Shown: piece after piece, positions 1 to 64,000 of the stretch
Numbering within the stretch: position 1 is the stretch's first letter
Layout of the letters: every line of letters starts with the position of its first letter
Assembly (NCBI RefSeq): GCF_039522665.1
Contig: NZ_BAAADV010000001.1
Coordinates: forward strand, 372,001-436,000
Direction: 5' to 3'
Source: Natronoarchaeum mannanilyticum
Lineage (GTDB): Archaea; Halobacteriota; Halobacteria; Halobacteriales; Natronoarchaeaceae
DNA length: 64,000 nt
Notes under the pieces: generated by a model
Told to the model about the DNA's origin: nothing
Database searches by the model: none
What the model saw: the letters and a program-made list of their open reading frames with translations, nothing else
Position numbers and translations under genes: made by a program

Positions 1-703
1 CGCTCGCGGCGACGGCGGCAGCGACGCTCGCGGCGACCCCGACCGTCGCGCAAGCGGCGAGACGCCGCGTCGTCCGCGGCCCGTACTCTGCGGGGAGCGT
101 CCGGACGCCGCGCGCTCGATCGCCCTCTATGTCCTTGACGTCGAAGATGGCCGCCGCGATCGTCAGCATCGCCGCGAAAAAGCCCGCGAGCGCGACCACC
201 CCGGTCGACCGGATCGCGCCGAAGTACGCGCCGACGCCGAGCGGCAGGAGGCCCCAGGCGGCGCCGACGAGCAGGTTCTTCACGAGGAAGAGTCGCTTGA
301 CGCCGACGCCGGAGTACAGTGCGACGACGGCCGGCGGGAGCGTCATCGCCGCGAGTCCGGGCGGCCCCCACGCCAGCGCGATGCGAGCGGCGACGAGATA
401 GAGCGCCACGCCCGCGATCAGGAGCGCTCGCCCGTGCTCGCGTGCGAACGACGCCCGTCCGGGGAGATTCTGTGCGTCCGCCTCGCGATCGAGAACGCGG
501 TCGAGGCCGTACACGAGCGTCGTCGCGGCGAACGCGACGAACGCCGGAACCGGGTCGAGCGGAAATCCGGCGAGCAGCATCGTCGCGACGGCGACGCTCG
601 CGGCGCCCAGCGAGATCCAGACGCCGCTGTGGACCAGCGCGAGGACGGCCGTGCGCACCGCCGTCGCGCCGAAGCGGCGACCGGCGGCTCGAACGCGCTG
701 CAT
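1..703 (-). CDS. UbiA-family prenyltransferase (3' part beyond the window edge)
   Basis: Membrane prenyltransferase that would transfer an isoprenoid chain to an aromatic or polar acceptor. The 234 visible codons start at ATG 703 and run off the left edge. They are hydrophobic, with about six membrane segments. The two Asp-rich motifs of the family are visible: YGLDRVLDREAD near residues 64-75 and DVKDIEGDRARGVRTL near 187-202, which bind Mg-diphosphate. Substrate cannot be told from sequence; archaeal members make membrane lipids, quinones or heme O. It diverges from the ABC exporter operon, with two inverted repeats in the gap. Family assignment is firm, function open. Confidence 0.82.
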   Translation of the reverse strand, partial: MQRVRAAGRRFGATAVRTAVLALVHSGVWISLGAASVAVATMLLAGFPLDPVPAFVAFAATTLVYGLDRVLDREADAQNLPGRASFAREHGRALLIAGVALYLVAARIALAWGPPGLAAMTLPPAVVALYSGVGVKRLFLVKNLLVGAAWGLLPLGVGAYFGAIRSTGVVALAGFFAAMLTIAAAIFDVKDIEGDRARGVRTLPAEYGPRTTRRLAACATVGVAASVAAAVAAS

Positions 704-708
704 CACGT

Positions 709-728
709 CGGACCGTGCGAGCGGTCCG
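709..728. repeat. Inverted repeat just upstream of the UbiA gene
   Basis: CGGACCG and CGGTCCG form a perfect 7-bp inverted repeat around a 6-base spacer, 6 bases upstream of the UbiA ATG. It could be an operator or a 5' leader hairpin. No function is shown by the sequence itself. Confidence 0.4.
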
Positions 729-741
729 ACAAAATCTGCGG

Positions 742-757
742 GCCGAACGCGTTCGGC
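742..757. promoter_or_regulatory. 16-bp perfect palindrome in divergent promoter region
   Basis: GCCGAACGCGTTCGGC is self-complementary. It is embedded in a longer imperfect repeat (AATCTGC on the left, GCAGATT on the right, 733-762). Its core CGAA-N4-TTCG matches the motif seen before coxA, the DUF2249 gene and the peroxiredoxin gene, at the same distance (41 bases) from the UbiA start. It is likely a regulator site; the regulator is unknown. Confidence 0.45.
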
Positions 758-877
758 AGATTCTCACTAATAAATCTTGCTTCTACTTTGCGATACAAAC
801 TGCAATTTTCAGCAAACCTTTTTGCGGTGCACATCGAACGCCGATCCGTGGCGGCGCCGCGCCGTCGCTGTCCGACC

Positions 878-1690
878 ATGCACGACACCGCTCGCGTCCC
901 GTGGACGCGACAGACCCGCACGTTCGCCCGCAGACACGTCCGGAAGGTGCTGCGAAGCAAGGTTCTGCTCGGCATCACGGTCGCCTGGCCCGTGCTCTGG
1001 TACTTCCTGTCGGTACTGGTGTTCGTCGACGTGCCCGAGGGCGGGAGCGCCGGCGGCCTGAAAGCCGGGCTCGCGATGACCTACGGGCTGTTCGGCGCCT
1101 TCACGATCACCGTCGCGGTGTTCGCCGGCGACTTCGCTCGGGACCTCGACGGCGACCGCTACCGGAAGTTCCGCGCGATGCCGATCGCGCCCACCGCGGA
1201 TCTGGCGGGGCGACTGCTCGCCGGAGCGGCGTTCGGCGTCGCCTCCTACGTCGTGACGATCGCCGTCTCGATCGCCCACGGCGCGACGTTCGGCCGCCCG
1301 GATCCCGCCGCGCTCGGCGTGCTGGCGCTGACGCTCGCGCTCTTTTGCCTGATCGCGATGGCCGCGGCGATGCTCGTCGCGCTGGTGATCACCAAGCCCG
1401 AGCACATGACGACGATCGCGGTGATCGGCGCGCTGATCGCGTTCTACGCGACCGGGTTCAACGGCGTCACGCCGGGGATGCTCGCGGAGGGCGCCGACAT
1501 GGTCAACTACGTGCCGAACTCGCTGGCGACGCGGATCCAGATCGCGTACCTCTCGGAGGACGCGTCGTTCATGACGCCGCCGGCGGCGCCCGACTCGGCG
1601 AAATACCTCGGCCTGCTCGGCGCCTACGCCGCCGGACTGCTGGCGATCTCGGTGCTGATCGTCCGCAGGTTCGCCTACGCACCGGAGTGA
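878..1690 (+). CDS. ABC-2 type transporter permease
   Basis: Membrane subunit of an ABC exporter. From ATG 878 the protein has 270 residues: a basic, Trp-containing N-terminus, then about six hydrophobic segments, and a long loop before the last helix, typical of ABC-2 permeases. It is followed after 5 bases by the ATPase gene, so the two make one transporter. The reading frame is open far upstream of 878, but that part looks non-coding and overlaps the divergent UbiA promoter. Cargo is unknown. Linkage with a small winged-helix regulator two genes downstream suggests a drug, lipid or stress-induced exporter (inference). Confidence 0.85.
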   Translation: MHDTARVPWTRQTRTFARRHVRKVLRSKVLLGITVAWPVLWYFLSVLVFVDVPEGGSAGGLKAGLAMTYGLFGAFTITVAVFAGDFARDLDGDRYRKFRAMPIAPTADLAGRLLAGAAFGVASYVVTIAVSIAHGATFGRPDPAALGVLALTLALFCLIAMAAAMLVALVITKPEHMTTIAVIGALIAFYATGFNGVTPGMLAEGADMVNYVPNSLATRIQIAYLSEDASFMTPPAAPDSAKYLGLLGAYAAGLLAISVLIVRRFAYAPE

Positions 1691-1695
1691 TTCAG

Positions 1696-2619
1696 ATGTC
1701 CGATGCCATCGTCACCGCGACCGGAGTGGAGAAGCGCTTCGACGACCAGCCCGTCCTGACGGGGATCGACCTGGACGTGCGGCCCGGGGAGATCGTCCTG
1801 CTGATGGGCCCGAACGGCGTCGGCAAGTCGGTGTTCATGTCCTGCCTCGCCGGCTCGACCGCGCCCGACGCCGGCGAGATCGAGCTGTTCGACGGGCTGA
1901 CGCCAGACCGGTCCAGTGCGCAGAGCAGCGTGATGCTCCAGGGGACGATGACCGACCCCGACCTCACGGGCCGGGAGAACCTGCAGTTCTACGAGGACCT
2001 CCACCCGCGAGGCACGGACGAGTGGGAAGCGCTCGCCGAACGCCTGGAGCTCGGCGCCGACCTCGATCGGCTCGTCCGCGAGTACTCCGGCGGCATGGAG
2101 CGCAAGGTCGAGATCGCGAGCGCCCTGTCGGCGGACGTGCCGCTGTACCTGCTCGACGAGCCGACCGCCGAGCTCGATCTGGCGATGATCCAGACGCTCC
2201 ACGACCTGCTGCTCGCGCGTCGCGACGAGGGCAAGGCGTTTCTCGTGACCAGCCACACGCCGCTGGACGCCCGGATCGCCGACCGGATCGCGTTCGTCCA
2301 GAACGGGCGCGTCGTCGCCGACGGCGAGCCCGAGACGCTGCTCGACGACCTGCCGCCGGTCGTGCGGGTCCGGGGCGGCGTCCCCGACGAGGATCGGCTG
2401 CTCGGCGAGCGCGCGTTCCGCCGGGGCGACGAGATTCGGGGGTTCCTCCCGGCCGAGGCGGACGTCGACGCGATCGCGGCGTCGGTCGACGGCGACGCCC
2501 GCGTCGAGCTCGACCCGCCGTCGTACACCGACCTGTTCAACTACCACACCTACGTCGGTCCCGAGGTTGCGGAAGGGAAAGGAACAGGTGGCCGGGCGCG
2601 AAAGCCGGTCACGAACTGA
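1696..2619 (+). CDS. ABC transporter ATP-binding protein
   Basis: ATPase of the ABC-2 exporter, 307 residues from ATG 1696. All motifs are present: Walker A GPNGVGKS (39-46), Q-loop Q82, signature YSGGMERK (130-137), Walker B LYLLDEPT (150-157) and the H-loop His in TSH (187). The region after about residue 205 is an acidic C-terminal extension with no motif I know, ending in a short basic tail. The start lies 5 bases after the permease stop and the stop is 1 base before the next gene, so translation is probably coupled. The frame is open far upstream, but this start gives the usual N-terminus. Confidence 0.92.
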   Translation: MSDAIVTATGVEKRFDDQPVLTGIDLDVRPGEIVLLMGPNGVGKSVFMSCLAGSTAPDAGEIELFDGLTPDRSSAQSSVMLQGTMTDPDLTGRENLQFYEDLHPRGTDEWEALAERLELGADLDRLVREYSGGMERKVEIASALSADVPLYLLDEPTAELDLAMIQTLHDLLLARRDEGKAFLVTSHTPLDARIADRIAFVQNGRVVADGEPETLLDDLPPVVRVRGGVPDEDRLLGERAFRRGDEIRGFLPAEADVDAIAASVDGDARVELDPPSYTDLFNYHTYVGPEVAEGKGTGGRARKPVTN

Positions 2620-2620
2620 G

Positions 2621-3310
2621 ATGTCCGGCGACACCGCGGACGACGAGGGGCCGGTCGACGCAGAGACGCCCGGCGACGGGAGCCCGGCGGGCGACCCGGA
2701 TCTGGACGCGCTCCGCCGGGACCTCGACCAGATCAAGACCGCGATGGGGATCGAGGACCGGTACCCGGGCCAGCGCCGTCTCTGGGCCGTCCACGGCGTG
2801 CTCGTCGGCGGCGCGGCCGTCCTGACGAACGTGCTGTTCGCGTTCCCGATCCCGAACTTCCTCTACATCGCCGTCTGGTTCGTGCTGATCGCGCTCGCGG
2901 GCGTGCTCCAGTGGCGCTCGGCGGTCGCCACCGACGTCGACGACCCCGGCCCGACGCCGAGCTGGCGAGTCGTGTTCGGTACGCTCGTCGCGGGCTGGTT
3001 CGTGCTCACGGCGATCGCGTCGGCGATCTTCGGCGACGTGCCGGGGGTCGTGCAGGGGGCGTACTTCTTCAGCCTCTCGGTCGCCGTCCTCGGGATGGGC
3101 TACCTGCTCGCCGGCACCGTCCTGAGCGCGTATTCGATCCGTGCCCGTGACCGCTACCCCTACTACGTCGCCGGCGTCTGGATGCTCGTCTTCGCCTTCT
3201 TCATGCCGTACGTGGAGTTCCTGCAGTACTTCGGCTACGCGCTGTTCGGAGCGCTCTTCTTCCTCCACGGCGTCGGGACGTACTACCTGCTGACCTACCG
3301 CTGGGACTGA
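2621..3310 (+). CDS. Six-helix membrane protein of the ABC operon
   Basis: I recognise no named family. The protein has 229 residues: an acidic, probably cytoplasmic N-terminus (1-50), then six hydrophobic segments at about 55-75, 80-98, 118-138, 147-170, 180-198 and 203-222. It begins 1 base after the ATPase stop and ends 3 bases before the winged-helix gene. It therefore belongs to the exporter operon and could be an accessory membrane subunit or a signal-sensing partner of the regulator. No catalytic residues stand out. Confidence 0.75.
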   Translation: MSGDTADDEGPVDAETPGDGSPAGDPDLDALRRDLDQIKTAMGIEDRYPGQRRLWAVHGVLVGGAAVLTNVLFAFPIPNFLYIAVWFVLIALAGVLQWRSAVATDVDDPGPTPSWRVVFGTLVAGWFVLTAIASAIFGDVPGVVQGAYFFSLSVAVLGMGYLLAGTVLSAYSIRARDRYPYYVAGVWMLVFAFFMPYVEFLQYFGYALFGALFFLHGVGTYYLLTYRWD

Positions 3311-3313
3311 CCC

Positions 3314-3601
3314 ATGGAGTTCGACAAGCTCGTCCACCAGCCGACCCGATTGCAGCTGTTCGCCTATCTCTACCGGCACGAGGAGTCGACGTTTTCGGAG
3401 CTCAAGGAGGCGCTGGACGTCACCGAGGGGAACCTGTCGAGCCACCTCCAGACGATGGAGGAGGCGGGCGCGATCGCCGTCGAGAAGCAGTTCGTCGATC
3501 GGCGTCCCCAGACCACTTACGAGCTGACCGAGGAGGGACGATCGAAGTTCGAGGAGCACGTCGAGACGCTCGAAGCGCTGCTCGGCCAGATCGAAGACTG
3601 A
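3314..3601 (+). CDS. Small winged-helix transcriptional regulator
   Basis: DNA-binding protein of 95 residues, consisting of one winged-helix domain of the type often paired with membrane proteins. It opens with a dimer/HTH region (LVHQPTRLQLFAYLYRHEE), has the recognition-helix region VTEGNLSSHLQTMEEAG (about 36-52) and the wing (QTTYELTEEG), and ends in an acidic helix. It is the last gene of the ABC operon, 3 bases after the membrane protein, and probably autoregulates it. Related families are ArsR/MarR-like 'winged helix DNA-binding' proteins. Ligand unknown. Confidence 0.85.
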   Translation: MEFDKLVHQPTRLQLFAYLYRHEESTFSELKEALDVTEGNLSSHLQTMEEAGAIAVEKQFVDRRPQTTYELTEEGRSKFEEHVETLEALLGQIED

Positions 3602-3711
3602 CCGGGATCGTCGCCGGGGACGCGACGCAGCGGTACCGCGTCCGGAACACTGCGCCGGACGCCGAAACGCCGGTCGCAAACGTTTTGTCGAGCCGAGCGA
3701 ATGAACGGGGC

Positions 3712-4062
3712 GTGCAACTGCGTCACCGCGGCGCCGACGGCGTCGAGACGCTCGCGACGCGCGTCGACGTCGCCGACGGCCTGCTCTCCCGCGGGCGCGG
3801 GCTGATGTTCCGCCGGTCGATCCCCGACGACTACGCGCTCGTCTTCGAGTTCGACGAGCCGACGGCTCGCGGCGTCCACATGCTGTTCGTCCCGTTCCCG
3901 ATCGACGTGGTCTGGTTGATCGACGGCGAGGTCCAGCGGGTCGAGACGCTCTCGGCCTGGACCGGGTCGGCGAAGACTCGGGCCGACGCCTTCGTCGAAC
4001 TGCCCGCCGGCGCCGCCGCGGACGTCTCGGTCGGCGATACGGTCGAGTTCGTCGAGGCGTGA
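3712..4062 (+). CDS. DUF192 family protein
   Basis: Small protein of 116 residues from GTG 3712. It matches the DUF192 family: the block SRGRGLMFR, then VHMLFVPFPIDVVWLIDGEVQ, then GSAKTRADAFVELPAG. The role of this all-beta family is unknown. An in-frame TTG exists at 3685, but I prefer the GTG because an A/T-rich TATA-like stretch (AAACGTTTTG, 3678-3687) lies 25-34 bases before it, as expected for leaderless haloarchaeal transcripts, and homologues usually begin with this V/M-x-L-x-H pattern. It stands alone, with unrelated genes on either side. Confidence 0.85.
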   Translation: MQLRHRGADGVETLATRVDVADGLLSRGRGLMFRRSIPDDYALVFEFDEPTARGVHMLFVPFPIDVVWLIDGEVQRVETLSAWTGSAKTRADAFVELPAGAAADVSVGDTVEFVEA

Positions 4063-4181
4063 CGCCGCGTCTCCGACCGTCCGACGCCGCGGTCAACGAG
4101 GCACCGAGGCGTCTCGACGCCGATGCGCAGTTCCCAAGATTCCCGCGTGGCGCCCGTGTCACCACCTGTCGAAGCGGGTAG

Positions 4182-4188
4182 TTTATAT
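4182..4188 (+). promoter_or_regulatory. TATA box of the isopropylmalate/citramalate synthase gene
   Basis: TTTATAT lies 40-46 bases before the GTG start at 4228, giving an expected transcription start near 4210 and a leader of 10-20 bases. It is the clearest archaeal TATA box in this part of the window. Confidence 0.6.
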
Positions 4189-4227
4189 GTCTCGGATGGC
4201 CTACGGGAGAGTGGACTATCATGACCG

Positions 4228-5775
4228 GTGACCGATTTATTCGGGGGCTCCCCCGAAACAAATCCCCTCTACGACGACGCGACTGACGTACAGCTGCTCG
4301 ACACCACGCTGCGGGACGGCGAACAGGCACCGGGAATCTCGCTGACGCCCGACGAGAAAGCCGAGATAGCGGAGGCGCTCGACCGCGCCGAGGTCGACGT
4401 GATCGAGGCCGGCAGCGCCTGCACCGGCGAGGGCGAGCGCCAGACGATCCGTCGGGTCACGGATCTGGGACTCGACGCGACGATCACCAGCTTCGCCCGC
4501 GGGGTCAAAAACGACATCGACCTCGCGCTCGACTGCGACGTCGACGGCGTCACGATCGTCGTGCCCGGCAGCGACCGCCACATCGAGACGAAGGTGAACA
4601 CGACCCGCGACGAGGTCGTCGCGAACACCGAGGAGCTCGTCGCGTACGCCCGCGACCACGGGCTCTGGGTCGAAGTGATCGGCGAGGACGGCTCGCGGGC
4701 CGACCTGGAGTTCCTCGAACGGCTCGCCGAGGCCGCCATGGACGCCGGCGCGACGCGGGTCTGCTACGCCGACACGGTCGGCCACGCCGGGCCCGAACGG
4801 GCCTACGAGGTCGTCTCCGCGCTCTCGGAGTACGGCCCCGTGAGCACCCACACCCACGACGACCTCGGGCTGGGCGTCACGAACGCCCTCGCGAGCGTCG
4901 CCGCGGGCGCGGACCTGATCCACGGGACGGTCAACGGGCTCGGCGAGCGCGCCGGCAACGTCGCGCTCGAGGAGGTCGCCATCGCGCTGGATCACAGCTA
5001 CGACCTCGAGACGGTCGACACGACCCAGCTGTACGAGCTGGGCCAGACGGTCGCCCGCTCGACGGGCGTCCAGCTCCCGCCGAACAAGGCGGTGACGGGC
5101 GAGAACGCGTTCACCCACGAGAGCGGCATCCACACGGACGGCACCCTGAAAGACGACCAGATGTACGAGCCGTACCCGCCCGAGAAGGTGGGCCGCGAGC
5201 GCCGGATCGTGCTGGGCAAGCACACCGGCCGCGCGGGCGCCAAGGCCGCGCTCGAAGAACACGGGTTCGAGGTCTCCGACGAGGAGCTCACCGAAGTCGT
5301 CGAGCGCGTCAAGGCGATCGGCGACCGTGGCAAGCGCGTCACCGACGCCGACCTGCTGGCGATCGCCGAGGAGGTCAAGGGCACCGACCGCGAACGGCGC
5401 GTCGAACTGCTCAACCTGACCGCGGCCAGCGGCGGCGGCATCCCGACCGCGAGCGTCCGCCTGCGCGTCGACGACGACGAGCGGACCGCCTCGGGCACCG
5501 GCAGCGGGCCGGTCGACGCCGCCGTCTCCGCGGTGCGCGAGGCGCTCGGCGAGGCCGCCAACGTCACGCTGGAATCCTACGAGGTCGACGCGATCACGGG
5601 CGGCACCGACGCCGTCGTCACCGTCGAGGTCGAGATGAGCCGCGGCGACACGTCGGTCACCGTCGCCAACAGCGACACCGACATCACCACCGCCTCGGTC
5701 AAGGCGATGGTCGACGCCATCGATCGGCTGCTGTCGGTCCCCGGCGAGGAGCCGGTGCCGCTCGCCGACGACTGA
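4228..5775 (+). CDS. leuA: 2-isopropylmalate / (R)-citramalate synthase (LeuA family)
   Basis: Condenses acetyl-CoA with a 2-oxo acid: 2-oxoisovalerate for leucine, or pyruvate in the citramalate route to isoleucine. It has 515 residues, the full length of LeuA with its C-terminal regulatory domain. Visible motifs are LDTTLRDGEQAPG (about 24-36), the metal-site HTHDDLGLG, and HESGIHTDG. Residues from about 395 form the LeuA dimer/allosteric domain. No other leucine or isoleucine gene is adjacent; a stand-alone gene of this type in haloarchaea is often the citramalate synthase, so substrate is uncertain. The start is GTG 4228. An ATG at 4221 opens an overlapping 21-codon frame ending at 4286. 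Confidence 0.88.
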   Translation: MTDLFGGSPETNPLYDDATDVQLLDTTLRDGEQAPGISLTPDEKAEIAEALDRAEVDVIEAGSACTGEGERQTIRRVTDLGLDATITSFARGVKNDIDLALDCDVDGVTIVVPGSDRHIETKVNTTRDEVVANTEELVAYARDHGLWVEVIGEDGSRADLEFLERLAEAAMDAGATRVCYADTVGHAGPERAYEVVSALSEYGPVSTHTHDDLGLGVTNALASVAAGADLIHGTVNGLGERAGNVALEEVAIALDHSYDLETVDTTQLYELGQTVARSTGVQLPPNKAVTGENAFTHESGIHTDGTLKDDQMYEPYPPEKVGRERRIVLGKHTGRAGAKAALEEHGFEVSDEELTEVVERVKAIGDRGKRVTDADLLAIAEEVKGTDRERRVELLNLTAASGGGIPTASVRLRVDDDERTASGTGSGPVDAAVSAVREALGEAANVTLESYEVDAITGGTDAVVTVEVEMSRGDTSVTVANSDTDITTASVKAMVDAIDRLLSVPGEEPVPLADD

Positions 5776-5814
5776 GCGGCAGCGTCCTTTCTTTCCGAAT
5801 CCCGCGTCCGTCGA

Positions 5815-6900
5815 CTAGCTCGTGTCCTGCTCGCCGAACGTCAGCGCCCAGTTGTCGGCGTCGGTCACCGAACGGCCGAACAGCGTCCAGTCGTCGGCGT
5901 CGACGGTCGCCGGGCGTGCGACGTGGTTCATCGTCGTGCTCGCCAGTGATAGCGTCGGCGCCGTATCGGGGTGGAACCCGACCTGCGAGAGCACGTCCCG
6001 CGGGAGGCAGGCCGGCGCGGCGATCGTGTCAGCGCCGTCGTGGTCCGACAGCGCGGCCGAGAGCAGCGCCGCGAGTTCCCTCCTTCCGGCGGTCGGCGGG
6101 ACGACGTCTGTGAGCTTGGCGATCGTCCGCCCGCCGTCGATCTGCGTGCCGACGACCGCCGCGCCGATCGGTCGTTCGCACGCGTCGCGGGCGACGTACG
6201 TACGGTAGGTCCACTCGGGGTTCCGGAACCGCCAGCGGAGGTAGCGCACGCTCCGGTTGGCGTGGAATCCGTCGGGGATCCGGGACCGGTACTGCGAGGC
6301 GACGAGTTCCGCCGGAATCTCCTCGTAGCGCTCTACCGCGACGTCGTCGGGGGCCGTCGCCAGCGCGTCGCGGACGCGGTTGTAGCCGTCGGCGATCAGG
6401 TCGGCGGCCGCGTCCGGTATCGAACCGGCGTCGAGCCACGCGCCGGGCGACTGGATCCGGTAGTAGGTCGTCACTTCGCCGACGTCGCGCCACCCGAGTT
6501 TCCTGTATCCGGGCCCGGACTTCTCGTTCGGGAAGTTGAAAAACAGCGCCGCCTCGTGGTCGTGGTAGCGTTCGATCGTCCGCTCGGTCATCCGGGTGAA
6601 CAGCCCCTGCCGGCGGTGGTCCGGGTGGACCATGGTGTCTCCGGGCTGGAGTGCCAGAAACTTGCGGCTCCCGGCCGCCATCGGCAACGCCAGCAGCGGG
6701 CGCGCGCCGACGAGTGTGCCGTCGCCGTCGACTGCGACCGTGATCGGAACGTGGTCGACGAACGGGTTATCGCGGTACTTCCAGTCGAACCACTCGTCGG
6801 GCGGCGTCGCTTCGAAGACGGCTTCGTACAGCGTCGCGAACCGGTCCGCGTCCCCCTGCCGGAACTGCCTGATTTCGTACGTCTCCCGAACTTTACTCAT
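5815..6900 (-). CDS. GNAT-family N-acetyltransferase, paralogue 1
   Basis: Probable cytoplasmic acyl-CoA-dependent acyltransferase of 361 residues from ATG 6900. The N-terminal GNAT domain shows VHPDHRRQGLFTRM (acetyl-CoA pyrophosphate loop, about 93-106) and FFNFPNEKSGPGYRKLGW, a block typical of long two-domain GNAT proteins found near polysaccharide genes. The C-terminal half is a degenerate second acyltransferase-like domain. Its downstream neighbour at 6969-8066 is a close paralogue, and a polysaccharide deacetylase follows that, so a role in sugar or envelope modification is plausible. The last 35 codons are identical in DNA to the paralogue. Confidence 0.82.
   Translation of the reverse strand: MSKVRETYEIRQFRQGDADRFATLYEAVFEATPPDEWFDWKYRDNPFVDHVPITVAVDGDGTLVGARPLLALPMAAGSRKFLALQPGDTMVHPDHRRQGLFTRMTERTIERYHDHEAALFFNFPNEKSGPGYRKLGWRDVGEVTTYYRIQSPGAWLDAGSIPDAAADLIADGYNRVRDALATAPDDVAVERYEEIPAELVASQYRSRIPDGFHANRSVRYLRWRFRNPEWTYRTYVARDACERPIGAAVVGTQIDGGRTIAKLTDVVPPTAGRRELAALLSAALSDHDGADTIAAPACLPRDVLSQVGFHPDTAPTLSLASTTMNHVARPATVDADDWTLFGRSVTDADNWALTFGEQDTS
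5822..5926. repeat. 105-bp identical 3' end shared by the GNAT paralogues, copy 1
   Basis: Every base of 5822-5926 matches 6976-7080 by eye, while flanking codons differ. It encodes the last 35 residues (ending FGEQDTS). Such a sharp boundary points to gene conversion or a recent recombination patch. Confidence 0.85.
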
Positions 6901-6968
6901 CCGTGTGGTACAGTGGGAGCGACCGGGCACGAATACTTTCGTGTCGTGCGGTTCAGGGAGCGCTGCCC

Positions 6969-8066
6969 CTAACTGGTGTCCTGCTCGCCGAACGTCAGCG
7001 CCCAGTTGTCGGCGTCGGTCACCGAACGGCCGAACAGCGTCCAGTCGTCGGCGTCGACGGTCGCCGGGCGTGCGACGTGGATCGTGGCCGAACCGGCCAG
7101 CGACAGCGGGAGCTCGGTGTCGGGATGGAAGCCGAAGCGGGCGAGCAGCTCCCCGGGGAGGCACGGCGGCGCCGCCACTGCGTCGGCGTCGCGATTGTCG
7201 GACAGCACGGCCGCGAGCAGCGCCGCCAGCGACCCCTCGTCCGGCGGCGTCGGGACGACGTCGGTGAGCCGGACTGCGGTGGTCCCGCCCGCCGATTTCC
7301 GCCCGACGACCGCGGCGGCCAGCGGCCGGTCGGCGTCGTCGCGGGCGACGTAGGTCCGATAGCTCCACCGCGGGTTTCGGTAGCGCCAGCGCACGTACGC
7401 CTCGTTTCGGACGGAGTGAAATCCGGTCGGAACCGCGGACCGGTACAGCGAGGCGAGCAACTCGGCGGGCGGTTCGGGACGCCGCGCAATTGTCACGCCC
7501 TCGACCGACGGCGCAAGCGCGTCTCGCGCGCGGAGGTAGCCGGTCGCGACGACGTCGACCGCCGTCGCCGCGACCGTCTCGACGCCGCCGTCGGGGTCGA
7601 CCCACGCCCGCGGCGACTGGACGCGGTAGTACGTCGTCAGGGCGCCGACGTCGCGCCAGCCGAGCTTGCGATTCCCGGCCGCGGACTGCTCGTTGGGGAA
7701 GTTGAAGAACAGCGCCGCCTCGTGGTCGTCGTAGCGATCGATCGCGCGCTCGGTCATCCGGGTGAACAGCCCCTGCCGGCGATGATCGGGGTGGACCATC
7801 GCGTCGCAGGGTTGAAGCGCCAGGAACTCGGTTCGGCCGACCGCCATCGGCAGGGCGAACATCGGCCGAGCGCCGACGACGCCGTCGTCGGGGTCGACCG
7901 CGAGGGTGATCGGGACGTGATCGACGAAGGGGTTCTCGCGAAACTTCCAGTCGAACCACCGCTCGGTCCTTTCGTCGCCGAAGACGGTCTCGTACAGCGA
8001 CGCGACCGCCGCCCCGTCGCCCGGCTCGAACTGTCTGACGTCGTACCCCTCGCGAGCGAGACTCAT
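6969..8066 (-). CDS. GNAT-family N-acetyltransferase, paralogue 2
   Basis: Protein of 365 residues from ATG 8066, a tandem duplicate of the gene at 5815-6900 and alignable over its full length. It has the same acetyl-CoA loop (VHPDHRRQGLFTRM) and the block FFNFPNEQSAAGNRKLGW. The middle parts have diverged considerably, while the 3' ends are identical in DNA. Both genes are read on the minus strand, separated by 68 bases; the short DNA just before each ATG is also similar. Substrate unknown; context (polysaccharide deacetylase divergently at 8310) points to envelope sugar chemistry. Confidence 0.82.
   Translation of the reverse strand: MSLAREGYDVRQFEPGDGAAVASLYETVFGDERTERWFDWKFRENPFVDHVPITLAVDPDDGVVGARPMFALPMAVGRTEFLALQPCDAMVHPDHRRQGLFTRMTERAIDRYDDHEAALFFNFPNEQSAAGNRKLGWRDVGALTTYYRVQSPRAWVDPDGGVETVAATAVDVVATGYLRARDALAPSVEGVTIARRPEPPAELLASLYRSAVPTGFHSVRNEAYVRWRYRNPRWSYRTYVARDDADRPLAAAVVGRKSAGGTTAVRLTDVVPTPPDEGSLAALLAAVLSDNRDADAVAAPPCLPGELLARFGFHPDTELPLSLAGSATIHVARPATVDADDWTLFGRSVTDADNWALTFGEQDTS
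6976..7080. repeat. 105-bp identical 3' end shared by the GNAT paralogues, copy 2
   Basis: Second copy of the block at 5822-5926. Identity stops abruptly at codons differing in both genes (HVARPAT is shared; residues before it are not). Confidence 0.85.
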
Positions 8067-8309
8067 CCGTGTGACGTGATGTCAGTCGAGGGCGGGGAAT
8101 AGGTTCTTGCGCGATAGCTACGATAGCGAACGAACAGCTGAGTCTGTACCACAGTCTGCTGCCGGGCTATTGCGCGACGCCGCAACGAATCCGCCGTGAT
8201 CCGACGGCCAAGCCGTCGCTACGCCGAGCGATGCGACGCTAACCCGCTATCGTCGTGGGATCGAGTGGTGACAACTCCCTTTCGACGGATCGTGGACACT
8301 GTCGAGTGG

Positions 8310-9269
8310 ATGACCGGACTCGTCACGATGAGCGTCGAGCTGGAACTGGGCTGGGGCGTGCACGATCTCGACGGACACGACGGGCACCTGAGCGAGAACG
8401 GCCGCGAGGAACGGCGCTTTCTCCGACGAGTGCTCGACGTCTGCGACGAGACCGGCGTGCCGATGACGTTCGACGTCGTCGACCACCTGCTGTTGACCGC
8501 CTGCGACGGCGAGCACGACGGGCCGTACCCTGAGGGGTGGTTCGACGCCGACCCTGGGACCGACGTCGCCGTCGATCCGCTGTTCTACGCGCCGGACGCG
8601 GTCGACGCGATCCGCTCGCGGTCGACCGACCACGAGCTTTGTACACACTCCTTTTCGCACACGCCCCACGAGACCGTCGACGCGACGGCGGTGAGCGCCG
8701 ACCTCGAACGAGGCCTGGAACGCGAAGCGGAGCTGCTTGGCGAGCGGTCGCGCTCCTACGTCCCGCCGCGCCACCGCGCGCCGCCGACCGACGTGCTGCG
8801 CGAGCGCGGCCTCGACGTCGTCCGGACATCGATCGAGGACCAGGCGGACAACCCCGCGAGACGGATCAAACAGCTGTTGTTCGGCCCGCCGCCAACGGGC
8901 GACCCCGAGTGGATCGACGGCGTCCTCTGGACGTACTGCGCGACCCATCCGAACCTCGCGGCGCCGTCGCTTCCCTCCGGGCAACGGCCCGCCGGCCGGC
9001 CGTTCCGCTGGCTCCCGACCCGACTGGCCCAGCGGCTCCACCTCCAGTACCTCGAACGCGCGACGGTGCGAGCGATCGAGAACGACGAGCACCTCCACCT
9101 GTGGTGTCACCTCTACGACCTGGCCAACGAGAAACAGCTGGCGCCGCTGGCGGCGTACCTGCGGACGCTGGAGCGGCTCCGAGAGCAAGGGCGCGTCGAG
9201 GTCTGTACGATGGACGAGCTTCCGGATCGGTATCCGGCGATGGTCGAGTCGCCGGCGTCCGTCGAGTGA
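8310..9269 (+). CDS. Polysaccharide deacetylase (NodB-like) family protein
   Basis: Carbohydrate esterase-4-type fold, expected to remove N-acetyl groups from a surface polysaccharide. From ATG 8310 it has 319 residues. The first strand is SVELELGWGVHD (catalytic-base/metal Asp region), the His pair is in CTHSFSHTPH (metal-binding H-x3-H), and YVPPRHRAP is the conserved Arg/Pro motif. An in-frame GTG at 8196 would add 38 residues rich in Arg, which look non-coding, so I chose 8310. No signal peptide is seen, as usual for archaeal members acting on lipid-linked sugars in the cytoplasm. It lies beside two GNAT genes. Confidence 0.82.
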   Translation: MTGLVTMSVELELGWGVHDLDGHDGHLSENGREERRFLRRVLDVCDETGVPMTFDVVDHLLLTACDGEHDGPYPEGWFDADPGTDVAVDPLFYAPDAVDAIRSRSTDHELCTHSFSHTPHETVDATAVSADLERGLEREAELLGERSRSYVPPRHRAPPTDVLRERGLDVVRTSIEDQADNPARRIKQLLFGPPPTGDPEWIDGVLWTYCATHPNLAAPSLPSGQRPAGRPFRWLPTRLAQRLHLQYLERATVRAIENDEHLHLWCHLYDLANEKQLAPLAAYLRTLERLREQGRVEVCTMDELPDRYPAMVESPASVE

Positions 9270-9276
9270 CGGCGTC

Positions 9277-9322
9277 GCTCGACGCCGCTGTGGCATCGCC
9301 GCTCGACGCCGCTGTGGCATCG
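9277..9322. repeat. Two tandem 22-bp repeats after the deacetylase stop
   Basis: GCTCGACGCCGCTGTGGCAT plus CG occurs at 9277-9298 and 9301-9322 with a 2-base spacer. It starts 8 bases after the deacetylase stop codon and lies just before the stem-loops. Confidence 0.75.
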
Positions 9323-9323
9323 G

Positions 9324-9341
9324 CGAGGAGGAGATTTGAAC
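9324..9341. repeat. 18-bp copy of the tRNA-Ser 3' end
   Basis: CGAGGAGGAGATTTGAAC is identical to 9473-9490, the acceptor/T-arm end of the tRNA-Ser gene. It lies 130 bases downstream of the tRNA 3' end, in the same orientation, like a leftover attachment-site copy. Confidence 0.6.
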
Positions 9342-9398
9342 CACGCCCGGACGGTCGCTCCCTTCGGTCGCGCTGCGTCCGGTCTACTTCAAATCTCC
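9330..9398. repeat. Large nested inverted repeat containing tRNA T-arm sequence
   Basis: The outer arms GGAGATTTGAA (9330-9340) and TTCAAATCTCC (9388-9398) are perfectly complementary; the inner arms CCGGACG (9347-9353) and CGTCCGG (9376-9382) also pair. The left arm is the tRNA-Ser T-arm sequence and the right arm is its inverse. Confidence 0.65.
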
Positions 9399-9411
9399 AC
9401 GTAAACGCACA

Positions 9412-9464
9412 CTCCGACGCGCTGTGCGAGAACCATAGAAGGTTCTCGCGAATTTGCGTCGGAG
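9412..9464. repeat. Second nested stem-loop before tRNA-Ser 3' end
   Basis: Outer arms CTCCGACGC (9412-9420) and GCGTCGGAG (9456-9464), inner arms GCGAGAACC (9426-9434) and GGTTCTCGC (9441-9449), are both perfect 9-bp stems. It sits 6 bases downstream of the tRNA 3' end and may terminate or process the tRNA transcript. Confidence 0.65.
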
Positions 9465-9469
9465 AGAAG

Positions 9470-9555
9470 CGCCGAGGAGGAGATTTGAACTCCTGTGTCC
9501 TGAACGGACAGTTGCTCTCGAAGCAACCGCCTTGGCCGGGCTAGGCTACCTCGGC
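9470..9555 (-). tRNA. tRNA-Ser (anticodon CGA)
   Basis: An 86-base class II tRNA read from 9555 to 9470. The acceptor stem GCCGAGG pairs with CCTCGGC; the anticodon stem GTTGC/GCAAC holds loop TTCGAGA, so the anticodon is CGA and it reads UCG serine codons. A long variable arm (TGTCC, loop, AGGACA) and T-arm AGGAG-TTCAAAT-CTCCT follow. The discriminator base is G, as for tRNA-Ser. CCA is not encoded. There is no intron. The 3' flank carries repeats of its own end. Confidence 0.95.
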
Positions 9556-9619
9556 TCACTACTCGCTACCCGGTCCGTGATTTTGTACGTTTCGGTTCGG
9601 GCGTCGGATGGCATCGGTA

Positions 9620-9629
9620 CACATATGTG
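9620..9629. promoter_or_regulatory. Palindromic TATA region of moxR
   Basis: CACATATGTG is a 10-bp palindrome 23-32 bases before the MoxR ATG, at TATA-box distance for a leaderless transcript. A regulator binding the palindrome would overlap the TATA box. Confidence 0.4.
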
Positions 9630-9651
9630 ACAGGCGGGCACCCACTCGGGC

Positions 9652-10602
9652 ATGAACGTACGCGAGGCGAGCGAGCAGTCCGACGCGATCCTCGACTCGA
9701 TCGCCGAGGCGGTCATCGCCGACCGCGAGTTCCTCGAAACAGTACTGCTGGGCGTCGTCGGCCGGGGCCACGTTCTGCTGGAAGACGTGCCCGGTACCGG
9801 GAAGACCCTGACCGCGAACAGCTTCGCGACCGCGCTCGGGCTATCCTTCTCCCGGATCCAGTTCACGCCGGACCTGCTGCCCGCCGACGTGACGGGGACC
9901 CACGTGTTCAACGAGCAGGACGGCAGCTTCGAGTTCAACGAGGGCCCGATCTTCGCGAACGTCGTGCTCGCCGACGAGATCAACCGCGCGCCGCCCAAGA
10001 CCCAGGCCGCGCTGCTGGAAGCCATGGAGGAGGGGCAGGTCACCGTCGACGGCGAGACACATCAGCTCCCCTCGCCGTTTTTCGTGATCGCGACCCAGAA
10101 CCCCGTCGATCAGGAGGGCACGTTCCCGCTGCCGGAGGCCCAGATCGACCGGTTCCTCGTCAAGAGCTCGATCGGCTATCCCGAGGTCGAGGGCGAGGAG
10201 GAACTGCTCCAGCGGCGGCTCGGCCGCGTCGACCGGAGCCCGAGCGTCACGAGCGTGCTCGAAGACGGTGCGGTCGAGGCGCTGCGCGAAGTCCCCGAGT
10301 CGGTCGACGTCGACGACGATCTGGTGTCGTACGTCGCCGAACTCGCTCGCCGAACGCGAACCAAGCGCCGGGTCGACGTCGGCGTCTCGCCGCGCGGGAC
10401 CCAGCGCCTGCTCGAAGCCGCCCGCGCGCGAGCCGCGATGGTCGGCCGGGACTACGTGACGCCCGACGACGTCAAGCGCGTCGCCCAACCCGTGATGGCC
10501 CACCGGCTGGTGCTGACGCCCGACGCGAAGGTCGACGGGGTCTCGAAGGCCGTCCTCGTCGACGAGGTGCTCGACGCCGTGCCGGTGCCGACCGTCGAGT
10601 AG
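9652..10602 (+). CDS. moxR: MoxR-family AAA+ ATPase
   Basis: AAA+ chaperone-like ATPase of 316 residues. It shows Walker A DVPGTGKT (45-52), Walker B VVLADEIN (104-111), the MoxR block FTPDLLPADVTG (71-82), sensor 1 IATQNP (146-151) and the sensor 2 region around SPRGTQRLLEAARA. MoxR proteins usually act with DUF58 and von Willebrand-A domain proteins to mature or activate complexes, and those partners normally follow in the operon. Here the next gene is an unrelated GNAT on the other strand, so the partner is missing or elsewhere. Start ATG 9652 with a TATA-like palindrome upstream. Confidence 0.92.
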   Translation: MNVREASEQSDAILDSIAEAVIADREFLETVLLGVVGRGHVLLEDVPGTGKTLTANSFATALGLSFSRIQFTPDLLPADVTGTHVFNEQDGSFEFNEGPIFANVVLADEINRAPPKTQAALLEAMEEGQVTVDGETHQLPSPFFVIATQNPVDQEGTFPLPEAQIDRFLVKSSIGYPEVEGEEELLQRRLGRVDRSPSVTSVLEDGAVEALREVPESVDVDDDLVSYVAELARRTRTKRRVDVGVSPRGTQRLLEAARARAAMVGRDYVTPDDVKRVAQPVMAHRLVLTPDAKVDGVSKAVLVDEVLDAVPVPTVE

Positions 10603-10633
10603 CGACCCCGCGGGAAGGGCGCTACGCGGACGC

Positions 10634-11131
10634 CTATCCGAGCGGTGCCTCGTAGACGTTGGCGTCGTGCGTTTCGCCGTCGATCTCGACCTGCCGCTCG
10701 TCGACCCGGTCGAAGTGGGCCGCGTAGAACGCGTTGCCGACCTCGTTTTCCGCGAGCACGTAGTCGCTCACGCGCTCGACGCCGCTGTCCGCGAGGCGCT
10801 CGCGGGTCGCTTCGAGTAGCTGTGCACCGACGCCCTGTCCCCACCGATCGGGATCGACGTAGACGTTCAGGTCCGCGGCGGGCTCCTCGTCGGCCTCGAC
10901 CGCGCCGGCGTAGCCGATCACGTCCTCGTCGACGGCGACGAGCAACGCGGCGTTGTCGGCGTCGACCAGTTCCTCGAGCACCTCGTCGGCGTACCCCCGC
11001 TCCAGCAACTCGTCGATCGTCGCCGGATCGAACGTGTCGGCGTAGGCCGCCTCCCAGGCGCGGCGCGCCACTCCGCGAAGTGCGGCGAGGTCGTCGGCCG
11101 TCGCCGGACGGACCGCGATATCGTCCCCCAT
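10634..11131 (-). CDS. GNAT family N-acetyltransferase
   Basis: Small single-domain acetyltransferase of 165 residues from ATG 11131. The acetyl-CoA site is NVYVDPDRWGQGVGAQLLEA (about 76-95, the R/Q-x-x-G-x-G loop), and the C-terminal block NEVGNAFYAAHFDRVDERQVEIDG is typical of RimI-like enzymes. The frame opens 9 codons earlier, but that extension is Arg-rich and reaches into the RuBisCO promoter region. It is convergent with moxR and divergent from RuBisCO. Substrate unknown. Confidence 0.85.
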   Translation of the reverse strand: MGDDIAVRPATADDLAALRGVARRAWEAAYADTFDPATIDELLERGYADEVLEELVDADNAALLVAVDEDVIGYAGAVEADEEPAADLNVYVDPDRWGQGVGAQLLEATRERLADSGVERVSDYVLAENEVGNAFYAAHFDRVDERQVEIDGETHDANVYEAPLG

Positions 11132-11187
11132 ACGACGAGATACGCGGCGAGACGCCATAAGCGCCCGCCGCCGACCGGGTCGCCGGT

Positions 11188-11199
11188 GAGTATTTACTC
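11188..11199. promoter_or_regulatory. TATA box within a palindrome, RuBisCO promoter
   Basis: GAGTATTTACTC (GAGTA-TT-TACTC) contains TATTTAC, 27-33 bases before the RuBisCO ATG at 11224, so the transcript is probably leaderless. The symmetry suggests a regulator that would block TBP. Confidence 0.45.
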
Positions 11200-11223
11200 C
11201 AGTATGCCAATAGTTACCAATGG

Positions 11224-12474
11224 ATGACCGGAATAACCTACGAGGACTTCCTGGACCTGTCCTACGAGCCCGACGTCGAAGATCTGGTCTGCGAGTTCTA
11301 CGTCGAGCCCGCCGCGGACATGGATCTGGCGGCCGCCGGGAGCCGGGTCGCCTCGGAGAGCTCGAACGGCACGTGGGCCGAACTCCAGGTCGAAGGGTCG
11401 ATCACTGACCTGAGCGCGACGACGTTCGAGCTCGGCGACGACGGACGGATCCGAGTCGCCTACCCCGCCGAGCTGTTCGAGTTCGGCAACATGCCCCAGA
11501 TCCTCTCCTGCATCGCGGGCAACATCATGGGGATGAAAGCCGTCGAGCGGATCCGGCTGCTCGACTGCGAGTGGCCCGAAGCGCTGGCGACGAGCTTTCC
11601 GGGGCCGCAGTTCGGCACGTCGGTTCGCGAGGAGATCTTCGACGCCGGCGACCGGCCGATCACCGCGACCGTGCCGAAGCCGAAGGTCGGGCTCTCGACC
11701 GACCAGCACGTTCAGGTGGGCTACGACGCCTGGACCGGCGGCGTCGACCTGCTGAAAGACGACGAGAACCTGACCGACCAGTCGTTCAACCGGTTCGAGG
11801 ACCGGCTGGTCGGGAGTCTGGAGGCGCGCGATCGAGCGGAGGAAGAAACGGGCGAGAAAAAGAGCTACCTGATCAACGTCACCGCCGAAACCGAGGATAT
11901 GCTCCGCAGGACCGACCGCGTCGCCGAGCAGGGCGGCGAGTACGTGATGGTCGACGTCGTCACGGTCGGCTGGGCCGGCGTCCAGACGCTCCGCGAGCGC
12001 GCCGAAGAACACGGGCTGGCGATCCACGCCCACCGTGCGATGCACGCCGCGTTCGACCGGATCGACACCCACGGCGTCTCGATGCGCGTGCTCGCCCAGA
12101 TCGCCCGCCTCTGCGGCGTCGACCAGATCCACACCGGGACGGCCGACCTCGGCAAGCTGGAGAACGAGGACACCGTCGGGATCAACGAGTGGCTCTACGG
12201 CGACTGCCACGGGCTGACCGACGTGCTGCCGACCGCGTCGGGCGGGCTACATCCGGGGCTGCTCCCGGAACTAGTCGATCGGCTCGGCACGAACATCTGC
12301 GTCCAGATCGGCGGCGGCGTCCACGGCCACCCCGACGGCACCCACGCCGGCGCGAAGGCACTCCGGCAGGCGATCGACGCCGCGGTCGAGGGCGTCGATC
12401 CGGAGACGTACGCCGACGATCACCCCGAACTCCGCGCCGCGCTCGATCAGTGGGGCACCGAGACGCCGCGGTGA
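11224..12474 (+). CDS. rbcL: Ribulose-bisphosphate carboxylase, form III (archaeal)
   Basis: Carboxylates ribulose 1,5-bisphosphate to 3-phosphoglycerate. In archaea this form serves mainly in nucleoside/AMP breakdown with AMP phosphorylase and ribose-1,5-bisphosphate isomerase, neither seen here. The 416-residue protein keeps all active-site residues: KPK (Lys152, Lys154), GGVDLLKDDE with carbamylated Lys178 and metal ligands Asp180/Glu181, HAHRAMH (His270, Arg271), loop-6 Lys311 in GKLE, Ser339 in SGGLHPG and the phosphate-binding GGG (363-365). No small subunit or phosphoribulokinase is nearby, which supports the nucleotide-salvage role. Confidence 0.95.
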   Translation: MTGITYEDFLDLSYEPDVEDLVCEFYVEPAADMDLAAAGSRVASESSNGTWAELQVEGSITDLSATTFELGDDGRIRVAYPAELFEFGNMPQILSCIAGNIMGMKAVERIRLLDCEWPEALATSFPGPQFGTSVREEIFDAGDRPITATVPKPKVGLSTDQHVQVGYDAWTGGVDLLKDDENLTDQSFNRFEDRLVGSLEARDRAEEETGEKKSYLINVTAETEDMLRRTDRVAEQGGEYVMVDVVTVGWAGVQTLRERAEEHGLAIHAHRAMHAAFDRIDTHGVSMRVLAQIARLCGVDQIHTGTADLGKLENEDTVGINEWLYGDCHGLTDVLPTASGGLHPGLLPELVDRLGTNICVQIGGGVHGHPDGTHAGAKALRQAIDAAVEGVDPETYADDHPELRAALDQWGTETPR

Positions 12475-12486
12475 GTGTCGGCATCG

Positions 12487-14331
12487 TCAGCTGTCCTGAA
12501 TGCTTTCGGAACCGGATGCTTCGTCCGACTCGGACGCCGCGGCGTCTCCGGCATCCGGCGTCTCGCCGCCGTCCGCAAGCGCGGTCTCGCGCTGGCGTCG
12601 GAACCAGCGGTACTCGCGGGCGACGGTCGGCTCGTCCTCGAGGTTCCACGGGTCGTCGTCGACGCGGGGGCCTTCGAGCCACGAGGTCACGAGGTTCCAG
12701 AGGAACACGAGCTGGCCCGCCGTCAGGATCAGGACGCCGACGGTCGCCACGGCGTGCAGGTCGGCGAAGTAGTCCGCGGGCCCGACCGGCAGGTCGTACG
12801 TCGCGTACCGGCGGGGCATCCCGCCGTAGCCCAGGATGATCATCGGGAAGAACGTGACGTTGGTGCCGACCATCGTGAGCCAGAAGTGCCACTTGGCGAG
12901 CCGCTGCTGGTACATCCGCCCCGTGACGAGCGGGAACCAGTAGTAGATCGCCGCGAAGACCGCGAACGCGATCGCGCCCATGATGACGTAGTGGAAGTGC
13001 CCGATCACGTGGTACGTTTCGTGGAGCACCTGATTGACGGGAATCGCGGCCTCGAACACGCCGGTGACGCCGCCGATGATGAAGTTGAACACGAACCCGA
13101 CGCAGAACAAAAGCGGTACGGTCGTCCGTATCCTACCGTTAACCAGCGTCGTCGTCCAGTTGAACACCTTCACCGCGCTGGGCAGCGCGATCGCCAGCGA
13201 GACGGCCATGAACGCCGATTCGAGGCGCGGGTCCATCCCCGAGGCGAACATGTGGTGGGCCCAGACGCCAAACGAAAGGACGCCGATCGCCAGCGTCGAG
13301 TAGACGACGTACTTGAACCCGAAGAGCCTTCTACCCGTGAACTTCGGCAGCACGTAGCTGACGATCCCCATCGGCGGCAGGACGAGCACGTACACCTCGG
13401 GGTGGCCGAAGAACCAGAACAGGTGTTGCCAGAGGATCGGCCCGCCGCCCTCGACCTGGAAGAACACCGTCCCGAGGTTCCGGTCGGCGAGCAACATGAG
13501 GATCGCGCTGCCCAGCAGCGGGAACGCGAAGAGGATGATCCCAGACTGGACGAGCACGGTCCACGAGAACATATCGAGGTTGTGCCACCCCACGTCCTCG
13601 CCGCGCTCGGTGAAGATGGTCGCGACGAAGTTGATCGCGCCCATCGTCGCCGAGATCCCCGAGAGGTGCAGTCCCAGCATCATCAGGTCGGCGCCGGGGT
13701 TCGGCGTCCCGCCGGGCGTCCCCTGGATCGAGCTCTCGATCGACATCGGCGGGTACATCGTCCAGGACGTCTGGGCGCCGGCGATCCCCTCGACGAACGG
13801 GCCGAGCAGCACGCCGCCCCAGATCAACAGCGCCGCGGGCGGGAGCAGCCAGAACGCGATGGCGTTGATCCGCGGGAACGCCATGTCGTCGGCGTCGATC
13901 AGCAGGGGGACGAGGTAGTTCGCGAACGCCGCCAGGATCGGCGTCCCGAACAAGAATAGCATCGTGATGCCGTGGGTCGTCATCAGGACGTTGTACGTCG
14001 AGGCGCCGATCAGCGTCGAGGTCTGGGTGACCAGCTCCAGGCGCATGATCACGACGGCGATGCCGCCCCACGCGAACGCCAGCACGGCGAACGTGCCGTA
14101 CAGCAGCCCGATGTCCTTGTGATCGACCGTCGTGAGCCAGCGCGCCAGCCCGCCCGGTTTCGCCGTCTCGCCGGCCGTCTCGCCGCCCGCGTCGCCGTAG
14201 CTACCGGCCCCGGAGCCGGTCGTCGTCGGTCCGTACGTCCGCCAGCCCCCGATCCGCTGAAGCCAGAGCGCCACGACGATCAGGAACGCCGCCATCGTCG
14301 CGCTCAGCGCCAGCTGCGTCGTCGAAGCCAT
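12487..14331 (-). CDS. coxA: Cytochrome c oxidase subunit I (heme-copper oxidase, A type)
   Basis: Catalytic subunit of a proton-pumping terminal oxidase, 614 residues with about 13 membrane helices. Ligands: His120 and His447 for the low-spin heme, His445 for the high-spin heme (HVIGHFHYVI), and Cu-B His310, His359 and His360. HPEVY (310-314) supplies the cross-linked Tyr314 and Glu312, which marks the A1 type. The N-terminus has an extra helix and a Gly/Thr/Ala-rich linker (31-60); the C-terminal 60 residues are acidic. I start at ATG 14331, because upstream codons cover the promoter. Subunits II and III are not in the window. Confidence 0.95.
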   Translation of the reverse strand: MASTTQLALSATMAAFLIVVALWLQRIGGWRTYGPTTTGSGAGSYGDAGGETAGETAKPGGLARWLTTVDHKDIGLLYGTFAVLAFAWGGIAVVIMRLELVTQTSTLIGASTYNVLMTTHGITMLFLFGTPILAAFANYLVPLLIDADDMAFPRINAIAFWLLPPAALLIWGGVLLGPFVEGIAGAQTSWTMYPPMSIESSIQGTPGGTPNPGADLMMLGLHLSGISATMGAINFVATIFTERGEDVGWHNLDMFSWTVLVQSGIILFAFPLLGSAILMLLADRNLGTVFFQVEGGGPILWQHLFWFFGHPEVYVLVLPPMGIVSYVLPKFTGRRLFGFKYVVYSTLAIGVLSFGVWAHHMFASGMDPRLESAFMAVSLAIALPSAVKVFNWTTTLVNGRIRTTVPLLFCVGFVFNFIIGGVTGVFEAAIPVNQVLHETYHVIGHFHYVIMGAIAFAVFAAIYYWFPLVTGRMYQQRLAKWHFWLTMVGTNVTFFPMIILGYGGMPRRYATYDLPVGPADYFADLHAVATVGVLILTAGQLVFLWNLVTSWLEGPRVDDDPWNLEDEPTVAREYRWFRRQRETALADGGETPDAGDAAASESDEASGSESIQDS

Positions 14332-14370
14332 TGCGGGGGCGTTGGACTGTCCGCCGAAAGGATGTTCGCG

Positions 14371-14382
14371 GGAATATGTTCG
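14371..14382. promoter_or_regulatory. CGAA-N4-TTCG-type palindrome before coxA
   Basis: On the coding (minus) strand this reads CGAACATATTCC, one base off CGAACATATTCG. It is 40-51 bases before the coxA ATG and just downstream of a TATA-like GGCTTTTATG (about 14391-14400). A half-match GCGAACATCC follows at 14361-14370. The same motif occurs before several redox genes near 44-46 kb. Confidence 0.5.
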
Positions 14383-14523
14383 GCCAGCGGTCATAAAAGC
14401 CGGCGAGGCGGCGCCGATCGCCGCCGCGGAGACCGCGCCAGGAGGCCGGGACGCTGCGCCAGGACGTTGCGGACGCCGTGCCGGGACGTCGCGGACGCCG
14501 CGTCGAGATCTCCGGCCGCGGCG

Positions 14524-14904
14524 TCAGGAGAGCTTCCGGTAGTCGCGGGCTTCTTCGGCGCGCTCGACGACCGAGTCGAGCGTCGCCTTCGCGCTCGTCG
14601 CCTCGACGGCGGCGTTGACCGCGCCCTCCAGGATCGGCGCGTCGGCGATCTCGGCGTCGGCGTCCGACATCTCGACGGCGAGGTCGGCGTTCATCACGGC
14701 GCTGCCGAGATCGACCAGCACGACGACGCCGTCCCCGTCGTCCGCCGCCTCGATGGCGTCCTCGATCGCGGGCGCGCTCGTGCCGATCTCGCCGTCGTCG
14801 CCGCCGGCTGGTTCGATCGGCGCGTCGCCGCCCATCTCCGCGGCGACCTCGCAGATCCCTTCGGCCGCGGTCGCGCTGTGGGAGACGATCACGAGACCGA
14901 TCAT
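14524..14904 (-). CDS. dhaM: Dihydroxyacetone kinase phosphotransfer subunit DhaM
   Basis: Cytoplasmic phosphocarrier of 126 residues, a mannose-type EIIA domain that passes phosphate from the PTS to DhaL-bound ADP. The phosphorylated His is His9 in VIVSHSATAAEG; VVLVDLGSAVMN is the second conserved block. It lacks the HPr and EI domains present in some bacterial DhaM proteins, so it depends on separate PTS proteins, not seen here. ATG 14904 overlaps the DhaL stop by one base (TGATG), giving translational coupling; a GTG one codon earlier is possible. Last gene of dhaKLM. Confidence 0.92.
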   Translation of the reverse strand: MIGLVIVSHSATAAEGICEVAAEMGGDAPIEPAGGDDGEIGTSAPAIEDAIEAADDGDGVVVLVDLGSAVMNADLAVEMSDADAEIADAPILEGAVNAAVEATSAKATLDSVVERAEEARDYRKLS

Positions 14905-15653
14905 CACTCGCCTCCCTCGTCGTCGTCCGCGGCTCCGTCCTCCGCGACGTCGGAGGGATCCTCGTCGGGTTGCTCGACCGCCGTCGCGTCGCGTTCGACG
15001 TCGCCCTCCAGGTACTCCTCGGCGGTCGCGAGTAGTTCCTCCATGATGTACAGCGTCGACGTCGCGCCGGGATCCTGGTGGCCGACCGACCGCCAGCCCA
15101 GGTAGGAGGCCCGGCCCTTCTCGGCGCGGATCGGCACCGTGAACTCGACGCCGCGCTCGGCCGCGTCGACGGCCTTCCCCAGGGCTTCCAGGGGCGGCAG
15201 GTCGTCCTGCTCGATCGACTTCTTGTAGGTGTGGACCGCGGGCGTGAGCGCGTCGACCATCGTCTTGGCGCCGATCCGGGCGTCGCCCCGATCTTTCACC
15301 TTGTCGAGGTACGCCTCGGCGAAGTCGACGCTCGTCTCGGCGGTGATCCCATCCTCGGCGAACGTCTGGCTGGCGCTCATGATCGAGCCGCCGTACAGCG
15401 GGCCCGACGCGCCGCCGACCTCCGAGATCAGCGTCGTCCCGACCTGCTTGACCAGATCGGACGGCTCGGCGTCGTCGGCGTCGGCCACGGCGTCGGCCGC
15501 GGCGCGGAACCCGCGGCTCATGTTGGCCCCGTGGTCGGCATCGCCGATCGCCGAGTCGAGGTCGGTCAGGTACTCTTTCTCGTCCTCTAACCGGTCGGCG
15601 ACGTTCTCGGCGGCCGCCCGGACCGCCTCGCGTTGCGTGTCAGCGTCTGCCAT
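14904..15653 (-). CDS. dhaL: Dihydroxyacetone kinase ADP-binding subunit DhaL
   Basis: Nucleotide-carrying subunit of PTS-dependent dihydroxyacetone kinase, 249 residues. The Mg-ADP site is DLDSAIGDADHG (31-42), with Asp33, Asp38 and Asp40 as ligands; GGASGPLYGG and GRASYLGWRSVGHQDPGA are family blocks. The last 40 residues form an acidic tail beyond the usual DhaL end, a halophile feature. It lies between dhaK (69-base gap) and dhaM (one-base overlap). The enzyme makes dihydroxyacetone phosphate from dihydroxyacetone, a glycerol-overflow product in salterns. Confidence 0.94.
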   Translation of the reverse strand: MADADTQREAVRAAAENVADRLEDEKEYLTDLDSAIGDADHGANMSRGFRAAADAVADADDAEPSDLVKQVGTTLISEVGGASGPLYGGSIMSASQTFAEDGITAETSVDFAEAYLDKVKDRGDARIGAKTMVDALTPAVHTYKKSIEQDDLPPLEALGKAVDAAERGVEFTVPIRAEKGRASYLGWRSVGHQDPGATSTLYIMEELLATAEEYLEGDVERDATAVEQPDEDPSDVAEDGAADDDEGGE

Positions 15654-15722
15654 GATCGGATACCCGTCCGCGTGCCGGTAAAGCGTTTGTGCTCCGGTAA
15701 GTCGCCGGCCGCGATCCCGGCG

Positions 15723-16724
15723 TCACTCCTGGACCGTCATCGCCGGCGTGTCGGCCGGCGCGGCGAGCAGTTCCTTGAGCTCCTCGTCGACCGCACAGAC
15801 CGTGATCGAGCAGCCCTCCATGTCCAGCGAGGTCATGTAGTCGCCGACCCAGGCGTCCCAGACGTCCAGCCCCTCGTCGTCCATCAGCTCTTGCAGCCGA
15901 CGGTTGACGACGAACAGCTCCATCAGCGGCGTCCCGCCCATCCCGTTGACCATCGTGACGACCTCCTGGCCGTCGTCGAGTTCGAGGTCGTCGAGCACCC
16001 GCTCGGTCAGGTGTTCGGTCACTTCGTCGGCACTCATCGTCTCGGTTCGCTCGGTGCCGGGCTCGCCGTGGATGCCGATGCCGAGCTCGATCTCGTCGTC
16101 GCCCAGATCGAACGTCGGCTCGCCCTTTTCGGGGGTTACGCAGGAGGTCAGCGCCATCCCCATCGTGCCGACGTTGTCGATCACCTTTTCGGCGGTTTCG
16201 GCGACCGTCTGGAGGTCGGCGCCCTGCGCGGCCTTCGCGCCGGCGGCCTTGTGGACGAGGATCGTCCCCGCGACGCCGCGGCGTCCCGACGTGTACAGCG
16301 AGTCCTCGACGGCGACGTCGTCGTTCACCACCACCTGCTCTACGTCGACGCCCTCGATGTCGGCCATCTCGGCGGCCGTGTCGAAGTTCATCACGTCGCC
16401 CTCGTAGTTCTTGACGACGCACAGCACCCCCTCGCCGCCGTCGCAGGCTTCGATCATCTCGTTGAGCTGGTCGCCCGTCGGCGAGGTGAACACCTCGCCC
16501 GCCGCCGCGCCGTCGAGCATCCCCTCGCCGAGGTAGCCGGCGTGTGTCGGCTCGTGACCGCTCCCCCCGCCCGAGACGACGCCGACCTTCCCGTCGACCG
16601 GCGCGTCCGCCCGCACGAGTACCTCCTGCCCGTCGAGGCGTCGGAGTCGGTCGGGGTGCGCCGCCACCATTCCGTCGAGCATCTCGTCGACCACGTCCTC
16701 CGGCTCGTTGATGAGTTTCTTCAT
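15723..16724 (-). CDS. dhaK: Dihydroxyacetone kinase substrate-binding subunit DhaK
   Basis: Binds dihydroxyacetone covalently as a hemiaminal through His219 (in GIGIHGEPG) and presents it for phosphorylation. It has 333 residues, near the E. coli length. The sugar-binding loop SGGGSGHEPTHAGY (51-64) and the following GEVFTSPTGDQ are intact. First gene of the minus-strand dhaKLM operon; a TATA-like GGTATATG at about 16748-16757 lies 24-33 bases before ATG 16724. The operon lets the cell use dihydroxyacetone as a carbon source, provided PTS EI and HPr exist elsewhere. Confidence 0.95.
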   Translation of the reverse strand: MKKLINEPEDVVDEMLDGMVAAHPDRLRRLDGQEVLVRADAPVDGKVGVVSGGGSGHEPTHAGYLGEGMLDGAAAGEVFTSPTGDQLNEMIEACDGGEGVLCVVKNYEGDVMNFDTAAEMADIEGVDVEQVVVNDDVAVEDSLYTSGRRGVAGTILVHKAAGAKAAQGADLQTVAETAEKVIDNVGTMGMALTSCVTPEKGEPTFDLGDDEIELGIGIHGEPGTERTETMSADEVTEHLTERVLDDLELDDGQEVVTMVNGMGGTPLMELFVVNRRLQELMDDEGLDVWDAWVGDYMTSLDMEGCSITVCAVDEELKELLAAPADTPAMTVQE

Positions 16725-16868
16725 GCCGCGTCATTCTTCGTGGTCGTTCAACATATACCTCACACTAGCGGTTCTGCTCTCCGGCTGTCGGCGTCCGGGA
16801 ACAGCTCCGGCAGCGGCAAACGGATCGGCCGACACAGTCACTATACTTCCGGCGCCCGTCGATCCGGT

Positions 16869-17927
16869 ATGGCGATCTACGACGCCGTCGCCGACCTCGA
16901 GGTGGTCGTCGACGACTACGACCTGTCGCTCCGCGAGCGAGACACCTCCAGCGGGTTCGTCCGGACGACGACCGTCTTCGAGCTGCGCGGCGACGGCGCC
17001 GTCGGGCGCGGCGAGGACGTCACCTACGAAGCCGAGCACCACCACGCGCTCGTCGAGGGCGACGCCGATCTCGACCTGGCCGGAACGTACGAGTTCGACG
17101 AGTTCTCGCAACTCGTGGGCGAGATGGATCTGTTCCCGGCCGGCGCGCCCGACCGCTCGGAGTTCCGGAACTACCGCCGCTGGGGCGTCGAGTCGGCCGC
17201 GCTCGATCTCGCGCTGAAGCAGAGTGACTTGACGCTTGCCGACGCGCTCGACCGAACGTACGATCCCGTCAGCTTCGTCGCGAGCACGCGGCTGGGCGAC
17301 CCGCCGACGCTGGATCGGATCGACGCGCTGCGCGAAGCGGACCCGAACCTGCAGTTCAAGCTCGATCCCACCTCGGACTGGACCGAGTCGATCGTCGCGG
17401 AGCTCGCCGACTCGGGCGCCGTCCGCATCCTCGACCTGAAGGGCCACTACGAGGGGACCGAGGTCGACCAGGCGCCCGATCCGGGGCTGTACGAACTGCT
17501 GATCGAGTCGTTCCCGGAGGCCGTGATCGAGGACCCGGCGCTGACCGACGAGACGCGCCCGATCGTCGACGACGCCGCCGACCGGGTGAGCTGGGACGCG
17601 CCGATCCACGGCCTCGACGACGTCGAGACTCTCCCGTGGGAGCCCGAGTGGCTCAACGTCAAGCCCTCCCGGTTCGGCTCGGTCGAGTCGCTGTTCGAGA
17701 CGATCGAGCACGCACAGGAACGCGGGATGACGCTGTACGGTGGCGGCCAGTTCGAGCTCGGCGTCGGGCGCCAGCACATCCAGGCGCTGGCCTCGCTGTT
17801 CTATCCCGATGGCCCGAACGACGTCGCGCCCCGGGCGTACAACGACCCGGACGTGGGATCAGATCTGCCGACGAGTCCGCTCGCGCCGCCCGAAGACGCG
17901 CGCGGAATCGATTGGTCGTTCCGATAG
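16869..17927 (+). CDS. Enolase-superfamily protein (mandelate racemase / muconate lactonizing-like)
   Basis: Protein of 352 residues from ATG 16869, with a probable TATA box (CTATACTT, 16841-16848) upstream. The N-terminal capping domain (1-110) is followed by a barrel with the superfamily pattern: FKLDPTSDW (about 158-166, catalytic Lys region), ILDLKGHY (metal Asp), AVIEDPALTDE (metal Glu), NVKPSRFGSV and TLYGGGQFELGVGR. The usual Lys-x-Lys pair is not complete, so it may be an unusual or non-racemase member. It diverges from dhaKLM. Substrate cannot be inferred. Confidence 0.65.
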   Translation: MAIYDAVADLEVVVDDYDLSLRERDTSSGFVRTTTVFELRGDGAVGRGEDVTYEAEHHHALVEGDADLDLAGTYEFDEFSQLVGEMDLFPAGAPDRSEFRNYRRWGVESAALDLALKQSDLTLADALDRTYDPVSFVASTRLGDPPTLDRIDALREADPNLQFKLDPTSDWTESIVAELADSGAVRILDLKGHYEGTEVDQAPDPGLYELLIESFPEAVIEDPALTDETRPIVDDAADRVSWDAPIHGLDDVETLPWEPEWLNVKPSRFGSVESLFETIEHAQERGMTLYGGGQFELGVGRQHIQALASLFYPDGPNDVAPRAYNDPDVGSDLPTSPLAPPEDARGIDWSFR

Positions 17928-17945
17928 GCGACCGGTGCAGCGCGG

Positions 17946-18965
17946 TCACTCCCAATCGGTCGCCGGATAGCGAACGACGTCGGCGATCTCGAACCGGGCG
18001 CCGCCCGCACCGCTCTCCGTGATCCGAACGCACCAGCCGTGTCCGTCCGCCACCGCCCGCACCACTGCAAGTCCGATTCCCGTCCCCGCGCTCGATCCGG
18101 AGTACCCCTCCTCGAACACGGACTCGCGTTCGTCTTCGGGGATACCGGGACCGTCGTCTTCGACGTAGAACCCGTCGTCCGTGCCGCCGACCGTGACGGT
18201 GACGTCCGGTCCGCCGTGCTCGACCGCGTTGCGAAACAGGTTCTCGAGAAGTTGCTTGAGCCGGACCTCGTCGGCGAGTATCTGCTTCGATGCGGCGATC
18301 TCGAGACTGGCGTTCTGGGCCGAGACGACGTCCCAGGAGCCGTCACACACCGCAGCCAGGTCCACCGGCTCGGGATCGGTGTCCACGTCGTCGCCCTCGA
18401 TGATGAGCAGCGTATCTTCGAGCAACTGCTTCATTTGATCGGTCGCTTCCTGACAGACATCGAACGCTTCGTCGGTGTTCCGATCTCGCGCGCGGTCGAG
18501 GTACCCGTCGAGCACGTTCAGCGGATTGCGAAGTTCGTGGCGTAACGTGCTCGCGAACTGTTCGAGACGTTCGTTCCTATCGCGGAGCTCGTCGGTGAGG
18601 GCCTCGCTCTGGTCTCGCCGCGACAGGAGATTCGTAAATGTACGAAACAGCGTCTGCTTCTTGATGGGAGCCTCGACGACCGCGTTAACCAGGAGAGGCG
18701 GATCGTTCTCGACCGGGTCGGGAATGCTGACGTTGATCGGCGCTCGGTCGCGACGAACCAGCACGACCGGACAGAACACCGGTTGCTGCTCGTGTTTCTG
18801 CTCCTTCAGCGCGTCGCGGTACTTCGGAAACGCGGCCTCGTCGACGAGGTAGAGGTCACAGTTCCGGAACTCCTCGTCGACAACGGGCGTGTAATGCTCG
18901 TCGACCACCGATGAGAGCGCGCGGCGGTTGCCCTCGCCCTCGAACAGCAACTGGATCTCGACCAT
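17946..18965 (-). CDS. Sensor histidine kinase
   Basis: Two-component kinase of 339 residues without membrane segments. The N-terminal 110 residues resemble a receiver-like or sensor fold with no obvious phospho-acceptor. A coiled linker (115-137) leads to the H-box with His143 (TLRHELRNPLN), then the N-box Asn246 (LFRNAVEH), G1 DDGPGIP (270-276) and G2 GTGIGLA (294-300). It follows the KaiC-like gene after 9 bases in the same operon, so the two proteins likely form one signalling unit. No response regulator is nearby. Confidence 0.92.
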   Translation of the reverse strand: MVEIQLLFEGEGNRRALSSVVDEHYTPVVDEEFRNCDLYLVDEAAFPKYRDALKEQKHEQQPVFCPVVLVRRDRAPINVSIPDPVENDPPLLVNAVVEAPIKKQTLFRTFTNLLSRRDQSEALTDELRDRNERLEQFASTLRHELRNPLNVLDGYLDRARDRNTDEAFDVCQEATDQMKQLLEDTLLIIEGDDVDTDPEPVDLAAVCDGSWDVVSAQNASLEIAASKQILADEVRLKQLLENLFRNAVEHGGPDVTVTVGGTDDGFYVEDDGPGIPEDERESVFEEGYSGSSAGTGIGLAVVRAVADGHGWCVRITESGAGGARFEIADVVRYPATDWE

Positions 18966-18974
18966 CGTCGTCGA

Positions 18975-20450
18975 TCAGTCGTGTTTGGCGGCGTTTTCGC
19001 TTCGCTCGGGAAGCCCCGTAATGACGCCGTGATACCCCGTCATCGGATCGCCGACCGAGAGGCCGTCCGAGTCGATCGTAAACCGCCGCGGAATCGTTTC
19101 GAAGTTCCCGACCCGCTTTTTTATCACACCTAGTACGCGCTGTAACTCGCCTTCGATCTCGACGAACTGCTGGTAGATGATGTTGTCCGCGAGGTAGCTG
19201 ACGTTTGCGCTCGTCGGCTGGGGCACCCCCGTCACCTCGTGTTGCTGGTCGACGAGGAGCACCGAGACGTTCATATTCGTGAGATACGTCGCCAGCGCGT
19301 GCAGCCGTCTCCGGAGGTTTACATCGTCGACGCCGCCCTTGATCGTGGTTTTGTAGCCCTGGATCCCGTCGATGACGACCAGATCGAGGTCTCGGGATTC
19401 GACCTGTGAGCGGATCTTCTGTGCGAACTCCTCGGGCGACCGAACCGAGGGTGCGACTGCCTCGATGGTCAACGCGCCGTCGTCGCGACGCTCTGTGATC
19501 GGGATGCCGAGGTTCTCGGAGCGGTACGTGAACGTTTCGAGCGACTCCTCGAAGAGGTACGCCAGCGCGCCGTCGCCGTCGGCCGCCGCGGACTCGAGGA
19601 ACTCGGTGACGGCTGTCGTCTTGCCGACGCCGGAGGGACCGCTGACGATGGTGACGGTCCCCTGTTCGATGCCCCCGCCGAGCAAGTCGTCGAGCCCGTC
19701 GATTCCCGAGGTGAGTTTGGTCGGGGCGAACGACCGTGAGTGCTGTTGGGGACGTATCGCCGGATAAACGAAGCACCCGGTGTCCCGGATCTCCATCCCG
19801 TGGGTGCCGTCGTGCTGCCCGACGCCGCGGTGCTTCGGAACTTCGATGCGACGGCCCTCGTCCCCGTGCTCGAGCGCGACGACGCCGTCGCTGAGCGACT
19901 TCAGTTGTTCGTCGAACTGCGCGTCGGGCGTCTTGGTCATCAGGACTGTCGTCCCGCGATCCTTGAGGAACCGGGCGAACGAGATGATACGCTTTCTGAA
20001 CTGGTAGTCGGTCGGTTCGAGGTACTGAAACTGAGTGATCGGGTCGATGAGGACGCGATCAGGGTCGAGATCGTCGATAGTACCGTGAATGTCGTCGATC
20101 AGCGAATCGTCCTCGAGGTCCGCAGGATCGACGACATCGTACGACCGCGAGTTAGTGAAGAACTCCGACCTGGGACCGATATCGAAGAACTCCGCCTCCG
20201 TCAGATCGATGTCGAGCTGTGCTGCGTTCGCGAGGTGACCTTGCTTCGACTCTTCACCGTGGATCAGCAGAACCGTCTCCCCCTGGTCGAGGCCGGCTCG
20301 CAGAAACTCCATCCCGAGCGTCGTCTTTCCGGTGCCGGGCGCGCCGAGGACGAGATATAGCCGCTCGTCGACGAATCCGCCGTTGAGGAGAGAGTCGAGA
20401 CCAGAGACGCCGCTGGAGAGTTGGCAAAGTGAATCTCCGTTTACTGCCAT
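18975..20450 (-). CDS. Double-domain KaiC-like ATPase
   Basis: RecA-fold protein of 491 residues with two KaiC domains. Domain 1 has Walker A GAPGTGKTT (36-44) and the catalytic Glu pair 66-67; domain 2 has GPSGVGKTT (271-279) and Glu 301-302. The C-terminal region aligns with cyanobacterial KaiC around ADNIIYQQFVEIEGELQRV. The phosphosite pair Ser431-Thr432 of KaiC corresponds to Ser418-Tyr419 here (my alignment). KaiA and KaiB are absent. The partner is the histidine kinase 9 bases downstream, as with the many haloarchaeal KaiC-like signalling proteins. Start ATG 20450. Confidence 0.88.
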   Translation of the reverse strand: MAVNGDSLCQLSSGVSGLDSLLNGGFVDERLYLVLGAPGTGKTTLGMEFLRAGLDQGETVLLIHGEESKQGHLANAAQLDIDLTEAEFFDIGPRSEFFTNSRSYDVVDPADLEDDSLIDDIHGTIDDLDPDRVLIDPITQFQYLEPTDYQFRKRIISFARFLKDRGTTVLMTKTPDAQFDEQLKSLSDGVVALEHGDEGRRIEVPKHRGVGQHDGTHGMEIRDTGCFVYPAIRPQQHSRSFAPTKLTSGIDGLDDLLGGGIEQGTVTIVSGPSGVGKTTAVTEFLESAAADGDGALAYLFEESLETFTYRSENLGIPITERRDDGALTIEAVAPSVRSPEEFAQKIRSQVESRDLDLVVIDGIQGYKTTIKGGVDDVNLRRRLHALATYLTNMNVSVLLVDQQHEVTGVPQPTSANVSYLADNIIYQQFVEIEGELQRVLGVIKKRVGNFETIPRRFTIDSDGLSVGDPMTGYHGVITGLPERSENAAKHD

Positions 20451-20648
20451 GGTTGTGATATGTTTCTCGGATATGTGTTTAAACGCATCGGCTAGTATTT
20501 TGGATGCCGAGACTATCACGGTTATTCTATTTATTCTTCCGAGGGATCGCGTATTATTTCCAAATTCAACTAATTTTTCTCCACGATTTGTTGCAGATCG
20601 TCCGGTACGACGCTGAAACGACGCCAGCCCGAAGGAACTAATGGAAAT

Positions 20649-20657
20649 TTTATTATA
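20649..20657 (+). promoter_or_regulatory. TATA box in A/T-rich divergent intergenic region
   Basis: TTTATTATA is 22-30 bases before ATG 20679, so the transcript is probably leaderless. The whole gap 20451-20678 is strikingly A/T-rich against the GC-rich surroundings and also holds the promoter of the KaiC-like operon (GTTTAAAC near 20478). I see no gene in it. Confidence 0.55.
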
Positions 20658-20678
20658 GCGTTCCGAAGACATTTCGAC

Positions 20679-21134
20679 ATGGCCTCGGGACTTGCTAACG
20701 TGGAACTCGACGGGACGACGCTGCTGACCGGTTACGCGCTGGGGACGTTCGGCGTCGTCGCGTACGTCCTCGCGCTGTTCGTGCAGTCGTCGACCGAGGC
20801 CGGATCGGGCGATCTCGCCGCCACCGCCGGGTACGCGACGGCGGTGATCGGGACGCCGCTGCTCGCCGGGCTCACCGCCGGCAACCTCGCGAGCGCCGGC
20901 GAGTACACCGCGGGCGACGTGCTGACGGGTTACGCGGTCGGCGGGCTCATCTTCGGCGTCGCCGTCGGGTGGATGAACTCGTCGATCTCGGAGACGGCAG
21001 CAGGAAGCGGGACGGTCCAGCACGTCCTGGTCGCGGTCGGGCTGACGCTGTCAGTTCCGCTCGCGGCCGTCGCGGGCGCCGCGGCCGGGCGTCGGCTCGG
21101 CGGTGGCGCGGACGCGTCGGCGTCGGCCGCGTAG
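20679..21134 (+). CDS. Small hydrophobic membrane protein, unknown
   Basis: A 151-residue protein with four predicted membrane helices (about 14-35, 48-68, 80-98 and 113-137), rich in Ala and Gly, ending in a short Ala/Ser tail. No motif I recognise. It diverges from the KaiC-like/kinase operon. The repeated Gly-Tyr-Ala patterns (LLTGYALGTFG, VLTGYAVGGLI) suggest an internal duplication of a two-helix unit. Confidence 0.7.
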   Translation: MASGLANVELDGTTLLTGYALGTFGVVAYVLALFVQSSTEAGSGDLAATAGYATAVIGTPLLAGLTAGNLASAGEYTAGDVLTGYAVGGLIFGVAVGWMNSSISETAAGSGTVQHVLVAVGLTLSVPLAAVAGAAAGRRLGGGADASASAA

Positions 21135-21170
21135 CGCGGCGATCGACGGACGCCGAGACCGCCGGCCCGC

Positions 21171-21764
21171 TCACCACTCCTCGCCGATCCGTTCTCGCGC
21201 GCCCTCGTACCCCCTGCTCGTCCGCCAGCGCTCGCCCGTGTCGACGTGCTCGACGACGTAGCGCGAGCCGCAGGCGCCGCAGCGATGCTCCTCCGGCTTC
21301 GTCACCGTCTTCGAGGCCTTGAACCGGTCGACCGTCCAGTCGCAGCCCGTTTCCGTGCAGAGCAACTGCAATCGCGGCACGGAAAAGGACGGGCAGTGCC
21401 GCGACGCGCCGACCGCGTCTGCCTTCGCCCGGAAGCGCTCGCCGTGACCCGACTCGCCGTGCTCCAGGAACTCCCAGGCGTGGACGAGTTCGTGGCGGAT
21501 CACGTCGGTGAACTCGTCCCAGCCGAACGAGCGGTAGGCCGCCCACGTCAGCCGGATCGTCACCGACTCCTCGGCGCGGTGGTAGACGGCCGCACCCGCC
21601 CGGCGCTTGGCGCGCCGGGAGACTCCCCACGAGACCGAGTCGAGATCGACGTCGAGGTCGACCGCGGCGGCGTACTCGCGTGCGCGATCGAGCAGTTCGT
21701 CCTCGGTTCGAGGATCGTCTTCGGTTGCCGCCCGGACGCCCGACTGCGAGTCGTCGCCTGCCAT
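21171..21764 (-). CDS. SprT-like zinc metallopeptidase
   Basis: Protein of 197 residues from ATG 21764. The zincin site is HELVHAWEF (His91, Glu92, His95) with a third ligand candidate at His107 in HGERF. It is followed by a zinc ribbon made of Cys136, Cys141, Cys162 and Cys165. This arrangement is the SprT/Spartan-like family, whose eukaryotic members degrade DNA-protein crosslinks; the archaeal role is unproved. Upstream GCTTTAATG (21793-21802, minus strand) is a TATA box at the right distance. It sits between a membrane protein gene and the Mrp operon with no functional link. Confidence 0.87.
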   Translation of the reverse strand: MAGDDSQSGVRAATEDDPRTEDELLDRAREYAAAVDLDVDLDSVSWGVSRRAKRRAGAAVYHRAEESVTIRLTWAAYRSFGWDEFTDVIRHELVHAWEFLEHGESGHGERFRAKADAVGASRHCPSFSVPRLQLLCTETGCDWTVDRFKASKTVTKPEEHRCGACGSRYVVEHVDTGERWRTSRGYEGARERIGEEW

Positions 21765-21912
21765 TCGATCGGTCGATCCTGCGCACCGTCGCCACATTAA
21801 AGCGCGGGTCGCGGCGACGCCCGTGTGCGCCGTCGCTCAGGGCGGGGCGTGATCGCACGGACGCCACCCTCGGGACGCCGTCTCACGCACACGCTTACGT
21901 CGCGCGTCGTGG

Positions 21913-24279
21913 ATGCCGAACCCAATGGCCCCGGAGCTGATCGTCGTCGCCGCGGCGGTAGCGCTCCCCTTCGTCGCGGCGGCGCTGACGCCGCTGGTCT
22001 ACCGAGCGCTCGGGGAACGGACCGGCTACGTCGGCGCCGCGATCGCGCTCGCCTGCTTCGCGCTGGTTGTCACCCAGCGGGGCGCCGAGGGCGCGGTCGG
22101 CGTCCCGTGGGTCCCGTCGCTCGACGTCGCGCTGCGCTTTTACGTCGACGGCTGGGCGCTCCTGTTCGCCGGGCTGGCCAGCGGCGTCGGCGTGCTCGTG
22201 TTCGTCTACTCGGCGGGCTACATGCACGGCGAGGGGAATCTGGCGCGGTACTACGCGACGCTGCTGGCCTTTATGGGCTCGATCCTCGGCGTCGCGTTCG
22301 CGGGCGACCTGATCGCGCTGTTCCTGTTCTGGGAGCTGACGAGCCTCGCGTCGTTCGTCCTGATCGGCCACCACGACGCCGAGGAGGAAGCGCGCTACTC
22401 CGCGCGGATGGCGATGATCGTCACCGTCGGGGGCGGCCTCTTTTTGCTCGTGGCCGTCCTGTTGCTGTCGATCGCCGCGGCGGGCGTCGCCGGCGTCGGC
22501 GCGTTCGACCTGGTCGGGATGCTCCGGAACTCCGAGGCGATGCAGGCCGCGCTGCGCGAGCAGGGCCTCTTCGTGCCCGTGCTCGGGCTGGTCGCAGTCG
22601 CGGCCGGCTCGAAATCGGCGCAGGTGCCGCTGCACTTCTGGCTGCCCAACGCGATGGTGGCGCCGACGCCGGTGTCGGCGTTTCTCCACTCGGCGACGAT
22701 GGTGAAGGTCGGCGTCTACCTGCTGGGCCGCCTGCGACCGGTGCTGCTCGGAGCGGAGTGGACGCTGCTGTTCGCGACGCTCGGACTGGCGACGATGCTC
22801 GTCGGCGCCGCCCTCGCGGTCGTCTCGACCGACCTCAAGCAGCTGCTGGCGTACTCGACGGCGAGCCACCTCGGGCTGATGGTCGCGGGCTTCGGCTTCG
22901 CCAACCACTACGGCGCCGAAGCTGGCGTGTTCCACCTGCTGAACCACGCGCTGTTCAAGGCCGCCCTATTCTTGGTCGCCGGGATCGTCGCCCACGAAGC
23001 CGGATCGCGCCGGATCGACAGGCTCGGCGGGCTCTGGCGGGAGCTGCCGGTCACCGCCGCGATCGCGGGGATCACCGGGCTGAGCATGGCGGGGATTCCG
23101 CCCTTTAACGGCTTCTACTCGAAGGAGCTGCTGTTCGAGGCTGCCTACGAAACCGCGGTCCACGCCGACGGCGCGCTCGCGTGGCTCTACCCCGCTGTCG
23201 CCGTGCTGGCGAGCGTCTTCACCGTCCTGTACTCGCTGAAGTTCCTCTCGATCTTCGTCGGCGAGCGCCCCGCCGCGGTCGGCGGGCTGGGCCGGGCGCC
23301 CGCGGCGCTGGTGGCGCCGCCGGCCGTCCTCGCGCTGCTGGCGGGAGCGGTCAGCATCGATCCGCAGCTCGCGGTCAACGCCGCGGTCCAGCGGGGCGTC
23401 GACGCCGCCGCGGCCACGCCGACAGACGTCGCGGTCGGGCTGCCGACCTACCTCTCGGTGCCGGTCGCGATGTCGGCGCTCTCGATCGGCGGCGGCGTCG
23501 CGGCCTATCCCTTCGAGCGCGGGATCTGCCGCCGGATCGAGCTGCTCAACGAGCTGCGCGTGACGCCGCGACCCGCCTGGCTCTACGACTACTGGCTCAC
23601 GCTGACCGAAACCGCGAGCGTCCGGCTCGACGCCGTCGTCAACAACGGCCTGCTCCGGACGTACGCCGCCTGGGCCGTCGCCGCCGCGAGCGCGCTGGCG
23701 CTGATCGGGTACGCGGCGACCGGCGCCGCCGTCCCCGCGATCGACGGTGCCGGCGCGACGCCCGCGATGGTGCTCGTCCTGCTGGTCGCGATCGTCGCAG
23801 CCGTCGCCGTGACGATCGCGCCGTCCCACGTCGCGGGCGTGCTCACGCTGTCGATCCTCGGGTTCATGGTCGCGATCTTCTACATCCTCGCGAGCGCGCC
23901 CGACCTCGCGCTGACCCAGCTCGTCGTCGAGACGCTCGTCCTGCTGATCTTCCTGCTCGTGCTCGAAGAGCTGCCGGCGTTCTACGCCGAGGCCCACCCC
24001 GGCGTGCTCGCGCGGGACGCCGCGCTCTCGCTGGGCGTCGGCGCCGTGGCGGCGCTGACCGTGCTCGTGACCGCTCGGGGCGGGGACGCGCCGCCGACCG
24101 ACCTCGCTCGCGAGTACGTCTCCCGGGCGGTTCCCGGGGGCGGCGGGGCGAACGTCGTCAACGTGATCCTCACCGACTTCCGGGCGTTCGACACGCTCGG
24201 CGAGATCGTCGTGATCTCGATCGCCGCGCTGTCGGTGCTGGTCTTGCTCACGATGCGACGCCGAGGTGAGTCGCCGTGA
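21913..24279 (+). CDS. mrpA: Mrp Na+/H+ antiporter subunit A
   Basis: Largest subunit of the multi-subunit cation/proton antiporter, 788 residues, homologous to NuoL and MbhA-type proteins. It has about 20 membrane helices. The ion-path carboxylate is in LFLFWELTSLASF (around residue 140); GSKSAQVPLHFWLPNAM and HLLNHALFKAALF hold conserved Lys and His residues. The C-terminal part from about 600 carries the added DUF4040-type domain, but it is shorter than in Bacillus MrpA because subunit B is separate. First gene of mrpABCDEFG. A second in-frame ATG at 21925 is possible. Confidence 0.94.
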   Translation: MPNPMAPELIVVAAAVALPFVAAALTPLVYRALGERTGYVGAAIALACFALVVTQRGAEGAVGVPWVPSLDVALRFYVDGWALLFAGLASGVGVLVFVYSAGYMHGEGNLARYYATLLAFMGSILGVAFAGDLIALFLFWELTSLASFVLIGHHDAEEEARYSARMAMIVTVGGGLFLLVAVLLLSIAAAGVAGVGAFDLVGMLRNSEAMQAALREQGLFVPVLGLVAVAAGSKSAQVPLHFWLPNAMVAPTPVSAFLHSATMVKVGVYLLGRLRPVLLGAEWTLLFATLGLATMLVGAALAVVSTDLKQLLAYSTASHLGLMVAGFGFANHYGAEAGVFHLLNHALFKAALFLVAGIVAHEAGSRRIDRLGGLWRELPVTAAIAGITGLSMAGIPPFNGFYSKELLFEAAYETAVHADGALAWLYPAVAVLASVFTVLYSLKFLSIFVGERPAAVGGLGRAPAALVAPPAVLALLAGAVSIDPQLAVNAAVQRGVDAAAATPTDVAVGLPTYLSVPVAMSALSIGGGVAAYPFERGICRRIELLNELRVTPRPAWLYDYWLTLTETASVRLDAVVNNGLLRTYAAWAVAAASALALIGYAATGAAVPAIDGAGATPAMVLVLLVAIVAAVAVTIAPSHVAGVLTLSILGFMVAIFYILASAPDLALTQLVVETLVLLIFLLVLEELPAFYAEAHPGVLARDAALSLGVGAVAALTVLVTARGGDAPPTDLAREYVSRAVPGGGGANVVNVILTDFRAFDTLGEIVVISIAALSVLVLLTMRRRGESP

Positions 24280-24740
24280 CGACGGTCGTGATGAAAACGA
24301 CCGTCCGGGTGGTGGTGCCGATCGTGCTCGTCGTGGCGATCTCGCTGCTCCTGCAGGGGCACAACCTGCCGGGCGGCGGGTTCGTCGGCGGCGTCCTGAC
24401 GACCGCGGCGTTCGCGCTGATCTACGTCGCCTACGGGCTGGACTACCTGGAGATCGGCGTGCTCGGCCGCGACGTCGAGTCGGGGGCCGGGATGTTCGAG
24501 CACCGGTCGGTCGAAGCGTACCTGCGGACGTTCGTGCTCGGCCTCGCGCTGGCCGTCGGCAGCGGCCTCGGCGGGCTGGCGTTCGGCGAGCCGTTCCTGA
24601 CGCAGGACCACTGGACGATATACGGCGTGCCGATCTACGGCGATATCCACCTCGCGTCGGCGCTGGCGTTCGACGTCGGCGTCTACCTCGTGGTGGTCGG
24701 CGGGCTGTTGACGATCCTCTCGGTGGTGGGCGCCGAATGA
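24276..24740 (+). CDS. mrpB: Mrp antiporter subunit B (MnhB)
   Basis: Small membrane subunit of 154 residues with four helices and the MnhB signature HNLPGGGFVGG (about 29-39). The GTG start overlaps the mrpA stop (GTGA), preceded by a GAGGTGAG ribosome-binding site. The Mrp complex works as a whole, so loss of any small subunit normally destroys activity. Required for sodium expulsion and pH balance in salt-in halophiles. Confidence 0.93.
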   Translation: MTTVVMKTTVRVVVPIVLVVAISLLLQGHNLPGGGFVGGVLTTAAFALIYVAYGLDYLEIGVLGRDVESGAGMFEHRSVEAYLRTFVLGLALAVGSGLGGLAFGEPFLTQDHWTIYGVPIYGDIHLASALAFDVGVYLVVVGGLLTILSVVGAE

Positions 24741-25078
24741 GCCTGGCGCTCGCGCTCGTGGTCGGCGCGCTGTTCGCGCTGGGCACGTTCCTGCTGCTCC
24801 GGCGGGATCTCCTCCGGGTGGTCTGGGGGATCGCCGTGATTTCGCAGGCGGCGAACGTCTACCTCGTCTCGGTGGGCGGCGTCGTCGCGGGCGACGGCGA
24901 CACGGTTCCCATACTGGCTGGACACGGCGCCGAGACGCCGGCGACGGCCGACCCGGTCGTGCAGGCGCTGGTGCTGACGGCGATCGTGATCAGCTTCGGG
25001 ACGACGGCGTTCGCGCTCGCGCTGACATTTCGCGTGCACGCCGAGAACGGAACGATGGACGTGGGTGAGCTGCCGTGA
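24737..25078 (+). CDS. mrpC: Mrp antiporter subunit C (NuoK-like)
   Basis: A 113-residue, three-helix protein homologous to NuoK. The membrane Glu of NuoK-type proteins is not evident; the central helix reads VVWGIAVISQAANVYLV, and the third VQALVLTAIVISFGTTAFALAL is the conserved D/V-P-x-x-Q-A-L-x-L-T-A-I-V block. ATG overlaps the mrpB stop by four bases (ATGA). It ends in a short acidic tail. Confidence 0.93.
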   Translation: MSLALALVVGALFALGTFLLLRRDLLRVVWGIAVISQAANVYLVSVGGVVAGDGDTVPILAGHGAETPATADPVVQALVLTAIVISFGTTAFALALTFRVHAENGTMDVGELP

Positions 25079-26721
25079 CGGCGCAACTCGTCGTCGCGCC
25101 GATCCTGGTCCCGCTGGTCGGGATCGTCGGGCTGCTCGCGCTGCGACGCCGCCCGCGCGTCCAGCGCGTCGCGAGCGTCGGCGTCGCGCTGGCGTACGCG
25201 GCGAGCGTTGCCTGGCTGACCTACGGCGTCGTGCTCGGACCGGGGGCGCCCGGCGCCGCGGCCTACCAGCTCGGCGGCTGGGAAGCCCCGATCGGGATCA
25301 CGCTCGTCGCCGACGCGCTGTCGGCGTTCATGCTCTCGATCGCCGCGGCCGTGGGGCTCGCCGCGGTCGCGTTCTCGGTCGTCTACGTCGACCGGGCGAA
25401 CCAGCGGGCGTTCTACCATCCCCTCTTCCACTGCCTGTTGCTCGGCGTCTCGGGCGCCTTTCTCACGGGCGACCTGTTCAACCTGTTCGTCTGGTTCGAA
25501 GTGATGTTGCTCGCGAGCTACGTGTTCGTCGTGTTCTACGGCGGCGCCACCCACACCGCGGCGGCGTTTCGCTACCTGACGCTGAACGTGATCGGCAGCG
25601 TCGTCATGCTGCTGGCGATCGGCGGCCTCTACGCCACGACGGGAACGCTGAACATGGCCGACATGGCCCGTCGGCTCGCGGCTCCCGCGGTGTACGGCGT
25701 CGATCCCGCCCCGGTCGTCGGACTCGGCGGGCTGCTGCTCGCGACGTTCGGGCTGAAGGCGGGGCTGGTGCCGTTCCAGTTCTGGGTGCCCGACGCCTAC
25801 CGCGCGGCGCCGCTGCCGGTCACCGCGATGCTCGCGGGCGTCACCAAGAAGGTCGGACTGTACGCGATCGTCCGGCTGTATTTCACCGTGTTCGCGGCGG
25901 CCGACCTCGCGGTCGAGCTCCCAGGAATCACCGGCGACTCGGCGCTGGCGGTGTTCGCGCCGGTCCTCATGGCGATGGGGATCGCGAGCGTGCTCGTCGG
26001 CGGGCTCGGCGCCGTCGCGCGGGACACCTTAGACGAGCTGCTGGCGTACTCCAGCATCGGACAGGTCGGCTTCATCGCGATCCCGATCGCCGTCGCCGCT
26101 GCGGCCGACCCGGCGCCCTCGGGCGTCGATCCCGCGACCTCGCTCCGCGGACTCGCGATCGCGGCCGCGCTGGTGTACGCGCTCCACCACGCGCTCGCGA
26201 AGGGGCTGCTGTTCATGGCGACCGGCGCCGTCCGCTCGGCGACCGGCACGAACCGGCTGGCCGACCTGGGCGGGCTCGCCGGTCGATCGCCGACGCTAGC
26301 TGGCGCCTTCTTCGTCGGCGGCCTCTCGCTGATCGGCATCCCGCCGCTCGCGGGCTTCTTCGGGAAGTTCCTGACCTTCGGCGTCGCCAGCGACTGGCTC
26401 GGGCTCGTCGTCAGGAACGGCGGCGCGGTCTGGCCGCCCGCCGTCGCGCTCGCCGTGTTGCTCGCCGGCGCCGTGCTGACGATCGTCTACGCGACTCGCG
26501 CCTGGAACGCCTGCTTCTGGGGCGCCCGGACGCCGATGGTCGCCGGCGCCGCCGTCGACCGGCGCGAGGTCGCCGTCGTCGCCGCGATGGCGGTCGCGAT
26601 CCTGGCCGTCGGCGTCGCCTTCGACCCGGTCTACCGGTTCGCGAGCGACGCTGCCGTCGCCGCGCTGGATCGGGGCGCGTACGTCGACGTTGTCGCGCCG
26701 ACGGGAGGTGAGCCGCCGTGA
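25075..26721 (+). CDS. mrpD: Mrp antiporter subunit D (NuoN/M-like)
   Basis: Second large antiporter-type subunit, 548 residues with about 14 helices. The conserved Glu is in LFVWFEVMLLASYVF (about 137-151); the Lys helix is GLKAGLVPFQFWVPDAY and the His/Lys helix is LHHALAKGLLFM. GTG overlaps the mrpC stop (GTGA) behind GGGTGAG. The last codons contain a Shine-Dalgarno-bearing sequence that is duplicated in the following gap. Confidence 0.94.
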   Translation: MTAQLVVAPILVPLVGIVGLLALRRRPRVQRVASVGVALAYAASVAWLTYGVVLGPGAPGAAAYQLGGWEAPIGITLVADALSAFMLSIAAAVGLAAVAFSVVYVDRANQRAFYHPLFHCLLLGVSGAFLTGDLFNLFVWFEVMLLASYVFVVFYGGATHTAAAFRYLTLNVIGSVVMLLAIGGLYATTGTLNMADMARRLAAPAVYGVDPAPVVGLGGLLLATFGLKAGLVPFQFWVPDAYRAAPLPVTAMLAGVTKKVGLYAIVRLYFTVFAAADLAVELPGITGDSALAVFAPVLMAMGIASVLVGGLGAVARDTLDELLAYSSIGQVGFIAIPIAVAAAADPAPSGVDPATSLRGLAIAAALVYALHHALAKGLLFMATGAVRSATGTNRLADLGGLAGRSPTLAGAFFVGGLSLIGIPPLAGFFGKFLTFGVASDWLGLVVRNGGAVWPPAVALAVLLAGAVLTIVYATRAWNACFWGARTPMVAGAAVDRREVAVVAAMAVAILAVGVAFDPVYRFASDAAVAALDRGAYVDVVAPTGGEPP

Positions 26722-26762
26722 TGTCCGGCGACTACGGTCACGGCGGAGGTGAGCCGCCGTGA
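26704..26762 (+). repeat. Duplicated ribosome-binding/start module between mrpD and mrpE
   Basis: GGAGGTGAGCCGCCGTGA occurs at 26704-26721 and 26745-26762. Each copy holds a perfect Shine-Dalgarno (GGAGGTGA) and a stop/start GTGA. Between them a 13-codon frame (ATG 26721 to TGA 26762, MSGDYGHGGGEPP) overlaps the mrpD stop and the mrpE start. It looks like a small tandem duplication that left a bridging mini-gene. Confidence 0.6.
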
Positions 26763-27439
26763 TCCGGAGATGGCCGGTCGCCGGGCTCGCCTTCGGCGTC
26801 CTCTGGGTGGTCGTCCGCGGCGTCGAGTTGGCGCTCGACCCGCTGGTCGGCCAGTTCCTGCTGGGGACCGCCGTCGGATTCCCGGTGGCGTACCTGTTCC
26901 GCCGACTCTACGCCGAGGGGATCGACCTCACCGGGACGTTGGGCTCGGTCCCCTACGCGGCGCTGTTCGTGCTGGTGTTCCTCCGCGAAGTCGTCGTCGC
27001 GAATGTCGACGTCGCCCGGCGGGTGCTGGCGCCGACCATGCCGATCGAGCCCGAGGTGATCCTGATCCCGCTGCGCGTGCGGACCGACCTCGGCGTCACG
27101 ACGATCGCCAACAGCATCACGATCACGCCGGGGACGATCACGCTCGACCACGACCCCGAGGAGAACGCGCTGTACGTCCACGTGATCGACGGCCGGGATC
27201 CCGAGGCGATCGTCGAGCCGATCCGCACCTGGGAGGACTACGCGCTGGAGATCTTCGACGAGGAACTGTCGCCCGAGGACCCCTCGCCCGGGTTCTCGGT
27301 GTACCCGCCGGAGATGGAGGTGCCGCCGGAGCCGGTGACCGACAGCGAGGGGCTGGAGGACCTCGGTCGCCAGCGCGACGAGAACTGGGACCGCGACCGG
27401 ACCCCGGGCGACCGCGGAGGTGACGGCGATGGCCGCTGA
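26759..27439 (+). CDS. mrpE: Mrp antiporter subunit E
   Basis: A 226-residue protein with two to three N-terminal helices and a cytoplasmic domain. Family blocks are VVVANVDVARRVL and RTDLGVTTIANSITITPGTITLD. The C-terminal 60 residues are an acidic extension beyond the usual MnhE length (about 160), rich in Pro, Glu and Asp. The GTG start follows the second copy of the duplicated Shine-Dalgarno. It overlaps mrpF by 11 bases. Confidence 0.93.
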   Translation: MIRRWPVAGLAFGVLWVVVRGVELALDPLVGQFLLGTAVGFPVAYLFRRLYAEGIDLTGTLGSVPYAALFVLVFLREVVVANVDVARRVLAPTMPIEPEVILIPLRVRTDLGVTTIANSITITPGTITLDHDPEENALYVHVIDGRDPEAIVEPIRTWEDYALEIFDEELSPEDPSPGFSVYPPEMEVPPEPVTDSEGLEDLGRQRDENWDRDRTPGDRGGDGDGR

Positions 27440-27722
27440 CCCGCTGGTGTCGACGGCCGCGAACGCCGGGCTCGTGATCGTCAGCGCGCTCTGCGTGCTC
27501 TGTGGCTACCGCGTGATCGTCGGGCCGACGGTGCCCGACCGGGTCGTCGCGCTCGACGCCATCGCGACCAACGTCGTCGCCATCGCCGTGCTGTTCGCGC
27601 TCAAGACCGGCCGCGGCCTGTTCGTCACGGTGAGCCTGGTGCTCGCGATCATCGGCTTCCTGTCGACGGTCACGGTCGCGAAGTATGTCACCGAGGGAGA
27701 CATCATCGAACGGAGGGAGTAG
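27429..27722 (+). CDS. mrpF: Mrp antiporter subunit F
   Basis: A 97-residue, three-helix subunit with the MnhF motif YRVIVGPTVPDRVVALDAI (about 27-45), containing the conserved Asp thought to lie in the ion path. A perfect GGAGGTGA at 27418-27425 lies 3 bases before ATG 27429, which decides this start over an in-frame GTG at 27420. Confidence 0.92.
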   Translation: MAADPLVSTAANAGLVIVSALCVLCGYRVIVGPTVPDRVVALDAIATNVVAIAVLFALKTGRGLFVTVSLVLAIIGFLSTVTVAKYVTEGDIIERRE

Positions 27723-27760
27723 ATGCGAGGACAGACCACAGCCCGCGGAGGGAACGACCG

Positions 27761-28135
27761 ATGGTAGGACCGATACAGCGGTGGACGATCGTCGCGCTCG
27801 TCGCCGTCGGCGTGTTCTTCCTGACCGTCGGGACGATCGGCCTGCTGCGCCTGCCAAACGTGTACAACCGGATGCACGCCACGAGCAAGCCGACCACGCT
27901 CGGGACCGCGGCGATCTTCCTCGCGGGGTTCGTTTACTTCGGTCCCGGCGGCGCGGGGATGCCGTCGCTGATCGGCATCGTCTTCCTGTTCCTCACCGTA
28001 CCGACGGGCGCACACATGATCTCGCGGTCCGCACAGAAGATCGGCGTCCCGTTCCTCGGCAGCGTCACCTGGCCCGTCGAAACGGGCGACGAGACCGAGA
28101 GCGGCGGCGATCCCGACGGCGAGGGCGCCGAATGA
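27761..28135 (+). CDS. mrpG: Mrp antiporter subunit G
   Basis: A 124-residue, three-helix subunit with the MnhG blocks GTIGLLRLPNVYNRMHATSKPTTLG (about residues 24-48) and TVPTGAHMISRSA, and an acidic tail. It starts 38 bases after mrpF behind GGAGGGA. Its stop overlaps the RNA-ligase-like gene by four bases, so that gene is co-translated with the antiporter. Confidence 0.93.
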   Translation: MVGPIQRWTIVALVAVGVFFLTVGTIGLLRLPNVYNRMHATSKPTTLGTAAIFLAGFVYFGPGGAGMPSLIGIVFLFLTVPTGAHMISRSAQKIGVPFLGSVTWPVETGDETESGGDPDGEGAE

Positions 28136-28986
28136 AGTCTCGCCCGCCGCTGCCCCCGATCGACGAGATGCGCGACGAGCTGCTCGGCGGCGGCCACCTC
28201 TGGCTCCAGGAGTACGTCGACGGCGGCGCGCTTCGATTCCAACTTCGGGAGGACGGCGCGATCCGCTTCGGCGACCGCGAGCGCGCGTTCGAACCGGGCG
28301 ACCCGCCGCTGCCCTACCGGCACGCGCTGGCGCACGTCCGCGAGAATCTCGACCGGCAGGCGCTCCGTGACGCCGTCGCCGACGTCGGGGCGGTGACCTT
28401 TTTCGGCGTCGCGACCCACCGCAAGTCGATCGACTACGACTGGGCGCGCACGCCGCCGGTGCTGGGGACCGACGTCTGGTCGGCGACCGAAAAGTCATTC
28501 CTCCCTCCCGATCGGGTCGAGCAGATCTTTCGCCGGCTGGGACTGGCGCCGGTCAACGCCGTCCGGAAGGAACTGCGCGCGCAGGACTTCGACCCAGACG
28601 CCTACGAGTTCCCGGCCTCGGAGTGGTACGACGGCCCGATGGCCGGCGTCGTCGTGCGATCGAAGACCGGCGGCGCCGCGCGGCTGCTCGCGCCCGAGTT
28701 TCGGGAGGCGGACGAGTCTGCGGCCGGCGATCCCGCTCCCGCCGAGTCGGCCGACGCGCTGGTCGAGCGCCACGCCACCGATCGACGGCTCGAACGACTC
28801 GCCGGACGGCTGGAAGAACAGGGGCGCGGCGTGACAGCCGAGACCGTGACCGAGCGCGCGCTCGACGCCGTCGCGCGGGAAGCCCCCGCGAAGCACTTCG
28901 GCGACGGCGGCGTCGACGAGGGGGCGCTCCGGTCGGCGCTCGCGCCGCGCGTCCGGGGGTTCTTGGACGACCGCTCGTGGGAGTGA
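28132..28986 (+). CDS. RNA-ligase-like (nucleotidyltransferase fold) protein
   Basis: Protein of 284 residues resembling haloarchaeal proteins filed as 'RNA ligase family'. The N-terminal block HLWLQEYVDGGALRFQL (about 23-39) aligns with ligase motif I (EKxDG), but the nucleophilic Lys position is Tyr. VTFFGVATHRKSIDYDW resembles motif III, and MAGVVVRSKTGG motif IV, where the usual EG is AG. It may have lost ligase activity. ATG 28132 overlaps the mrpG stop (ATGA). The role beside the antiporter is unclear. Confidence 0.6.
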   Translation: MKSRPPLPPIDEMRDELLGGGHLWLQEYVDGGALRFQLREDGAIRFGDRERAFEPGDPPLPYRHALAHVRENLDRQALRDAVADVGAVTFFGVATHRKSIDYDWARTPPVLGTDVWSATEKSFLPPDRVEQIFRRLGLAPVNAVRKELRAQDFDPDAYEFPASEWYDGPMAGVVVRSKTGGAARLLAPEFREADESAAGDPAPAESADALVERHATDRRLERLAGRLEEQGRGVTAETVTERALDAVAREAPAKHFGDGGVDEGALRSALAPRVRGFLDDRSWE

Positions 28987-29054
28987 TCGGCTCGTCTGAT
29001 CCATCCCCAGGGGCGGACGAAGCATTTACGTCGATCACTCCCCGAGTTCGCCAC

Positions 29055-29294
29055 ATGCCCAACATCGAGGTCTCCCTGCCCGACCGCGTCGACACCGAGA
29101 TCGACCGCCTGGTCGACCAGGGCGAGTTTCTCAACCGGGAACAGGCGATCGAAGAGCTGCTGTCGATGGGGATGTCGGCCTACGAAACCACGGGAACGTC
29201 CACGGAGGACGACGAGTGGGTGATGCAGAACGTCGAGGATCAGCAGGACCCCGCAATGCAGGACGACGTCGACGAAGACGGCCGGATGTTCTAG
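29055..29294 (+). CDS. Ribbon-helix-helix-like small protein
   Basis: A 79-residue acidic protein. Residues 3-45 (IEVSLPDRVDTEIDRLVDQGEFLNREQAIEELL) look like a ribbon-helix-helix (CopG/MetJ-type) dimerisation and DNA-binding unit; the rest is an acidic tail with Asp/Gln. Such haloarchaeal proteins are numerous and mostly uncharacterised. ATG 29055, 68 bases after the RNA-ligase-like gene. Confidence 0.7.
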   Translation: MPNIEVSLPDRVDTEIDRLVDQGEFLNREQAIEELLSMGMSAYETTGTSTEDDEWVMQNVEDQQDPAMQDDVDEDGRMF

Positions 29295-29356
29295 CGGGTC
29301 GACGCCGACGTGACGACCGCTCGTTTTTCGGAGTGACGCAGCGCGCGCAGCCGCCG

Positions 29357-30172
29357 TTATCGCTCGACGACGCGATCGGCGTCGACGAACGCCGCCAGCT
29401 CGTCGACCGTCGCGATCTCCGCCAGCGCGTCGAGCGCCCGCTCGGCCTCGTCGAGCCGGCGCGTCGCGAACTCCTGGAGCCGCGGGTTGTCGGGCGCCGA
29501 CGGCTCGACGCAGGCGTCGGTATCTTCGCCGCTCAGCCACGGGACGCGCCGGACTGCGGCGACGCCGCGCCCGACCGTCGCGAAGCGGTCGATCTCGGGC
29601 TCGTCGGCGCCAGCCAGCGTCGCGCCGACGACGGCTGCACTGCGCCCGAGCGCGCCGGTCGTGGCGTCCGCGAACGCGCAGAACGACTCCGGCGGCAGCG
29701 TCGACCGGGGCGGGTCCTCGCCGAACGCCGCGACGATCGACTCGGCGCCGCTGGCGAACCGTTCGACGCACTCCGCCGTGCGCTCGCCCCTGAGCGATCC
29801 GAGCGTCGAGTACGCCGATGCGAACAGAAAGTCCGACGCCAGCAGCCCGGTCGTCAACTGGCCCTCGGAGCGATCGAGAGCGCCTTCGTCGAGTTGAACC
29901 ACCAACCGCTCGCGCAGCGCCCAGTACTCGCGAAGCAACTCGATCGCCGTCGCCGCGACGAGGGCGGCGTCGTCCGGTTGTTCGGAGGCGTTCGGCGCCG
30001 ACGCGACCGCGTCGTACGAGACGACGAGCAACTGCCCGTACCAGCGATCGCCCCGCTCGGGAACCGCCGAGAGTTCTGCCGCCAGCGACTCGCCCGCGGC
30101 GGCGTCGATCCGATCTGCGATTCGCCCCTCGATCTCGGACCGGCGCTCGGGGAGTGCCTGTTCCGGTGACAT
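29357..30172 (-). CDS. Divergent polyprenyl-synthetase-like protein
   Basis: All-helical protein of 271 residues resembling a family of degenerate trans-prenyl-diphosphate synthases in haloarchaea. The block LTTGLLASDFLFASAYSTL corresponds to the 'LLAGDYL' helix of prenyl synthases, and AATAIELLREYWALRERLV to the first helix, but neither Asp-rich DDxxD motif is present, so classical synthase activity is unlikely. It ends 7 bases before the MATE gene, on the same strand and downstream of it, so it is probably in the TetR-MATE operon. Confidence 0.6.
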   Translation of the reverse strand: MSPEQALPERRSEIEGRIADRIDAAAGESLAAELSAVPERGDRWYGQLLVVSYDAVASAPNASEQPDDAALVAATAIELLREYWALRERLVVQLDEGALDRSEGQLTTGLLASDFLFASAYSTLGSLRGERTAECVERFASGAESIVAAFGEDPPRSTLPPESFCAFADATTGALGRSAAVVGATLAGADEPEIDRFATVGRGVAAVRRVPWLSGEDTDACVEPSAPDNPRLQEFATRRLDEAERALDALAEIATVDELAAFVDADRVVER

Positions 30173-30178
30173 GGCTGT

Positions 30179-31627
30179 TCAGTCGTCCGTCGCCGACACC
30201 TCGACCGCATCGTCGATTTCGACGTCCGGCTCCGTGAGATCGGCGTCCCGCCAGGTGCCCCGCTGGTACCAGGCGTAGGCGATCGTCGCGCCGACGACGT
30301 TCGAGGCCGCGAACGCGATCCAGATCCCCGACTCGCCGATCGCGTCGGCGCCGAACCACGCCACCGGGAAGCGGATCACGCCGAGCGTCACGACGGAGAT
30401 CGCCGCCGCGGTCAGCGTCTTGCCGGCGCCGCGGAAGCTCCCGGTGTAGGCCCGCATGATGCCGATGAACCCGAAGGTCAGCGCGACGTAGCGCAGGAAC
30501 TGCGTCCCGACCTCGACGACGCGATCGGCGTTGGCCTGGTCCGCGCCGACGAACACCGAGACGATCGGTTCGGGCGCCAGAAAGACGAGCACGCCCGCGA
30601 CCGAGAGGACGCCGAACAGCGTCTTCGCGGCTAATCCTGCGGCCTCGGCTGCCCTGTCGGGCTTGCCCGCGCCGATGTTCTGGCCGGTCATCGTCTCGAC
30701 GCCGCGCGCGACCGCGATCGCCGGCAGGAAGATCACCGAGAACACGCGCGTCCCGATGCCGTAGGCCGCCACGACGGGGTCGGGGAACAGCGCGACGATG
30801 AACAGCAGCAGGTTCATCGACAGCGCCCGGCCCATCCCCTCGACCGACGCCGGCAGCCCGATCCTGACGAGGCGACGCAGGTAGGTCAGGTCGGGCGCCA
30901 TGTCCCGGAGGTTGATCTGGACGCCGCGGACGCCCCGGAACATGATCGCGAGGCCGACGACCAGCGCGAGCCCGCGGGAGAACACCGTCGCGACCGCCGC
31001 GCCCTGAATGCCCATCTCGGGAAACACCCACCACCCGAAGATCAGGAACGGATCGATGACGATGTTGAGCACGACCGAGCCGAACATCACCAGCATCGGC
31101 GTGATCGTGTCGCCGTAGCCCCGCATCAGCGCGATGAACACGAAGAAGCCGAACATGAAGAGCAGGCCCAACGAGATCACTTCCATGTAGTCGGTCGCCA
31201 GCGGCAACACGTCCGACGAGGCGCCCATGATATCGAGGAATCCGCCGACCGAGACGTAGCCGATCGCGCCCAGCACCACCGACACGAGCAGCGCGAACGT
31301 CACGGTCTGGGAGGCGGCGTACTCTGCTTCGGCTTCCTCCTCGGCGCCGGTGAACTGCGCGACGAGCACGCTCCCGGCGACGGAGATCCCCATCCCGAAG
31401 GAGATCAGCAGGAACACCATCGGAAAGGCGAAGCTGATCGCCGCCAGCGCGTCGGTGCTGTACTGGCCGAGCCAGAACGTGTCCGCCAGGTTGTAGGCGG
31501 TCTGGAACAGGTTCGTCACGACGATCGGCATCGCCAGGAAGAACAGCGGCTTCCCGATGTCGCCCGAGGTCAGGTCGAACTCCTCGGGGCCTTTGAACAA
31601 CGCGCCGACGCGCTCGCGGAGACTCAT
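30179..31627 (-). CDS. MATE-family efflux transporter
   Basis: Drug/Na+ (or H+) antiporter of 482 residues with 12 helices. MATE marks include AYNLADTFWLGQYSTDALAAI in the first half and MTGQNIGAGKPDRA in the second. The C-terminal tail is acidic. Its ATG overlaps the stop of the TetR gene (ATGA, four bases), so regulator and pump are co-transcribed from the operator-containing promoter near 32240. Substrate unknown. Confidence 0.92.
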   Translation of the reverse strand: MSLRERVGALFKGPEEFDLTSGDIGKPLFFLAMPIVVTNLFQTAYNLADTFWLGQYSTDALAAISFAFPMVFLLISFGMGISVAGSVLVAQFTGAEEEAEAEYAASQTVTFALLVSVVLGAIGYVSVGGFLDIMGASSDVLPLATDYMEVISLGLLFMFGFFVFIALMRGYGDTITPMLVMFGSVVLNIVIDPFLIFGWWVFPEMGIQGAAVATVFSRGLALVVGLAIMFRGVRGVQINLRDMAPDLTYLRRLVRIGLPASVEGMGRALSMNLLLFIVALFPDPVVAAYGIGTRVFSVIFLPAIAVARGVETMTGQNIGAGKPDRAAEAAGLAAKTLFGVLSVAGVLVFLAPEPIVSVFVGADQANADRVVEVGTQFLRYVALTFGFIGIMRAYTGSFRGAGKTLTAAAISVVTLGVIRFPVAWFGADAIGESGIWIAFAASNVVGATIAYAWYQRGTWRDADLTEPDVEIDDAVEVSATDD

Positions 31628-32223
31628 CGGCGGGTGCCCTCCGCCACAGCGGGCTGCTGTAACTGCGTCTCGACGAGCCCGTCGATCGCGTCGCGACAGC
31701 GCCCGGTCGACCGATCGGCCGCAAATCGGCGCAGCTGGGCGCCCTTGATCGCCGTGGCGAGCCGCTCGGCGGCGGCGCCCGGATCGACGCCGTCGTCGAA
31801 CTCGCCGGCGTCGACGCCAACGGCGACGACCTCTCGGAGCGTCTCGAACAGCCGCCGGTCGAACGCGGCGACCCGCTCTTGCATCGCGTCGTCGTGGGGC
31901 GCCCGCGCGGCCACCGAAAGGATCGCGGTGTGGAACTCCCCATCGAGCGGCGGTTCGTCCGCGAGCAACACCTCGAGGAGCGCGTCGAGACGCTGTCGGG
32001 CGGTGTCGCCGTCCGCGGCGTCGAGTCGGTCGGCGTAGCGTTCGTAGAGCTCGTCGAGCAACGCGGCGAGCAGCTCCGCCTTGCTGTCGTAGTGGTAGTG
32101 AACGGTCGCTTTGCTCCGGTCCGACTCGTCGGCGATGGTCTGTATCGTGAGATCGGCGTACCCGTGCTCGCAGAGGGCGAGATACGCGGCGTCGAGAATC
32201 TCGGCCGCCGGCTCGTCGTCCAT
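31624..32223 (-). CDS. TetR-family regulator of the MATE pump
   Basis: Repressor of 199 residues. The HTH is at about 25-46 (LTIQTIADESDRSKATVHYHYD), with the TetR signature VHYHYDSKAELL. The C-terminal ligand domain is divergent, as usual. It is the first gene of the operon TetR-MATE-prenyl-synthase-like. A palindrome 18 bases upstream of its ATG is the likely autoregulatory operator. A second TetR with a nearly identical HTH lies divergently at 32397. Confidence 0.92.
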   Translation of the reverse strand: MDDEPAAEILDAAYLALCEHGYADLTIQTIADESDRSKATVHYHYDSKAELLAALLDELYERYADRLDAADGDTARQRLDALLEVLLADEPPLDGEFHTAILSVAARAPHDDAMQERVAAFDRRLFETLREVVAVGVDAGEFDDGVDPGAAAERLATAIKGAQLRRFAADRSTGRCRDAIDGLVETQLQQPAVAEGTRR

Positions 32224-32235
32224 GTCGATACCGTA

Positions 32236-32254
32236 CTTACTGACTAGTTAGTCA
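32236..32254. promoter_or_regulatory. Operator candidate of the TetR-MATE operon
   Basis: ACTTACTGACTAGTTAGTCA-like DNA: TGACTA-GT-TAGTCA (32241-32254) is a perfect 6-bp inverted repeat, preceded by ACTTACTG (32236-32243), which is the exact half-site of the palindrome at 33459. It lies 13-31 bases before the TetR ATG. Confidence 0.6.
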
Positions 32255-32396
32255 AAAGAGTTTGGAACGCGATCTCGTTCTTCCGGTTGGTGTCGGTCGC
32301 CCACGGAGAGCGACGAACGCGCCGTTCGACGGCGGCGGTCGAACGCTGACGAACGGGTCACAACTGTTATCCGAGACAGGGGCGACGCTGTAGGTG

Positions 32397-32999
32397 ATGG
32401 GAGATCCGCCGGACCGCTCTTTCTCCGACGCCGAAGAGGAGATCCTGCGCGCCACCTACAGCGCGCTCCGCGAACACGGGTACGCCGATCTGACGATCAA
32501 GCGAATCGCCGAGGAGTACGGCAAGTCCACGGCCGCGGTGCACTACCACTACGACACCAAAGAGGAGCTGCTGGCGGCGTTTCTGGACTACATCCTCCAG
32601 CGGTTCGTGGACACGATCCACGAGGTCGAGACGACCGATCCCAACGAGCGGCTGACGCTGCTGCTCGACCAGCTGCTCGTCGAGCTCGAGGACCACCTCG
32701 ATCTGCTGGTGGCGATCCTCGAGATGCGCAGCCAGGCGCCGTACGAGGCGGCGTTCGCGGAGCGCTTCGAACAGAACGACGAGTACGTCCGGTACATGCT
32801 CAGGACGGTGATCGCCGACGGCATTCGACAGGGGGTCTTCGACGACGACATCGACCCGGAGCACGCCGCCGGCGCGCTGATGACGATCGTCGACGGCGCC
32901 CGGACGCGGACGGTCGTGCTGGACGACGCCGACGCGCTGGCGACCGCGCGGCGAACCGCCGAGGAGTACGTGGACACGGTACTGCGCGTCGACGACTGA
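32397..32999 (+). CDS. TetR-family transcriptional regulator
   Basis: Regulator of 200 residues from ATG 32397 (a GTG one codon earlier is possible). The HTH reads ADLTIKRIAEEYGKSTAAVHYHYDTKEEL, sharing most positions with the TetR at 31624. The C-terminal domain differs. It is divergent from the MATE operon, 173 bases away. With related recognition helices, both regulators could read the same ACTNACT/AGTNAGT sites (inference). Confidence 0.9.
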   Translation: MGDPPDRSFSDAEEEILRATYSALREHGYADLTIKRIAEEYGKSTAAVHYHYDTKEELLAAFLDYILQRFVDTIHEVETTDPNERLTLLLDQLLVELEDHLDLLVAILEMRSQAPYEAAFAERFEQNDEYVRYMLRTVIADGIRQGVFDDDIDPEHAAGALMTIVDGARTRTVVLDDADALATARRTAEEYVDTVLRVDD

Positions 33000-33041
33000 G
33001 AACGATCGGGGTCTGCGATCGGCGGTCCGCGTCGCGGTCGC

Positions 33042-33452
33042 TTACTCGTCTGGCGTGCCCTCGACCTCGCCGATCCGCGTCGTACACCAGTGACAGAACT
33101 CAAGGTCGCCGTCGAGTTCGTTCCCGCAGTGGGGACAGTGCGTGAGCGTCCCGTCGGGCTCCGGCGTCCGTCGCGCGATCGCGTTCTGGGCCTGCGCGAG
33201 AACGTACGCGTCGATCACGCTGAGCGCCCCGACGACGAACAGCGGGGCGACCGCCAGCGGGTCGACGCCGGAGAACGTCGCGAGCGCCTCGATCGTCGAC
33301 TGGTCGACGAACAGGACGCTCACCCCCAGAGCGGCGACGAGCCAGCCGAGCGCGCGACGCCAGCGGCGGATGTAGAAGTGCCCGAAGCCGATGACGAGCG
33401 CGCCCAGCAGCGCCGCGAGCCACGGACGTTTCTGCGAACTCGTTCGTTCCAC
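33042..33452 (-). CDS. Zinc-ribbon membrane protein
   Basis: A 136-residue protein: two membrane hairpins (about 11-45, with the TM2-like GALVIGFGHFYIRRWRRALGW, and 68-90), then a C-terminal zinc ribbon, CPHCGNELDGDLEFCHWC (two CxxC pairs). Function unknown. A perfect 18-bp palindrome ends 6 bases before its ATG (33459-33476), so it is very likely controlled by a TetR-type repressor, probably one encoded just beside it. Confidence 0.8.
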   Translation of the reverse strand: MERTSSQKRPWLAALLGALVIGFGHFYIRRWRRALGWLVAALGVSVLFVDQSTIEALATFSGVDPLAVAPLFVVGALSVIDAYVLAQAQNAIARRTPEPDGTLTHCPHCGNELDGDLEFCHWCTTRIGEVEGTPDE

Positions 33453-33458
33453 GACTTG

Positions 33459-33476
33459 ACTTACTGGTCAGTAAGT
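33459..33476. promoter_or_regulatory. 18-bp perfect palindrome operator
   Basis: ACTTACTGGTCAGTAAGT (arms ACTTACTG and CAGTAAGT around GT) sits 6-24 bases before the zinc-ribbon protein ATG and about 63 bases before the epimerase start. Its half-site recurs before the TetR-MATE operon. Confidence 0.7.
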
Positions 33477-33538
33477 GATAAATCTTCTCTCGTGTCGCCG
33501 ACGTCGGAGTTTAAGTGTTCGGGGAGCCACCTCCTCCC

Positions 33539-34543
33539 GTGCGAGTGTTACTCATCGGCGGCACCGGGCTGATCTCGACCGGGATCACGAGACAGCTCGT
33601 CGCCGCCGGCCACGAGGTGATCTGTTTCACGCGAGGGGAGACGGACGCCGATCTCCCCGATGCAGTCGAGTTCGTCCGCGGCGACCGGAACGACGCCGAC
33701 CGCCTGGCCGCGGTCGCGCGCGACGTCGACGCCGACTGCGCGATCGACATGGTGTGTTTCGACGCCGAGCAGGCCCGCGCCGCCGTCGAGGCGTTCGCCG
33801 GCCGGGTCGACCAGTACGTGTTCTGCTCGACGGTCGACGTCTACCACCGGCCGCCGGAGCGCAATCCCGTGACCGAATCGGCGAGTCGCGAACCCGGCGT
33901 GAGCGAGTACGGCCGGAACAAGGCCGCCGCCGAGGACGTGTTCTTCGACGCCGACGGCGAAGCGTTCGCGACGACCGTGATCCGGCCCTGGAGCACGTAC
34001 GGCGAGGGCGGCACCGTGCTGCACACGCTCGGCGACGGGAGCTACTACGTCGACCGGATTCGGAAGGGCAAGCCGATCGTCGTCCACGGCGACGGCACGT
34101 CGCTGTGGGGCCCCTGTCACCGCGACGACGTCGCCGCGGCGTTCGTCGGCGCGGTCGGCAACGAGACCGCTTTCGGCGAGGCCTACCACGTCACCAGTGA
34201 GGAGACGATCACCTGGAACCAGTACCACCGCCGGGTCGCGAGCGCGCTCGACGCGCCCGAGCCCGAACTCGTCCACATTCCGACCGACCAGCTCCGGGCG
34301 GCCGTGCCCGACCGAACCCACCTGCTGGAGAATCACTTCCGGTACAGCACGGTGTTCGACAACGCGAAGGCCCGGCGCGACCTGGGCTTCGAGTACACGA
34401 TCGACTTCGAGGACGGCGTCCGCCGAACCGTGGCGGCGCTCGACGAGCGCGACGCCGTCGATCCCTGGGACGGTGAGAACGACGACGCGATCGTCGACGC
34501 GTGGCGCGAGTCGACCGACTCGTTCGTCGCGCGGTTCGGCTAA
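33539..34543 (+). CDS. NAD-dependent epimerase/dehydratase family protein
   Basis: Extended short-chain dehydrogenase of 334 residues from GTG 33539. The Rossmann loop is LLIGGTGLIS (about 4-13), the Ser/Thr is in FCSTVDVYH, and the Tyr-x3-Lys is EYGRNKAAAED. The region RPWSTYGEGG and the C-terminal domain are those of nucleotide-sugar epimerase-like or RNA-binding CSP41-like proteins. An upstream in-frame GTG (33515) exists, but TTTAAG at 33510-33515 is a TATA box at leaderless distance from 33539. Substrate not deducible. Confidence 0.85.
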   Translation: MRVLLIGGTGLISTGITRQLVAAGHEVICFTRGETDADLPDAVEFVRGDRNDADRLAAVARDVDADCAIDMVCFDAEQARAAVEAFAGRVDQYVFCSTVDVYHRPPERNPVTESASREPGVSEYGRNKAAAEDVFFDADGEAFATTVIRPWSTYGEGGTVLHTLGDGSYYVDRIRKGKPIVVHGDGTSLWGPCHRDDVAAAFVGAVGNETAFGEAYHVTSEETITWNQYHRRVASALDAPEPELVHIPTDQLRAAVPDRTHLLENHFRYSTVFDNAKARRDLGFEYTIDFEDGVRRTVAALDERDAVDPWDGENDDAIVDAWRESTDSFVARFG

Positions 34544-34605
34544 GTCGGCGGTTATGGTCGGCGTCGCGACGAACTACCCGGGCACATCGAACCGGTAAGC
34601 GGCGG

Positions 34606-35970
<1,365 letters not shown>

Positions 35971-36124
35971 ACTCGTGGCGACGACCGCCGCGCCTAAACG
36001 CGAAGTTTCGCGACGGTTGCCGTTGGCCGTGACGTGGATGCGCGTGGCGACCAGTCGCTGTCGCGTACCTAGGGACGGCGCGGTGGTACTACCGGACGAG
36101 TGGGGAGTCGGCGGGACGGCGCGG

Positions 36125-37144
36125 TCACCGCTCGTCGCCGTCTCGGAACGCGAGAGCGGCTAGCAGGGCTATCACGGCGCCGATCAGAGCAGCCGCGAGT
36201 TCCACCGGGTGCGTGAACGCCCAGAGCTGGAGGCTGCGCTCGCGCGCCCGGTCGTCGAACCGGCCGTGGGCGCCGTGGTCCGTCTCGTCGTCGACCGGCT
36301 CCCGGAGGTTGTGCGCCCGGTCGGGGTCGCTCGGCTCGTCGGTCATCTGGGAGCTCCACCCCGAGGACGCCAGCTTCCGGTCGAGCCGGCGGGGGATCAC
36401 GCGGTTCCCCAGGATCGCCTTGACCGTCGAGCGGCCGACCCACAGCTCGCTGCGGTCGTTTCGGACCGCCCAGACGATCGCCTCCGCGGCGACCTCCGGC
36501 TGGTAGATCGGCGGCACGGGCTGGGGCTTTTTCGGCAGGCGACTTTTCACCCAGTCGAACTGGGGCGTGTTGAGCGCCGGCATCTGGACCATCGTGAGCT
36601 GGACGTCGCTGTCCCGGTGGATGAGTTCGCTGCGAACCGACTCGGTGAACCCCTGGATCGCGTGCTTGGCGCCGCAGTACGCCGACTGGAGCGGGATGCC
36701 GCGGTAGGCGAGCGCCGAGCCGACCTGCACGATCACCCCCTCGTCCATCCGGTCGAGCGCGACCTCGGTACCGTACACGAACCCGAGATACGTCACTTCG
36801 GTCACGCGCCGGTACTCCTCGTGGTCCATCTCGGTCGCGGGCGAGAACACCGACGTCATGGCGGCATTCACCCAGACGTCGATCCGTCCGAACTCCTCTT
36901 CGACGGCGTCGGCGGCGTCCTCGATCTGCTCGGCGTCGGCGACGTCGGTCGGCACCGCCAGCGCCTCGCCGCCGGCGTCCTCGACGTCCTCGCGCGCGCC
37001 GTCGAGTCCGGCTTCCCCCCGCGCGAGGAGGCCGACCTGCGCGCCCTGCTCGGCGAACGCGCGCGCCGTCGCCCGGCCGACGCCGGCCGACGCCCCCGTC
37101 ACCACGACGACTTCCGAATCGTCCGTTTTGGTTGTCTCAGACAT
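36125..37144 (-). CDS. SDR-family oxidoreductase with C-terminal membrane anchor
   Basis: Classical short-chain dehydrogenase of 339 residues. NAD(P) loop TGASAGVGRA (about 16-25), N-x-A active-site region VNAAM, catalytic Ser in VGSALAYRG, and Tyr-x3-Lys in YCGAKHA. The extra C-terminus holds a charged linker and one membrane helix (about 310-332), so the enzyme is tethered to the membrane. It lies 6 bases downstream of the SPW-VKOR protein, in the operon GH15 - SPW/VKOR - SDR. Substrate unknown. Confidence 0.9.
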   Translation of the reverse strand: MSETTKTDDSEVVVVTGASAGVGRATARAFAEQGAQVGLLARGEAGLDGAREDVEDAGGEALAVPTDVADAEQIEDAADAVEEEFGRIDVWVNAAMTSVFSPATEMDHEEYRRVTEVTYLGFVYGTEVALDRMDEGVIVQVGSALAYRGIPLQSAYCGAKHAIQGFTESVRSELIHRDSDVQLTMVQMPALNTPQFDWVKSRLPKKPQPVPPIYQPEVAAEAIVWAVRNDRSELWVGRSTVKAILGNRVIPRRLDRKLASSGWSSQMTDEPSDPDRAHNLREPVDDETDHGAHGRFDDRARERSLQLWAFTHPVELAAALIGAVIALLAALAFRDGDER

Positions 37145-37150
37145 TGTTTC

Positions 37151-38527
37151 TCACACGATGTACTCCTGCCAGAACCCGTACTGATCCCGGATCTGCCCTC
37201 TCGGGACGCTCAGGAGGATCAACAGCACGCCCGCGACGACGCCGCTCCACGTCGCGAGCGTCGGCGCGCCGAACAGCCACGGCGCCACCGCCGCCCACGC
37301 GCCGAGCGGGACGTTGACGAACCGCAGCGCCCGCGCCGGTTCGGCCGTCGCGATCACGGCGGTCGAGACGACGAGCGAACCGGCGAGGTGGCTGCTGTCG
37401 GCGAGCAGTCCGCCGGTGCCGAACACCGTCGGCGAGAGCATCAGCCAGAAGCCGACCGCCAGCGACGCCAGCAGGTACCACGGGATCGAAATCCCCCAGA
37501 ACATCCCCGCGGGGCGGTTCCGCTCCTCGCGAGTATCCCCGTCCAGCCCGGCGTCCGCCTCGGAGAGGTGCCCGCCCATCCAGAAGGCGTGCCACAGCGA
37601 CGCGCCCGCGTCGGTGCGCCGGTCGAGCAGCTGGACCATCGCGACGACCTCGTCGAAGGTGAGCGAGATCATCCACAGCATCCCGAACGCCGACAGCAGG
37701 CAGAGCGTGCACCACGTCCCGACGAGCACCGGCTGGAAGATCACCAAAAGCACCTGAACGAACCCCAGCGGGATCACGACGATGCCGAAGAACGTCACCA
37801 TCCACGGCATCGTCCGCCAGCGGCTCCGGCCGCCCATGAAGCCCATCAGCGCCTCGATCGCGTACGCGACGGCGCCCAGGCCGGCGTCGGAGACGGGGAA
37901 CGCCGCCGACACCTGCGAGTCGAGGATCTGCTCGGTACCGTCACCGAAAACGGGGTCCCACACGGCGTCGATGTACCCCAGTTGGTAGGCCGCCATGTAC
38001 TGCGAGGCGAAGAAGCCGAACATGCCCAGCGCGATCAGCGGGAACCGCTGGGCCGCCGTCGAGGGGTTGTACGACCAGCCCTCGGGCACCGCGGCACCGT
38101 CCATCCGCATGCGCATCATGATGATGATCGAGAACATGATCACCAGGATCCCCACGAGCGTGTCGTTGAGGTAGGCGGCCGCCGTCGGCGCGTGAAACAC
38201 CAGCGGCGCCAGCAGCAGCCAGACGCCGACGCCGCCGCTGGCGTACGACGCCCACGGGTTTTTCTGCCAAACGGTCACGACGCCCAGCGCCACGAGCACC
38301 AGCCCCGTCACGACGTCGCTCCACGTCATCAGCGCGCTCTCGTACCCGTGAGCCGACGGGGCGAACACGAGCCAGATGCCCAGCGAGATGATGCCGTACT
38401 GGATCCACAGCTCCTTCAGCGGATGCTTCAGCATCATCTCGCCGGGTTCTTGCATATCCCCGCCGTCGTCCTGTCCATCGCCGTTCTCCTGTCCGCCGCT
38501 CTCTTGATCCTGAGTGCTGTCAGCCAT
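37151..38527 (-). CDS. SPW-repeat / VKOR-like membrane protein
   Basis: A 458-residue polytopic protein. Residues 36-140 and 345-445 look like SPW-repeat membrane units (W-x-n-G-x-W-L pattern). The centre (about 185-300) resembles a vitamin K epoxide reductase-like domain, with the redox pair Cys273-x-x-Cys276 in TWCTLCLLSAF. Other cysteines usual in VKOR are absent; the block WDPVFGDGTEQILDSQVS fits a family variant with Gly in place of the first Cys. It overlaps GH15 by 8 bases and precedes the SDR. Possibly a membrane thiol/quinone redox protein. Confidence 0.75.
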   Translation of the reverse strand: MADSTQDQESGGQENGDGQDDGGDMQEPGEMMLKHPLKELWIQYGIISLGIWLVFAPSAHGYESALMTWSDVVTGLVLVALGVVTVWQKNPWASYASGGVGVWLLLAPLVFHAPTAAAYLNDTLVGILVIMFSIIIMMRMRMDGAAVPEGWSYNPSTAAQRFPLIALGMFGFFASQYMAAYQLGYIDAVWDPVFGDGTEQILDSQVSAAFPVSDAGLGAVAYAIEALMGFMGGRSRWRTMPWMVTFFGIVVIPLGFVQVLLVIFQPVLVGTWCTLCLLSAFGMLWMISLTFDEVVAMVQLLDRRTDAGASLWHAFWMGGHLSEADAGLDGDTREERNRPAGMFWGISIPWYLLASLAVGFWLMLSPTVFGTGGLLADSSHLAGSLVVSTAVIATAEPARALRFVNVPLGAWAAVAPWLFGAPTLATWSGVVAGVLLILLSVPRGQIRDQYGFWQEYIV

Positions 38528-40430
38528 CGTTATCCCCCGATCGTGAAGCGCCGTGCGCTGCCGAATCCCCCAGCGCGAGCGCGCCGTTGATCAGCCCGAT
38601 CTGGCTGAACGCCTGCGGGTAGTTCCCCAGCAGCTCGCCCGTCTCGCGGTCGATCTCCTCCGAAAGCAGGCCGAGCGGGCTGACGAACTCGCAGACCGAC
38701 TCGAACAGCTCGCGGGCCTCGTCGTCGCGGCCCGCCAGCGCGAGCGCGTTGACCAGCCAGAACGAGCAGACGACGAACGCGCCCTCCTCGCCGGGGAGCC
38801 CGTCGTCGCCCTCGAAGCGGTCGACCAGCCCGTCGTCGGTCGCCAGTCGGTCGCGGACGGCGTCGATCGTCCCCTGCACCCGTTCGTCGTCGGGCGGGAG
38901 AAAGTCGACCATCGGGATGCGCAGCGCCGCCGCGTCGAGCTGATCGTCGGCCTCGAACGAGCGGACGAAGCTCCCTAGTTCGTCGCTGTACCCCCGATCG
39001 AGAACCGTCTCCTCGATCTCCGACCGAGCGTCGCGCCAGCGATCGACCGGCGCCTCGTAGTCGGTCTCGTCGACGATCCGGAGCGCGCGGTCGATCGCCG
39101 CCCAGCACATCACCTTCGAGTAGACGAAGTTCTGCGGGTCGCCGCGAACTTCCCAGATCCCGACGTCGGGCCGGTGCCACTCGTCGCAGACGTAGTCGAC
39201 GATGTCCCGGATCGCTTCCCAGGCGCGGTCGGTGATCTCGGCGCCGTAGCGCGTCGTCTCGTGGACGCCGACGATCAGTTCGCCGTAGATGTCGAACTGC
39301 CGCTGCTCGTGGGCGGCGTTGCCGACCCGGACCGGCGACGAGTTCCGGTAGCCCGCGAGGTGATCGAGCGTCCGCTCGGGCAGGTCGTCGTTGCCGTGCA
39401 GTCCGTAGACGGGCTGGATGTCGGCCGGCGGCCCCCGCGAGCAGTGCGAGAGACAGAGCTCGAAGTACGCTTTGGCCTCCTTGAGGTGCCCGAGCTCGGC
39501 CAGCGCCTGGACGGTAAAGGCCGAGTCGCGGATCCAGTTGTACCGGTAGTCCCAGTTCCGGACGCCGCCGACATCCTCGGGCAGCGAGGTCGTCGGCGCG
39601 GCGCAGATCGCCCCCGTGTCGTCGTGGATCAGCAGCTTGAGCGCCAGCGCCGATCGGACCGCCAGGTCGTGGTTCGGACCGCCGATCGAACACGCCCCGT
39701 CGTCGGGACACTCGTGGGCCCAGTCCCGCCAGTACTCGACGACGTCGTCGAACACTCGCCGGTGCTCGGCCGGCCGGTCGGCGATCTCGCGGTCGTAGCC
39801 GAGGACGAGCCAGCGCGTCTCGCCCTCGTCGAGCGTCAGCGCGGCGCCGACGCCGTCCTCTCCCGGCGCGGGCGAGGCGTCATCGCCGCTCTCGTCGACG
39901 TCGAACTCGATCGAACTCGTGAGAAACGCCGACTCGTCGTCTCCGTGGGCCACGACGCCGTGGTTCGATCGCTCGACGGCCGGCGTCGTCCGCGCGTAGT
40001 CGAACCGCGGCGCGAACCGGACGTCCAGTTCGACCCGACCGTCGTCGCAGTCGACTTTCCGGTACAGCGCCCGGTGCGCGCCCTCGACGCCGTCCGCGGC
40101 CGCCGGAACGGGCATGAAGTCGGTCACGGTCGCCCGCCCGGACGCCGTCTCGAAGCGCGTCCGGAGGACGTTCGTCCGATCGAGGTACCGCTGGCTCGCC
40201 TCGAACGAGCCGGACGGGGTGACGGCGAAGTGACCGCCGCGCTCGGCGTCGAGCAGGCGGGCGAACAGGCTCGGCGACTCGACGTGCGGGAAGCAACACC
40301 AGTCGACCGCGCCGTCGCGACCGATCAGGGCGACGGTTTCGAGGTTGCCGACGACGCCGTACTCCCCGATCGGTCTGTACGCCGCGTCAGCCGATCGGGC
40401 GTCGAAATCCTGCGAAGTCGGTGGGTGCAT
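38520..40430 (-). CDS. Glycoside hydrolase family 15 (glucoamylase/trehalase-type)
   Basis: A 636-residue enzyme from ATG 40430. The N-terminal beta-sandwich (1-250; IGEYGVVGNLETVALIGRDG, DWCCFPHVESPSLFARLL) precedes the (alpha/alpha)6 barrel. Barrel motifs are VRNWDYRYNWIRDSAFT, GIWEVRG (general acid Glu region) and EEGAFVVCSFWLVNALA (general base Glu region). There is no signal peptide, so it acts inside the cell on glucosides such as trehalose or maltodextrin. First gene of the operon with SPW-VKOR and SDR; upstream codons beyond 40430 are Arg/Thr-rich and not credible. Confidence 0.9.
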   Translation of the reverse strand: MHPPTSQDFDARSADAAYRPIGEYGVVGNLETVALIGRDGAVDWCCFPHVESPSLFARLLDAERGGHFAVTPSGSFEASQRYLDRTNVLRTRFETASGRATVTDFMPVPAAADGVEGAHRALYRKVDCDDGRVELDVRFAPRFDYARTTPAVERSNHGVVAHGDDESAFLTSSIEFDVDESGDDASPAPGEDGVGAALTLDEGETRWLVLGYDREIADRPAEHRRVFDDVVEYWRDWAHECPDDGACSIGGPNHDLAVRSALALKLLIHDDTGAICAAPTTSLPEDVGGVRNWDYRYNWIRDSAFTVQALAELGHLKEAKAYFELCLSHCSRGPPADIQPVYGLHGNDDLPERTLDHLAGYRNSSPVRVGNAAHEQRQFDIYGELIVGVHETTRYGAEITDRAWEAIRDIVDYVCDEWHRPDVGIWEVRGDPQNFVYSKVMCWAAIDRALRIVDETDYEAPVDRWRDARSEIEETVLDRGYSDELGSFVRSFEADDQLDAAALRIPMVDFLPPDDERVQGTIDAVRDRLATDDGLVDRFEGDDGLPGEEGAFVVCSFWLVNALALAGRDDEARELFESVCEFVSPLGLLSEEIDRETGELLGNYPQAFSQIGLINGALALGDSAAHGASRSGDNDG

Positions 40431-40763
40431 GGTAGTGGTCCTTCGCCGGCGGGACGGCGTCACGTGTGGTCTATCACGAATCCGGTGTTCAACCTAGGGG
40501 GTCGTCGGAGACGGACTCCGGTACTCGGGCGACCGGACGCGTCGCCGTCCGGGAGCGAATCGTCTCCGAGAACGATCGCGCGGTACGAACGAGGTTGTCA
40601 CGGATCCGGGTTGCCCGGCCGGGATCAAAGGACCGAAGAGATTCCGCGCGGTATTTCGGCAGGTTCGAAGAAAATCGGCCGTAAAAACGGTAGTATCGAA
40701 GGAGCAACTCCATTGAACGTGGAGCGCGTACCGTCGACTGAGGCAACGGTCTCGAGGAAAACA
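40431..40763. other. Gap of 333 bases without a recognisable gene
   Basis: Lies between the divergent GH15 and SHOCT-protein genes. It must hold both promoters. I see A/T-rich patches (AAAATCGGCCGTAAAAACGG at about 40671-40690) but no clear TATA box, RNA or conserved reading frame. Confidence 0.4.
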
Positions 40764-41129
40764 ATGCCCGAAAACACCACCGACAGTTCGCTCGTCGCGA
40801 TCGTCCTCGCCCTCGCCGCGCTGGTCGTCCTCCCCGTGATCGTCATGGGCGGCGGCATGATGGGGTTCGGACCGATGATGGGCGCGTGGGAGCACGGAAT
40901 GTGGGGCGGCGGAACGATGCCGATCTGGATGCTGCTGGTCGGCGTGGTGATGCAGCTCCTGTTCCTCGCGGCGATCGTCGGCGCCGTCTACCTGCTGTAT
41001 CGAGCGGTCGCCGGCTCGGACGACGACGCCGACCGAGCGCTCGAAGAACTTCGGATCGCGTACGCCCGCGGCGAGCTGACCGACGAGGAGTACGAACAGC
41101 GCCGGGACGCGCTGGAACGCGATCGCTGA
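40764..41129 (+). CDS. Met-rich SHOCT-domain membrane protein
   Basis: A 121-residue protein. Helix one (about 8-28) leads into a loop very rich in Met, Gly and His/Trp (GGGMMGFGPMMGAWEHGMWGG), then helix two (53-78) and a C-terminal SHOCT motif (LEELRIAYARGELTDEEYEQRRDAL, about 94-118). The Met/His loop resembles soft-metal (copper) binding sites. Neighbours include a DUF411 relic, DoxX, DtxR-like and CopD-like proteins, which also points to copper or other metal handling. Upstream frame extension is antisense to GH15 and rejected. Confidence 0.8.
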   Translation: MPENTTDSSLVAIVLALAALVVLPVIVMGGGMMGFGPMMGAWEHGMWGGGTMPIWMLLVGVVMQLLFLAAIVGAVYLLYRAVAGSDDDADRALEELRIAYARGELTDEEYEQRRDALERDR

Positions 41130-41160
41130 CCGACGGGAGTTCGACTGCGACCACCGAACG

Positions 41161-41790
41161 ATGCTCGACACGTCTGTGCCAGAACGCGACGGCGACTCTC
41201 TCCCGCGGTGGCTCGAGCGGTACCGCGTGTACGCTCTCTACGGGCTCGTCGCCGGGACGATACTCTGCCTGCTCGCGCTGTTCACGAACCCGGTCCCGGA
41301 TCCGTCGTTTCCGAGGCTGACGCTTCCGGCGTCGCTTCGGCTGCCGGTCCGCCAGCCCCGAATCGAACACTGGCCCGTCACGTACACGGTCGGCATCTGG
41401 CTGTGGATCGGCGGCTTCCCGGCGCTGATTCTGACCGGCTTTCTGAAGTACGGCGCCGCAGATCGGCCCGGCCCCGCACTGTGGCTCGGCGGCGCGCCGG
41501 CGGCGGCGATGCTCGGCTGGACGACGTACTGTCGGTTCTTCTGGCCGAAGCTCCACCCGCCCACGTGGAACGCACCCTCGTACACGATCGCGTGCTGGGG
41601 GTACTGCTCGACGTACGAGGCGCTCTGGAGCAATCTCGCCTACGCGATCGCGCTGCTCGGGGTCGCCGCGACCGTCGCCGCGGTTCGGCGCCGGCGCGGC
41701 GCGCCACACGCACTGGTCGCATTCGGGATGCTCGCGTTGCCGCTCGGACTTCCCGCGCTGTACGAGGGGTATCGCCGAGCGATGCGGTGA
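41161..41790 (+). CDS. Membrane protein, unknown
   Basis: A 209-residue protein with about five membrane helices (22-42, 75-97, 105-125, 155-175, 183-200). The loop between helices three and four holds several Cys, Trp and Tyr (YCRFFWPKLHPPTWN, ACWGYCSTYE). I do not recognise a family. It follows the SHOCT gene after 31 bases and precedes the DUF411 relic, so it likely belongs to the metal cluster. Confidence 0.7.
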   Translation: MLDTSVPERDGDSLPRWLERYRVYALYGLVAGTILCLLALFTNPVPDPSFPRLTLPASLRLPVRQPRIEHWPVTYTVGIWLWIGGFPALILTGFLKYGAADRPGPALWLGGAPAAAMLGWTTYCRFFWPKLHPPTWNAPSYTIACWGYCSTYEALWSNLAYAIALLGVAATVAAVRRRRGAPHALVAFGMLALPLGLPALYEGYRRAMR

Positions 41791-41814
41791 GGAGCAGCGA
41801 AGCGTACGATCCGA

Positions 41815-42131
41815 GGTCACGAACCGGCGCGCTCGACGGCGACCTCGCGGAGACCGTTCCGGAGGACGTCGACGCAGTCAAGCGCGAGCCGGGGTTCCGG
41901 CCGATCTTCGAAGCTGTCACGCCCTCGTCGTCGACGGGTACGCCGTCGAGGGACACGTCCCCGCGGCGACGATCGCGACCCTCCTCGAGGAACGACCGGC
42001 GATCGACGGGATCGCGCTTCCCGAGATGCCGGCAGGCTCGCCGGGGATGGGCGGCGAAAAAAATCGATCCGTTCGTCGTGTACGCGATCGGCGGCGATTG
42101 CAGCGGCGAGGTTTTCGAAACTATCTATCTT
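41815..42131 (+). pseudogene. Decayed DUF411 (copper-associated) gene
   Basis: Three frames carry consecutive pieces of a DUF411 protein. DVDAVKREPGF (frame of 41208) is the N-terminal helix part. The Cys-His motif CHALVVDGYAVEGHVP starts at 41915 in another frame and continues to MPAGSPGMGGE, the family's signature. After a run of seven A at about 42057-42063, KIDPFVVYAIGGD restores the C-terminus in a third frame. The first 40 or so residues with the metal-binding CxxC are missing. So the gene is truncated and frameshifted at least twice, unless these are sequencing errors. Confidence 0.7.
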
Positions 42132-42138
42132 AGGGGCG

Positions 42139-42693
42139 TCAGCCCAGGATGTACCGCATCCAGGGGTACTTCTCGACGAGGGGCTGCCCGCCGACGTCGT
42201 ACTGCTCGATGTAGGCGTCCAGCCCGAGGATGCGCCCGGCGCCGAACGCGGCGACCGCGAGGAACGTGAGCATGTACGCGAAGTCGCCGTTGATGTATCC
42301 GTGCGAGACCTCCCAGTTGCCCAGGTAGAACATGAGCATCATGAACGCGCCCCAGAACGCCGCCAGGCGCGTCAGGGCACCGAAGATGAGCCCGAGCCCG
42401 ATCAGAACCTCTCCCCACGGCACCGCGACGTTGACGAAACTGACGAACAGGTCGGAACTGCCCATCGCCTCGAAGAGGCCGGCAGCGGGACTGCCGTTCG
42501 CCGCCGGCGCGTTGTTCAGGTAGCCCGCGGCGCCGAAGTCGCCCGACAGCACCTTGTCGAACCCGCTCTGGAAGAACGCGATGCCCATCATTAAGCGGAG
42601 GGCGAGGATGAACCAGACGCTCAAAGTGTGTAGTTTGCCGCTCGCCGTGAACCCGCCGATCGTGCTGGTGAGTTCGACCTCCTGTGAGGACAT
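42139..42693 (-). CDS. DoxX-family membrane protein
   Basis: A 184-residue, four-helix protein of the DoxX/DoxD group. Family blocks are LALRLMMGIAFFQSGFDKVLSGDF and PWGEVLIGLGLIFGALTRLAAFWGAFMMLMFYL. Members act with thiosulfate:quinone oxidoreductase or in redox/stress membrane complexes; no partner is adjacent. ATG 42693, with A/T-rich DNA upstream to 42725 and a possible promoter. It is divergent from the DtxR-like regulator. Confidence 0.88.
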   Translation of the reverse strand: MSSQEVELTSTIGGFTASGKLHTLSVWFILALRLMMGIAFFQSGFDKVLSGDFGAAGYLNNAPAANGSPAAGLFEAMGSSDLFVSFVNVAVPWGEVLIGLGLIFGALTRLAAFWGAFMMLMFYLGNWEVSHGYINGDFAYMLTFLAVAAFGAGRILGLDAYIEQYDVGGQPLVEKYPWMRYILG

Positions 42694-42836
42694 GATAAAT
42701 CAGATTTCACAGAGGAACTTGTTAAAGATTGGCCAACACATAGCGCGTCGAGCGGTACGTCAGGAGTGGCAATCGCGAGTCCCGCCCGAATGAGTTCGGC
42801 AGGAGCTACTCCCGGCTGAAGCGCCTGGCTATCGCC

Positions 42837-43316
42837 ATGGCATCGGCATCCGGGAGTCACGGGGAGTTCTGCACGGCGACGCATCCGAACCACTGTGTCG
42901 AGCGCGGCCCGGGGCGATACCTGACTGCGATCTACTGGATCGCGGGCGAGTCGGACTGTCGGGCGCGACCGGGATCGATCGGCGACCGGCTCGGCGTCGA
43001 GCCGGCGAGCGTGACCGAGATGTTCGTCCGGCTCGACGACGCCGGACTGGTCGACTACGAGAAGCAACGGGGCGTCGTGCCGACCGATCGGGGAGAGACC
43101 GTCGCCCGCGAACTCGCGTGGCGCCAGTGCGCCGTCCGGACGTTCTTCGCGGCGCGACTGGACGCCGAGCTCGACGCCGGGACGGCGTACCGCATCGGCT
43201 ACACGCTGCCCGAGCAGGGCGTCGAGCGGCTCGCCGAACTGGTCGGTCACCGCGCCGAGAGCCCGTGCTGCGGGGCCGGGTCGGACGGCGATTGCTTCTT
43301 CGGCGCTCGTTCCTGA
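42837..43316 (+). CDS. DtxR/MntR-family metal-dependent regulator
   Basis: A 159-residue regulator. Winged helix at about 25-85 (YLTAIYWIAGE, IGDRLGVEPASVTEMFVRLDDAGLV, VPTDRGE), then the metal-binding dimerisation domain with HRAE near 137. The first Cys and His residues (CTATHPNHCVERG) and the C-terminal CCGAGSDGDCFFG are unusual Cys-rich additions that could bind metal. There is no SH3 domain. The context of DoxX, a DUF411 relic and a Met-rich membrane protein suggests control of metal homeostasis. Confidence 0.86.
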   Translation: MASASGSHGEFCTATHPNHCVERGPGRYLTAIYWIAGESDCRARPGSIGDRLGVEPASVTEMFVRLDDAGLVDYEKQRGVVPTDRGETVARELAWRQCAVRTFFAARLDAELDAGTAYRIGYTLPEQGVERLAELVGHRAESPCCGAGSDGDCFFGARS

Positions 43317-43349
43317 CGGGACCGGCGTTGCCCTGTCGGCGCTCGGCGA

Positions 43350-44264
43350 TCACCGGCGCTCGTCCGATTCGGTCGAGAGGAGGGCGACGTGACCGTCGGG
43401 GAACTGCGCGAGCCGCCGGGCGGCGTCGGCGTGCGGGTCGAACGCCTCGTACGCGAACGCTTGCCAGAGAACGCGCTCGGGGTACGGGCGGCCGGACAAG
43501 TCGACGCCGAGCGACGCCGCCAGCGTGGCGTGGTCGAGTTCGCCGTTCGCCGTCGGGGACGGGACGGGCGAGGGAACGGCGGCGAGCTCGAGACCGAACG
43601 ACGGAAACAGCCGGTACCCGCCACCGGAAGCCGGGTGGTGTAGCTCCCGCTCGCCGGGGAAGCGAACGGCGAGTTCCGGCGTCACCGACACGTGCCCGCC
43701 GTCGGCGTCCGGCCGACCGTCGGCGTCCGGCCGATCGACCGTCCGCTCGGCGAGGGCGACGCGACGCCGCGCCCCCGCCGGGATCGAGAGTTCGTCGCCC
43801 TCTACGGCCAGTTCGAGCCACTCGGAAGACAGAGCACGGATCCGGACGTCCGGCGCCGAGTAGGAACCGACGAGCGCCCTCGTCGAGTCGCCCGCAACCG
43901 TCCCGTCGACGACGACCTCCGTCGCCCCGTCTCGGGGGTGAGTCAGGTCGAGCGCGCGCTCGCCGGACGCCGGGACGACCGCGAGATCGTCGGTCGTCGC
44001 GCAGATCCCGGCCCAGTTCTCCCGACAAGTCGCCGATTCCAGTGCGGGGCGCCAGTAGAAGACCCGGTGGATGGTATCGTACTCGTAGGGTACAGCATCG
44101 GGAAAGAACGACTCGCCGTACCGCGTCGGCTCCAGATCGGGATGCTTCAGGGCGAGTTCGACGTACGGGACGCGTTCGACGAGCGGCGGCGCCAGTTCGG
44201 CGCTTGGCGCTCGGCGCCACTCGACGGGGACGGTCTCGCCGTCAGTCGGGGTCGGGTCGCTCAT
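43350..44264 (-). CDS. Conserved hypothetical soluble protein
   Basis: A 304-residue protein without signal peptide or membrane helix; I do not recognise the family. It starts with a Pro/Thr-rich segment and has Cys79 and Cys87 within SATCRENWAGICATTDD (about 77-93). An 18-base tandem repeat (43701-43736) encodes RPDADG twice near residue 180. Upstream, at 47-58 bases, is a variant of the CGAA-N4-TTCG palindrome, so it may share control with the divergent CopD-like gene. Confidence 0.65.
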   Translation of the reverse strand: MSDPTPTDGETVPVEWRRAPSAELAPPLVERVPYVELALKHPDLEPTRYGESFFPDAVPYEYDTIHRVFYWRPALESATCRENWAGICATTDDLAVVPASGERALDLTHPRDGATEVVVDGTVAGDSTRALVGSYSAPDVRIRALSSEWLELAVEGDELSIPAGARRRVALAERTVDRPDADGRPDADGGHVSVTPELAVRFPGERELHHPASGGGYRLFPSFGLELAAVPSPVPSPTANGELDHATLAASLGVDLSGRPYPERVLWQAFAYEAFDPHADAARRLAQFPDGHVALLSTESDERR

Positions 44265-44310
44265 CGGGGGTCGTTCGACGATCGGCGCTGGAGCGACCAG
44301 TCGCTGTCTC

Positions 44311-44322
44311 CGGAGATGTTCG
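44311..44322. promoter_or_regulatory. CGAA-N4-TTCG-type site before the 43350-44264 gene
   Basis: CGGAGATGTTCG, two or so bases off the motif consensus, lies 47-58 bases upstream of ATG 44264. It mirrors the site at 44373 in the same divergent intergenic region. Confidence 0.35.
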
Positions 44323-44372
44323 GCCGCCGCCCGCGGAACGACGCCCCGCCGGGCGCCGTCCGACCGCGGACG

Positions 44373-44384
44373 CGAACATATCCG
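44373..44384. promoter_or_regulatory. CGAA-N4-TTCG-type site before the CopD-like gene
   Basis: CGAACATATCCG, one base off CGAACATATTCG, lies 50-61 bases upstream of ATG 44434. A GGAGGT ribosome-binding site follows at about 44414-44419. Confidence 0.45.
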
Positions 44385-44433
44385 CGACCGGGCTTAGTTT
44401 CGGCGAGCCTAAGTTGGAGGTAGGTGACCACGA

Positions 44434-45417
44434 ATGCCCGATCCCTCATCCCACGCTTCTCCCGCCGTCGCCGACGACCTCTTCGACAAGTACGCGCTGC
44501 CGAAGGTCGCGCTCACCGTCATCCTGGCCGCCTCGCTCGTCGGGACGTGGACGACAGGACGCATCGCCGCCCAGTCGCCGGTCGTCACGCTCGCCAAGTG
44601 GGCGTATCTGGTCGCGCTCGGCGTGCTCGCCGGTGGACTCGTCTGGAAGCACCTCTTCGTTTGCCCGGACGATCTCGCGTCGGGCGCCGAGGAGTACTGC
44701 GCAGCGATGTACGCGCGGTTCGACCGAATCGCCGGCGGGGTCGTCGCAGTCCTCGCACTGAGCGGTCTCGTCGTCCTCGCCGACTACGTCTCGACGATCG
44801 GCGTCGGCCCGCTCGTCGTCGGCCTCGGCGGACTGCTCGCCGCGTTGCTCGGAGTGACGGGCGTCGCGGCGATCCGCTCGACGCCCGTCGACGAACAGTT
44901 CCGGAGCCCCGCGGGGCTGTTCGCGCTCGGCCTGGCGGCGGCGGTCGTTTGCGCGACGGCGCTCGCGGAGGTCGGGCTTCGCGGGCTCGGCCCGCTCGTC
45001 GCGGGCGTCCGGATGCTCCATCTGCTCGCGTTCGCGGGCTGGATCGGCGGGGCCGTCTGGAACATCTTCGTCGCGGTGCCGAGCGGGCAGAGCCGGCCGA
45101 CTGTCCCGGTGGCGCGCGCGGCGGGCGAACAGCTCGAGCGCTTCCGGCGGGTGGTTCGACTCATCATCCCGACGCTATTTTTGACGGGGGCGTACCAGGC
45201 CGTCGACGCGCTCGGCACCGATCTCGGAAGCTACCTGGGCTCGCTCGTCGGGCTGGCCGTCGTCGCCAAGATCGGCTTCGTTGCGGTGCTGATCGGCATC
45301 TTCCTGCTCTGCCCGATGTGGCGGGCCTGCTCGCCGATCGACGGCGTCTGCGACCTCGAGGAGCTCGGCGGCGGTGAGCGATCGACGGCGTCCGCGGAGG
45401 GCCCGAGCGATGGCTGA
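44434..45417 (+). CDS. CopD-like membrane protein
   Basis: A 327-residue protein with eight membrane helices, resembling the copper resistance D (CopD/PcoD) fold. The blocks HLLAFAGWIGGAVWNIFV (about 191-208) and FRRVVRLIIPTLFLTGAYQAV fit CopD, including the conserved His. Cys residues in LLCPMWRACSPIDGVCDLEEL near the C-terminus may bind metal. It overlaps the TusA-like gene by 8 bases. Upstream lies a redox-type palindrome. It may be a copper importer or heme/copper-linked redox membrane protein. Confidence 0.75.
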   Translation: MPDPSSHASPAVADDLFDKYALPKVALTVILAASLVGTWTTGRIAAQSPVVTLAKWAYLVALGVLAGGLVWKHLFVCPDDLASGAEEYCAAMYARFDRIAGGVVAVLALSGLVVLADYVSTIGVGPLVVGLGGLLAALLGVTGVAAIRSTPVDEQFRSPAGLFALGLAAAVVCATALAEVGLRGLGPLVAGVRMLHLLAFAGWIGGAVWNIFVAVPSGQSRPTVPVARAAGEQLERFRRVVRLIIPTLFLTGAYQAVDALGTDLGSYLGSLVGLAVVAKIGFVAVLIGIFLLCPMWRACSPIDGVCDLEELGGGERSTASAEGPSDG

Positions 45418-45694
45418 GATCGAGTTTGCGGACGCGGCGCCGGACGTCGACCCGGCGCTGACGGTCGACAACCGCGGGAGGGGCTGCGCGAGCGGGATCG
45501 CGCGCGTCCAGCGTGCGATCGAAGATATAGAGGACGGCGGGGTCCTCCGGATCCGCAGCACGGATCGCCGGGCGAAGCGCGAGTACCCCCAGCTGGCGGC
45601 CCAGACCGATCACGAGCTGCTCGCTATCGAGACGAGTCGGAGCGGGCTACTCCGAAAGGAGTACGATACGTATCTCGAGATCCGCCGGGAGTGA
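45410..45694 (+). CDS. TusA/SirA-like sulfur carrier protein
   Basis: A 94-residue protein of the TusA fold: a single Cys (GRGCASGIARVQRAI, about 23-37) in place of the classical CPxP, then DGGVLRIRSTDRRAKREYPQLAAQTDHELLAIETS. Related proteins carry persulfide sulfur or regulate redox enzymes. It overlaps the CopD-like gene and shares its transcript. The missing Pro of the CPxP motif makes the exact role uncertain. Confidence 0.75.
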   Translation: MAEIEFADAAPDVDPALTVDNRGRGCASGIARVQRAIEDIEDGGVLRIRSTDRRAKREYPQLAAQTDHELLAIETSRSGLLRKEYDTYLEIRRE

Positions 45695-45778
45695 TCGGCG
45701 GCCGGGACGGCTCCCGAGATCGACGCCGCGCGATCGGTCGCCGGTTCGATCGGAAAGCGGAGCCGCAGACGACGAGCG

Positions 45779-46012
45779 CTACCTCTTGGGCAGCGTCGCG
45801 ATGAACTCGTTCGGGCCGACTCGATCGACCGTGTACCCCTCGGCGTCGAACGATTCGATCTCGGCGCTCATCTGGTGATACAGCGGCTTCGGATCGTGGT
45901 CGTTGACCAGCGTCAGCGCCTCGCCGGACTCGAGGGCCTCGAACGCCTCGAAGATCTTGGGATGGCGCTTCGGCGGCGGGATCTCGCGCAGATCGAGCTG
46001 TTGTTCGGACAT
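45779..46012 (-). CDS. DUF2249 family protein
   Basis: A 77-residue protein of the TusA-like fold. DUF2249 marks are LDLREIPPPKRHPKIFEAFEAL and GEALTLVNDHDPKPLYHQM. In haloarchaea such genes often accompany denitrification and oxygen-response genes. A perfect CGAATATGTTCG lies 41-52 bases before ATG 46012. It is divergent from the peroxiredoxin gene, with a mirrored site there. Confidence 0.88.
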   Translation of the reverse strand: MSEQQLDLREIPPPKRHPKIFEAFEALESGEALTLVNDHDPKPLYHQMSAEIESFDAEGYTVDRVGPNEFIATLPKR

Positions 46013-46052
46013 CGCGTCGAACTGAACGCCGCGAGTCGGGTGGCGCTTGGCG

Positions 46053-46064
46053 CGAATATGTTCG
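46053..46064. promoter_or_regulatory. Perfect CGAATATGTTCG site before the DUF2249 gene
   Basis: GCGAATATGTTCGC (46052-46065) has 5-bp complementary arms around TATG. It is the best copy of the recurrent motif, 41 bases from the DUF2249 start. Confidence 0.6.
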
Positions 46065-46108
46065 CCGCAGCGCCGTCGACGCGTGATCCGATCGCGATCC
46101 CCTGCGTG

Positions 46109-46120
46109 CGAGCATATTCG
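46109..46120. promoter_or_regulatory. CGAA-N4-TTCG-type site before the peroxiredoxin gene
   Basis: CGAGCATATTCG, one base off the motif, lies 39-50 bases before ATG 46159, directly upstream of a TATA-like CGTTTATTC (46127-46135). Confidence 0.5.
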
Positions 46121-46158
46121 CGAACGCGTTTATTCGAGCGGGAACCCAACATCCGACG

Positions 46159-46638
46159 ATGTCAGTACCCGAACCCGGCGAGACCGCTCCGACGTTCACC
46201 GCGACGGTCGGCACGAGCGATCACGAGTCGTTCGACCTCGAAGAGCACCTCGGCGACGGGCCGGTCGTCCTCGCGTTCTTCCCGGGGGCGTTCACGCCGC
46301 CCTGCGCGAACGAGATGGTGTCGCTGCAGGAGGAACTCGACCGGTTCGAGGACGCGGGCGCGACCGTGTTCGGCGTCAGCGCCGACTCGCCGTTCTCGCA
46401 GGGCGCATTCAGAGAGAAACACGGCCTGGAGTTCGACCTCGTCAGCGACACGAGCGGGGAGGCGATCAGAGCCTACGACCAGGAGATCGACCTGCCCGAC
46501 CTCGGACTCTACGGCGTCGCCAACCGCGCCGTGTTCGTGCTCGACGCCGACGGCGCGGTGACCTACAGCTGGATCGCAGACGATCCGACGAGCGAACCGC
46601 CCTACGACGAGCTGCTGGACGCCGTCGCGGCGATCTGA
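46159..46638 (+). CDS. Peroxiredoxin (AhpE/redoxin type, 1-Cys)
   Basis: Thiol peroxidase of 159 residues that reduces H2O2 and organic peroxides. The active site is FFPGAFTPPC with peroxidatic Cys49 and the usual Thr46. There is no second Cys in the protein, so it is a 1-Cys enzyme needing an external thiol. It diverges from DUF2249 and has a redox-type palindrome plus TATA box upstream, consistent with oxygen or redox control. Confidence 0.9.
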   Translation: MSVPEPGETAPTFTATVGTSDHESFDLEEHLGDGPVVLAFFPGAFTPPCANEMVSLQEELDRFEDAGATVFGVSADSPFSQGAFREKHGLEFDLVSDTSGEAIRAYDQEIDLPDLGLYGVANRAVFVLDADGAVTYSWIADDPTSEPPYDELLDAVAAI

Positions 46639-46796
46639 TCGCTGGCATTCGCATCCGCCGCTGATCCCGCAACGCGAACGTAGGCGATCGAGCCGCGAGC
46701 TCTCAAGCGTGAAGACAGCCCGTCCGTTCGCACTGCGTCGGGCTCGACCCGACCCCCGACGAGTATAACCCACGTTCTCGTATCGTCGACACGGAG

Positions 46797-47225
46797 ATGA
46801 ACGTCCTCGTCCCGATGGACTACTCGGAACTGTCGAAAGAGGCGCTACGGACCACGCTCTCGCTGCATCCGGACGCTGATATCACGGTCCTGCACGTCCT
46901 CGACTGGCACGCGAGCGATATCGGTCCCGGGGGGTGGGGCGACTCGCCGGGGACGTTCGACGAGTGGCTGGACGCCGCCCGAGAGCACGCAGACGAACTC
47001 TTCGAGGACGCCCGAAAGATCGCCGACGAGTACGACACGGAGATCGACACGGATACCGCGGTCGGCGAGGACGCCCGAAACATCGTCGAGTACGTCGAAG
47101 ACAACGACGTCGATATGGTCGTCATGGGCAGTCACGGCCGCTCGGCTGCCAGCCGCATCCTGCTCGGCAGCACCTCCGAGACGGTCGCGCGCCGGGCGCC
47201 GGTTCCGGTGTTGCTCGTCCGCTGA
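46797..47225 (+). CDS. Universal stress protein (UspA family)
   Basis: Single-domain Usp of 142 residues. ATP-binding marks: VPMDYSELSKEAL at the N-terminus, and GSHGRSAASRILLGSTSETVARRAPVPVLLVR at the C-terminus (the G-x2-G-x9-G-S/T motif). A TATA-like GTATAACC at about 46761-46768 lies about 30 bases before the ATG. First of several Usp genes and fragments over the next 13 kb. Confidence 0.9.
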   Translation: MNVLVPMDYSELSKEALRTTLSLHPDADITVLHVLDWHASDIGPGGWGDSPGTFDEWLDAAREHADELFEDARKIADEYDTEIDTDTAVGEDARNIVEYVEDNDVDMVVMGSHGRSAASRILLGSTSETVARRAPVPVLLVR

Positions 47226-47278
47226 GGGATGGGCCCCAGACGACGCCGGTTCGTCACGAGCGCCCGCTCCGAACGTCG

Positions 47279-47941
47279 CTATTCCTCCTCGTACCCGCCG
47301 TACTTGAGGAAGAAGTACCCGAGTCCCACGGCGACGGCCAGGGCGCCCATCGTCAGGATGCCGGCGGTCAGCGCCCATCCGGGAACTGCTGGCCCCGTCG
47401 GACCGCCACCGTCTCCGGTCGCCCCGACTTCGATCGTCCCCTCCATCCCGAGGTTCAGGTGCGGATCGCAGTGGAACTCGTAGGTTCCTTCGGCGTCGAA
47501 CGTGTTCTCGTACTCGAACGGAGCATCCTCGACCGGTTCGTGACCCTCCCACTCGGAACCGTCGGGCGTGCCGTCGACCGCGATGTTGTGGTTGTCGGTG
47601 ACCCAGACGAACTGGACCGTCGTCCCGGATTCGATCGACAGCGGACTGTCGGTTCCGGGTTCGTACGCGTAGTCGACGAGCTCGACCGTGACGCGCTCCC
47701 CACCCGCGGCGCCGGTTTCGTTACCGTCGGTCTCGTTGCCGTCTGTTTCGTTACCGTCGGTCTCGTTGCCGTCTGTCTGTGCCCCTGCGACATCCGCTCC
47801 CACGACTCCGACGCTGCCCGCCAACAACGCCCGTCGTGTCGTCGATAGTCCGTCGTTCGAGGCCCCCGCGGCATCGTCCGATGAATCGACGCGAGCACCG
47901 GAATCCTCGTCCCGTTCGCGAGTCGAGTTCGATCGAAACAT
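47279..47941 (-). CDS. Halocyanin-type blue copper protein
   Basis: Exported cupredoxin of 220 residues carrying electrons outside the membrane. A Tat signal with twin Arg (TTRRALLAGS, Arg36-Arg37) is preceded by an acidic N-region. A TDGNE-type linker (57-76) has four Asn-Glu-Thr sequons. The cupredoxin domain has Cu ligands His118, Cys158, His161 and Met166. A C-terminal membrane helix (about 187-212) anchors it. The N-terminus before the Tat motif is unusually long (about 32 residues). It may serve oxidases or nitrite reductase. Confidence 0.88.
   Translation of the reverse strand: MFRSNSTRERDEDSGARVDSSDDAAGASNDGLSTTRRALLAGSVGVVGADVAGAQTDGNETDGNETDGNETDGNETGAAGGERVTVELVDYAYEPGTDSPLSIESGTTVQFVWVTDNHNIAVDGTPDGSEWEGHEPVEDAPFEYENTFDAEGTYEFHCDPHLNLGMEGTIEVGATGDGGGPTGPAVPGWALTAGILTMGALAVAVGLGYFFLKYGGYEEE
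47715..47774. repeat. Two exact 30-bp repeats in the halocyanin linker
   Basis: Unit GTTTCGTTACCGTCGGTCTC plus GTTGCCGTCT repeats exactly at 47715-47744 and 47745-47774, encoding four DGNET copies. The number of glycosylation sequons can change by recombination. Confidence 0.85.
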
Positions 47942-48040
47942 CGGGAATCAGTGTGTCGTGCTGACGACCGACCGGACGATAAGGGGCAGGGACCCCGACC
48001 GCCCTCCCTCTTTACCCAGCCCGTCGTAGTTCAGCACGGG

Positions 48041-48538
48041 ATGACGACCGACGAACTCGAGGCGTACGGGATGGAACGCATGGACGACGAGGAGATAGAG
48101 CAGTTCCTCTCGATGCAGAGCATGGGGGTGCTCGGCCTACCGACCGAGGACGAGCCGTACCTCATCCCGCTGTCGTACGGTTTCGACGGGGGATCGCAGC
48201 TCTACTTCGTTTACCTCGTCGGAGAAGAGAGCCGGAAGGCCGAGCTGTCGGAGCGATCGCAGTCGGCCAGCTTCCTCGTCTACAGCGCCGAGACGGCGTT
48301 TCACTGGCGGAGCGTCGTCCTGTCGGGGACGCTGCGGGAGCTCTCGGAGGACGAACGCGAAAGCGTGACCGACGCCCAGACGCCGACCTGGCGCCCGAAG
48401 CTGATCGAGGCCGCCGGCGAGACCGAGCGGACGCGGTTCTGGGAGTTCAGCATCGAGGACGCGACCGGAATCAGACACGACGCGCAGCCGCCCGGGTACC
48501 CGTTCTACCGGCGGCCCGATGGTGACCGATCGGAGTAA
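48041..48538 (+). CDS. Pyridoxamine 5'-phosphate oxidase-related flavoprotein (PPOX family)
   Basis: A 165-residue split-barrel protein that probably binds FMN or F420. It starts with TTDELEAYGMERMDDEEIEQFL; the barrel block is MGVLGLPTEDEPYLIPLSYGF and SRKAELSERSQSASFLVYS. The closest relative in the window is the PPOX protein at 55503-55994 (same N-terminal pattern and length). ATG 48041 was chosen because the upstream extension has no homology to the paralogue. Substrate unknown; such proteins are common in stress and hypoxia regulons. Confidence 0.85.
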   Translation: MTTDELEAYGMERMDDEEIEQFLSMQSMGVLGLPTEDEPYLIPLSYGFDGGSQLYFVYLVGEESRKAELSERSQSASFLVYSAETAFHWRSVVLSGTLRELSEDERESVTDAQTPTWRPKLIEAAGETERTRFWEFSIEDATGIRHDAQPPGYPFYRRPDGDRSE

Positions 48539-48589
48539 CGAGAACGCCGAACAGAGAGTAATCCCGTCGACAAGTAGGGAGGGACGCGG

Positions 48590-48802
48590 CTACTCGGCCG
48601 TCGCGACCAGAAGGAACGTCTCGGGCCGGACGGCTTCGTGCTGGACGCCGAAGCCGCGGTCGCGGAGCGCGGTCGCCGCCTCGTCGGCCGCGTATCGTTC
48701 CTCGGTCGACGGTCCGGAGTCGCCGGAACCGGCAGCCGCCCGGGCGTTCTCCCCGGTCGAGACAGGCGTATCCGCAGTCGACTGGCCGTAGCACGAACGG
48801 GG
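48590..48802 (-). CDS. Possible small gene or remnant
   Basis: An in-frame stretch ending at 48590 encodes EERYAADEAATALRDRGFG and then VQHEAVRPETFLLVATAE, which looks like a real folded small protein end. No start codon lies in frame after the ATPase stop at 48804, so it is either read from within the ATPase gene's 3' end (ATG at 48871) or is a leftover 3' fragment. I cannot name it. Confidence 0.3.
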   Translation of the reverse strand, partial: PRSCYGQSTADTPVSTGENARAAAGSGDSGPSTEERYAADEAATALRDRGFGVQHEAVRPETFLLVATAE

Positions 48803-48803
48803 A

Positions 48804-51548
48804 CTAGTCGGGAAGCGCCCGTTCGAGCATCGTTCCGAGTTTGGGTGTCCCAACCCGTCGCCGGAATTCACGCTCGATCTGGCCGAAACCGAGGGGAACC
48901 AAGCTCATTCCGACCACCACCAGCCACCCGTCGAGGCCGATCGGAGCGGTGCTCAGCGCCAGGGAGATGCCGGGTAGGTAGACTGCGCCGACCAGAATCA
49001 GCGCGGATAGCCCGAGCGCGCCCCAGACGTACGGGTTCTCCGTGACCTCGTTCATCAAGACCCCGGAGGCGACGTCCCGAACGTTGAAAACGTGCCAGAG
49101 CTTGGCGAACGCTAACGTGAGAAACGAGATCGTGACGGCCTCGTCGGTCCCCATGCCGCCGGCGTACAGCCCGCCGCCGATCACGAACGCGCCGATCGTT
49201 GCGGCCGAAATCACGAGGCCGTACACTCCCAGTTCGGCCCAGTGGGTTCTCGTCAGGATCGGTTCCTCGGGATTCCGCGGCGGCCGATCCATGATATCAT
49301 CGCTGCCGCCGCAGGCGCCGAGCGCCAGGGCCGGGAAGACGTCGGTCACGACGTTGAGAAACAGGATCTGCAGGGGGAGCAACGGGAGCGGGAAGGCCAA
49401 CAGCGCGGCGATCAAGATCGTTAGCAACGCGCTGAGATTGCTGGATATCAGGTATATCACGAACTTCCGGATGTTGTTGAAGATGATCCGCCCCTCTCTG
49501 ACGGCGTGATAGATGCTCTCGAAGTTGTCGTCGCGGAGGATCATATCCGACGCTTCCTGGGCAACTTGCGTCCCGCGCTGTCCCATGGCGACGCCGATGT
49601 CGGCTTTCTTCAACGCCGGCGCGTCGTTGACACCGTCGCCCGTCATGGCCACGATCGAGCCGACCGTCTGGTGGATATCGATCAAATCGAGCTTGTCCTC
49701 GGGATCGACCCGCGCGAACACGGACGCGTTCACGAACCGATCCGTTTCCTCCTGTGAGAGAGTCTCCGGATCGTCAAATTCGCTGCCTTCGATTACGTCG
49801 ACGTCGTCAGTATCCACCAGTCCCACGCCGCGGGCGATGTTTCTCGCGGTCCCCGCGTGATCGCCGGTCGCCATGACGACCCGTATGCCGGCGTCCTGGC
49901 ACCGCTGGATGGTCGGTTTGACCTCCTCCCGGGGTGGATCGATGAACCCGACCAAGCCGAGCAACGACAGGTCCTCGTACGGCGGATCCTCCGCGCTGTC
50001 GACCTCCTTTCGCGCCAGGGCTAGAACCCGCAACCCCTCGTCAGCCATTCGGTCGCTCTTCCGGAGCCACTCCTCCCGATCGCTTTCTGACAGCGTCTCG
50101 GCGTCGCCGTCCGTCGCGACCCGCTCGGCTGAATCGATGACGGCCCTGGGTGCGCCTTTCACGGCGACTGTGTATCCCTCGTCCGTTTCGTGATACGTTG
50201 CCATCATCTTGACCGACGGATCGAAGGATACCTCGCGGGCCTCCGGCATCGATTCGAGAAGTTCGCTCTGGTCGATGCCGCCTTTTATCCCCGCGATCAG
50301 GAGCGCTACCTCCATCGGGTCACCCGTCGTTTCCACTTCGCCCGTTTGGTCGGACACGGACGCATTATTACACAGCACACCCACTTCGAGCGCTTCTCGT
50401 ACGACGGGATCCTCCGGTTCGTCCAGTTCCCGATCGCCGTGTCTGAACGACCCTTCCGTCTCGAGGCCGGTCCCGGTGATCTCGACCGCGCCGTTCGCCA
50501 GCTCGTACTCGGCGACGGTCATCCGGTTTTCCGTCAGCGTCCCCGTCTTGTCGGTACAGATGATAGTGGTTGAGCCGAGCGTCTCGACGGACGCCAGATT
50601 GGTGATCAGCGCGTTGCGATCTGCCATCCGCCACATCCCTCGCCCCAGGACCAGCGTGGCGACGATGGGAAGCCCCTCCGGGACGGCGGCGATAGCCAGT
50701 GCGACCGCCGTCTCCACCATCAGGAACAGGTCCTGCCCTCTGAGCCACCCGGACACCAGGACGATCGCTGCCACCAGCAGCAGAAACGGGACGAGTTTTC
50801 GCCCGAGGTTATCGATTTTCTCCTGCAGCGGCGTCTCTCCCTCGGCCGTTTCTTGAAGCGAGGCCGAAATGTGTCCTAACTCCGTGTCCGAGCCCGTCGC
50901 TACGACGACCGCCTCGGCGGACCCTCTCGTCACGTACGTTCCCTTGTAGAGCATATTCTCCCGCTCGGCGAGCGGAACGTCCTCGTCGAGGGGATCGCTC
51001 GTCTTCCCCACGGGAACCGATTCGCCGGTAAGAGCGGACTCGTCGACCCGGAGATTCGACGATTCGATAATGCGTAAATCAGCCGGGACGAGGTCGCCTG
51101 CCTCGAGAATCACGATGTCGCCCGGAACGAATTCTCCTGCAGGGATGGTCGCTTCGTCACCGGCCCGCCGAACCCGCGCTTCGATCTCCGTGATGTCCTG
51201 GAGACTCTCGATCGAGCTGATAGCGCGCATCTCGGTAACGAAGCCGATCGCACCGTTGACGACGAGAACGGCGAAGATCGCGACGCTCTCGACGACGTCA
51301 CCCATCGCGAACGCCGCGACTCCCGCGACGGCGAGCAACATGATGACGAAGCTTTCGAACTGATCCGCCAGGATCTCCGTCCAGCGTTTCTGTTCGGCTT
51401 CGCGTAGTTCGTTCAGACCGAACCGCTCCAGTCTGCGTTCTACTTCGTCTTCCGATAACCCCTCATCAGGTGAAACGTCCGTCCGCTCGAGGACGTCATT
51501 GACCGACTGTGACCACGGGGGAGGATCATCGGACGATTCCGGTGTCAT
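48804..51548 (-). CDS. P-type cation-transporting ATPase (Ca2+/P2-like)
   Basis: Ion pump of 914 residues with the full P2 layout: cation ATPase N-terminal domain, actuator TGES (174-177), ion-site PEGLP (290-294), phosphorylation site Asp333 in DKTGTLT, nucleotide-binding KGAP, hinge TGDGVNDAPA and six C-terminal helices. It resembles SERCA/PMR1-type and actinobacterial CtpF pumps, so Ca2+, Mn2+ or monovalent cations are possible. The start is ATG 51548; a GTG one codon upstream is equally possible. It sits among Usp, CBS and PPOX genes. Confidence 0.93.
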   Translation of the reverse strand: MTPESSDDPPPWSQSVNDVLERTDVSPDEGLSEDEVERRLERFGLNELREAEQKRWTEILADQFESFVIMLLAVAGVAAFAMGDVVESVAIFAVLVVNGAIGFVTEMRAISSIESLQDITEIEARVRRAGDEATIPAGEFVPGDIVILEAGDLVPADLRIIESSNLRVDESALTGESVPVGKTSDPLDEDVPLAERENMLYKGTYVTRGSAEAVVVATGSDTELGHISASLQETAEGETPLQEKIDNLGRKLVPFLLLVAAIVLVSGWLRGQDLFLMVETAVALAIAAVPEGLPIVATLVLGRGMWRMADRNALITNLASVETLGSTTIICTDKTGTLTENRMTVAEYELANGAVEITGTGLETEGSFRHGDRELDEPEDPVVREALEVGVLCNNASVSDQTGEVETTGDPMEVALLIAGIKGGIDQSELLESMPEAREVSFDPSVKMMATYHETDEGYTVAVKGAPRAVIDSAERVATDGDAETLSESDREEWLRKSDRMADEGLRVLALARKEVDSAEDPPYEDLSLLGLVGFIDPPREEVKPTIQRCQDAGIRVVMATGDHAGTARNIARGVGLVDTDDVDVIEGSEFDDPETLSQEETDRFVNASVFARVDPEDKLDLIDIHQTVGSIVAMTGDGVNDAPALKKADIGVAMGQRGTQVAQEASDMILRDDNFESIYHAVREGRIIFNNIRKFVIYLISSNLSALLTILIAALLAFPLPLLPLQILFLNVVTDVFPALALGACGGSDDIMDRPPRNPEEPILTRTHWAELGVYGLVISAATIGAFVIGGGLYAGGMGTDEAVTISFLTLAFAKLWHVFNVRDVASGVLMNEVTENPYVWGALGLSALILVGAVYLPGISLALSTAPIGLDGWLVVVGMSLVPLGFGQIEREFRRRVGTPKLGTMLERALPD

Positions 51549-51957
51549 CACTTACTGTGGGGTTCTACGTCACGCCGCCGGACTACTCTCGGGTCGATGC
51601 TGTGATCGACTATTGCCGTTTTGACACGGCCAACGAGCGCAGACAGTCTCAAGTCAGGAGGATCCCCTGTCATCTCAAAGCCACTTCTGTCTAGCATCCA
51701 CGCAGGGCTATTTTCCTGTTGGGGGCTCTCGAACGACCATCACCGGGATCGGAGATGTGCGAATAGAGAAATCGAGGCGATCTACGAACTCGCCGCCGCC
51801 GTCGAGCGCGACAGCGACCTCCAGCCCAGCACGATGCTCTCGACGGGCAAGGTGACCGATCCCGGCCAGGAGACTATCCGGCGCATCGAGCGTGACTATC
51901 AAGGCGCAGGTGGCAGTCGACGGACGGGGCGGACAGGTACATGAAACGAGACGCCGA
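51549..51957. other. Intergenic gap with possible gene remnants
   Basis: About 400 bases between the ATPase and the CBS-MaoC gene. On the minus strand, 51708-51764 encodes IRTSPIPVMVVREPPTGK, which resembles the C-terminus of a Usp domain, but nothing Usp-like precedes it. On the plus strand a short frame (EIEAIYELAAAVERDSDLQ, from about 51771) looks codon-like but unassignable. No complete gene is seen. Confidence 0.3.
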
Positions 51958-52842
51958 ATGTCACCTATGCTCGTACGGATAGCCGTCGAAGACGTGATGC
52001 GCCGCGACGTTGCGGTCGTTACCCCCGAAACGGCCGCCCGGGAAGTCGCGCGGACGTTACGAGACGCCGCTGTCGGTGCGGTGATCGTCGACGCCGATCC
52101 GCAGGGGATCGTCACCCAGACCGACATCGTCGACCTGATAGCGGCCGACCGGGATACGACGACCGTGCGCGCGGCCGATCTCATGTCGTCGCCGCTGGTG
52201 ACGATCGCCCCCGAAGAGACGATCGAGGTCGCCGCCGGGAAGATGGACCGCCACGATATCAAGCGGCTCGCCGTCACCGAAGGCCGCGACATCGTCGGTA
52301 TCATCACGACCGACGGTGTTTCCGACTACGTCCCGAAGCTCGCGAACCGCGAGTCGAAGCGCACCCACGATCTGGATTCCCGACTCGGCGTCTCCTACGC
52401 CGAGGAGGACTGGGAGTTCGAGCGCGTAGACGATACGAGGGAGGGTCGGATCGATGTCGGCGACACGGTCCGGTTTACGAAGCGGATCGATGACGCCGAC
52501 GTCCAGGCGTTCGCACGGGCCAGCGGCGACACGAACCGCCTTCATCTCGACGAAACGTTCGCCGACGAAACCCAGTTTGGCGAGCGGATCGTCCACGGCG
52601 TCCTCGCGGTCGGGGTGATCAGCGCCGCCCTGGCTCGTCTGCCCGGCCTCACGATCTACCTCTCACAGGAGATCAGCTTCCGGGAACCGATCGCGGTCGG
52701 CGAAACGGTGACCGCGATGTGCGAATTCGTCGACAGGCTCGGGGACAACCGCTACCGACTGGCGACGCGGGTGTTCGGCGAGGACGGTACCGTAGCTATC
52801 GACGGCACCGCTACGGTGCTCGTACAGGAACTCCCGGACTGA
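51958..52842 (+). CDS. CBS-domain pair fused to MaoC-like (R)-hydratase
   Basis: A 294-residue fusion. Residues 5-125 are a CBS pair (IAVEDVMRRDVAVVTP, GIVTQTDIVDLI, RLAVTEGRDIVGIITTDGVSDYV) that would bind adenosine ligands. Residues 165-292 are a hotdog MaoC/PhaJ domain with catalytic Asp191 and His196 in SGDTNRLHLDETFA and the GERIVHGVLAVGVISAAL helix. It could hydrate enoyl-CoA or make (R)-3-hydroxyacyl-CoA under adenylate control. Starts at ATG 51958 or 51967. An SDR of the FabG/PhaB type lies 1.3 kb downstream. Confidence 0.85.
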   Translation: MSPMLVRIAVEDVMRRDVAVVTPETAAREVARTLRDAAVGAVIVDADPQGIVTQTDIVDLIAADRDTTTVRAADLMSSPLVTIAPEETIEVAAGKMDRHDIKRLAVTEGRDIVGIITTDGVSDYVPKLANRESKRTHDLDSRLGVSYAEEDWEFERVDDTREGRIDVGDTVRFTKRIDDADVQAFARASGDTNRLHLDETFADETQFGERIVHGVLAVGVISAALARLPGLTIYLSQEISFREPIAVGETVTAMCEFVDRLGDNRYRLATRVFGEDGTVAIDGTATVLVQELPD

Positions 52843-52958
52843 TCGATAACTGCCGTCCCCGACGTTGGGAAGTGCTCGCGAAGGCGGCCGGCCCGGATCG
52901 TCGTATTCGGGCCGGCGCTGGACCGGTCCGACGAAGTCGCTGGCGGTCGAGGTCGCCT

Positions 52959-53381
52959 CTAGTACGGCGGGCGCTGCGCCCGGATCACGTCAGCCAGTCC
53001 TTCCTGCTCGTCGGCGAGCAGTTCGTTCAGGTCGTCGACGGTGATGATACCGACCAACGCGTCGTCATCGTCGCAGACGGGTAATCGGCGAACCCCGTGC
53101 TCGGCCATCAACTCGGTGGCCTGGTAGAATCCGGCGCCGCGCTCGATCGTACACAGGTCGGACGACATCACGTCTTCGGCGCTGAGATCGCTCGGGTCGG
53201 CCTGTCGAGCTAACACGCGGATCGTCAGATCTCTGTCGGTAACGATCCCCCGCAGCTCGCCGTCGTCGGTGATCAGGATACTCCCGACCTCTTCGTCGCG
53301 CATCTCGGTCGCGAGGTCTTCGATCGATGCTTCCGGGCTCGAAGTGACGACATCACTCCGTGCGAGATTTTCGATTGGCAT
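52959..53381 (-). CDS. CBS-domain protein
   Basis: A stand-alone CBS pair of 140 residues: LARSDVVTSSPEASIEDLA, GIVTDRDLTIRVLA, then EDVMSSDLCTIERGAGFYQA and GIITVDDLNELLA. It resembles HRP1-type stress proteins that bind adenosine nucleotides. It is read towards the CBS-MaoC gene. The upstream gap holds a perfect 10-bp inverted repeat. Confidence 0.9.
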   Translation of the reverse strand: MPIENLARSDVVTSSPEASIEDLATEMRDEEVGSILITDDGELRGIVTDRDLTIRVLARQADPSDLSAEDVMSSDLCTIERGAGFYQATELMAEHGVRRLPVCDDDDALVGIITVDDLNELLADEQEGLADVIRAQRPPY

Positions 53382-53433
53382 AGTTTCTCCCCCACAAAGA
53401 GAGTCGACGCCGGCTACAATAGGGCAACGTGCT

Positions 53434-53460
53434 GATTACGGTTGTGTGGGAACCGTAATC
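53434..53460. repeat. Perfect 10-bp inverted repeat before the CBS gene
   Basis: GATTACGGTT (53434-53443) and AACCGTAATC (53451-53460) around a 7-base loop, 53-79 bases upstream of the CBS ATG and 73 bases after the Usp stop. It could be an operator, or a hairpin ending the Usp transcript. A TATA-like TATAATTC (minus strand, about 53463-53470) flanks it. Confidence 0.6.
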
Positions 53461-53533
53461 GGGAATTATACGATACGGTGGAAAACAATTAGTAAGAGAC
53501 CGTAGCGGATCGTCGCCTGCCGGGGGTGCTGGC

Positions 53534-54025
53534 CTACGTAGTAGTATCTTGATAAAATTCCGGGTGCGCCTCGATCTCGTCCAGTCGCGGCGGTGTGGTA
53601 TGGCGAACGACGTACACGTCGTAGGTGAGATCACTCGCGACGTTGGCGCCGATACTCGTGAGCGGTGTGACGACGCGACCGACGTTCTCGCTCCCGAGGA
53701 ACATGACGGTCGGATCGTACTGTTCGGCGACGCTGGCGATCTCGTTTGCGATCTCTCTGGCTGGCGGATATTCGCGGATGCGTTCGTGCTCGAACGTGGC
53801 GTCCGGAGCGAGCTCCGTCACCTGGTCACGAAGCCGGCTGACGACGTTGTCGACGTCAAATGCCTGCTCCTCGCCGATCCAGCCTTTTTCTCGAGCGTAC
53901 CGTTTGCGCTCGGACACGACGCTCACAGCGACGACCTCCTCGTCGAGGGCGTCAGCGTACTCGACCGCCCTGGCGAGAGCGGCGGTAGCCATCTCCGATC
54001 CGTCGAATGGAACGACGAACGTCAT
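53534..54025 (-). CDS. Universal stress protein-like
   Basis: A 163-residue Usp-fold protein. It has the N-terminal VVPFDGSEMATAALARAVEYA, but the C-terminal ATP motif is altered: FLGSENVGRVVTPLTSIGANVASDLTYDVYVV instead of G-x2-G-x9-G-S. It may therefore be a non-ATP-binding type. It is divergent from the SDR gene and precedes the CBS gene on the same strand. Confidence 0.82.
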   Translation of the reverse strand: MTFVVPFDGSEMATAALARAVEYADALDEEVVAVSVVSERKRYAREKGWIGEEQAFDVDNVVSRLRDQVTELAPDATFEHERIREYPPAREIANEIASVAEQYDPTVMFLGSENVGRVVTPLTSIGANVASDLTYDVYVVRHTTPPRLDEIEAHPEFYQDTTT

Positions 54026-54159
54026 GTGTGCTGTGTCTCGCTACGCAACTATCAACGTAGGCGTGAGACCCGACGATCCGGTCGATCGGCCGTCCACCAC
54101 CCCCGTGTGAGGTAGTCGTTTTACGTGTTCACTTACCGTATCGAACCACGAGAGCATCC

Positions 54160-54927
54160 ATGACTGTCGATAACGCGGTCTCGATCGTGACTGGGGGAGC
54201 TCGTGGTATCGGGAAGGGCATCGCTGAGGTGCTCGCTGCCGAAGGTGCGACCGTCGTCGTGGCCGACATCGACGAAGATGTTGCCAAGGAGGCGGCTGAC
54301 GAGCTGCCAGGGGACGCGATGGCCGTGGGCGTCGACGTTTCCGATCCCGCGGAGACGGAGGCGCTCGCGGAGACCGTCGTCGACGAGTACGGACGGATCG
54401 ACGTGCTATGTGCAAACGCCGGCATCTTCCCCTCGGCGCCCATCGAGGAGATGACGGTCGAGGACTGGGACGAGGTCACCGACGTTAACGCGAAGGGCGC
54501 GTTCCTGTGTGTCAAAGCGTGCCTTCCCCACATGAGAACCCAGGATTACGGGCGGATCGTGTTCACGTCGTCGATCACGGGGCCGATGGTCGGGTACCCC
54601 GGGTGGGCCCACTACGGTGCGAGCAAGGCCGCGATGCTGGGATTCGTCCGGACGGCCGCGATAGAAGTCGCCGACCGGGACATCACGATCAACGCGGTGC
54701 TCCCCGGGAACGTCCGAACTGGCGGGCTCGACGACCTCGGCGAGGACTACCTCGACCGGATGCGCGAGTCCATCCCGAAAGGCGAACTCGGCACGCCGGA
54801 AGACATCGGTCACGCCGTAGCGTTTCTCGCCTCCGAGGAGGCCGGGTACATCACCGGGACGACGCTCGTGGTCGACGGCGGGCAGACGCTCCCCGAATCA
54901 CAGCTCGCACTGGAGGAGATGGACTGA
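54160..54927 (+). CDS. SDR oxidoreductase (FabG/acetoacetyl-CoA reductase type)
   Basis: Classical short-chain dehydrogenase of 255 residues: NAD(P) loop TGGARGIGKG, NAG in CANAGIF, catalytic Ser in FTSSITGPM, Tyr-x3-Lys in YGASKAA, and the C-terminal GYITGTTLVVDGG. This subgroup includes 3-oxoacyl reductases and PhaB. Near the CBS-MaoC hydratase it could complete an (R)-3-hydroxyacyl-CoA route (inference). The start has a TTTTACG patch about 40 bases upstream. Confidence 0.88.
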   Translation: MTVDNAVSIVTGGARGIGKGIAEVLAAEGATVVVADIDEDVAKEAADELPGDAMAVGVDVSDPAETEALAETVVDEYGRIDVLCANAGIFPSAPIEEMTVEDWDEVTDVNAKGAFLCVKACLPHMRTQDYGRIVFTSSITGPMVGYPGWAHYGASKAAMLGFVRTAAIEVADRDITINAVLPGNVRTGGLDDLGEDYLDRMRESIPKGELGTPEDIGHAVAFLASEEAGYITGTTLVVDGGQTLPESQLALEEMD

Positions 54928-54963
54928 CGAGAGCCGGTGAGAGAGGACGCCCTACCGGCAACG

Positions 54964-55413
54964 TCAATCCCCGTGGGACACTTCCTTGCGACCGGTCAGC
55001 GAGTCGGGGAGGAGCCGGAAGTACCGGAAGGTAGTTTCTTCGGGCGGTTGCTCGAACACGTCCACGGTGGGAATCCGGATCGCCCACATCCCCTGCACGG
55101 CCATCGATTCGTGAGGCAAGTCCGATATCTCTTCGAGCGATCCCGTCGCGACGACGCTCCGCCACCCCTCGTCTGCCTGGGCGTGCGAAACGAAGGAAAC
55201 CGGTCGGTCGACGAGGTCCTCTTTCCGGCTATCCGGGGGAAACGAGAGTCGGAAGTAGAACGCCGGCTGGTCGGCGTCGTAGCCGTACGACACCGGGAAC
55301 GAGACGGGAGAGTCGTCGCTCGTCGTCGCAAACGAGAGCACGCCCGTCCCGCCCTGTCCCAGGAACTCGGTTCGCTCGTCGTCAGTCAGTTGTAGCCACC
55401 GAAGCGATTCCAT
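54964..55413 (-). CDS. PPOX-family flavoprotein
   Basis: A 149-residue split-barrel protein from ATG 55413: MESLRWLQLTDDERTEFLG, then VLSFATTSDDSPVSFPVSYGYD and SRKEDLVDRPVSFVSHA. It is more diverged than the two other PPOX proteins in the window. An alternative upstream start at 55440 adds nine residues. It is convergent with the SDR gene. Confidence 0.82.
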   Translation of the reverse strand: MESLRWLQLTDDERTEFLGQGGTGVLSFATTSDDSPVSFPVSYGYDADQPAFYFRLSFPPDSRKEDLVDRPVSFVSHAQADEGWRSVVATGSLEEISDLPHESMAVQGMWAIRIPTVDVFEQPPEETTFRYFRLLPDSLTGRKEVSHGD

Positions 55414-55502
55414 GGTGACAAGTACCACGAACTGGGACATAATGATTTGTCACGCGGTACGCCGTCGGGGTCGTATCGGCGCGTCGATCCCTTCGAGCGA
55501 CG

Positions 55503-55994
55503 TCAGTCGGAGCGATTCTCGTCCGCATCGGTGGCGAGTTCCGGTGGCAGGCCGGTGTGCTTGACGCCCGACTGCTCCTCGATCCGGAACTCGTACACTT
55601 TGACACCCCCCGACAGTTCGGCGCTCCGGAGAGCGCTCGGACGCCACATCTCGTCTGCAATCTCTCGGATCGCATCCCACTCAGACTCGGGTACCGCTTC
55701 GAGTTGGCCGGTCAGGCACGCGCTCTCCCAGTTGAACGTCGAATCGACCGAGTAAACGAGGAACGTAGCCGCGTCGGCGCGGTCGCTCAACTCCACTTTG
55801 CGACTCTCGGAACCGACCAGGTAGGTGAAGTACAGGCTCGAATCGCCGTCGTAGCCGAACGATATCGGGATGACGTAGGGTGCTGTCGACGCCGGCAGGG
55901 CGAGAATGCCTACGCTCTGGTTCGACAGGAACCCCCTTATCTCGTCGTCGTTCATTTGAACCAGACCGTACGCTTGGAGTTCGTCGAGTGACAT
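55503..55994 (-). CDS. PPOX-family flavoprotein, paralogue of 48041-48538
   Basis: A 163-residue split-barrel protein starting SLDELQAYGLVQMNDDEIRGFLSNQSVGILALP and aligning well with the protein at 48041. The barrel block is YVIPISFGYDGDSSLYFTYLVGSESRKVEL. The frame continues upstream, but homology to the paralogue begins at ATG 55994. It is 89 bases upstream of the PPOX gene at 54964, on the same strand. Confidence 0.85.
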   Translation of the reverse strand: MSLDELQAYGLVQMNDDEIRGFLSNQSVGILALPASTAPYVIPISFGYDGDSSLYFTYLVGSESRKVELSDRADAATFLVYSVDSTFNWESACLTGQLEAVPESEWDAIREIADEMWRPSALRSAELSGGVKVYEFRIEEQSGVKHTGLPPELATDADENRSD

Positions 55995-56075
55995 GCATGC
56001 GCTGTATCGACGACGGCGCTGAAATACCCACCACCGAACGACTAATGCGTGGAGAAACGTGTGTTCGCACCTGAA

Positions 56076-56147
56076 ATGGCGATCCTCGTCGCCGTCGACG
56101 GCCCCGGATCGCCGGAGCAGGCTCTGGAGTACGCACTGGTCAACTAG
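56076..56147 (+). pseudogene. Truncated UspA 5' end
   Basis: ATG 56076 opens AILVAVDGPGSPEQALEYALVN, a clear Usp N-terminus (beta1 and helix 1), then meets TAG at 56145-56147. No further Usp sequence follows before the sulfatase promoter, so only the first 23 codons of a Usp gene are left. Confidence 0.6.
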
Positions 56148-56195
56148 TGTCAGTGATATAATTGCTATCCGTTGGGAAGTCGTATCCGACAATGC

Positions 56196-57545
56196 ATGGA
56201 CGTCTCGACCCCGAACGTCGTGTTGATCCACGCGCACGACCTCGGTCGATACCTCGGCTGTTACGGGACGGATATCGACACGCCGGCTATCGACGAGTTC
56301 GCGGAGAACGGCGCGCTCTTCGAGAACCACTTCGTCACCGCGCCCCAGTGTTCGCCGAGTCGAGGCAGCCTGATGACCGGCCGCCACCCCCACGTCAACG
56401 GGCTGATGGGTCTGGCCCACGGGGACTGGGAACTACACGACGACGAGCGGATCCTGCCCCACTACCTGAGCGACGCGGGCTACGAGACGCACCTGTTCGG
56501 GCTCCAGCACATAAGTCAAGATACAGACCGACTCCGATACGACCACATCCACTCGGAGGGAAACCTGTACCCGGGAGTGTCGCCGACGGTCCATCAGGCG
56601 AACAAGGCGCGCAACGTCGCGTCGGTCGTCGCGTCGTTCCTGGAACGAGGCGGTTTCGACACGCCGTTTTTCGCGTCGGTCGGATTCTTCGAGTGTCACC
56701 GAACCGAAGAGGAGACCGGGCGGTTCGGGTTTCACGGCGCGCAGTACGACTTCGACGATCCCGAGGAGATCCAGCCGCTCCCGTACCTCCCCGACCGGCG
56801 GGGGCTCAGACACGATCTCGCCGAGATGCGGGGGATGGTCTACGCAATCGACGACGCCGTCGGGACGATCCTCGATGCCATCGAGGAGGCCGAACTCGCC
56901 GACGAGACGGTCGTCGTCTTCACGACGGAACACGGAATCGCGTTTCCCCGGGCGAAGGGGAGCTGCTACGACGCCGGGCTCGAGGCCGCGCTGGTGCTTC
57001 GCGTCCCGGACGTCGCAGAGGACGGACGGCGCTACGACGAGTTGCTCAGTAACGTCGACGTGTTGCCGACGCTGCTCGAACTCGTCGACCTCGACGTCCC
57101 CGACGAGATCGAGGGACGGAGCTTCCTGGGGCTGCTGACCGATCGGGAGTACGACCCCCGCGAGCGGGTGTTCGCCGAGATGTCCTGGCACGATCTCTAC
57201 AACCCGGTCAGAGCGATTCGCACTGAGCGGTACAAGTATATCAGAAGTTTCTGGCGCCTCCCGAAGGCGTATCTCCCGAAAGACATCTTCGCCAGCGAGT
57301 CCGGTCGAGAGGTCCGCGAGAGATACTGCATCCCGACCAGACCGTACGAGGAGCTGTACGATCTCCGCGATGCACCGCAGGAAGACGACAACGTGGCGTT
57401 CGAGCCGCGGTATCAGGACGTCCGCGAGTCGCTATCCCGACAGCTGTACGAATGGATGGACGAGACGGACGATCCGCTACTCGACGGCCCGATCGTCCCC
57501 GGAAACTACGAGCAGATGCTCCGGTGGCCTCACGAGTCGGCGTAA
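56196..57545 (+). CDS. Sulfatase (SGSH/arylsulfatase-like)
   Basis: Alkaline-phosphatase-fold sulfatase of 449 residues. The maturation site is CSPSR (52-56), in which Cys52 would become formylglycine. Metal-site variants are visible: AHDLGRY near 13-19 (usual DD is HD) and TTEHGIAFPRAKGSCYDAGL (usual DHG is EHG). The order resembles N-sulfoglucosamine sulfohydrolases (HVNGLMGLAHGDWEL). There is no signal peptide, so it is intracellular. TATA-like GATATAATT at about 56154-56162. It is followed by the TreT gene 72 bases on. Confidence 0.85.
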   Translation: MDVSTPNVVLIHAHDLGRYLGCYGTDIDTPAIDEFAENGALFENHFVTAPQCSPSRGSLMTGRHPHVNGLMGLAHGDWELHDDERILPHYLSDAGYETHLFGLQHISQDTDRLRYDHIHSEGNLYPGVSPTVHQANKARNVASVVASFLERGGFDTPFFASVGFFECHRTEEETGRFGFHGAQYDFDDPEEIQPLPYLPDRRGLRHDLAEMRGMVYAIDDAVGTILDAIEEAELADETVVVFTTEHGIAFPRAKGSCYDAGLEAALVLRVPDVAEDGRRYDELLSNVDVLPTLLELVDLDVPDEIEGRSFLGLLTDREYDPRERVFAEMSWHDLYNPVRAIRTERYKYIRSFWRLPKAYLPKDIFASESGREVRERYCIPTRPYEELYDLRDAPQEDDNVAFEPRYQDVRESLSRQLYEWMDETDDPLLDGPIVPGNYEQMLRWPHESA

Positions 57546-57617
57546 GCCGTCCGCCGGCGAGACGCTTCGTTGCCCCCAACGAATACCCCCGCGGTCGTGC
57601 TATCGACCGTACGGAGT

Positions 57618-58859
57618 ATGCACGCCCCAGCGCTATCGGATCGATCGATCGAAGCGTACGCCGACACGGTCGAAGCGGAGCAGCTCGACCGGCTCCGGTC
57701 GTTCGCCGAGGAACTCGAAGACGACCGTATCCTCCACGTCAACTCGACTGCGACCGGCGGCGGCGTCGCCGAGCTGCTCCGATCGATCGTCCCGCTGTGT
57801 AACGATCTCGGCGTCGACACCGACTGGCTCGTACTGGACGCGGACGACGAGTTTTTCGCCGTCACGAAGTCGATACACAACGGCCTGCAGGGCGACGACG
57901 CTCCGCTCACCGACCCGATGAAGGCGACCTATCGCTCGGTCACAGAGCGAAACGCGGCCGAGGTAGACGACGAGTACGACCTCGTCGTGCTACACGATCC
58001 ACAGCCGCTGGGGATGATCGACCGACTCAGAGAGCGACTGCCCGACGCGCCGATCGTCTGGCGCTGTCACATTGACCTCACCGACCCCTCGCCCGACCAC
58101 CTCGCGTTCGTCACCGAGTACGCGAGTCGGGTGGATCACGCGATCGCCAGCCGATCCGACTACGCGGGCGTGATCGACGTGCCGACGCGCGTCGTCCACC
58201 CCTCGATCGATCCGCTGAGCGAGAAGAACCGGTCGCTCGACGAGGCGACCGTTTCGTCCGAGCGAGACCGACTGTATCCGCTCTCGTTCGACGCGCCGCT
58301 CGTCGCGCAGGTCTCCCGCTTCGATCCGTGGAAGGACCAGTTCGGCACGCTGGCGGCGTTCCGCCGGGCCCGCGACGAGATTCCGGGCCTCCAGCTGGCG
58401 CTGGCCGGCGCGATGGCCGGCGACGACCCGGAAGCGTTGGAGGTCTACGAGCGTGTGGCCAAAGACGCCGCCGGTGAACCGCACGTACACGTGCTGACAG
58501 ACCTGCCCGACACGACGATCAACGCCCTGCAGCGCGGCGCGGACGTCGTCGTCCAGAAATCCCTGCGAGAGGGGTTCGGACTGGTCGTCTCCGAGGCGCT
58601 CTGGAAGCGCACGCCGGTCGTGGGATCGACCGTCGGCGGCATCCCGCTGCAGATCGAGGACGGGCGAACCGGCCACCTCGTCGACCCGGACGACGCGCAG
58701 GCCGCCGGAGCGCGCGTCGTCGACCTCCTCGACGACGACGACCGCCGCCGGACGTTCGGCGCGAACGGTCGCGAGCACGTTCGCGATCGGTTTCTCCTCC
58801 CCCGCCAGATCGCCGACCTGTTCGACGTCCTCCTCGACGTTCTGGACCGCGACCGCTGA
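57618..58859 (+). CDS. treT: Trehalose glycosyltransferring synthase (TreT-type GT4)
   Basis: GT-B glycosyltransferase of 413 residues that makes trehalose reversibly from NDP-glucose and glucose. TreT marks: ILHVNSTATGGGVAELLRS, FFAVTKSIHNGLQG, VVLHDPQPLGM, VWRCHIDLTDPS; GT4 donor site EGFGLVVSEALWKRTPVVG with the E-x7-E Glu residues. ATG 57618 is preferred over an in-frame 57570 start. With the ADP-dependent kinase (60066), which could phosphorylate the glucose released, and the GH15 enzyme at 38520, it suggests an active trehalose/glucose cycle. Confidence 0.88.
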   Translation: MHAPALSDRSIEAYADTVEAEQLDRLRSFAEELEDDRILHVNSTATGGGVAELLRSIVPLCNDLGVDTDWLVLDADDEFFAVTKSIHNGLQGDDAPLTDPMKATYRSVTERNAAEVDDEYDLVVLHDPQPLGMIDRLRERLPDAPIVWRCHIDLTDPSPDHLAFVTEYASRVDHAIASRSDYAGVIDVPTRVVHPSIDPLSEKNRSLDEATVSSERDRLYPLSFDAPLVAQVSRFDPWKDQFGTLAAFRRARDEIPGLQLALAGAMAGDDPEALEVYERVAKDAAGEPHVHVLTDLPDTTINALQRGADVVVQKSLREGFGLVVSEALWKRTPVVGSTVGGIPLQIEDGRTGHLVDPDDAQAAGARVVDLLDDDDRRRTFGANGREHVRDRFLLPRQIADLFDVLLDVLDRDR

Positions 58860-58966
58860 TCGTCCCCGTCCGAGGGCCGCCGCGCGACCGCGTTGACGCC
58901 CGCCGTCGGACGACCGGTCGTCGCCCATACGGCTATGATCTGTGACGGTGATACTCCAGTATCCCT

Positions 58967-59863
58967 ATGAGCCGGATCATCGACTCGATACTGCTCCCGA
59001 CGGATGGCAGCGAGGGAGCGATCACGGGAGCGAAGCACGGCATAGCGCTCGCCTCACGGACGGGCGCGGACGTGCACGTGCTCTCGGTCGTCGAGACGGA
59101 TGCCGAAACGGACGAGCTCGAGGACGCCGGCGCCCTCTCGACGCTCGAACAGAACGCCCAAGAGGCGACCGAGACGGTCGCACGACTGGCGCGGGAGTTC
59201 GACGACGAGCTCGATGTCACGACGACCGTCGAGCGGGGGACGCCGTTCCAGTCGATTCGCGAGTACGCCCACCGGCGCGGTATCGATGTCATCGCTATCG
59301 GCACCAGGGGTCGCTCGGGGCTCGAGCGGATCCTCCTCGGCAGCGTCACCGAGAACGTGCTCCGGACGGCGCGAACGCCCGTGGTCGCGGTCCCGCCGGA
59401 CGCCGACGTCGAAACGATCGACGACGTGGCGTTCGGTGACATGCTACTGCCGACCGACGGCAGCGAGGGGGCGGCGATCGCGACCGAGTGGGGGATCGCA
59501 CTCGCGACGCTGCTGGATTCGATGGTACACAGCGTGTACTCGGTGGACACGAACGCGTTCGCCGGCGCGCAAGACCCTCGTGAACTCCTCGACGCGCTCG
59601 AACGCCGCGGAGAAGCGGCGCTCGAAACGGTCCGGGAGCGCGCCCGATCGGCGGACGTCACCGTCTCCGGTTCGATCGCGAGCGGAGCGCCGGCGGCCGT
59701 TATCACCGAGTACGCGACCGACCAGGACGTCGACCTGATCGTCATGGGCACCCACGGACGGACGGGGATCGGACAGTGGTTTCTCGGCAGCGTCACCGAG
59801 AACGTCGTTCGGCAGACCGAGGTCCCGGTGTTCTGTGTCCCGGTGAGCGCCCCGTCACCGTGA
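58967..59863 (+). CDS. Tandem-domain universal stress protein
   Basis: Two Usp domains in 298 residues. Each has the N-terminal LLPTDGSEGA (residues 8-17 and about 161-170) and the ATP loop GTRGRSGLERILLGSVTENVLR and GTHGRTGIGQWFLGSVTENVVR. The domains are similar to each other, so the gene arose by internal duplication. It lies between treT and the ADP-dependent kinase gene. Confidence 0.92.
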   Translation: MSRIIDSILLPTDGSEGAITGAKHGIALASRTGADVHVLSVVETDAETDELEDAGALSTLEQNAQEATETVARLAREFDDELDVTTTVERGTPFQSIREYAHRRGIDVIAIGTRGRSGLERILLGSVTENVLRTARTPVVAVPPDADVETIDDVAFGDMLLPTDGSEGAAIATEWGIALATLLDSMVHSVYSVDTNAFAGAQDPRELLDALERRGEAALETVRERARSADVTVSGSIASGAPAAVITEYATDQDVDLIVMGTHGRTGIGQWFLGSVTENVVRQTEVPVFCVPVSAPSP

Positions 59864-59976
59864 CCGACGCGTCCGCCGTCACGACGATCCGTCCGGAATC
59901 TGCGTGTACGCGCCGACCAGGACGATCGCTTTCATCGGTCTCGCGAGCCTTCCGGATCCCGACTCCACGAGCCGGA

Positions 59977-59991
59977 CTGTAAACCTTACAG
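59977..59991. promoter_or_regulatory. CTGTAA-ACC-TTACAG palindrome before the ADP-dependent kinase
   Basis: Perfect 6-bp arms around three bases, 75-89 bases upstream of GTG 60066. It is an operator candidate in a 202-base intergenic gap (59864-60065) that has no gene. Confidence 0.4.
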
Positions 59992-60065
59992 CCGCACCGG
60001 GCGGGTGGCGGCGTCACCGCGACACACACAGCATTACGTGATCGCACCGGGAAGTACGTCACACC

Positions 60066-61454
60066 GTGGCATACGATCGCTCCCGACTGGAGTCCGACCT
60101 CCGCGCGCTGGAGGGGGTTCCGGTGTTCGTCGCCTACAACGCGAACGTCGACGCCGTCGTCCGCGTCGACGCCGAGCTGGAATCGGCGCTCGATCGACCG
60201 GCGGCGCCCGGAGAGCGTGCCCCGCCGAGCCCGCTGACCTCGAAGCGAGACCTCGCCGCGGCGATCACCCACGCGATGGCGACCGGGCGAGGGGACGAGA
60301 TCGCGCTGACCGACGAGTTCGCCGCCGCGCTCGAATCCGACCTCGAGCCCGACGCCCAGCAGATGGGCGGACAGACCGGGATCATAACTAACCTCGTCTC
60401 CGCGCTGGGGGCGGCACCGATCGCGTACACGTACCTGCTGTCGGACAGGCAGCTATCGATGTTCGACCATCCCGAAGCGGTGCGGTACCCGGTCGTCGAG
60501 AACGGACAGGTGACGTTCGTCCCCCTTCGCGAGGCCCCCGCCGCCGATCGGACGAAGATCAACTGGGTGTTCGAGTTCGGCAGCGGCGACGAACTCTTCG
60601 GCGTGCCCGCGGCCGAGGATACCCGGTTCATCGCCGCGTCGAGACCGGCGGAGTTCGACCTGACGACCGGCGCCCTCGACGTGCACGTCGATCAGATCGG
60701 CGAGGTGGTCGAGGGGGCGCTGCTGGCCGGCTACCACAACCTCACCCCGGATCACGTCGACGACGGCTACGCGGAGCGGCTTCGTCACGCGCGCGACGTC
60801 ATCCGCCGATTCCGCTCCGGTGGCGATCCGAAAGTGCACATCGAGTGCGCGGTGACCCACGACGAGGACCTCAGAGAAGCCATCTACGAGTTGATCCTCC
60901 CGGAAGCGAACGTCCTCGGTGCGGACCCCCACGAACTCGCCTTTCTGCACGACGACGCCGAAATCGAAGCTGTGGACGACGAACCCACGGACGACACTCC
61001 GTTCGAGGTAGACGAGATCCTCACCCACTACCGGATGCTCTCGGCGCTCCGGGAGGACCTCGGCATCGAGTGCATACGGTTACACGCGATGGAGTATCAC
61101 CTCGCGGTGATAGACTCGTATCTCCCCCCGGAAGCAGTCCTGCGAGGGATGAAATTCGCCGCTGTCAACGCCGCAACCAAGGCCGCCCGGGGCGACATCA
61201 CAGCACCCGACGATCTCGAGACGGGGGTGGCGTACGACCCGTCGACGGGCGGGCAAGAGGCGATCGAACACCTCGCTGATTACGTCGACGAGACGGCGGA
61301 GGACGGCACGCTCTGCACGCCGACAGTCGTCGCCTGTCCCAACCGCGTCGTCGAGCAGCCGGCGGGAACTGTCGGCATCGGCGACGTCGTTTCGTCGTCG
61401 AGTTTCGCTCTCGAACTGGTTGCCGCCGAGGATCACCGCGGGGAGAAGTCGTAA
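60066..61454 (+). CDS. ADP-dependent glucokinase/phosphofructokinase
   Basis: Ribokinase-fold sugar kinase using ADP instead of ATP, 462 residues. Blocks: VFVAYNANVDAVV (sugar site), QMGGQTGIITNLVSALG, LAGYHNL, and GIGD-VVSSSSF with catalytic-base Asp440. It could phosphorylate glucose or fructose 6-phosphate; the two activities cannot be separated by eye. Haloarchaea mostly use the semi-phosphorylative Entner-Doudoroff path, so this gene likely serves glucose from trehalose or glycogen. Start GTG 60066. Confidence 0.9.
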   Translation: MAYDRSRLESDLRALEGVPVFVAYNANVDAVVRVDAELESALDRPAAPGERAPPSPLTSKRDLAAAITHAMATGRGDEIALTDEFAAALESDLEPDAQQMGGQTGIITNLVSALGAAPIAYTYLLSDRQLSMFDHPEAVRYPVVENGQVTFVPLREAPAADRTKINWVFEFGSGDELFGVPAAEDTRFIAASRPAEFDLTTGALDVHVDQIGEVVEGALLAGYHNLTPDHVDDGYAERLRHARDVIRRFRSGGDPKVHIECAVTHDEDLREAIYELILPEANVLGADPHELAFLHDDAEIEAVDDEPTDDTPFEVDEILTHYRMLSALREDLGIECIRLHAMEYHLAVIDSYLPPEAVLRGMKFAAVNAATKAARGDITAPDDLETGVAYDPSTGGQEAIEHLADYVDETAEDGTLCTPTVVACPNRVVEQPAGTVGIGDVVSSSSFALELVAAEDHRGEKS

Positions 61455-61627
61455 GGCGGGGGTCCGTTGTTCTTCGCGTTCGACCAGGGAGGGGTCGGTA
61501 GTTGTTCGATCCAGTTCGACGAGCGGAGCTCCGGACATCGCCGCGTCTCTATGCTCAACCGACGGGCGACGTTCCGATTCCCGACCGCCCCCGTATCGTT
61601 TTCTTACGTTCCGACGTACCTCCGGGT

Positions 61628-61906
61628 ATGGGAGAGCTCGAAACTGAAGAACGGAAAACGCGAGCAGAGATCGCCACGTACCTTCGAGAGTTCGCCGATC
61701 AACTTGATAACGACGGGGACGTGACGCTCGCTCTCGGGGGGAAGAGAGTGAAGCTGACTCCAGTAGAGCCCGTGACCTTCAAACTCGAAGGTGAATCAGA
61801 CTGGTCCGAGGGTGAGACGGAGGCGAAACAGAGTATCGAGTTCGAGCTGGTGTGGTGGCGAGACGCTGCTACCGCCGAGGAAGGCGCGCTCGACGTCGAA
61901 AGGTAA
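61628..61906 (+). CDS. Amphi-Trp domain protein
   Basis: A 92-residue protein of the small amphi-Trp family: RAEIATYLREFADQLDNDG, VTLALGGKRVKLTPVEPVTFKLEGE and a final FELVWWR Trp pair. The molecular role is unknown. ATG 61628 with a TTTTCTTAC stretch at about 61599-61607 as a possible TATA box. Confidence 0.82.
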   Translation: MGELETEERKTRAEIATYLREFADQLDNDGDVTLALGGKRVKLTPVEPVTFKLEGESDWSEGETEAKQSIEFELVWWRDAATAEEGALDVER

Positions 61907-62006
61907 ACTCGTCGAACGTCATCGGTATCGGACGGTCGGAAGCACGCTCCGTGCAATCATAACCTCCCCCGTCGGCGATCGAAACGGCAGTGGTAGCCCT
62001 CCGCAT

Positions 62007-62593
62007 TCAGGACCGGAGTGCAGCGTCGAAGATACCCGCGGTCTGGCCGGTACCGACGAGTGCGAGGCCCGCGAGCATCCCTGGATCAGACGCGACCGCG
62101 AAACCCACCCGTACAGCGCGACGCCGACGAGGCATCCGATGGTTCCGGCCGCGTAGACCTAGCTCCCGTCGGCGACTCTGCGGCCGGTCTCGACGAACCC
62201 GACGGCCGGAAGCAGCATCCAGCCGACCAGCGCGATCGCCAGAAGTATCTCGCTGCGCGGATCGAGCAGGAAGCCGACGACGCCGCACAGCGTCACGAGC
62301 GTCCCGACGGCGATGATGCGCCACCAGACGAGCAGCGTCCCGGATCGCATGTCGGCGCGGCCGGTCGCGGCGAAGCCCGCGAGCAGGACGCTCATCACGA
62401 CGAGCGCGACGAAGATCGTCCGATCCGCGACGGCGTCGACCTGGGCAGCCGCGACGAACGTCCACGCCATCGGCACCAGCAGCGGCGGTCCGAGTTCGCG
62501 AGCGCGACGGAACATGGCCGATCGTTCGGCCGCCGGACAAAATTCGGTGCCGGTTCGAACCAGTGTTTCGGGGTACGCGTCCGCGAACTGCAA
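62007..62593 (-). pseudogene. Disrupted multi-helix membrane protein gene
   Basis: From the start near 62593 (or ATG 62515) the frame codes four to five helices (WTFVAAAQVDAVADRTIFVALV and on) until TAG at 62159-62161 after RRVADGS. The same frame continues without another stop as VYAAGTIGCLVGVALYGWV, another helix. Then coding quality shifts to a second frame, FAVASDPGMLAGLALVGTG and QTAGIFDAALRS, ending at 62007. So the original gene has an in-frame stop and a frameshift. Family unknown to me. Confidence 0.55.
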
Positions 62594-62631
62594 CGGTGCG
62601 TTTTTCCGACCATTCTCCTACTCTACGGTAG

Positions 62632-63603
62632 ATGGAGTACACCACACTCGGGTCGACGGGGATGGAGGTCTCGAAGATCTGTCTCGGCTGCATGAGCTTC
62701 GGCAGCCAGGACGACTGGATGCTGGACGCCGAGGAAGGGCGCGAACTCGTCGAGCGGGCGATCGAACTGGGGGTCAACTTCTTCGATACGGCCAACGCCT
62801 ACTCGGCGGGCGAGAGCGAGGAGATCCTCGGCGACGTGCTCGCGGAGTACGACCGCGACGAGCAGGTCGTCGCGACCAAGGTCCGGTTCGCCGGCGCGAC
62901 CGAGCACCGCAACGCGACGGGGCTCTCGCGCAAGACCATCGAGCAGGAACTCGAACACTCGCTCGATCGCCTCGGGATGGACACGGTGGACCTCTACCAG
63001 ATCCACCGGTGGGACTACGACACGCCGATCGAGACGACGCTCCGGGCGCTCGACGACGCCGTCCGTCGAGGAGACGTCCGGCACATCGGCGCCTCGTCGA
63101 TGTGGGCCCACCAGTTCCAGCGGGCGCTCGATATCTCGAAACGCGAGGGGCTGGCGCGGTTCGAGACGATGCAGAATCTGTACCACCTGACCTACCGCGA
63201 GGAAGAACGCGAGATGTACCCCATCTGCGACCGGGAGAACGTCGGCGTCATGCCGTGGTCGCCGCTGGGCGCGGGCTACCTGACGCGCCCGCACGACGAG
63301 TTCACCGAGACCGCCCGCGGCGAGCACGAACTCGACTACGGGACGCCGTACCACGAGGGGCCCGCCAGCGAGGAGATCAACGGCCGCGTCGAGGAGCTCG
63401 CCGACGAAAAGGGCGTCTCGATGGCCCAGATCGCGCTGGCGTGGCACTTCCAGAACGACAACGTCGACGCGCCGATCGTCGGGACCTCGAGCGTCGAACA
63501 TCTCGAAGCCGCCGTCGAGGCGCTCGGTATCGACCTCTCGGACTCGGACGTGGAGTATCTCGAAGAGCCGTATCATCCCGTACCAGTTTTCGGTCACGAG
63601 TAG
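62632..63603 (+). CDS. Aldo/keto reductase
   Basis: TIM-barrel NADPH-dependent oxidoreductase of 323 residues. The catalytic tetrad is visible: Asp in FFDTANAYSAGESEEILG (with Tyr), Lys in VVATKVRF and His in YQIHRWDYDTPIE. The cofactor end is VGTSSVEHLEAAVEALGI. The subgroup is like bacterial AKR11/IolS or YajO-type proteins. ATG 62632. Substrate unknown. Confidence 0.93.
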   Translation: MEYTTLGSTGMEVSKICLGCMSFGSQDDWMLDAEEGRELVERAIELGVNFFDTANAYSAGESEEILGDVLAEYDRDEQVVATKVRFAGATEHRNATGLSRKTIEQELEHSLDRLGMDTVDLYQIHRWDYDTPIETTLRALDDAVRRGDVRHIGASSMWAHQFQRALDISKREGLARFETMQNLYHLTYREEEREMYPICDRENVGVMPWSPLGAGYLTRPHDEFTETARGEHELDYGTPYHEGPASEEINGRVEELADEKGVSMAQIALAWHFQNDNVDAPIVGTSSVEHLEAAVEALGIDLSDSDVEYLEEPYHPVPVFGHE

Positions 63604-63681
63604 CGATCCCGGCACGATGGGGAGTTCTCAAACCGGTCCAAATCCAAACTATTCTAACGATCCGCGGAGGTAGACTGTCGC

Positions 63682-64000
63682 ATGTCCCTCCTGAGGATCC
63701 TGGCGACGGCGATTCTGCCGGTCGTCGCGATCGCGACGGCCGGGTTCGCGCTGGGCCGGTCGAAGGGCACCGATCCGGACGCGCTCAACACGATCACCGT
63801 CTACGTGCTCGCGCCCGCGCTGGTGGTCCACAGCCTCGCGACGTCGTCGCTGGCCGGGTCGACGATCGTGGACGTCGTGCTGGTGGTCGTCCTGTTCACC
63901 GCGGCGATGATCGCGCTCGCGGAGAGCGTCGCCCGCTCGACCGGCCACTCGGAGCCGCTGCTGGGCGCGTTCGTCCTCGCCACGGCCTTTCCGAACACCG
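63682..64000 (+). CDS. AEC-family transporter (3' part beyond the window edge)
   Basis: Start of an auxin-efflux-carrier-type permease. The 106 visible codons hold three helices: LLRILATAILPVVAIATAGFALG, ITVYVLAPALVVHSLATSSLAG (the conserved N-x-(V)-x-APAL block) and VVLVVVLFTAAMIALAESVA. ATG 63682 is preceded by GGAGGTAGA-like sequence at 63666, 15 bases away. Truncated by the window. Confidence 0.8.
   Translation, partial: MSLLRILATAILPVVAIATAGFALGRSKGTDPDALNTITVYVLAPALVVHSLATSSLAGSTIVDVVLVVVLFTAAMIALAESVARSTGHSEPLLGAFVLATAFPNT

Follow-up and report, generated by a model that had tools for sequence, protein, structure and literature searches.

The window analysed here, a stretch of 64,000 nucleotides from a haloarchaeal genome of 3.57 Mb in 10 contigs, carries a gene for a protein of 291 residues in which a CBS pair precedes a MaoC/PhaJ-type hydratase domain (Table 1). 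Both domains score above the Pfam cut-offs, in agreement with the initial annotation, which described an (R)-specific hydratase with a fused CBS pair. The CBS pair is recovered as two stretches (E 3.8e-21, above the curated cut-off), and the MaoC domain matches PF01575 with E 2.9e-17 (62.8 bits versus a cut-off of 27). The start originally assigned, ATG 51958, gives an open frame of 294 residues, but ATG 51967 is favoured by the homologues, 57 of 62 of which have Met at that column. The dyad reported as intact Asp191/His196 is correctly named in the 294-residue numbering; it corresponds to D188/H193 in the 291-residue numbering used below, and is kept in all 62 sequences. A short open frame upstream of the gene (51621–51944) has no Pfam match, and may be a remnant or non-coding.

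Table 1. Features of the CBS-hydratase gene and its surroundings in the window (residue numbers refer to the 291-residue protein).
Feature	Position	Strand	Basis
CBS-CBS-MaoC fusion protein, 291 aa	51967..52842	+	Intact ORF, Pfam, homologue alignment
CBS pair, residues about 6–118	51982..52320	+	Pfam, conservation, fold neighbours
G117, acid position of CBS2; Gly here, Asp/Glu in 58/62 sequences	52315-52317		
Flexible linker, residues 130–142	52354..52392	+	AlphaFold2 pLDDT below 50
YxxxDW(E)F motif, then MaoC/PhaJ hot-dog hydratase domain, about residues 143–289	52393..52833	+	
Catalytic D188	52528-52530	+	Conservation, structure comparison
Catalytic H193	52543-52545	+	Conservation, structure comparison
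P-type cation ATPase, divergent neighbour, recurrent in stress-type loci	48804..51551	-	Pfam
Stand-alone CBS-pair protein, convergent neighbour	52959..53381	-	Pfam
Universal stress protein (Usp)	53534..54025	-	Pfam
SDR, FabG-like reductase	54160..54927	+	NCBIfam
PNPOx-like (Pyridox_ox_2) genes, three in about 8 kb	48038-48538, 54964-55440, 55503-56108		

The fusion is encoded by one open reading frame in 62/62 full-length halobacterial sequences. The GC content by codon position is the same in the CBS half (0.71/0.45/0.84) and in the MaoC half (0.70/0.43/0.83) of the window's gene, which indicates that there is no change of frame across the junction. A frameshift or misassembly that joined two normally separate genes, a concern raised when the gene was first described, is refuted by these two observations and has a negligible probability. 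Full-length single-frame homologues, 39–51% identical, occur in dozens of genera, so the fusion is not a product of chance. It is a genuine and ancient fusion, present in about a hundred related species.

A sample of 394 genomes of the class Halobacteria was searched for relatives. A first protein scan of genome contigs gave no match, and the best 80 matches of a scan with the alignment were all from Halobacteria. A match running from the CBS pair into the MaoC domain was found in at least 107 of the 394 genomes, a lower bound since matches were listed down to about E 1e-50; the count includes four genomes (G005, G205, G309 and G323) whose matched stretch starts at 104–107, and of these G323 was read. 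Residue conservation was assessed in a set of 62 sequences comprising 60 genome loci, the window's own included, and two plasmid loci.

The CBS half is conserved far less than the MaoC half across this set, and the residues of the nucleotide motif are among its few invariant positions. The first repeat of the window copy retains an intact motif (G47-I-V-T50-x-x-D53), and the G..T/S..D pattern is present in 62/62 sequences, with G47 and D53 each in 62/62 and position 50 occupied by Thr in 61 and by Ser in one. In the second repeat the window copy reads G111-I-I-T114-x-x-G117, with loss of the acid, whereas across the set G111 is found in 62/62, T/S114 in 59/62 and D/E117 in 58/62. The protein thus has the tandem CBS repeats and, in CBS1, the G-h-x-[ST]-x-x-[DN] motif that a Bateman module carries in at least one repeat; the motif is absent from the second repeat of the window copy, and in Bateman sensors it is common in that repeat but not required.

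An AlphaFold2 model, built on 36 sequences with the plasmid-derived row left out, has a mean pLDDT of 86.9 and a pTM of 0.52, with residues 130–142 disordered. In this model the shapes of the domains are predicted firmly, and their relative placement is uncertain. A Foldseek search of the PDB with the CBS half returned CBS-CP12, AMP/ADP-bound AcuB, ST2348 and HRP1. The solved structures nearest to the MaoC half are R-hydratases, PhaJ1 from Pseudomonas aeruginosa (5cpg, E 1e-27) and PhaJ from Aeromonas caviae (1iq6), which share its hot-dog fold and Asp/His dyad and have no CBS domain. The model superimposes on 1iq6 with a root mean square deviation of 1.4 Å over 129 columns (40% identity).

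The family carries the signature SGDTNRLH. Bacterial PhaJs have N-P-[LV]-H at this position, as seen in 1iq6 and 5cpg, whereas the fusion has N-R-L-H, R191 taking the place of the Pro expected of a PhaJ in 57 of 62 sequences. SGDTNRLH recurs in nearly all of the haloarchaeal MaoC proteins of the stand-alone kind that were read, whose genes in many cases adjoin phaC, and on this comparison R191 is taken as a lineage signature common to the fusion and the PhaJ1-type haloarchaeal proteins, one that would not exclude the domain from the hydratases. The stand-alone PhaJ1-type proteins, through which the fusion was compared with PhaJ1 of Haloferax mediterranei (HFX_5217, encoded in the pha cluster), are about 50–61% identical to the fusion's MaoC domain and have a non-CBS N-terminal segment of about 50–100 residues. 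The best NCBIfam match of the domain is NF006045/PRK08190 (80.7 bits, far below the cut-off of 282), an enoyl-CoA hydratase/phosphate acetyltransferase in which MaoC is joined to phosphate acetyltransferase and there is no CBS domain. By sequence, the hydratase domain is kin to PhaJ1 of haloarchaea, a hydratase that is bound to granules and encoded in the pha cluster.

In a tree with poor support, a single branch separates the fusion set from the stand-alone set. An independent origin of the window's fusion was considered, as a first tree grouped its MaoC domain with the stand-alone proteins, and was not retained; without the outgroup, a single and very weak branch holds every CBS form on the same side. 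The outgroup-free tree is compatible with a single fusion event that may have given rise to all CBS forms.

The neighbourhoods of the fusion genes were counted in 56 dereplicated loci, with 20 random regions as control. In the commonest context (29/56 loci), the fusion gene has an RNA_binding-domain (PF01877) gene and one for an AAA/adenylate-kinase-like protein in its vicinity; this conserved pair is found near the core-type fusion genes, for example at L045:13156-13575 and L068:11975-12529, and we know of no functional or PHA link for it. A second set of 12 sequences (SH-aLRT 100) is mostly surrounded by genes for Usp, PNPOx-like proteins and P-type ATPases, and a PNPOx-like gene is often the immediate neighbour of the fusion gene, whereas the random regions contain PNPOx-like genes in 0/20, P-type ATPase genes in 1/20 and Usp genes in 1/20. 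The neighbours in the window are the same, in line with the Usp/CBS stress genes noted at first reading: Pfam identifies Usp, a CBS pair, a P-type ATPase, three PNPOx-like proteins and a cupredoxin. The ATPase gene is divergent from the fusion gene in Halopiger xanaduensis, as in the window. The window copy falls outside the stress clade in a free quick tree, and a tree in which it is held inside that clade has a slightly better likelihood (p-AU 0.547). On a plasmid of Salinigranum marinum (L247:10434-14714), genes annotated as subunits of a bacterial-type F0F1 ATP synthase lie near a partly annotated CBS-MaoC gene.

The FabG-type SDR described initially as lying 1.3 kb away is indeed found at that distance downstream, with two opposite-strand genes between it and the fusion. 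A role for it as a partner is not supported, as a homologue occurs in 6/56 loci versus 2/20 random regions, which is no clear enrichment.

The initial annotation knew of no characterised protein with this layout, a statement that does not hold if the homologue in H. mediterranei is considered. Plasmid pHME505 encodes a full-length homologue, WP_231513002.1, annotated only as 'CBS domain-containing protein', which is 44–45% identical to the window protein over the whole length (44.4% over 100% of the query). Read from the GTG at L038:8019, the protein has exactly 301 residues, the reported length of HFX_6433, and the sole other MaoC gene on pHME505 encodes 156 residues. By length and by exclusion, the homologue appears to be HFX_6433/PhaJ5, which was deleted and complemented in 2016. 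Deleting phaJ5 alone lowered neither the PHBV content nor the mobilisation of PHA, and reintroducing it into the delta-5phaJ delta-2phaB strain did not restore PHV (PMC4823750). The same study treats PhaJ5 as a plain R-hydratase and does not mention CBS domains, and it describes PhaJ1 as granule-bound and active in PHA mobilisation by dehydration (PMC4823750). One member of the family thus appears to be known genetically already, with its CBS module overlooked. The null phaJ5 genetics fits redundancy or an unmet condition, and equally a minor role.

The CBS-hydratase gene of pHME505 is found about 1.35 kb away from phaC3 and adjoins genes for Usp and pantetheine-phosphate adenylyltransferase (PPAT), whereas the window's gene lies beside a P-type ATPase gene. 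The nearby phaC encodes WP_004060696.1, the last of four PhaC references in PMC12863089, and is taken as phaC3; the other phaC of the plasmid is shorter, with a frame of 397 residues, as expected for PhaC2. In stationary phase, expression of phaC3 rises about 6-fold by induction, and the phaC paralogues are said to have no PHA-related genes around them (PMC12863089). The presence of a PhaJ-type gene, probably phaJ5, together with phaC3 in the stretch L038:4954-8924 contradicts the latter statement, and this CBS-hydratase gene is a candidate PHA-related neighbour that has been overlooked.

Class III phaC is present in 107/107 genomes with the fusion and in 118/287 without it, within the sample of 394. 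The association, stratified by family, has a p value of about 1e-13, and of 0.004 at genus level; shared ancestry still weighs on both values, of which that at genus level is the safer, and the co-occurrence is partly phylogenetic. The phaE and phaC genes whose presence was to be checked are both encoded in the window's genome, in one stretch of contig C4 together with a PhaJ1-type gene. The pha cluster of Haloferax larsenii likewise contains a PhaJ1-type gene, the counterpart of that of H. mediterranei, alongside phaC, phaE and a gene for a FabG-like reductase. PHA metabolism is the likely setting of the fusion protein, because of its PhaJ1-type domain, the phaC found in every fusion genome and the phaC3 neighbour in H. 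mediterranei.

An earlier case of a hot-dog domain that carries a CBS pair is BH3175 of Bacillus halodurans, from a bacterial CBS-associated hot-dog subfamily of unknown substrate that is listed apart from the MaoC dehydratase-like subfamily (PMC516016). Energy-dependent control of such a protein was already proposed by Dillon and Bateman in 2004 (PMC516016). The idea of a CBS-gated hot-dog enzyme is thus old, and was put forward for another subfamily; a description of the CBS-MaoC or CBS-PhaJ layout was not found in the literature searched, which left out most subscription papers and in which the 2004 hot-dog review was the only related work.

Judged from sequence, the protein may be a PhaJ-type (R)-specific enoyl-CoA hydratase with an N-terminal Bateman module, controlled by adenine nucleotides and acting as a sensor-run paralogue of PhaJ1, a proposal on which we are evenly divided. 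The homology and the intact dyad suggest that the catalytic domain would reversibly interconvert (R)-3-hydroxyacyl-CoA and trans-2-enoyl-CoA, the step that links PHA metabolism to beta-oxidation. The most likely ligand of the CBS pair is an adenine nucleotide, bound at the conserved site 1, and binding would rearrange the dimer or oligomer across the flexible linker and thereby raise or lower hydratase activity, or change the location of the enzyme. The PhaJ1-type kin have a non-CBS N-terminus, and in H. mediterranei PhaJ1 is bound to granules; on this comparison the fusion would be a sensor-controlled paralogue, used under energy limitation or stress or in stationary phase. Control by energy charge is a plausible hypothesis. 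Evidence against this reading comes from the null phaJ5 genetics, the rarity of phaC near the fusion, the commonest gene context with no PHA link, the acid lost from CBS2 of the window copy and the partly phylogenetic nature of the co-occurrence. The fuller proposal, that direct adenylate sensing by the fused CBS pair gates the exchange between PHA and beta-oxidation of haloarchaea as a starvation or stationary-phase switch parallel to granule-bound PhaJ1, which would make the fusion a regulated class of R-hydratases concealed by the name PhaJ5, is put forward tentatively.

CBS pairs bind many different ligands, and c-di-AMP has been reported in haloarchaea. The hydratase may be real and its CBS pair a sensor of c-di-AMP, S-adenosylmethionine, NAD or CoA compounds, a reading that we consider rather doubtful: the degenerate CBS2 motif of the window copy, the CoA-synthesis gene (PPAT) adjoining the H. 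mediterranei member and the AAA/adenylate-kinase-like gene near many members speak for it, but CBS1 retains the invariant ribose-binding motif and AMP/ADP-bound AcuB is among the fold neighbours. The CBS pair might instead serve chiefly as a module for oligomerisation or for the docking of a partner, on a constitutive, minor and redundant R-hydratase, but this is unlikely. The absence of a phenotype upon phaJ5 deletion or complementation, the low-confidence linker with its uncertain domain placement and the weaker conservation of the CBS half would agree with such a module, but the few residues that are invariant in that half include those of the nucleotide motif. A role in acyl-CoA metabolism outside PHA, for example in short-chain fatty-acid or stress-linked lipid turnover, is likewise improbable; in its favour, only 1/56 loci have phaC at less than 9 kb from the fusion and the core context is not PHA-related, whereas the constant company of phaC in the fusion genomes and the PhaJ1-type catalytic domain argue against it.

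Should the CBS pair prove to control the hydratase, the fusion would provide a direct biochemical link from energy status to carbon-storage turnover in PHBV-making archaea. Such regulation would also offer a reason for the null result of the single phaJ5 deletion under the published conditions, since an effect may call for stationary phase or limiting energy, and it can be checked cheaply in a genetically tractable organism.
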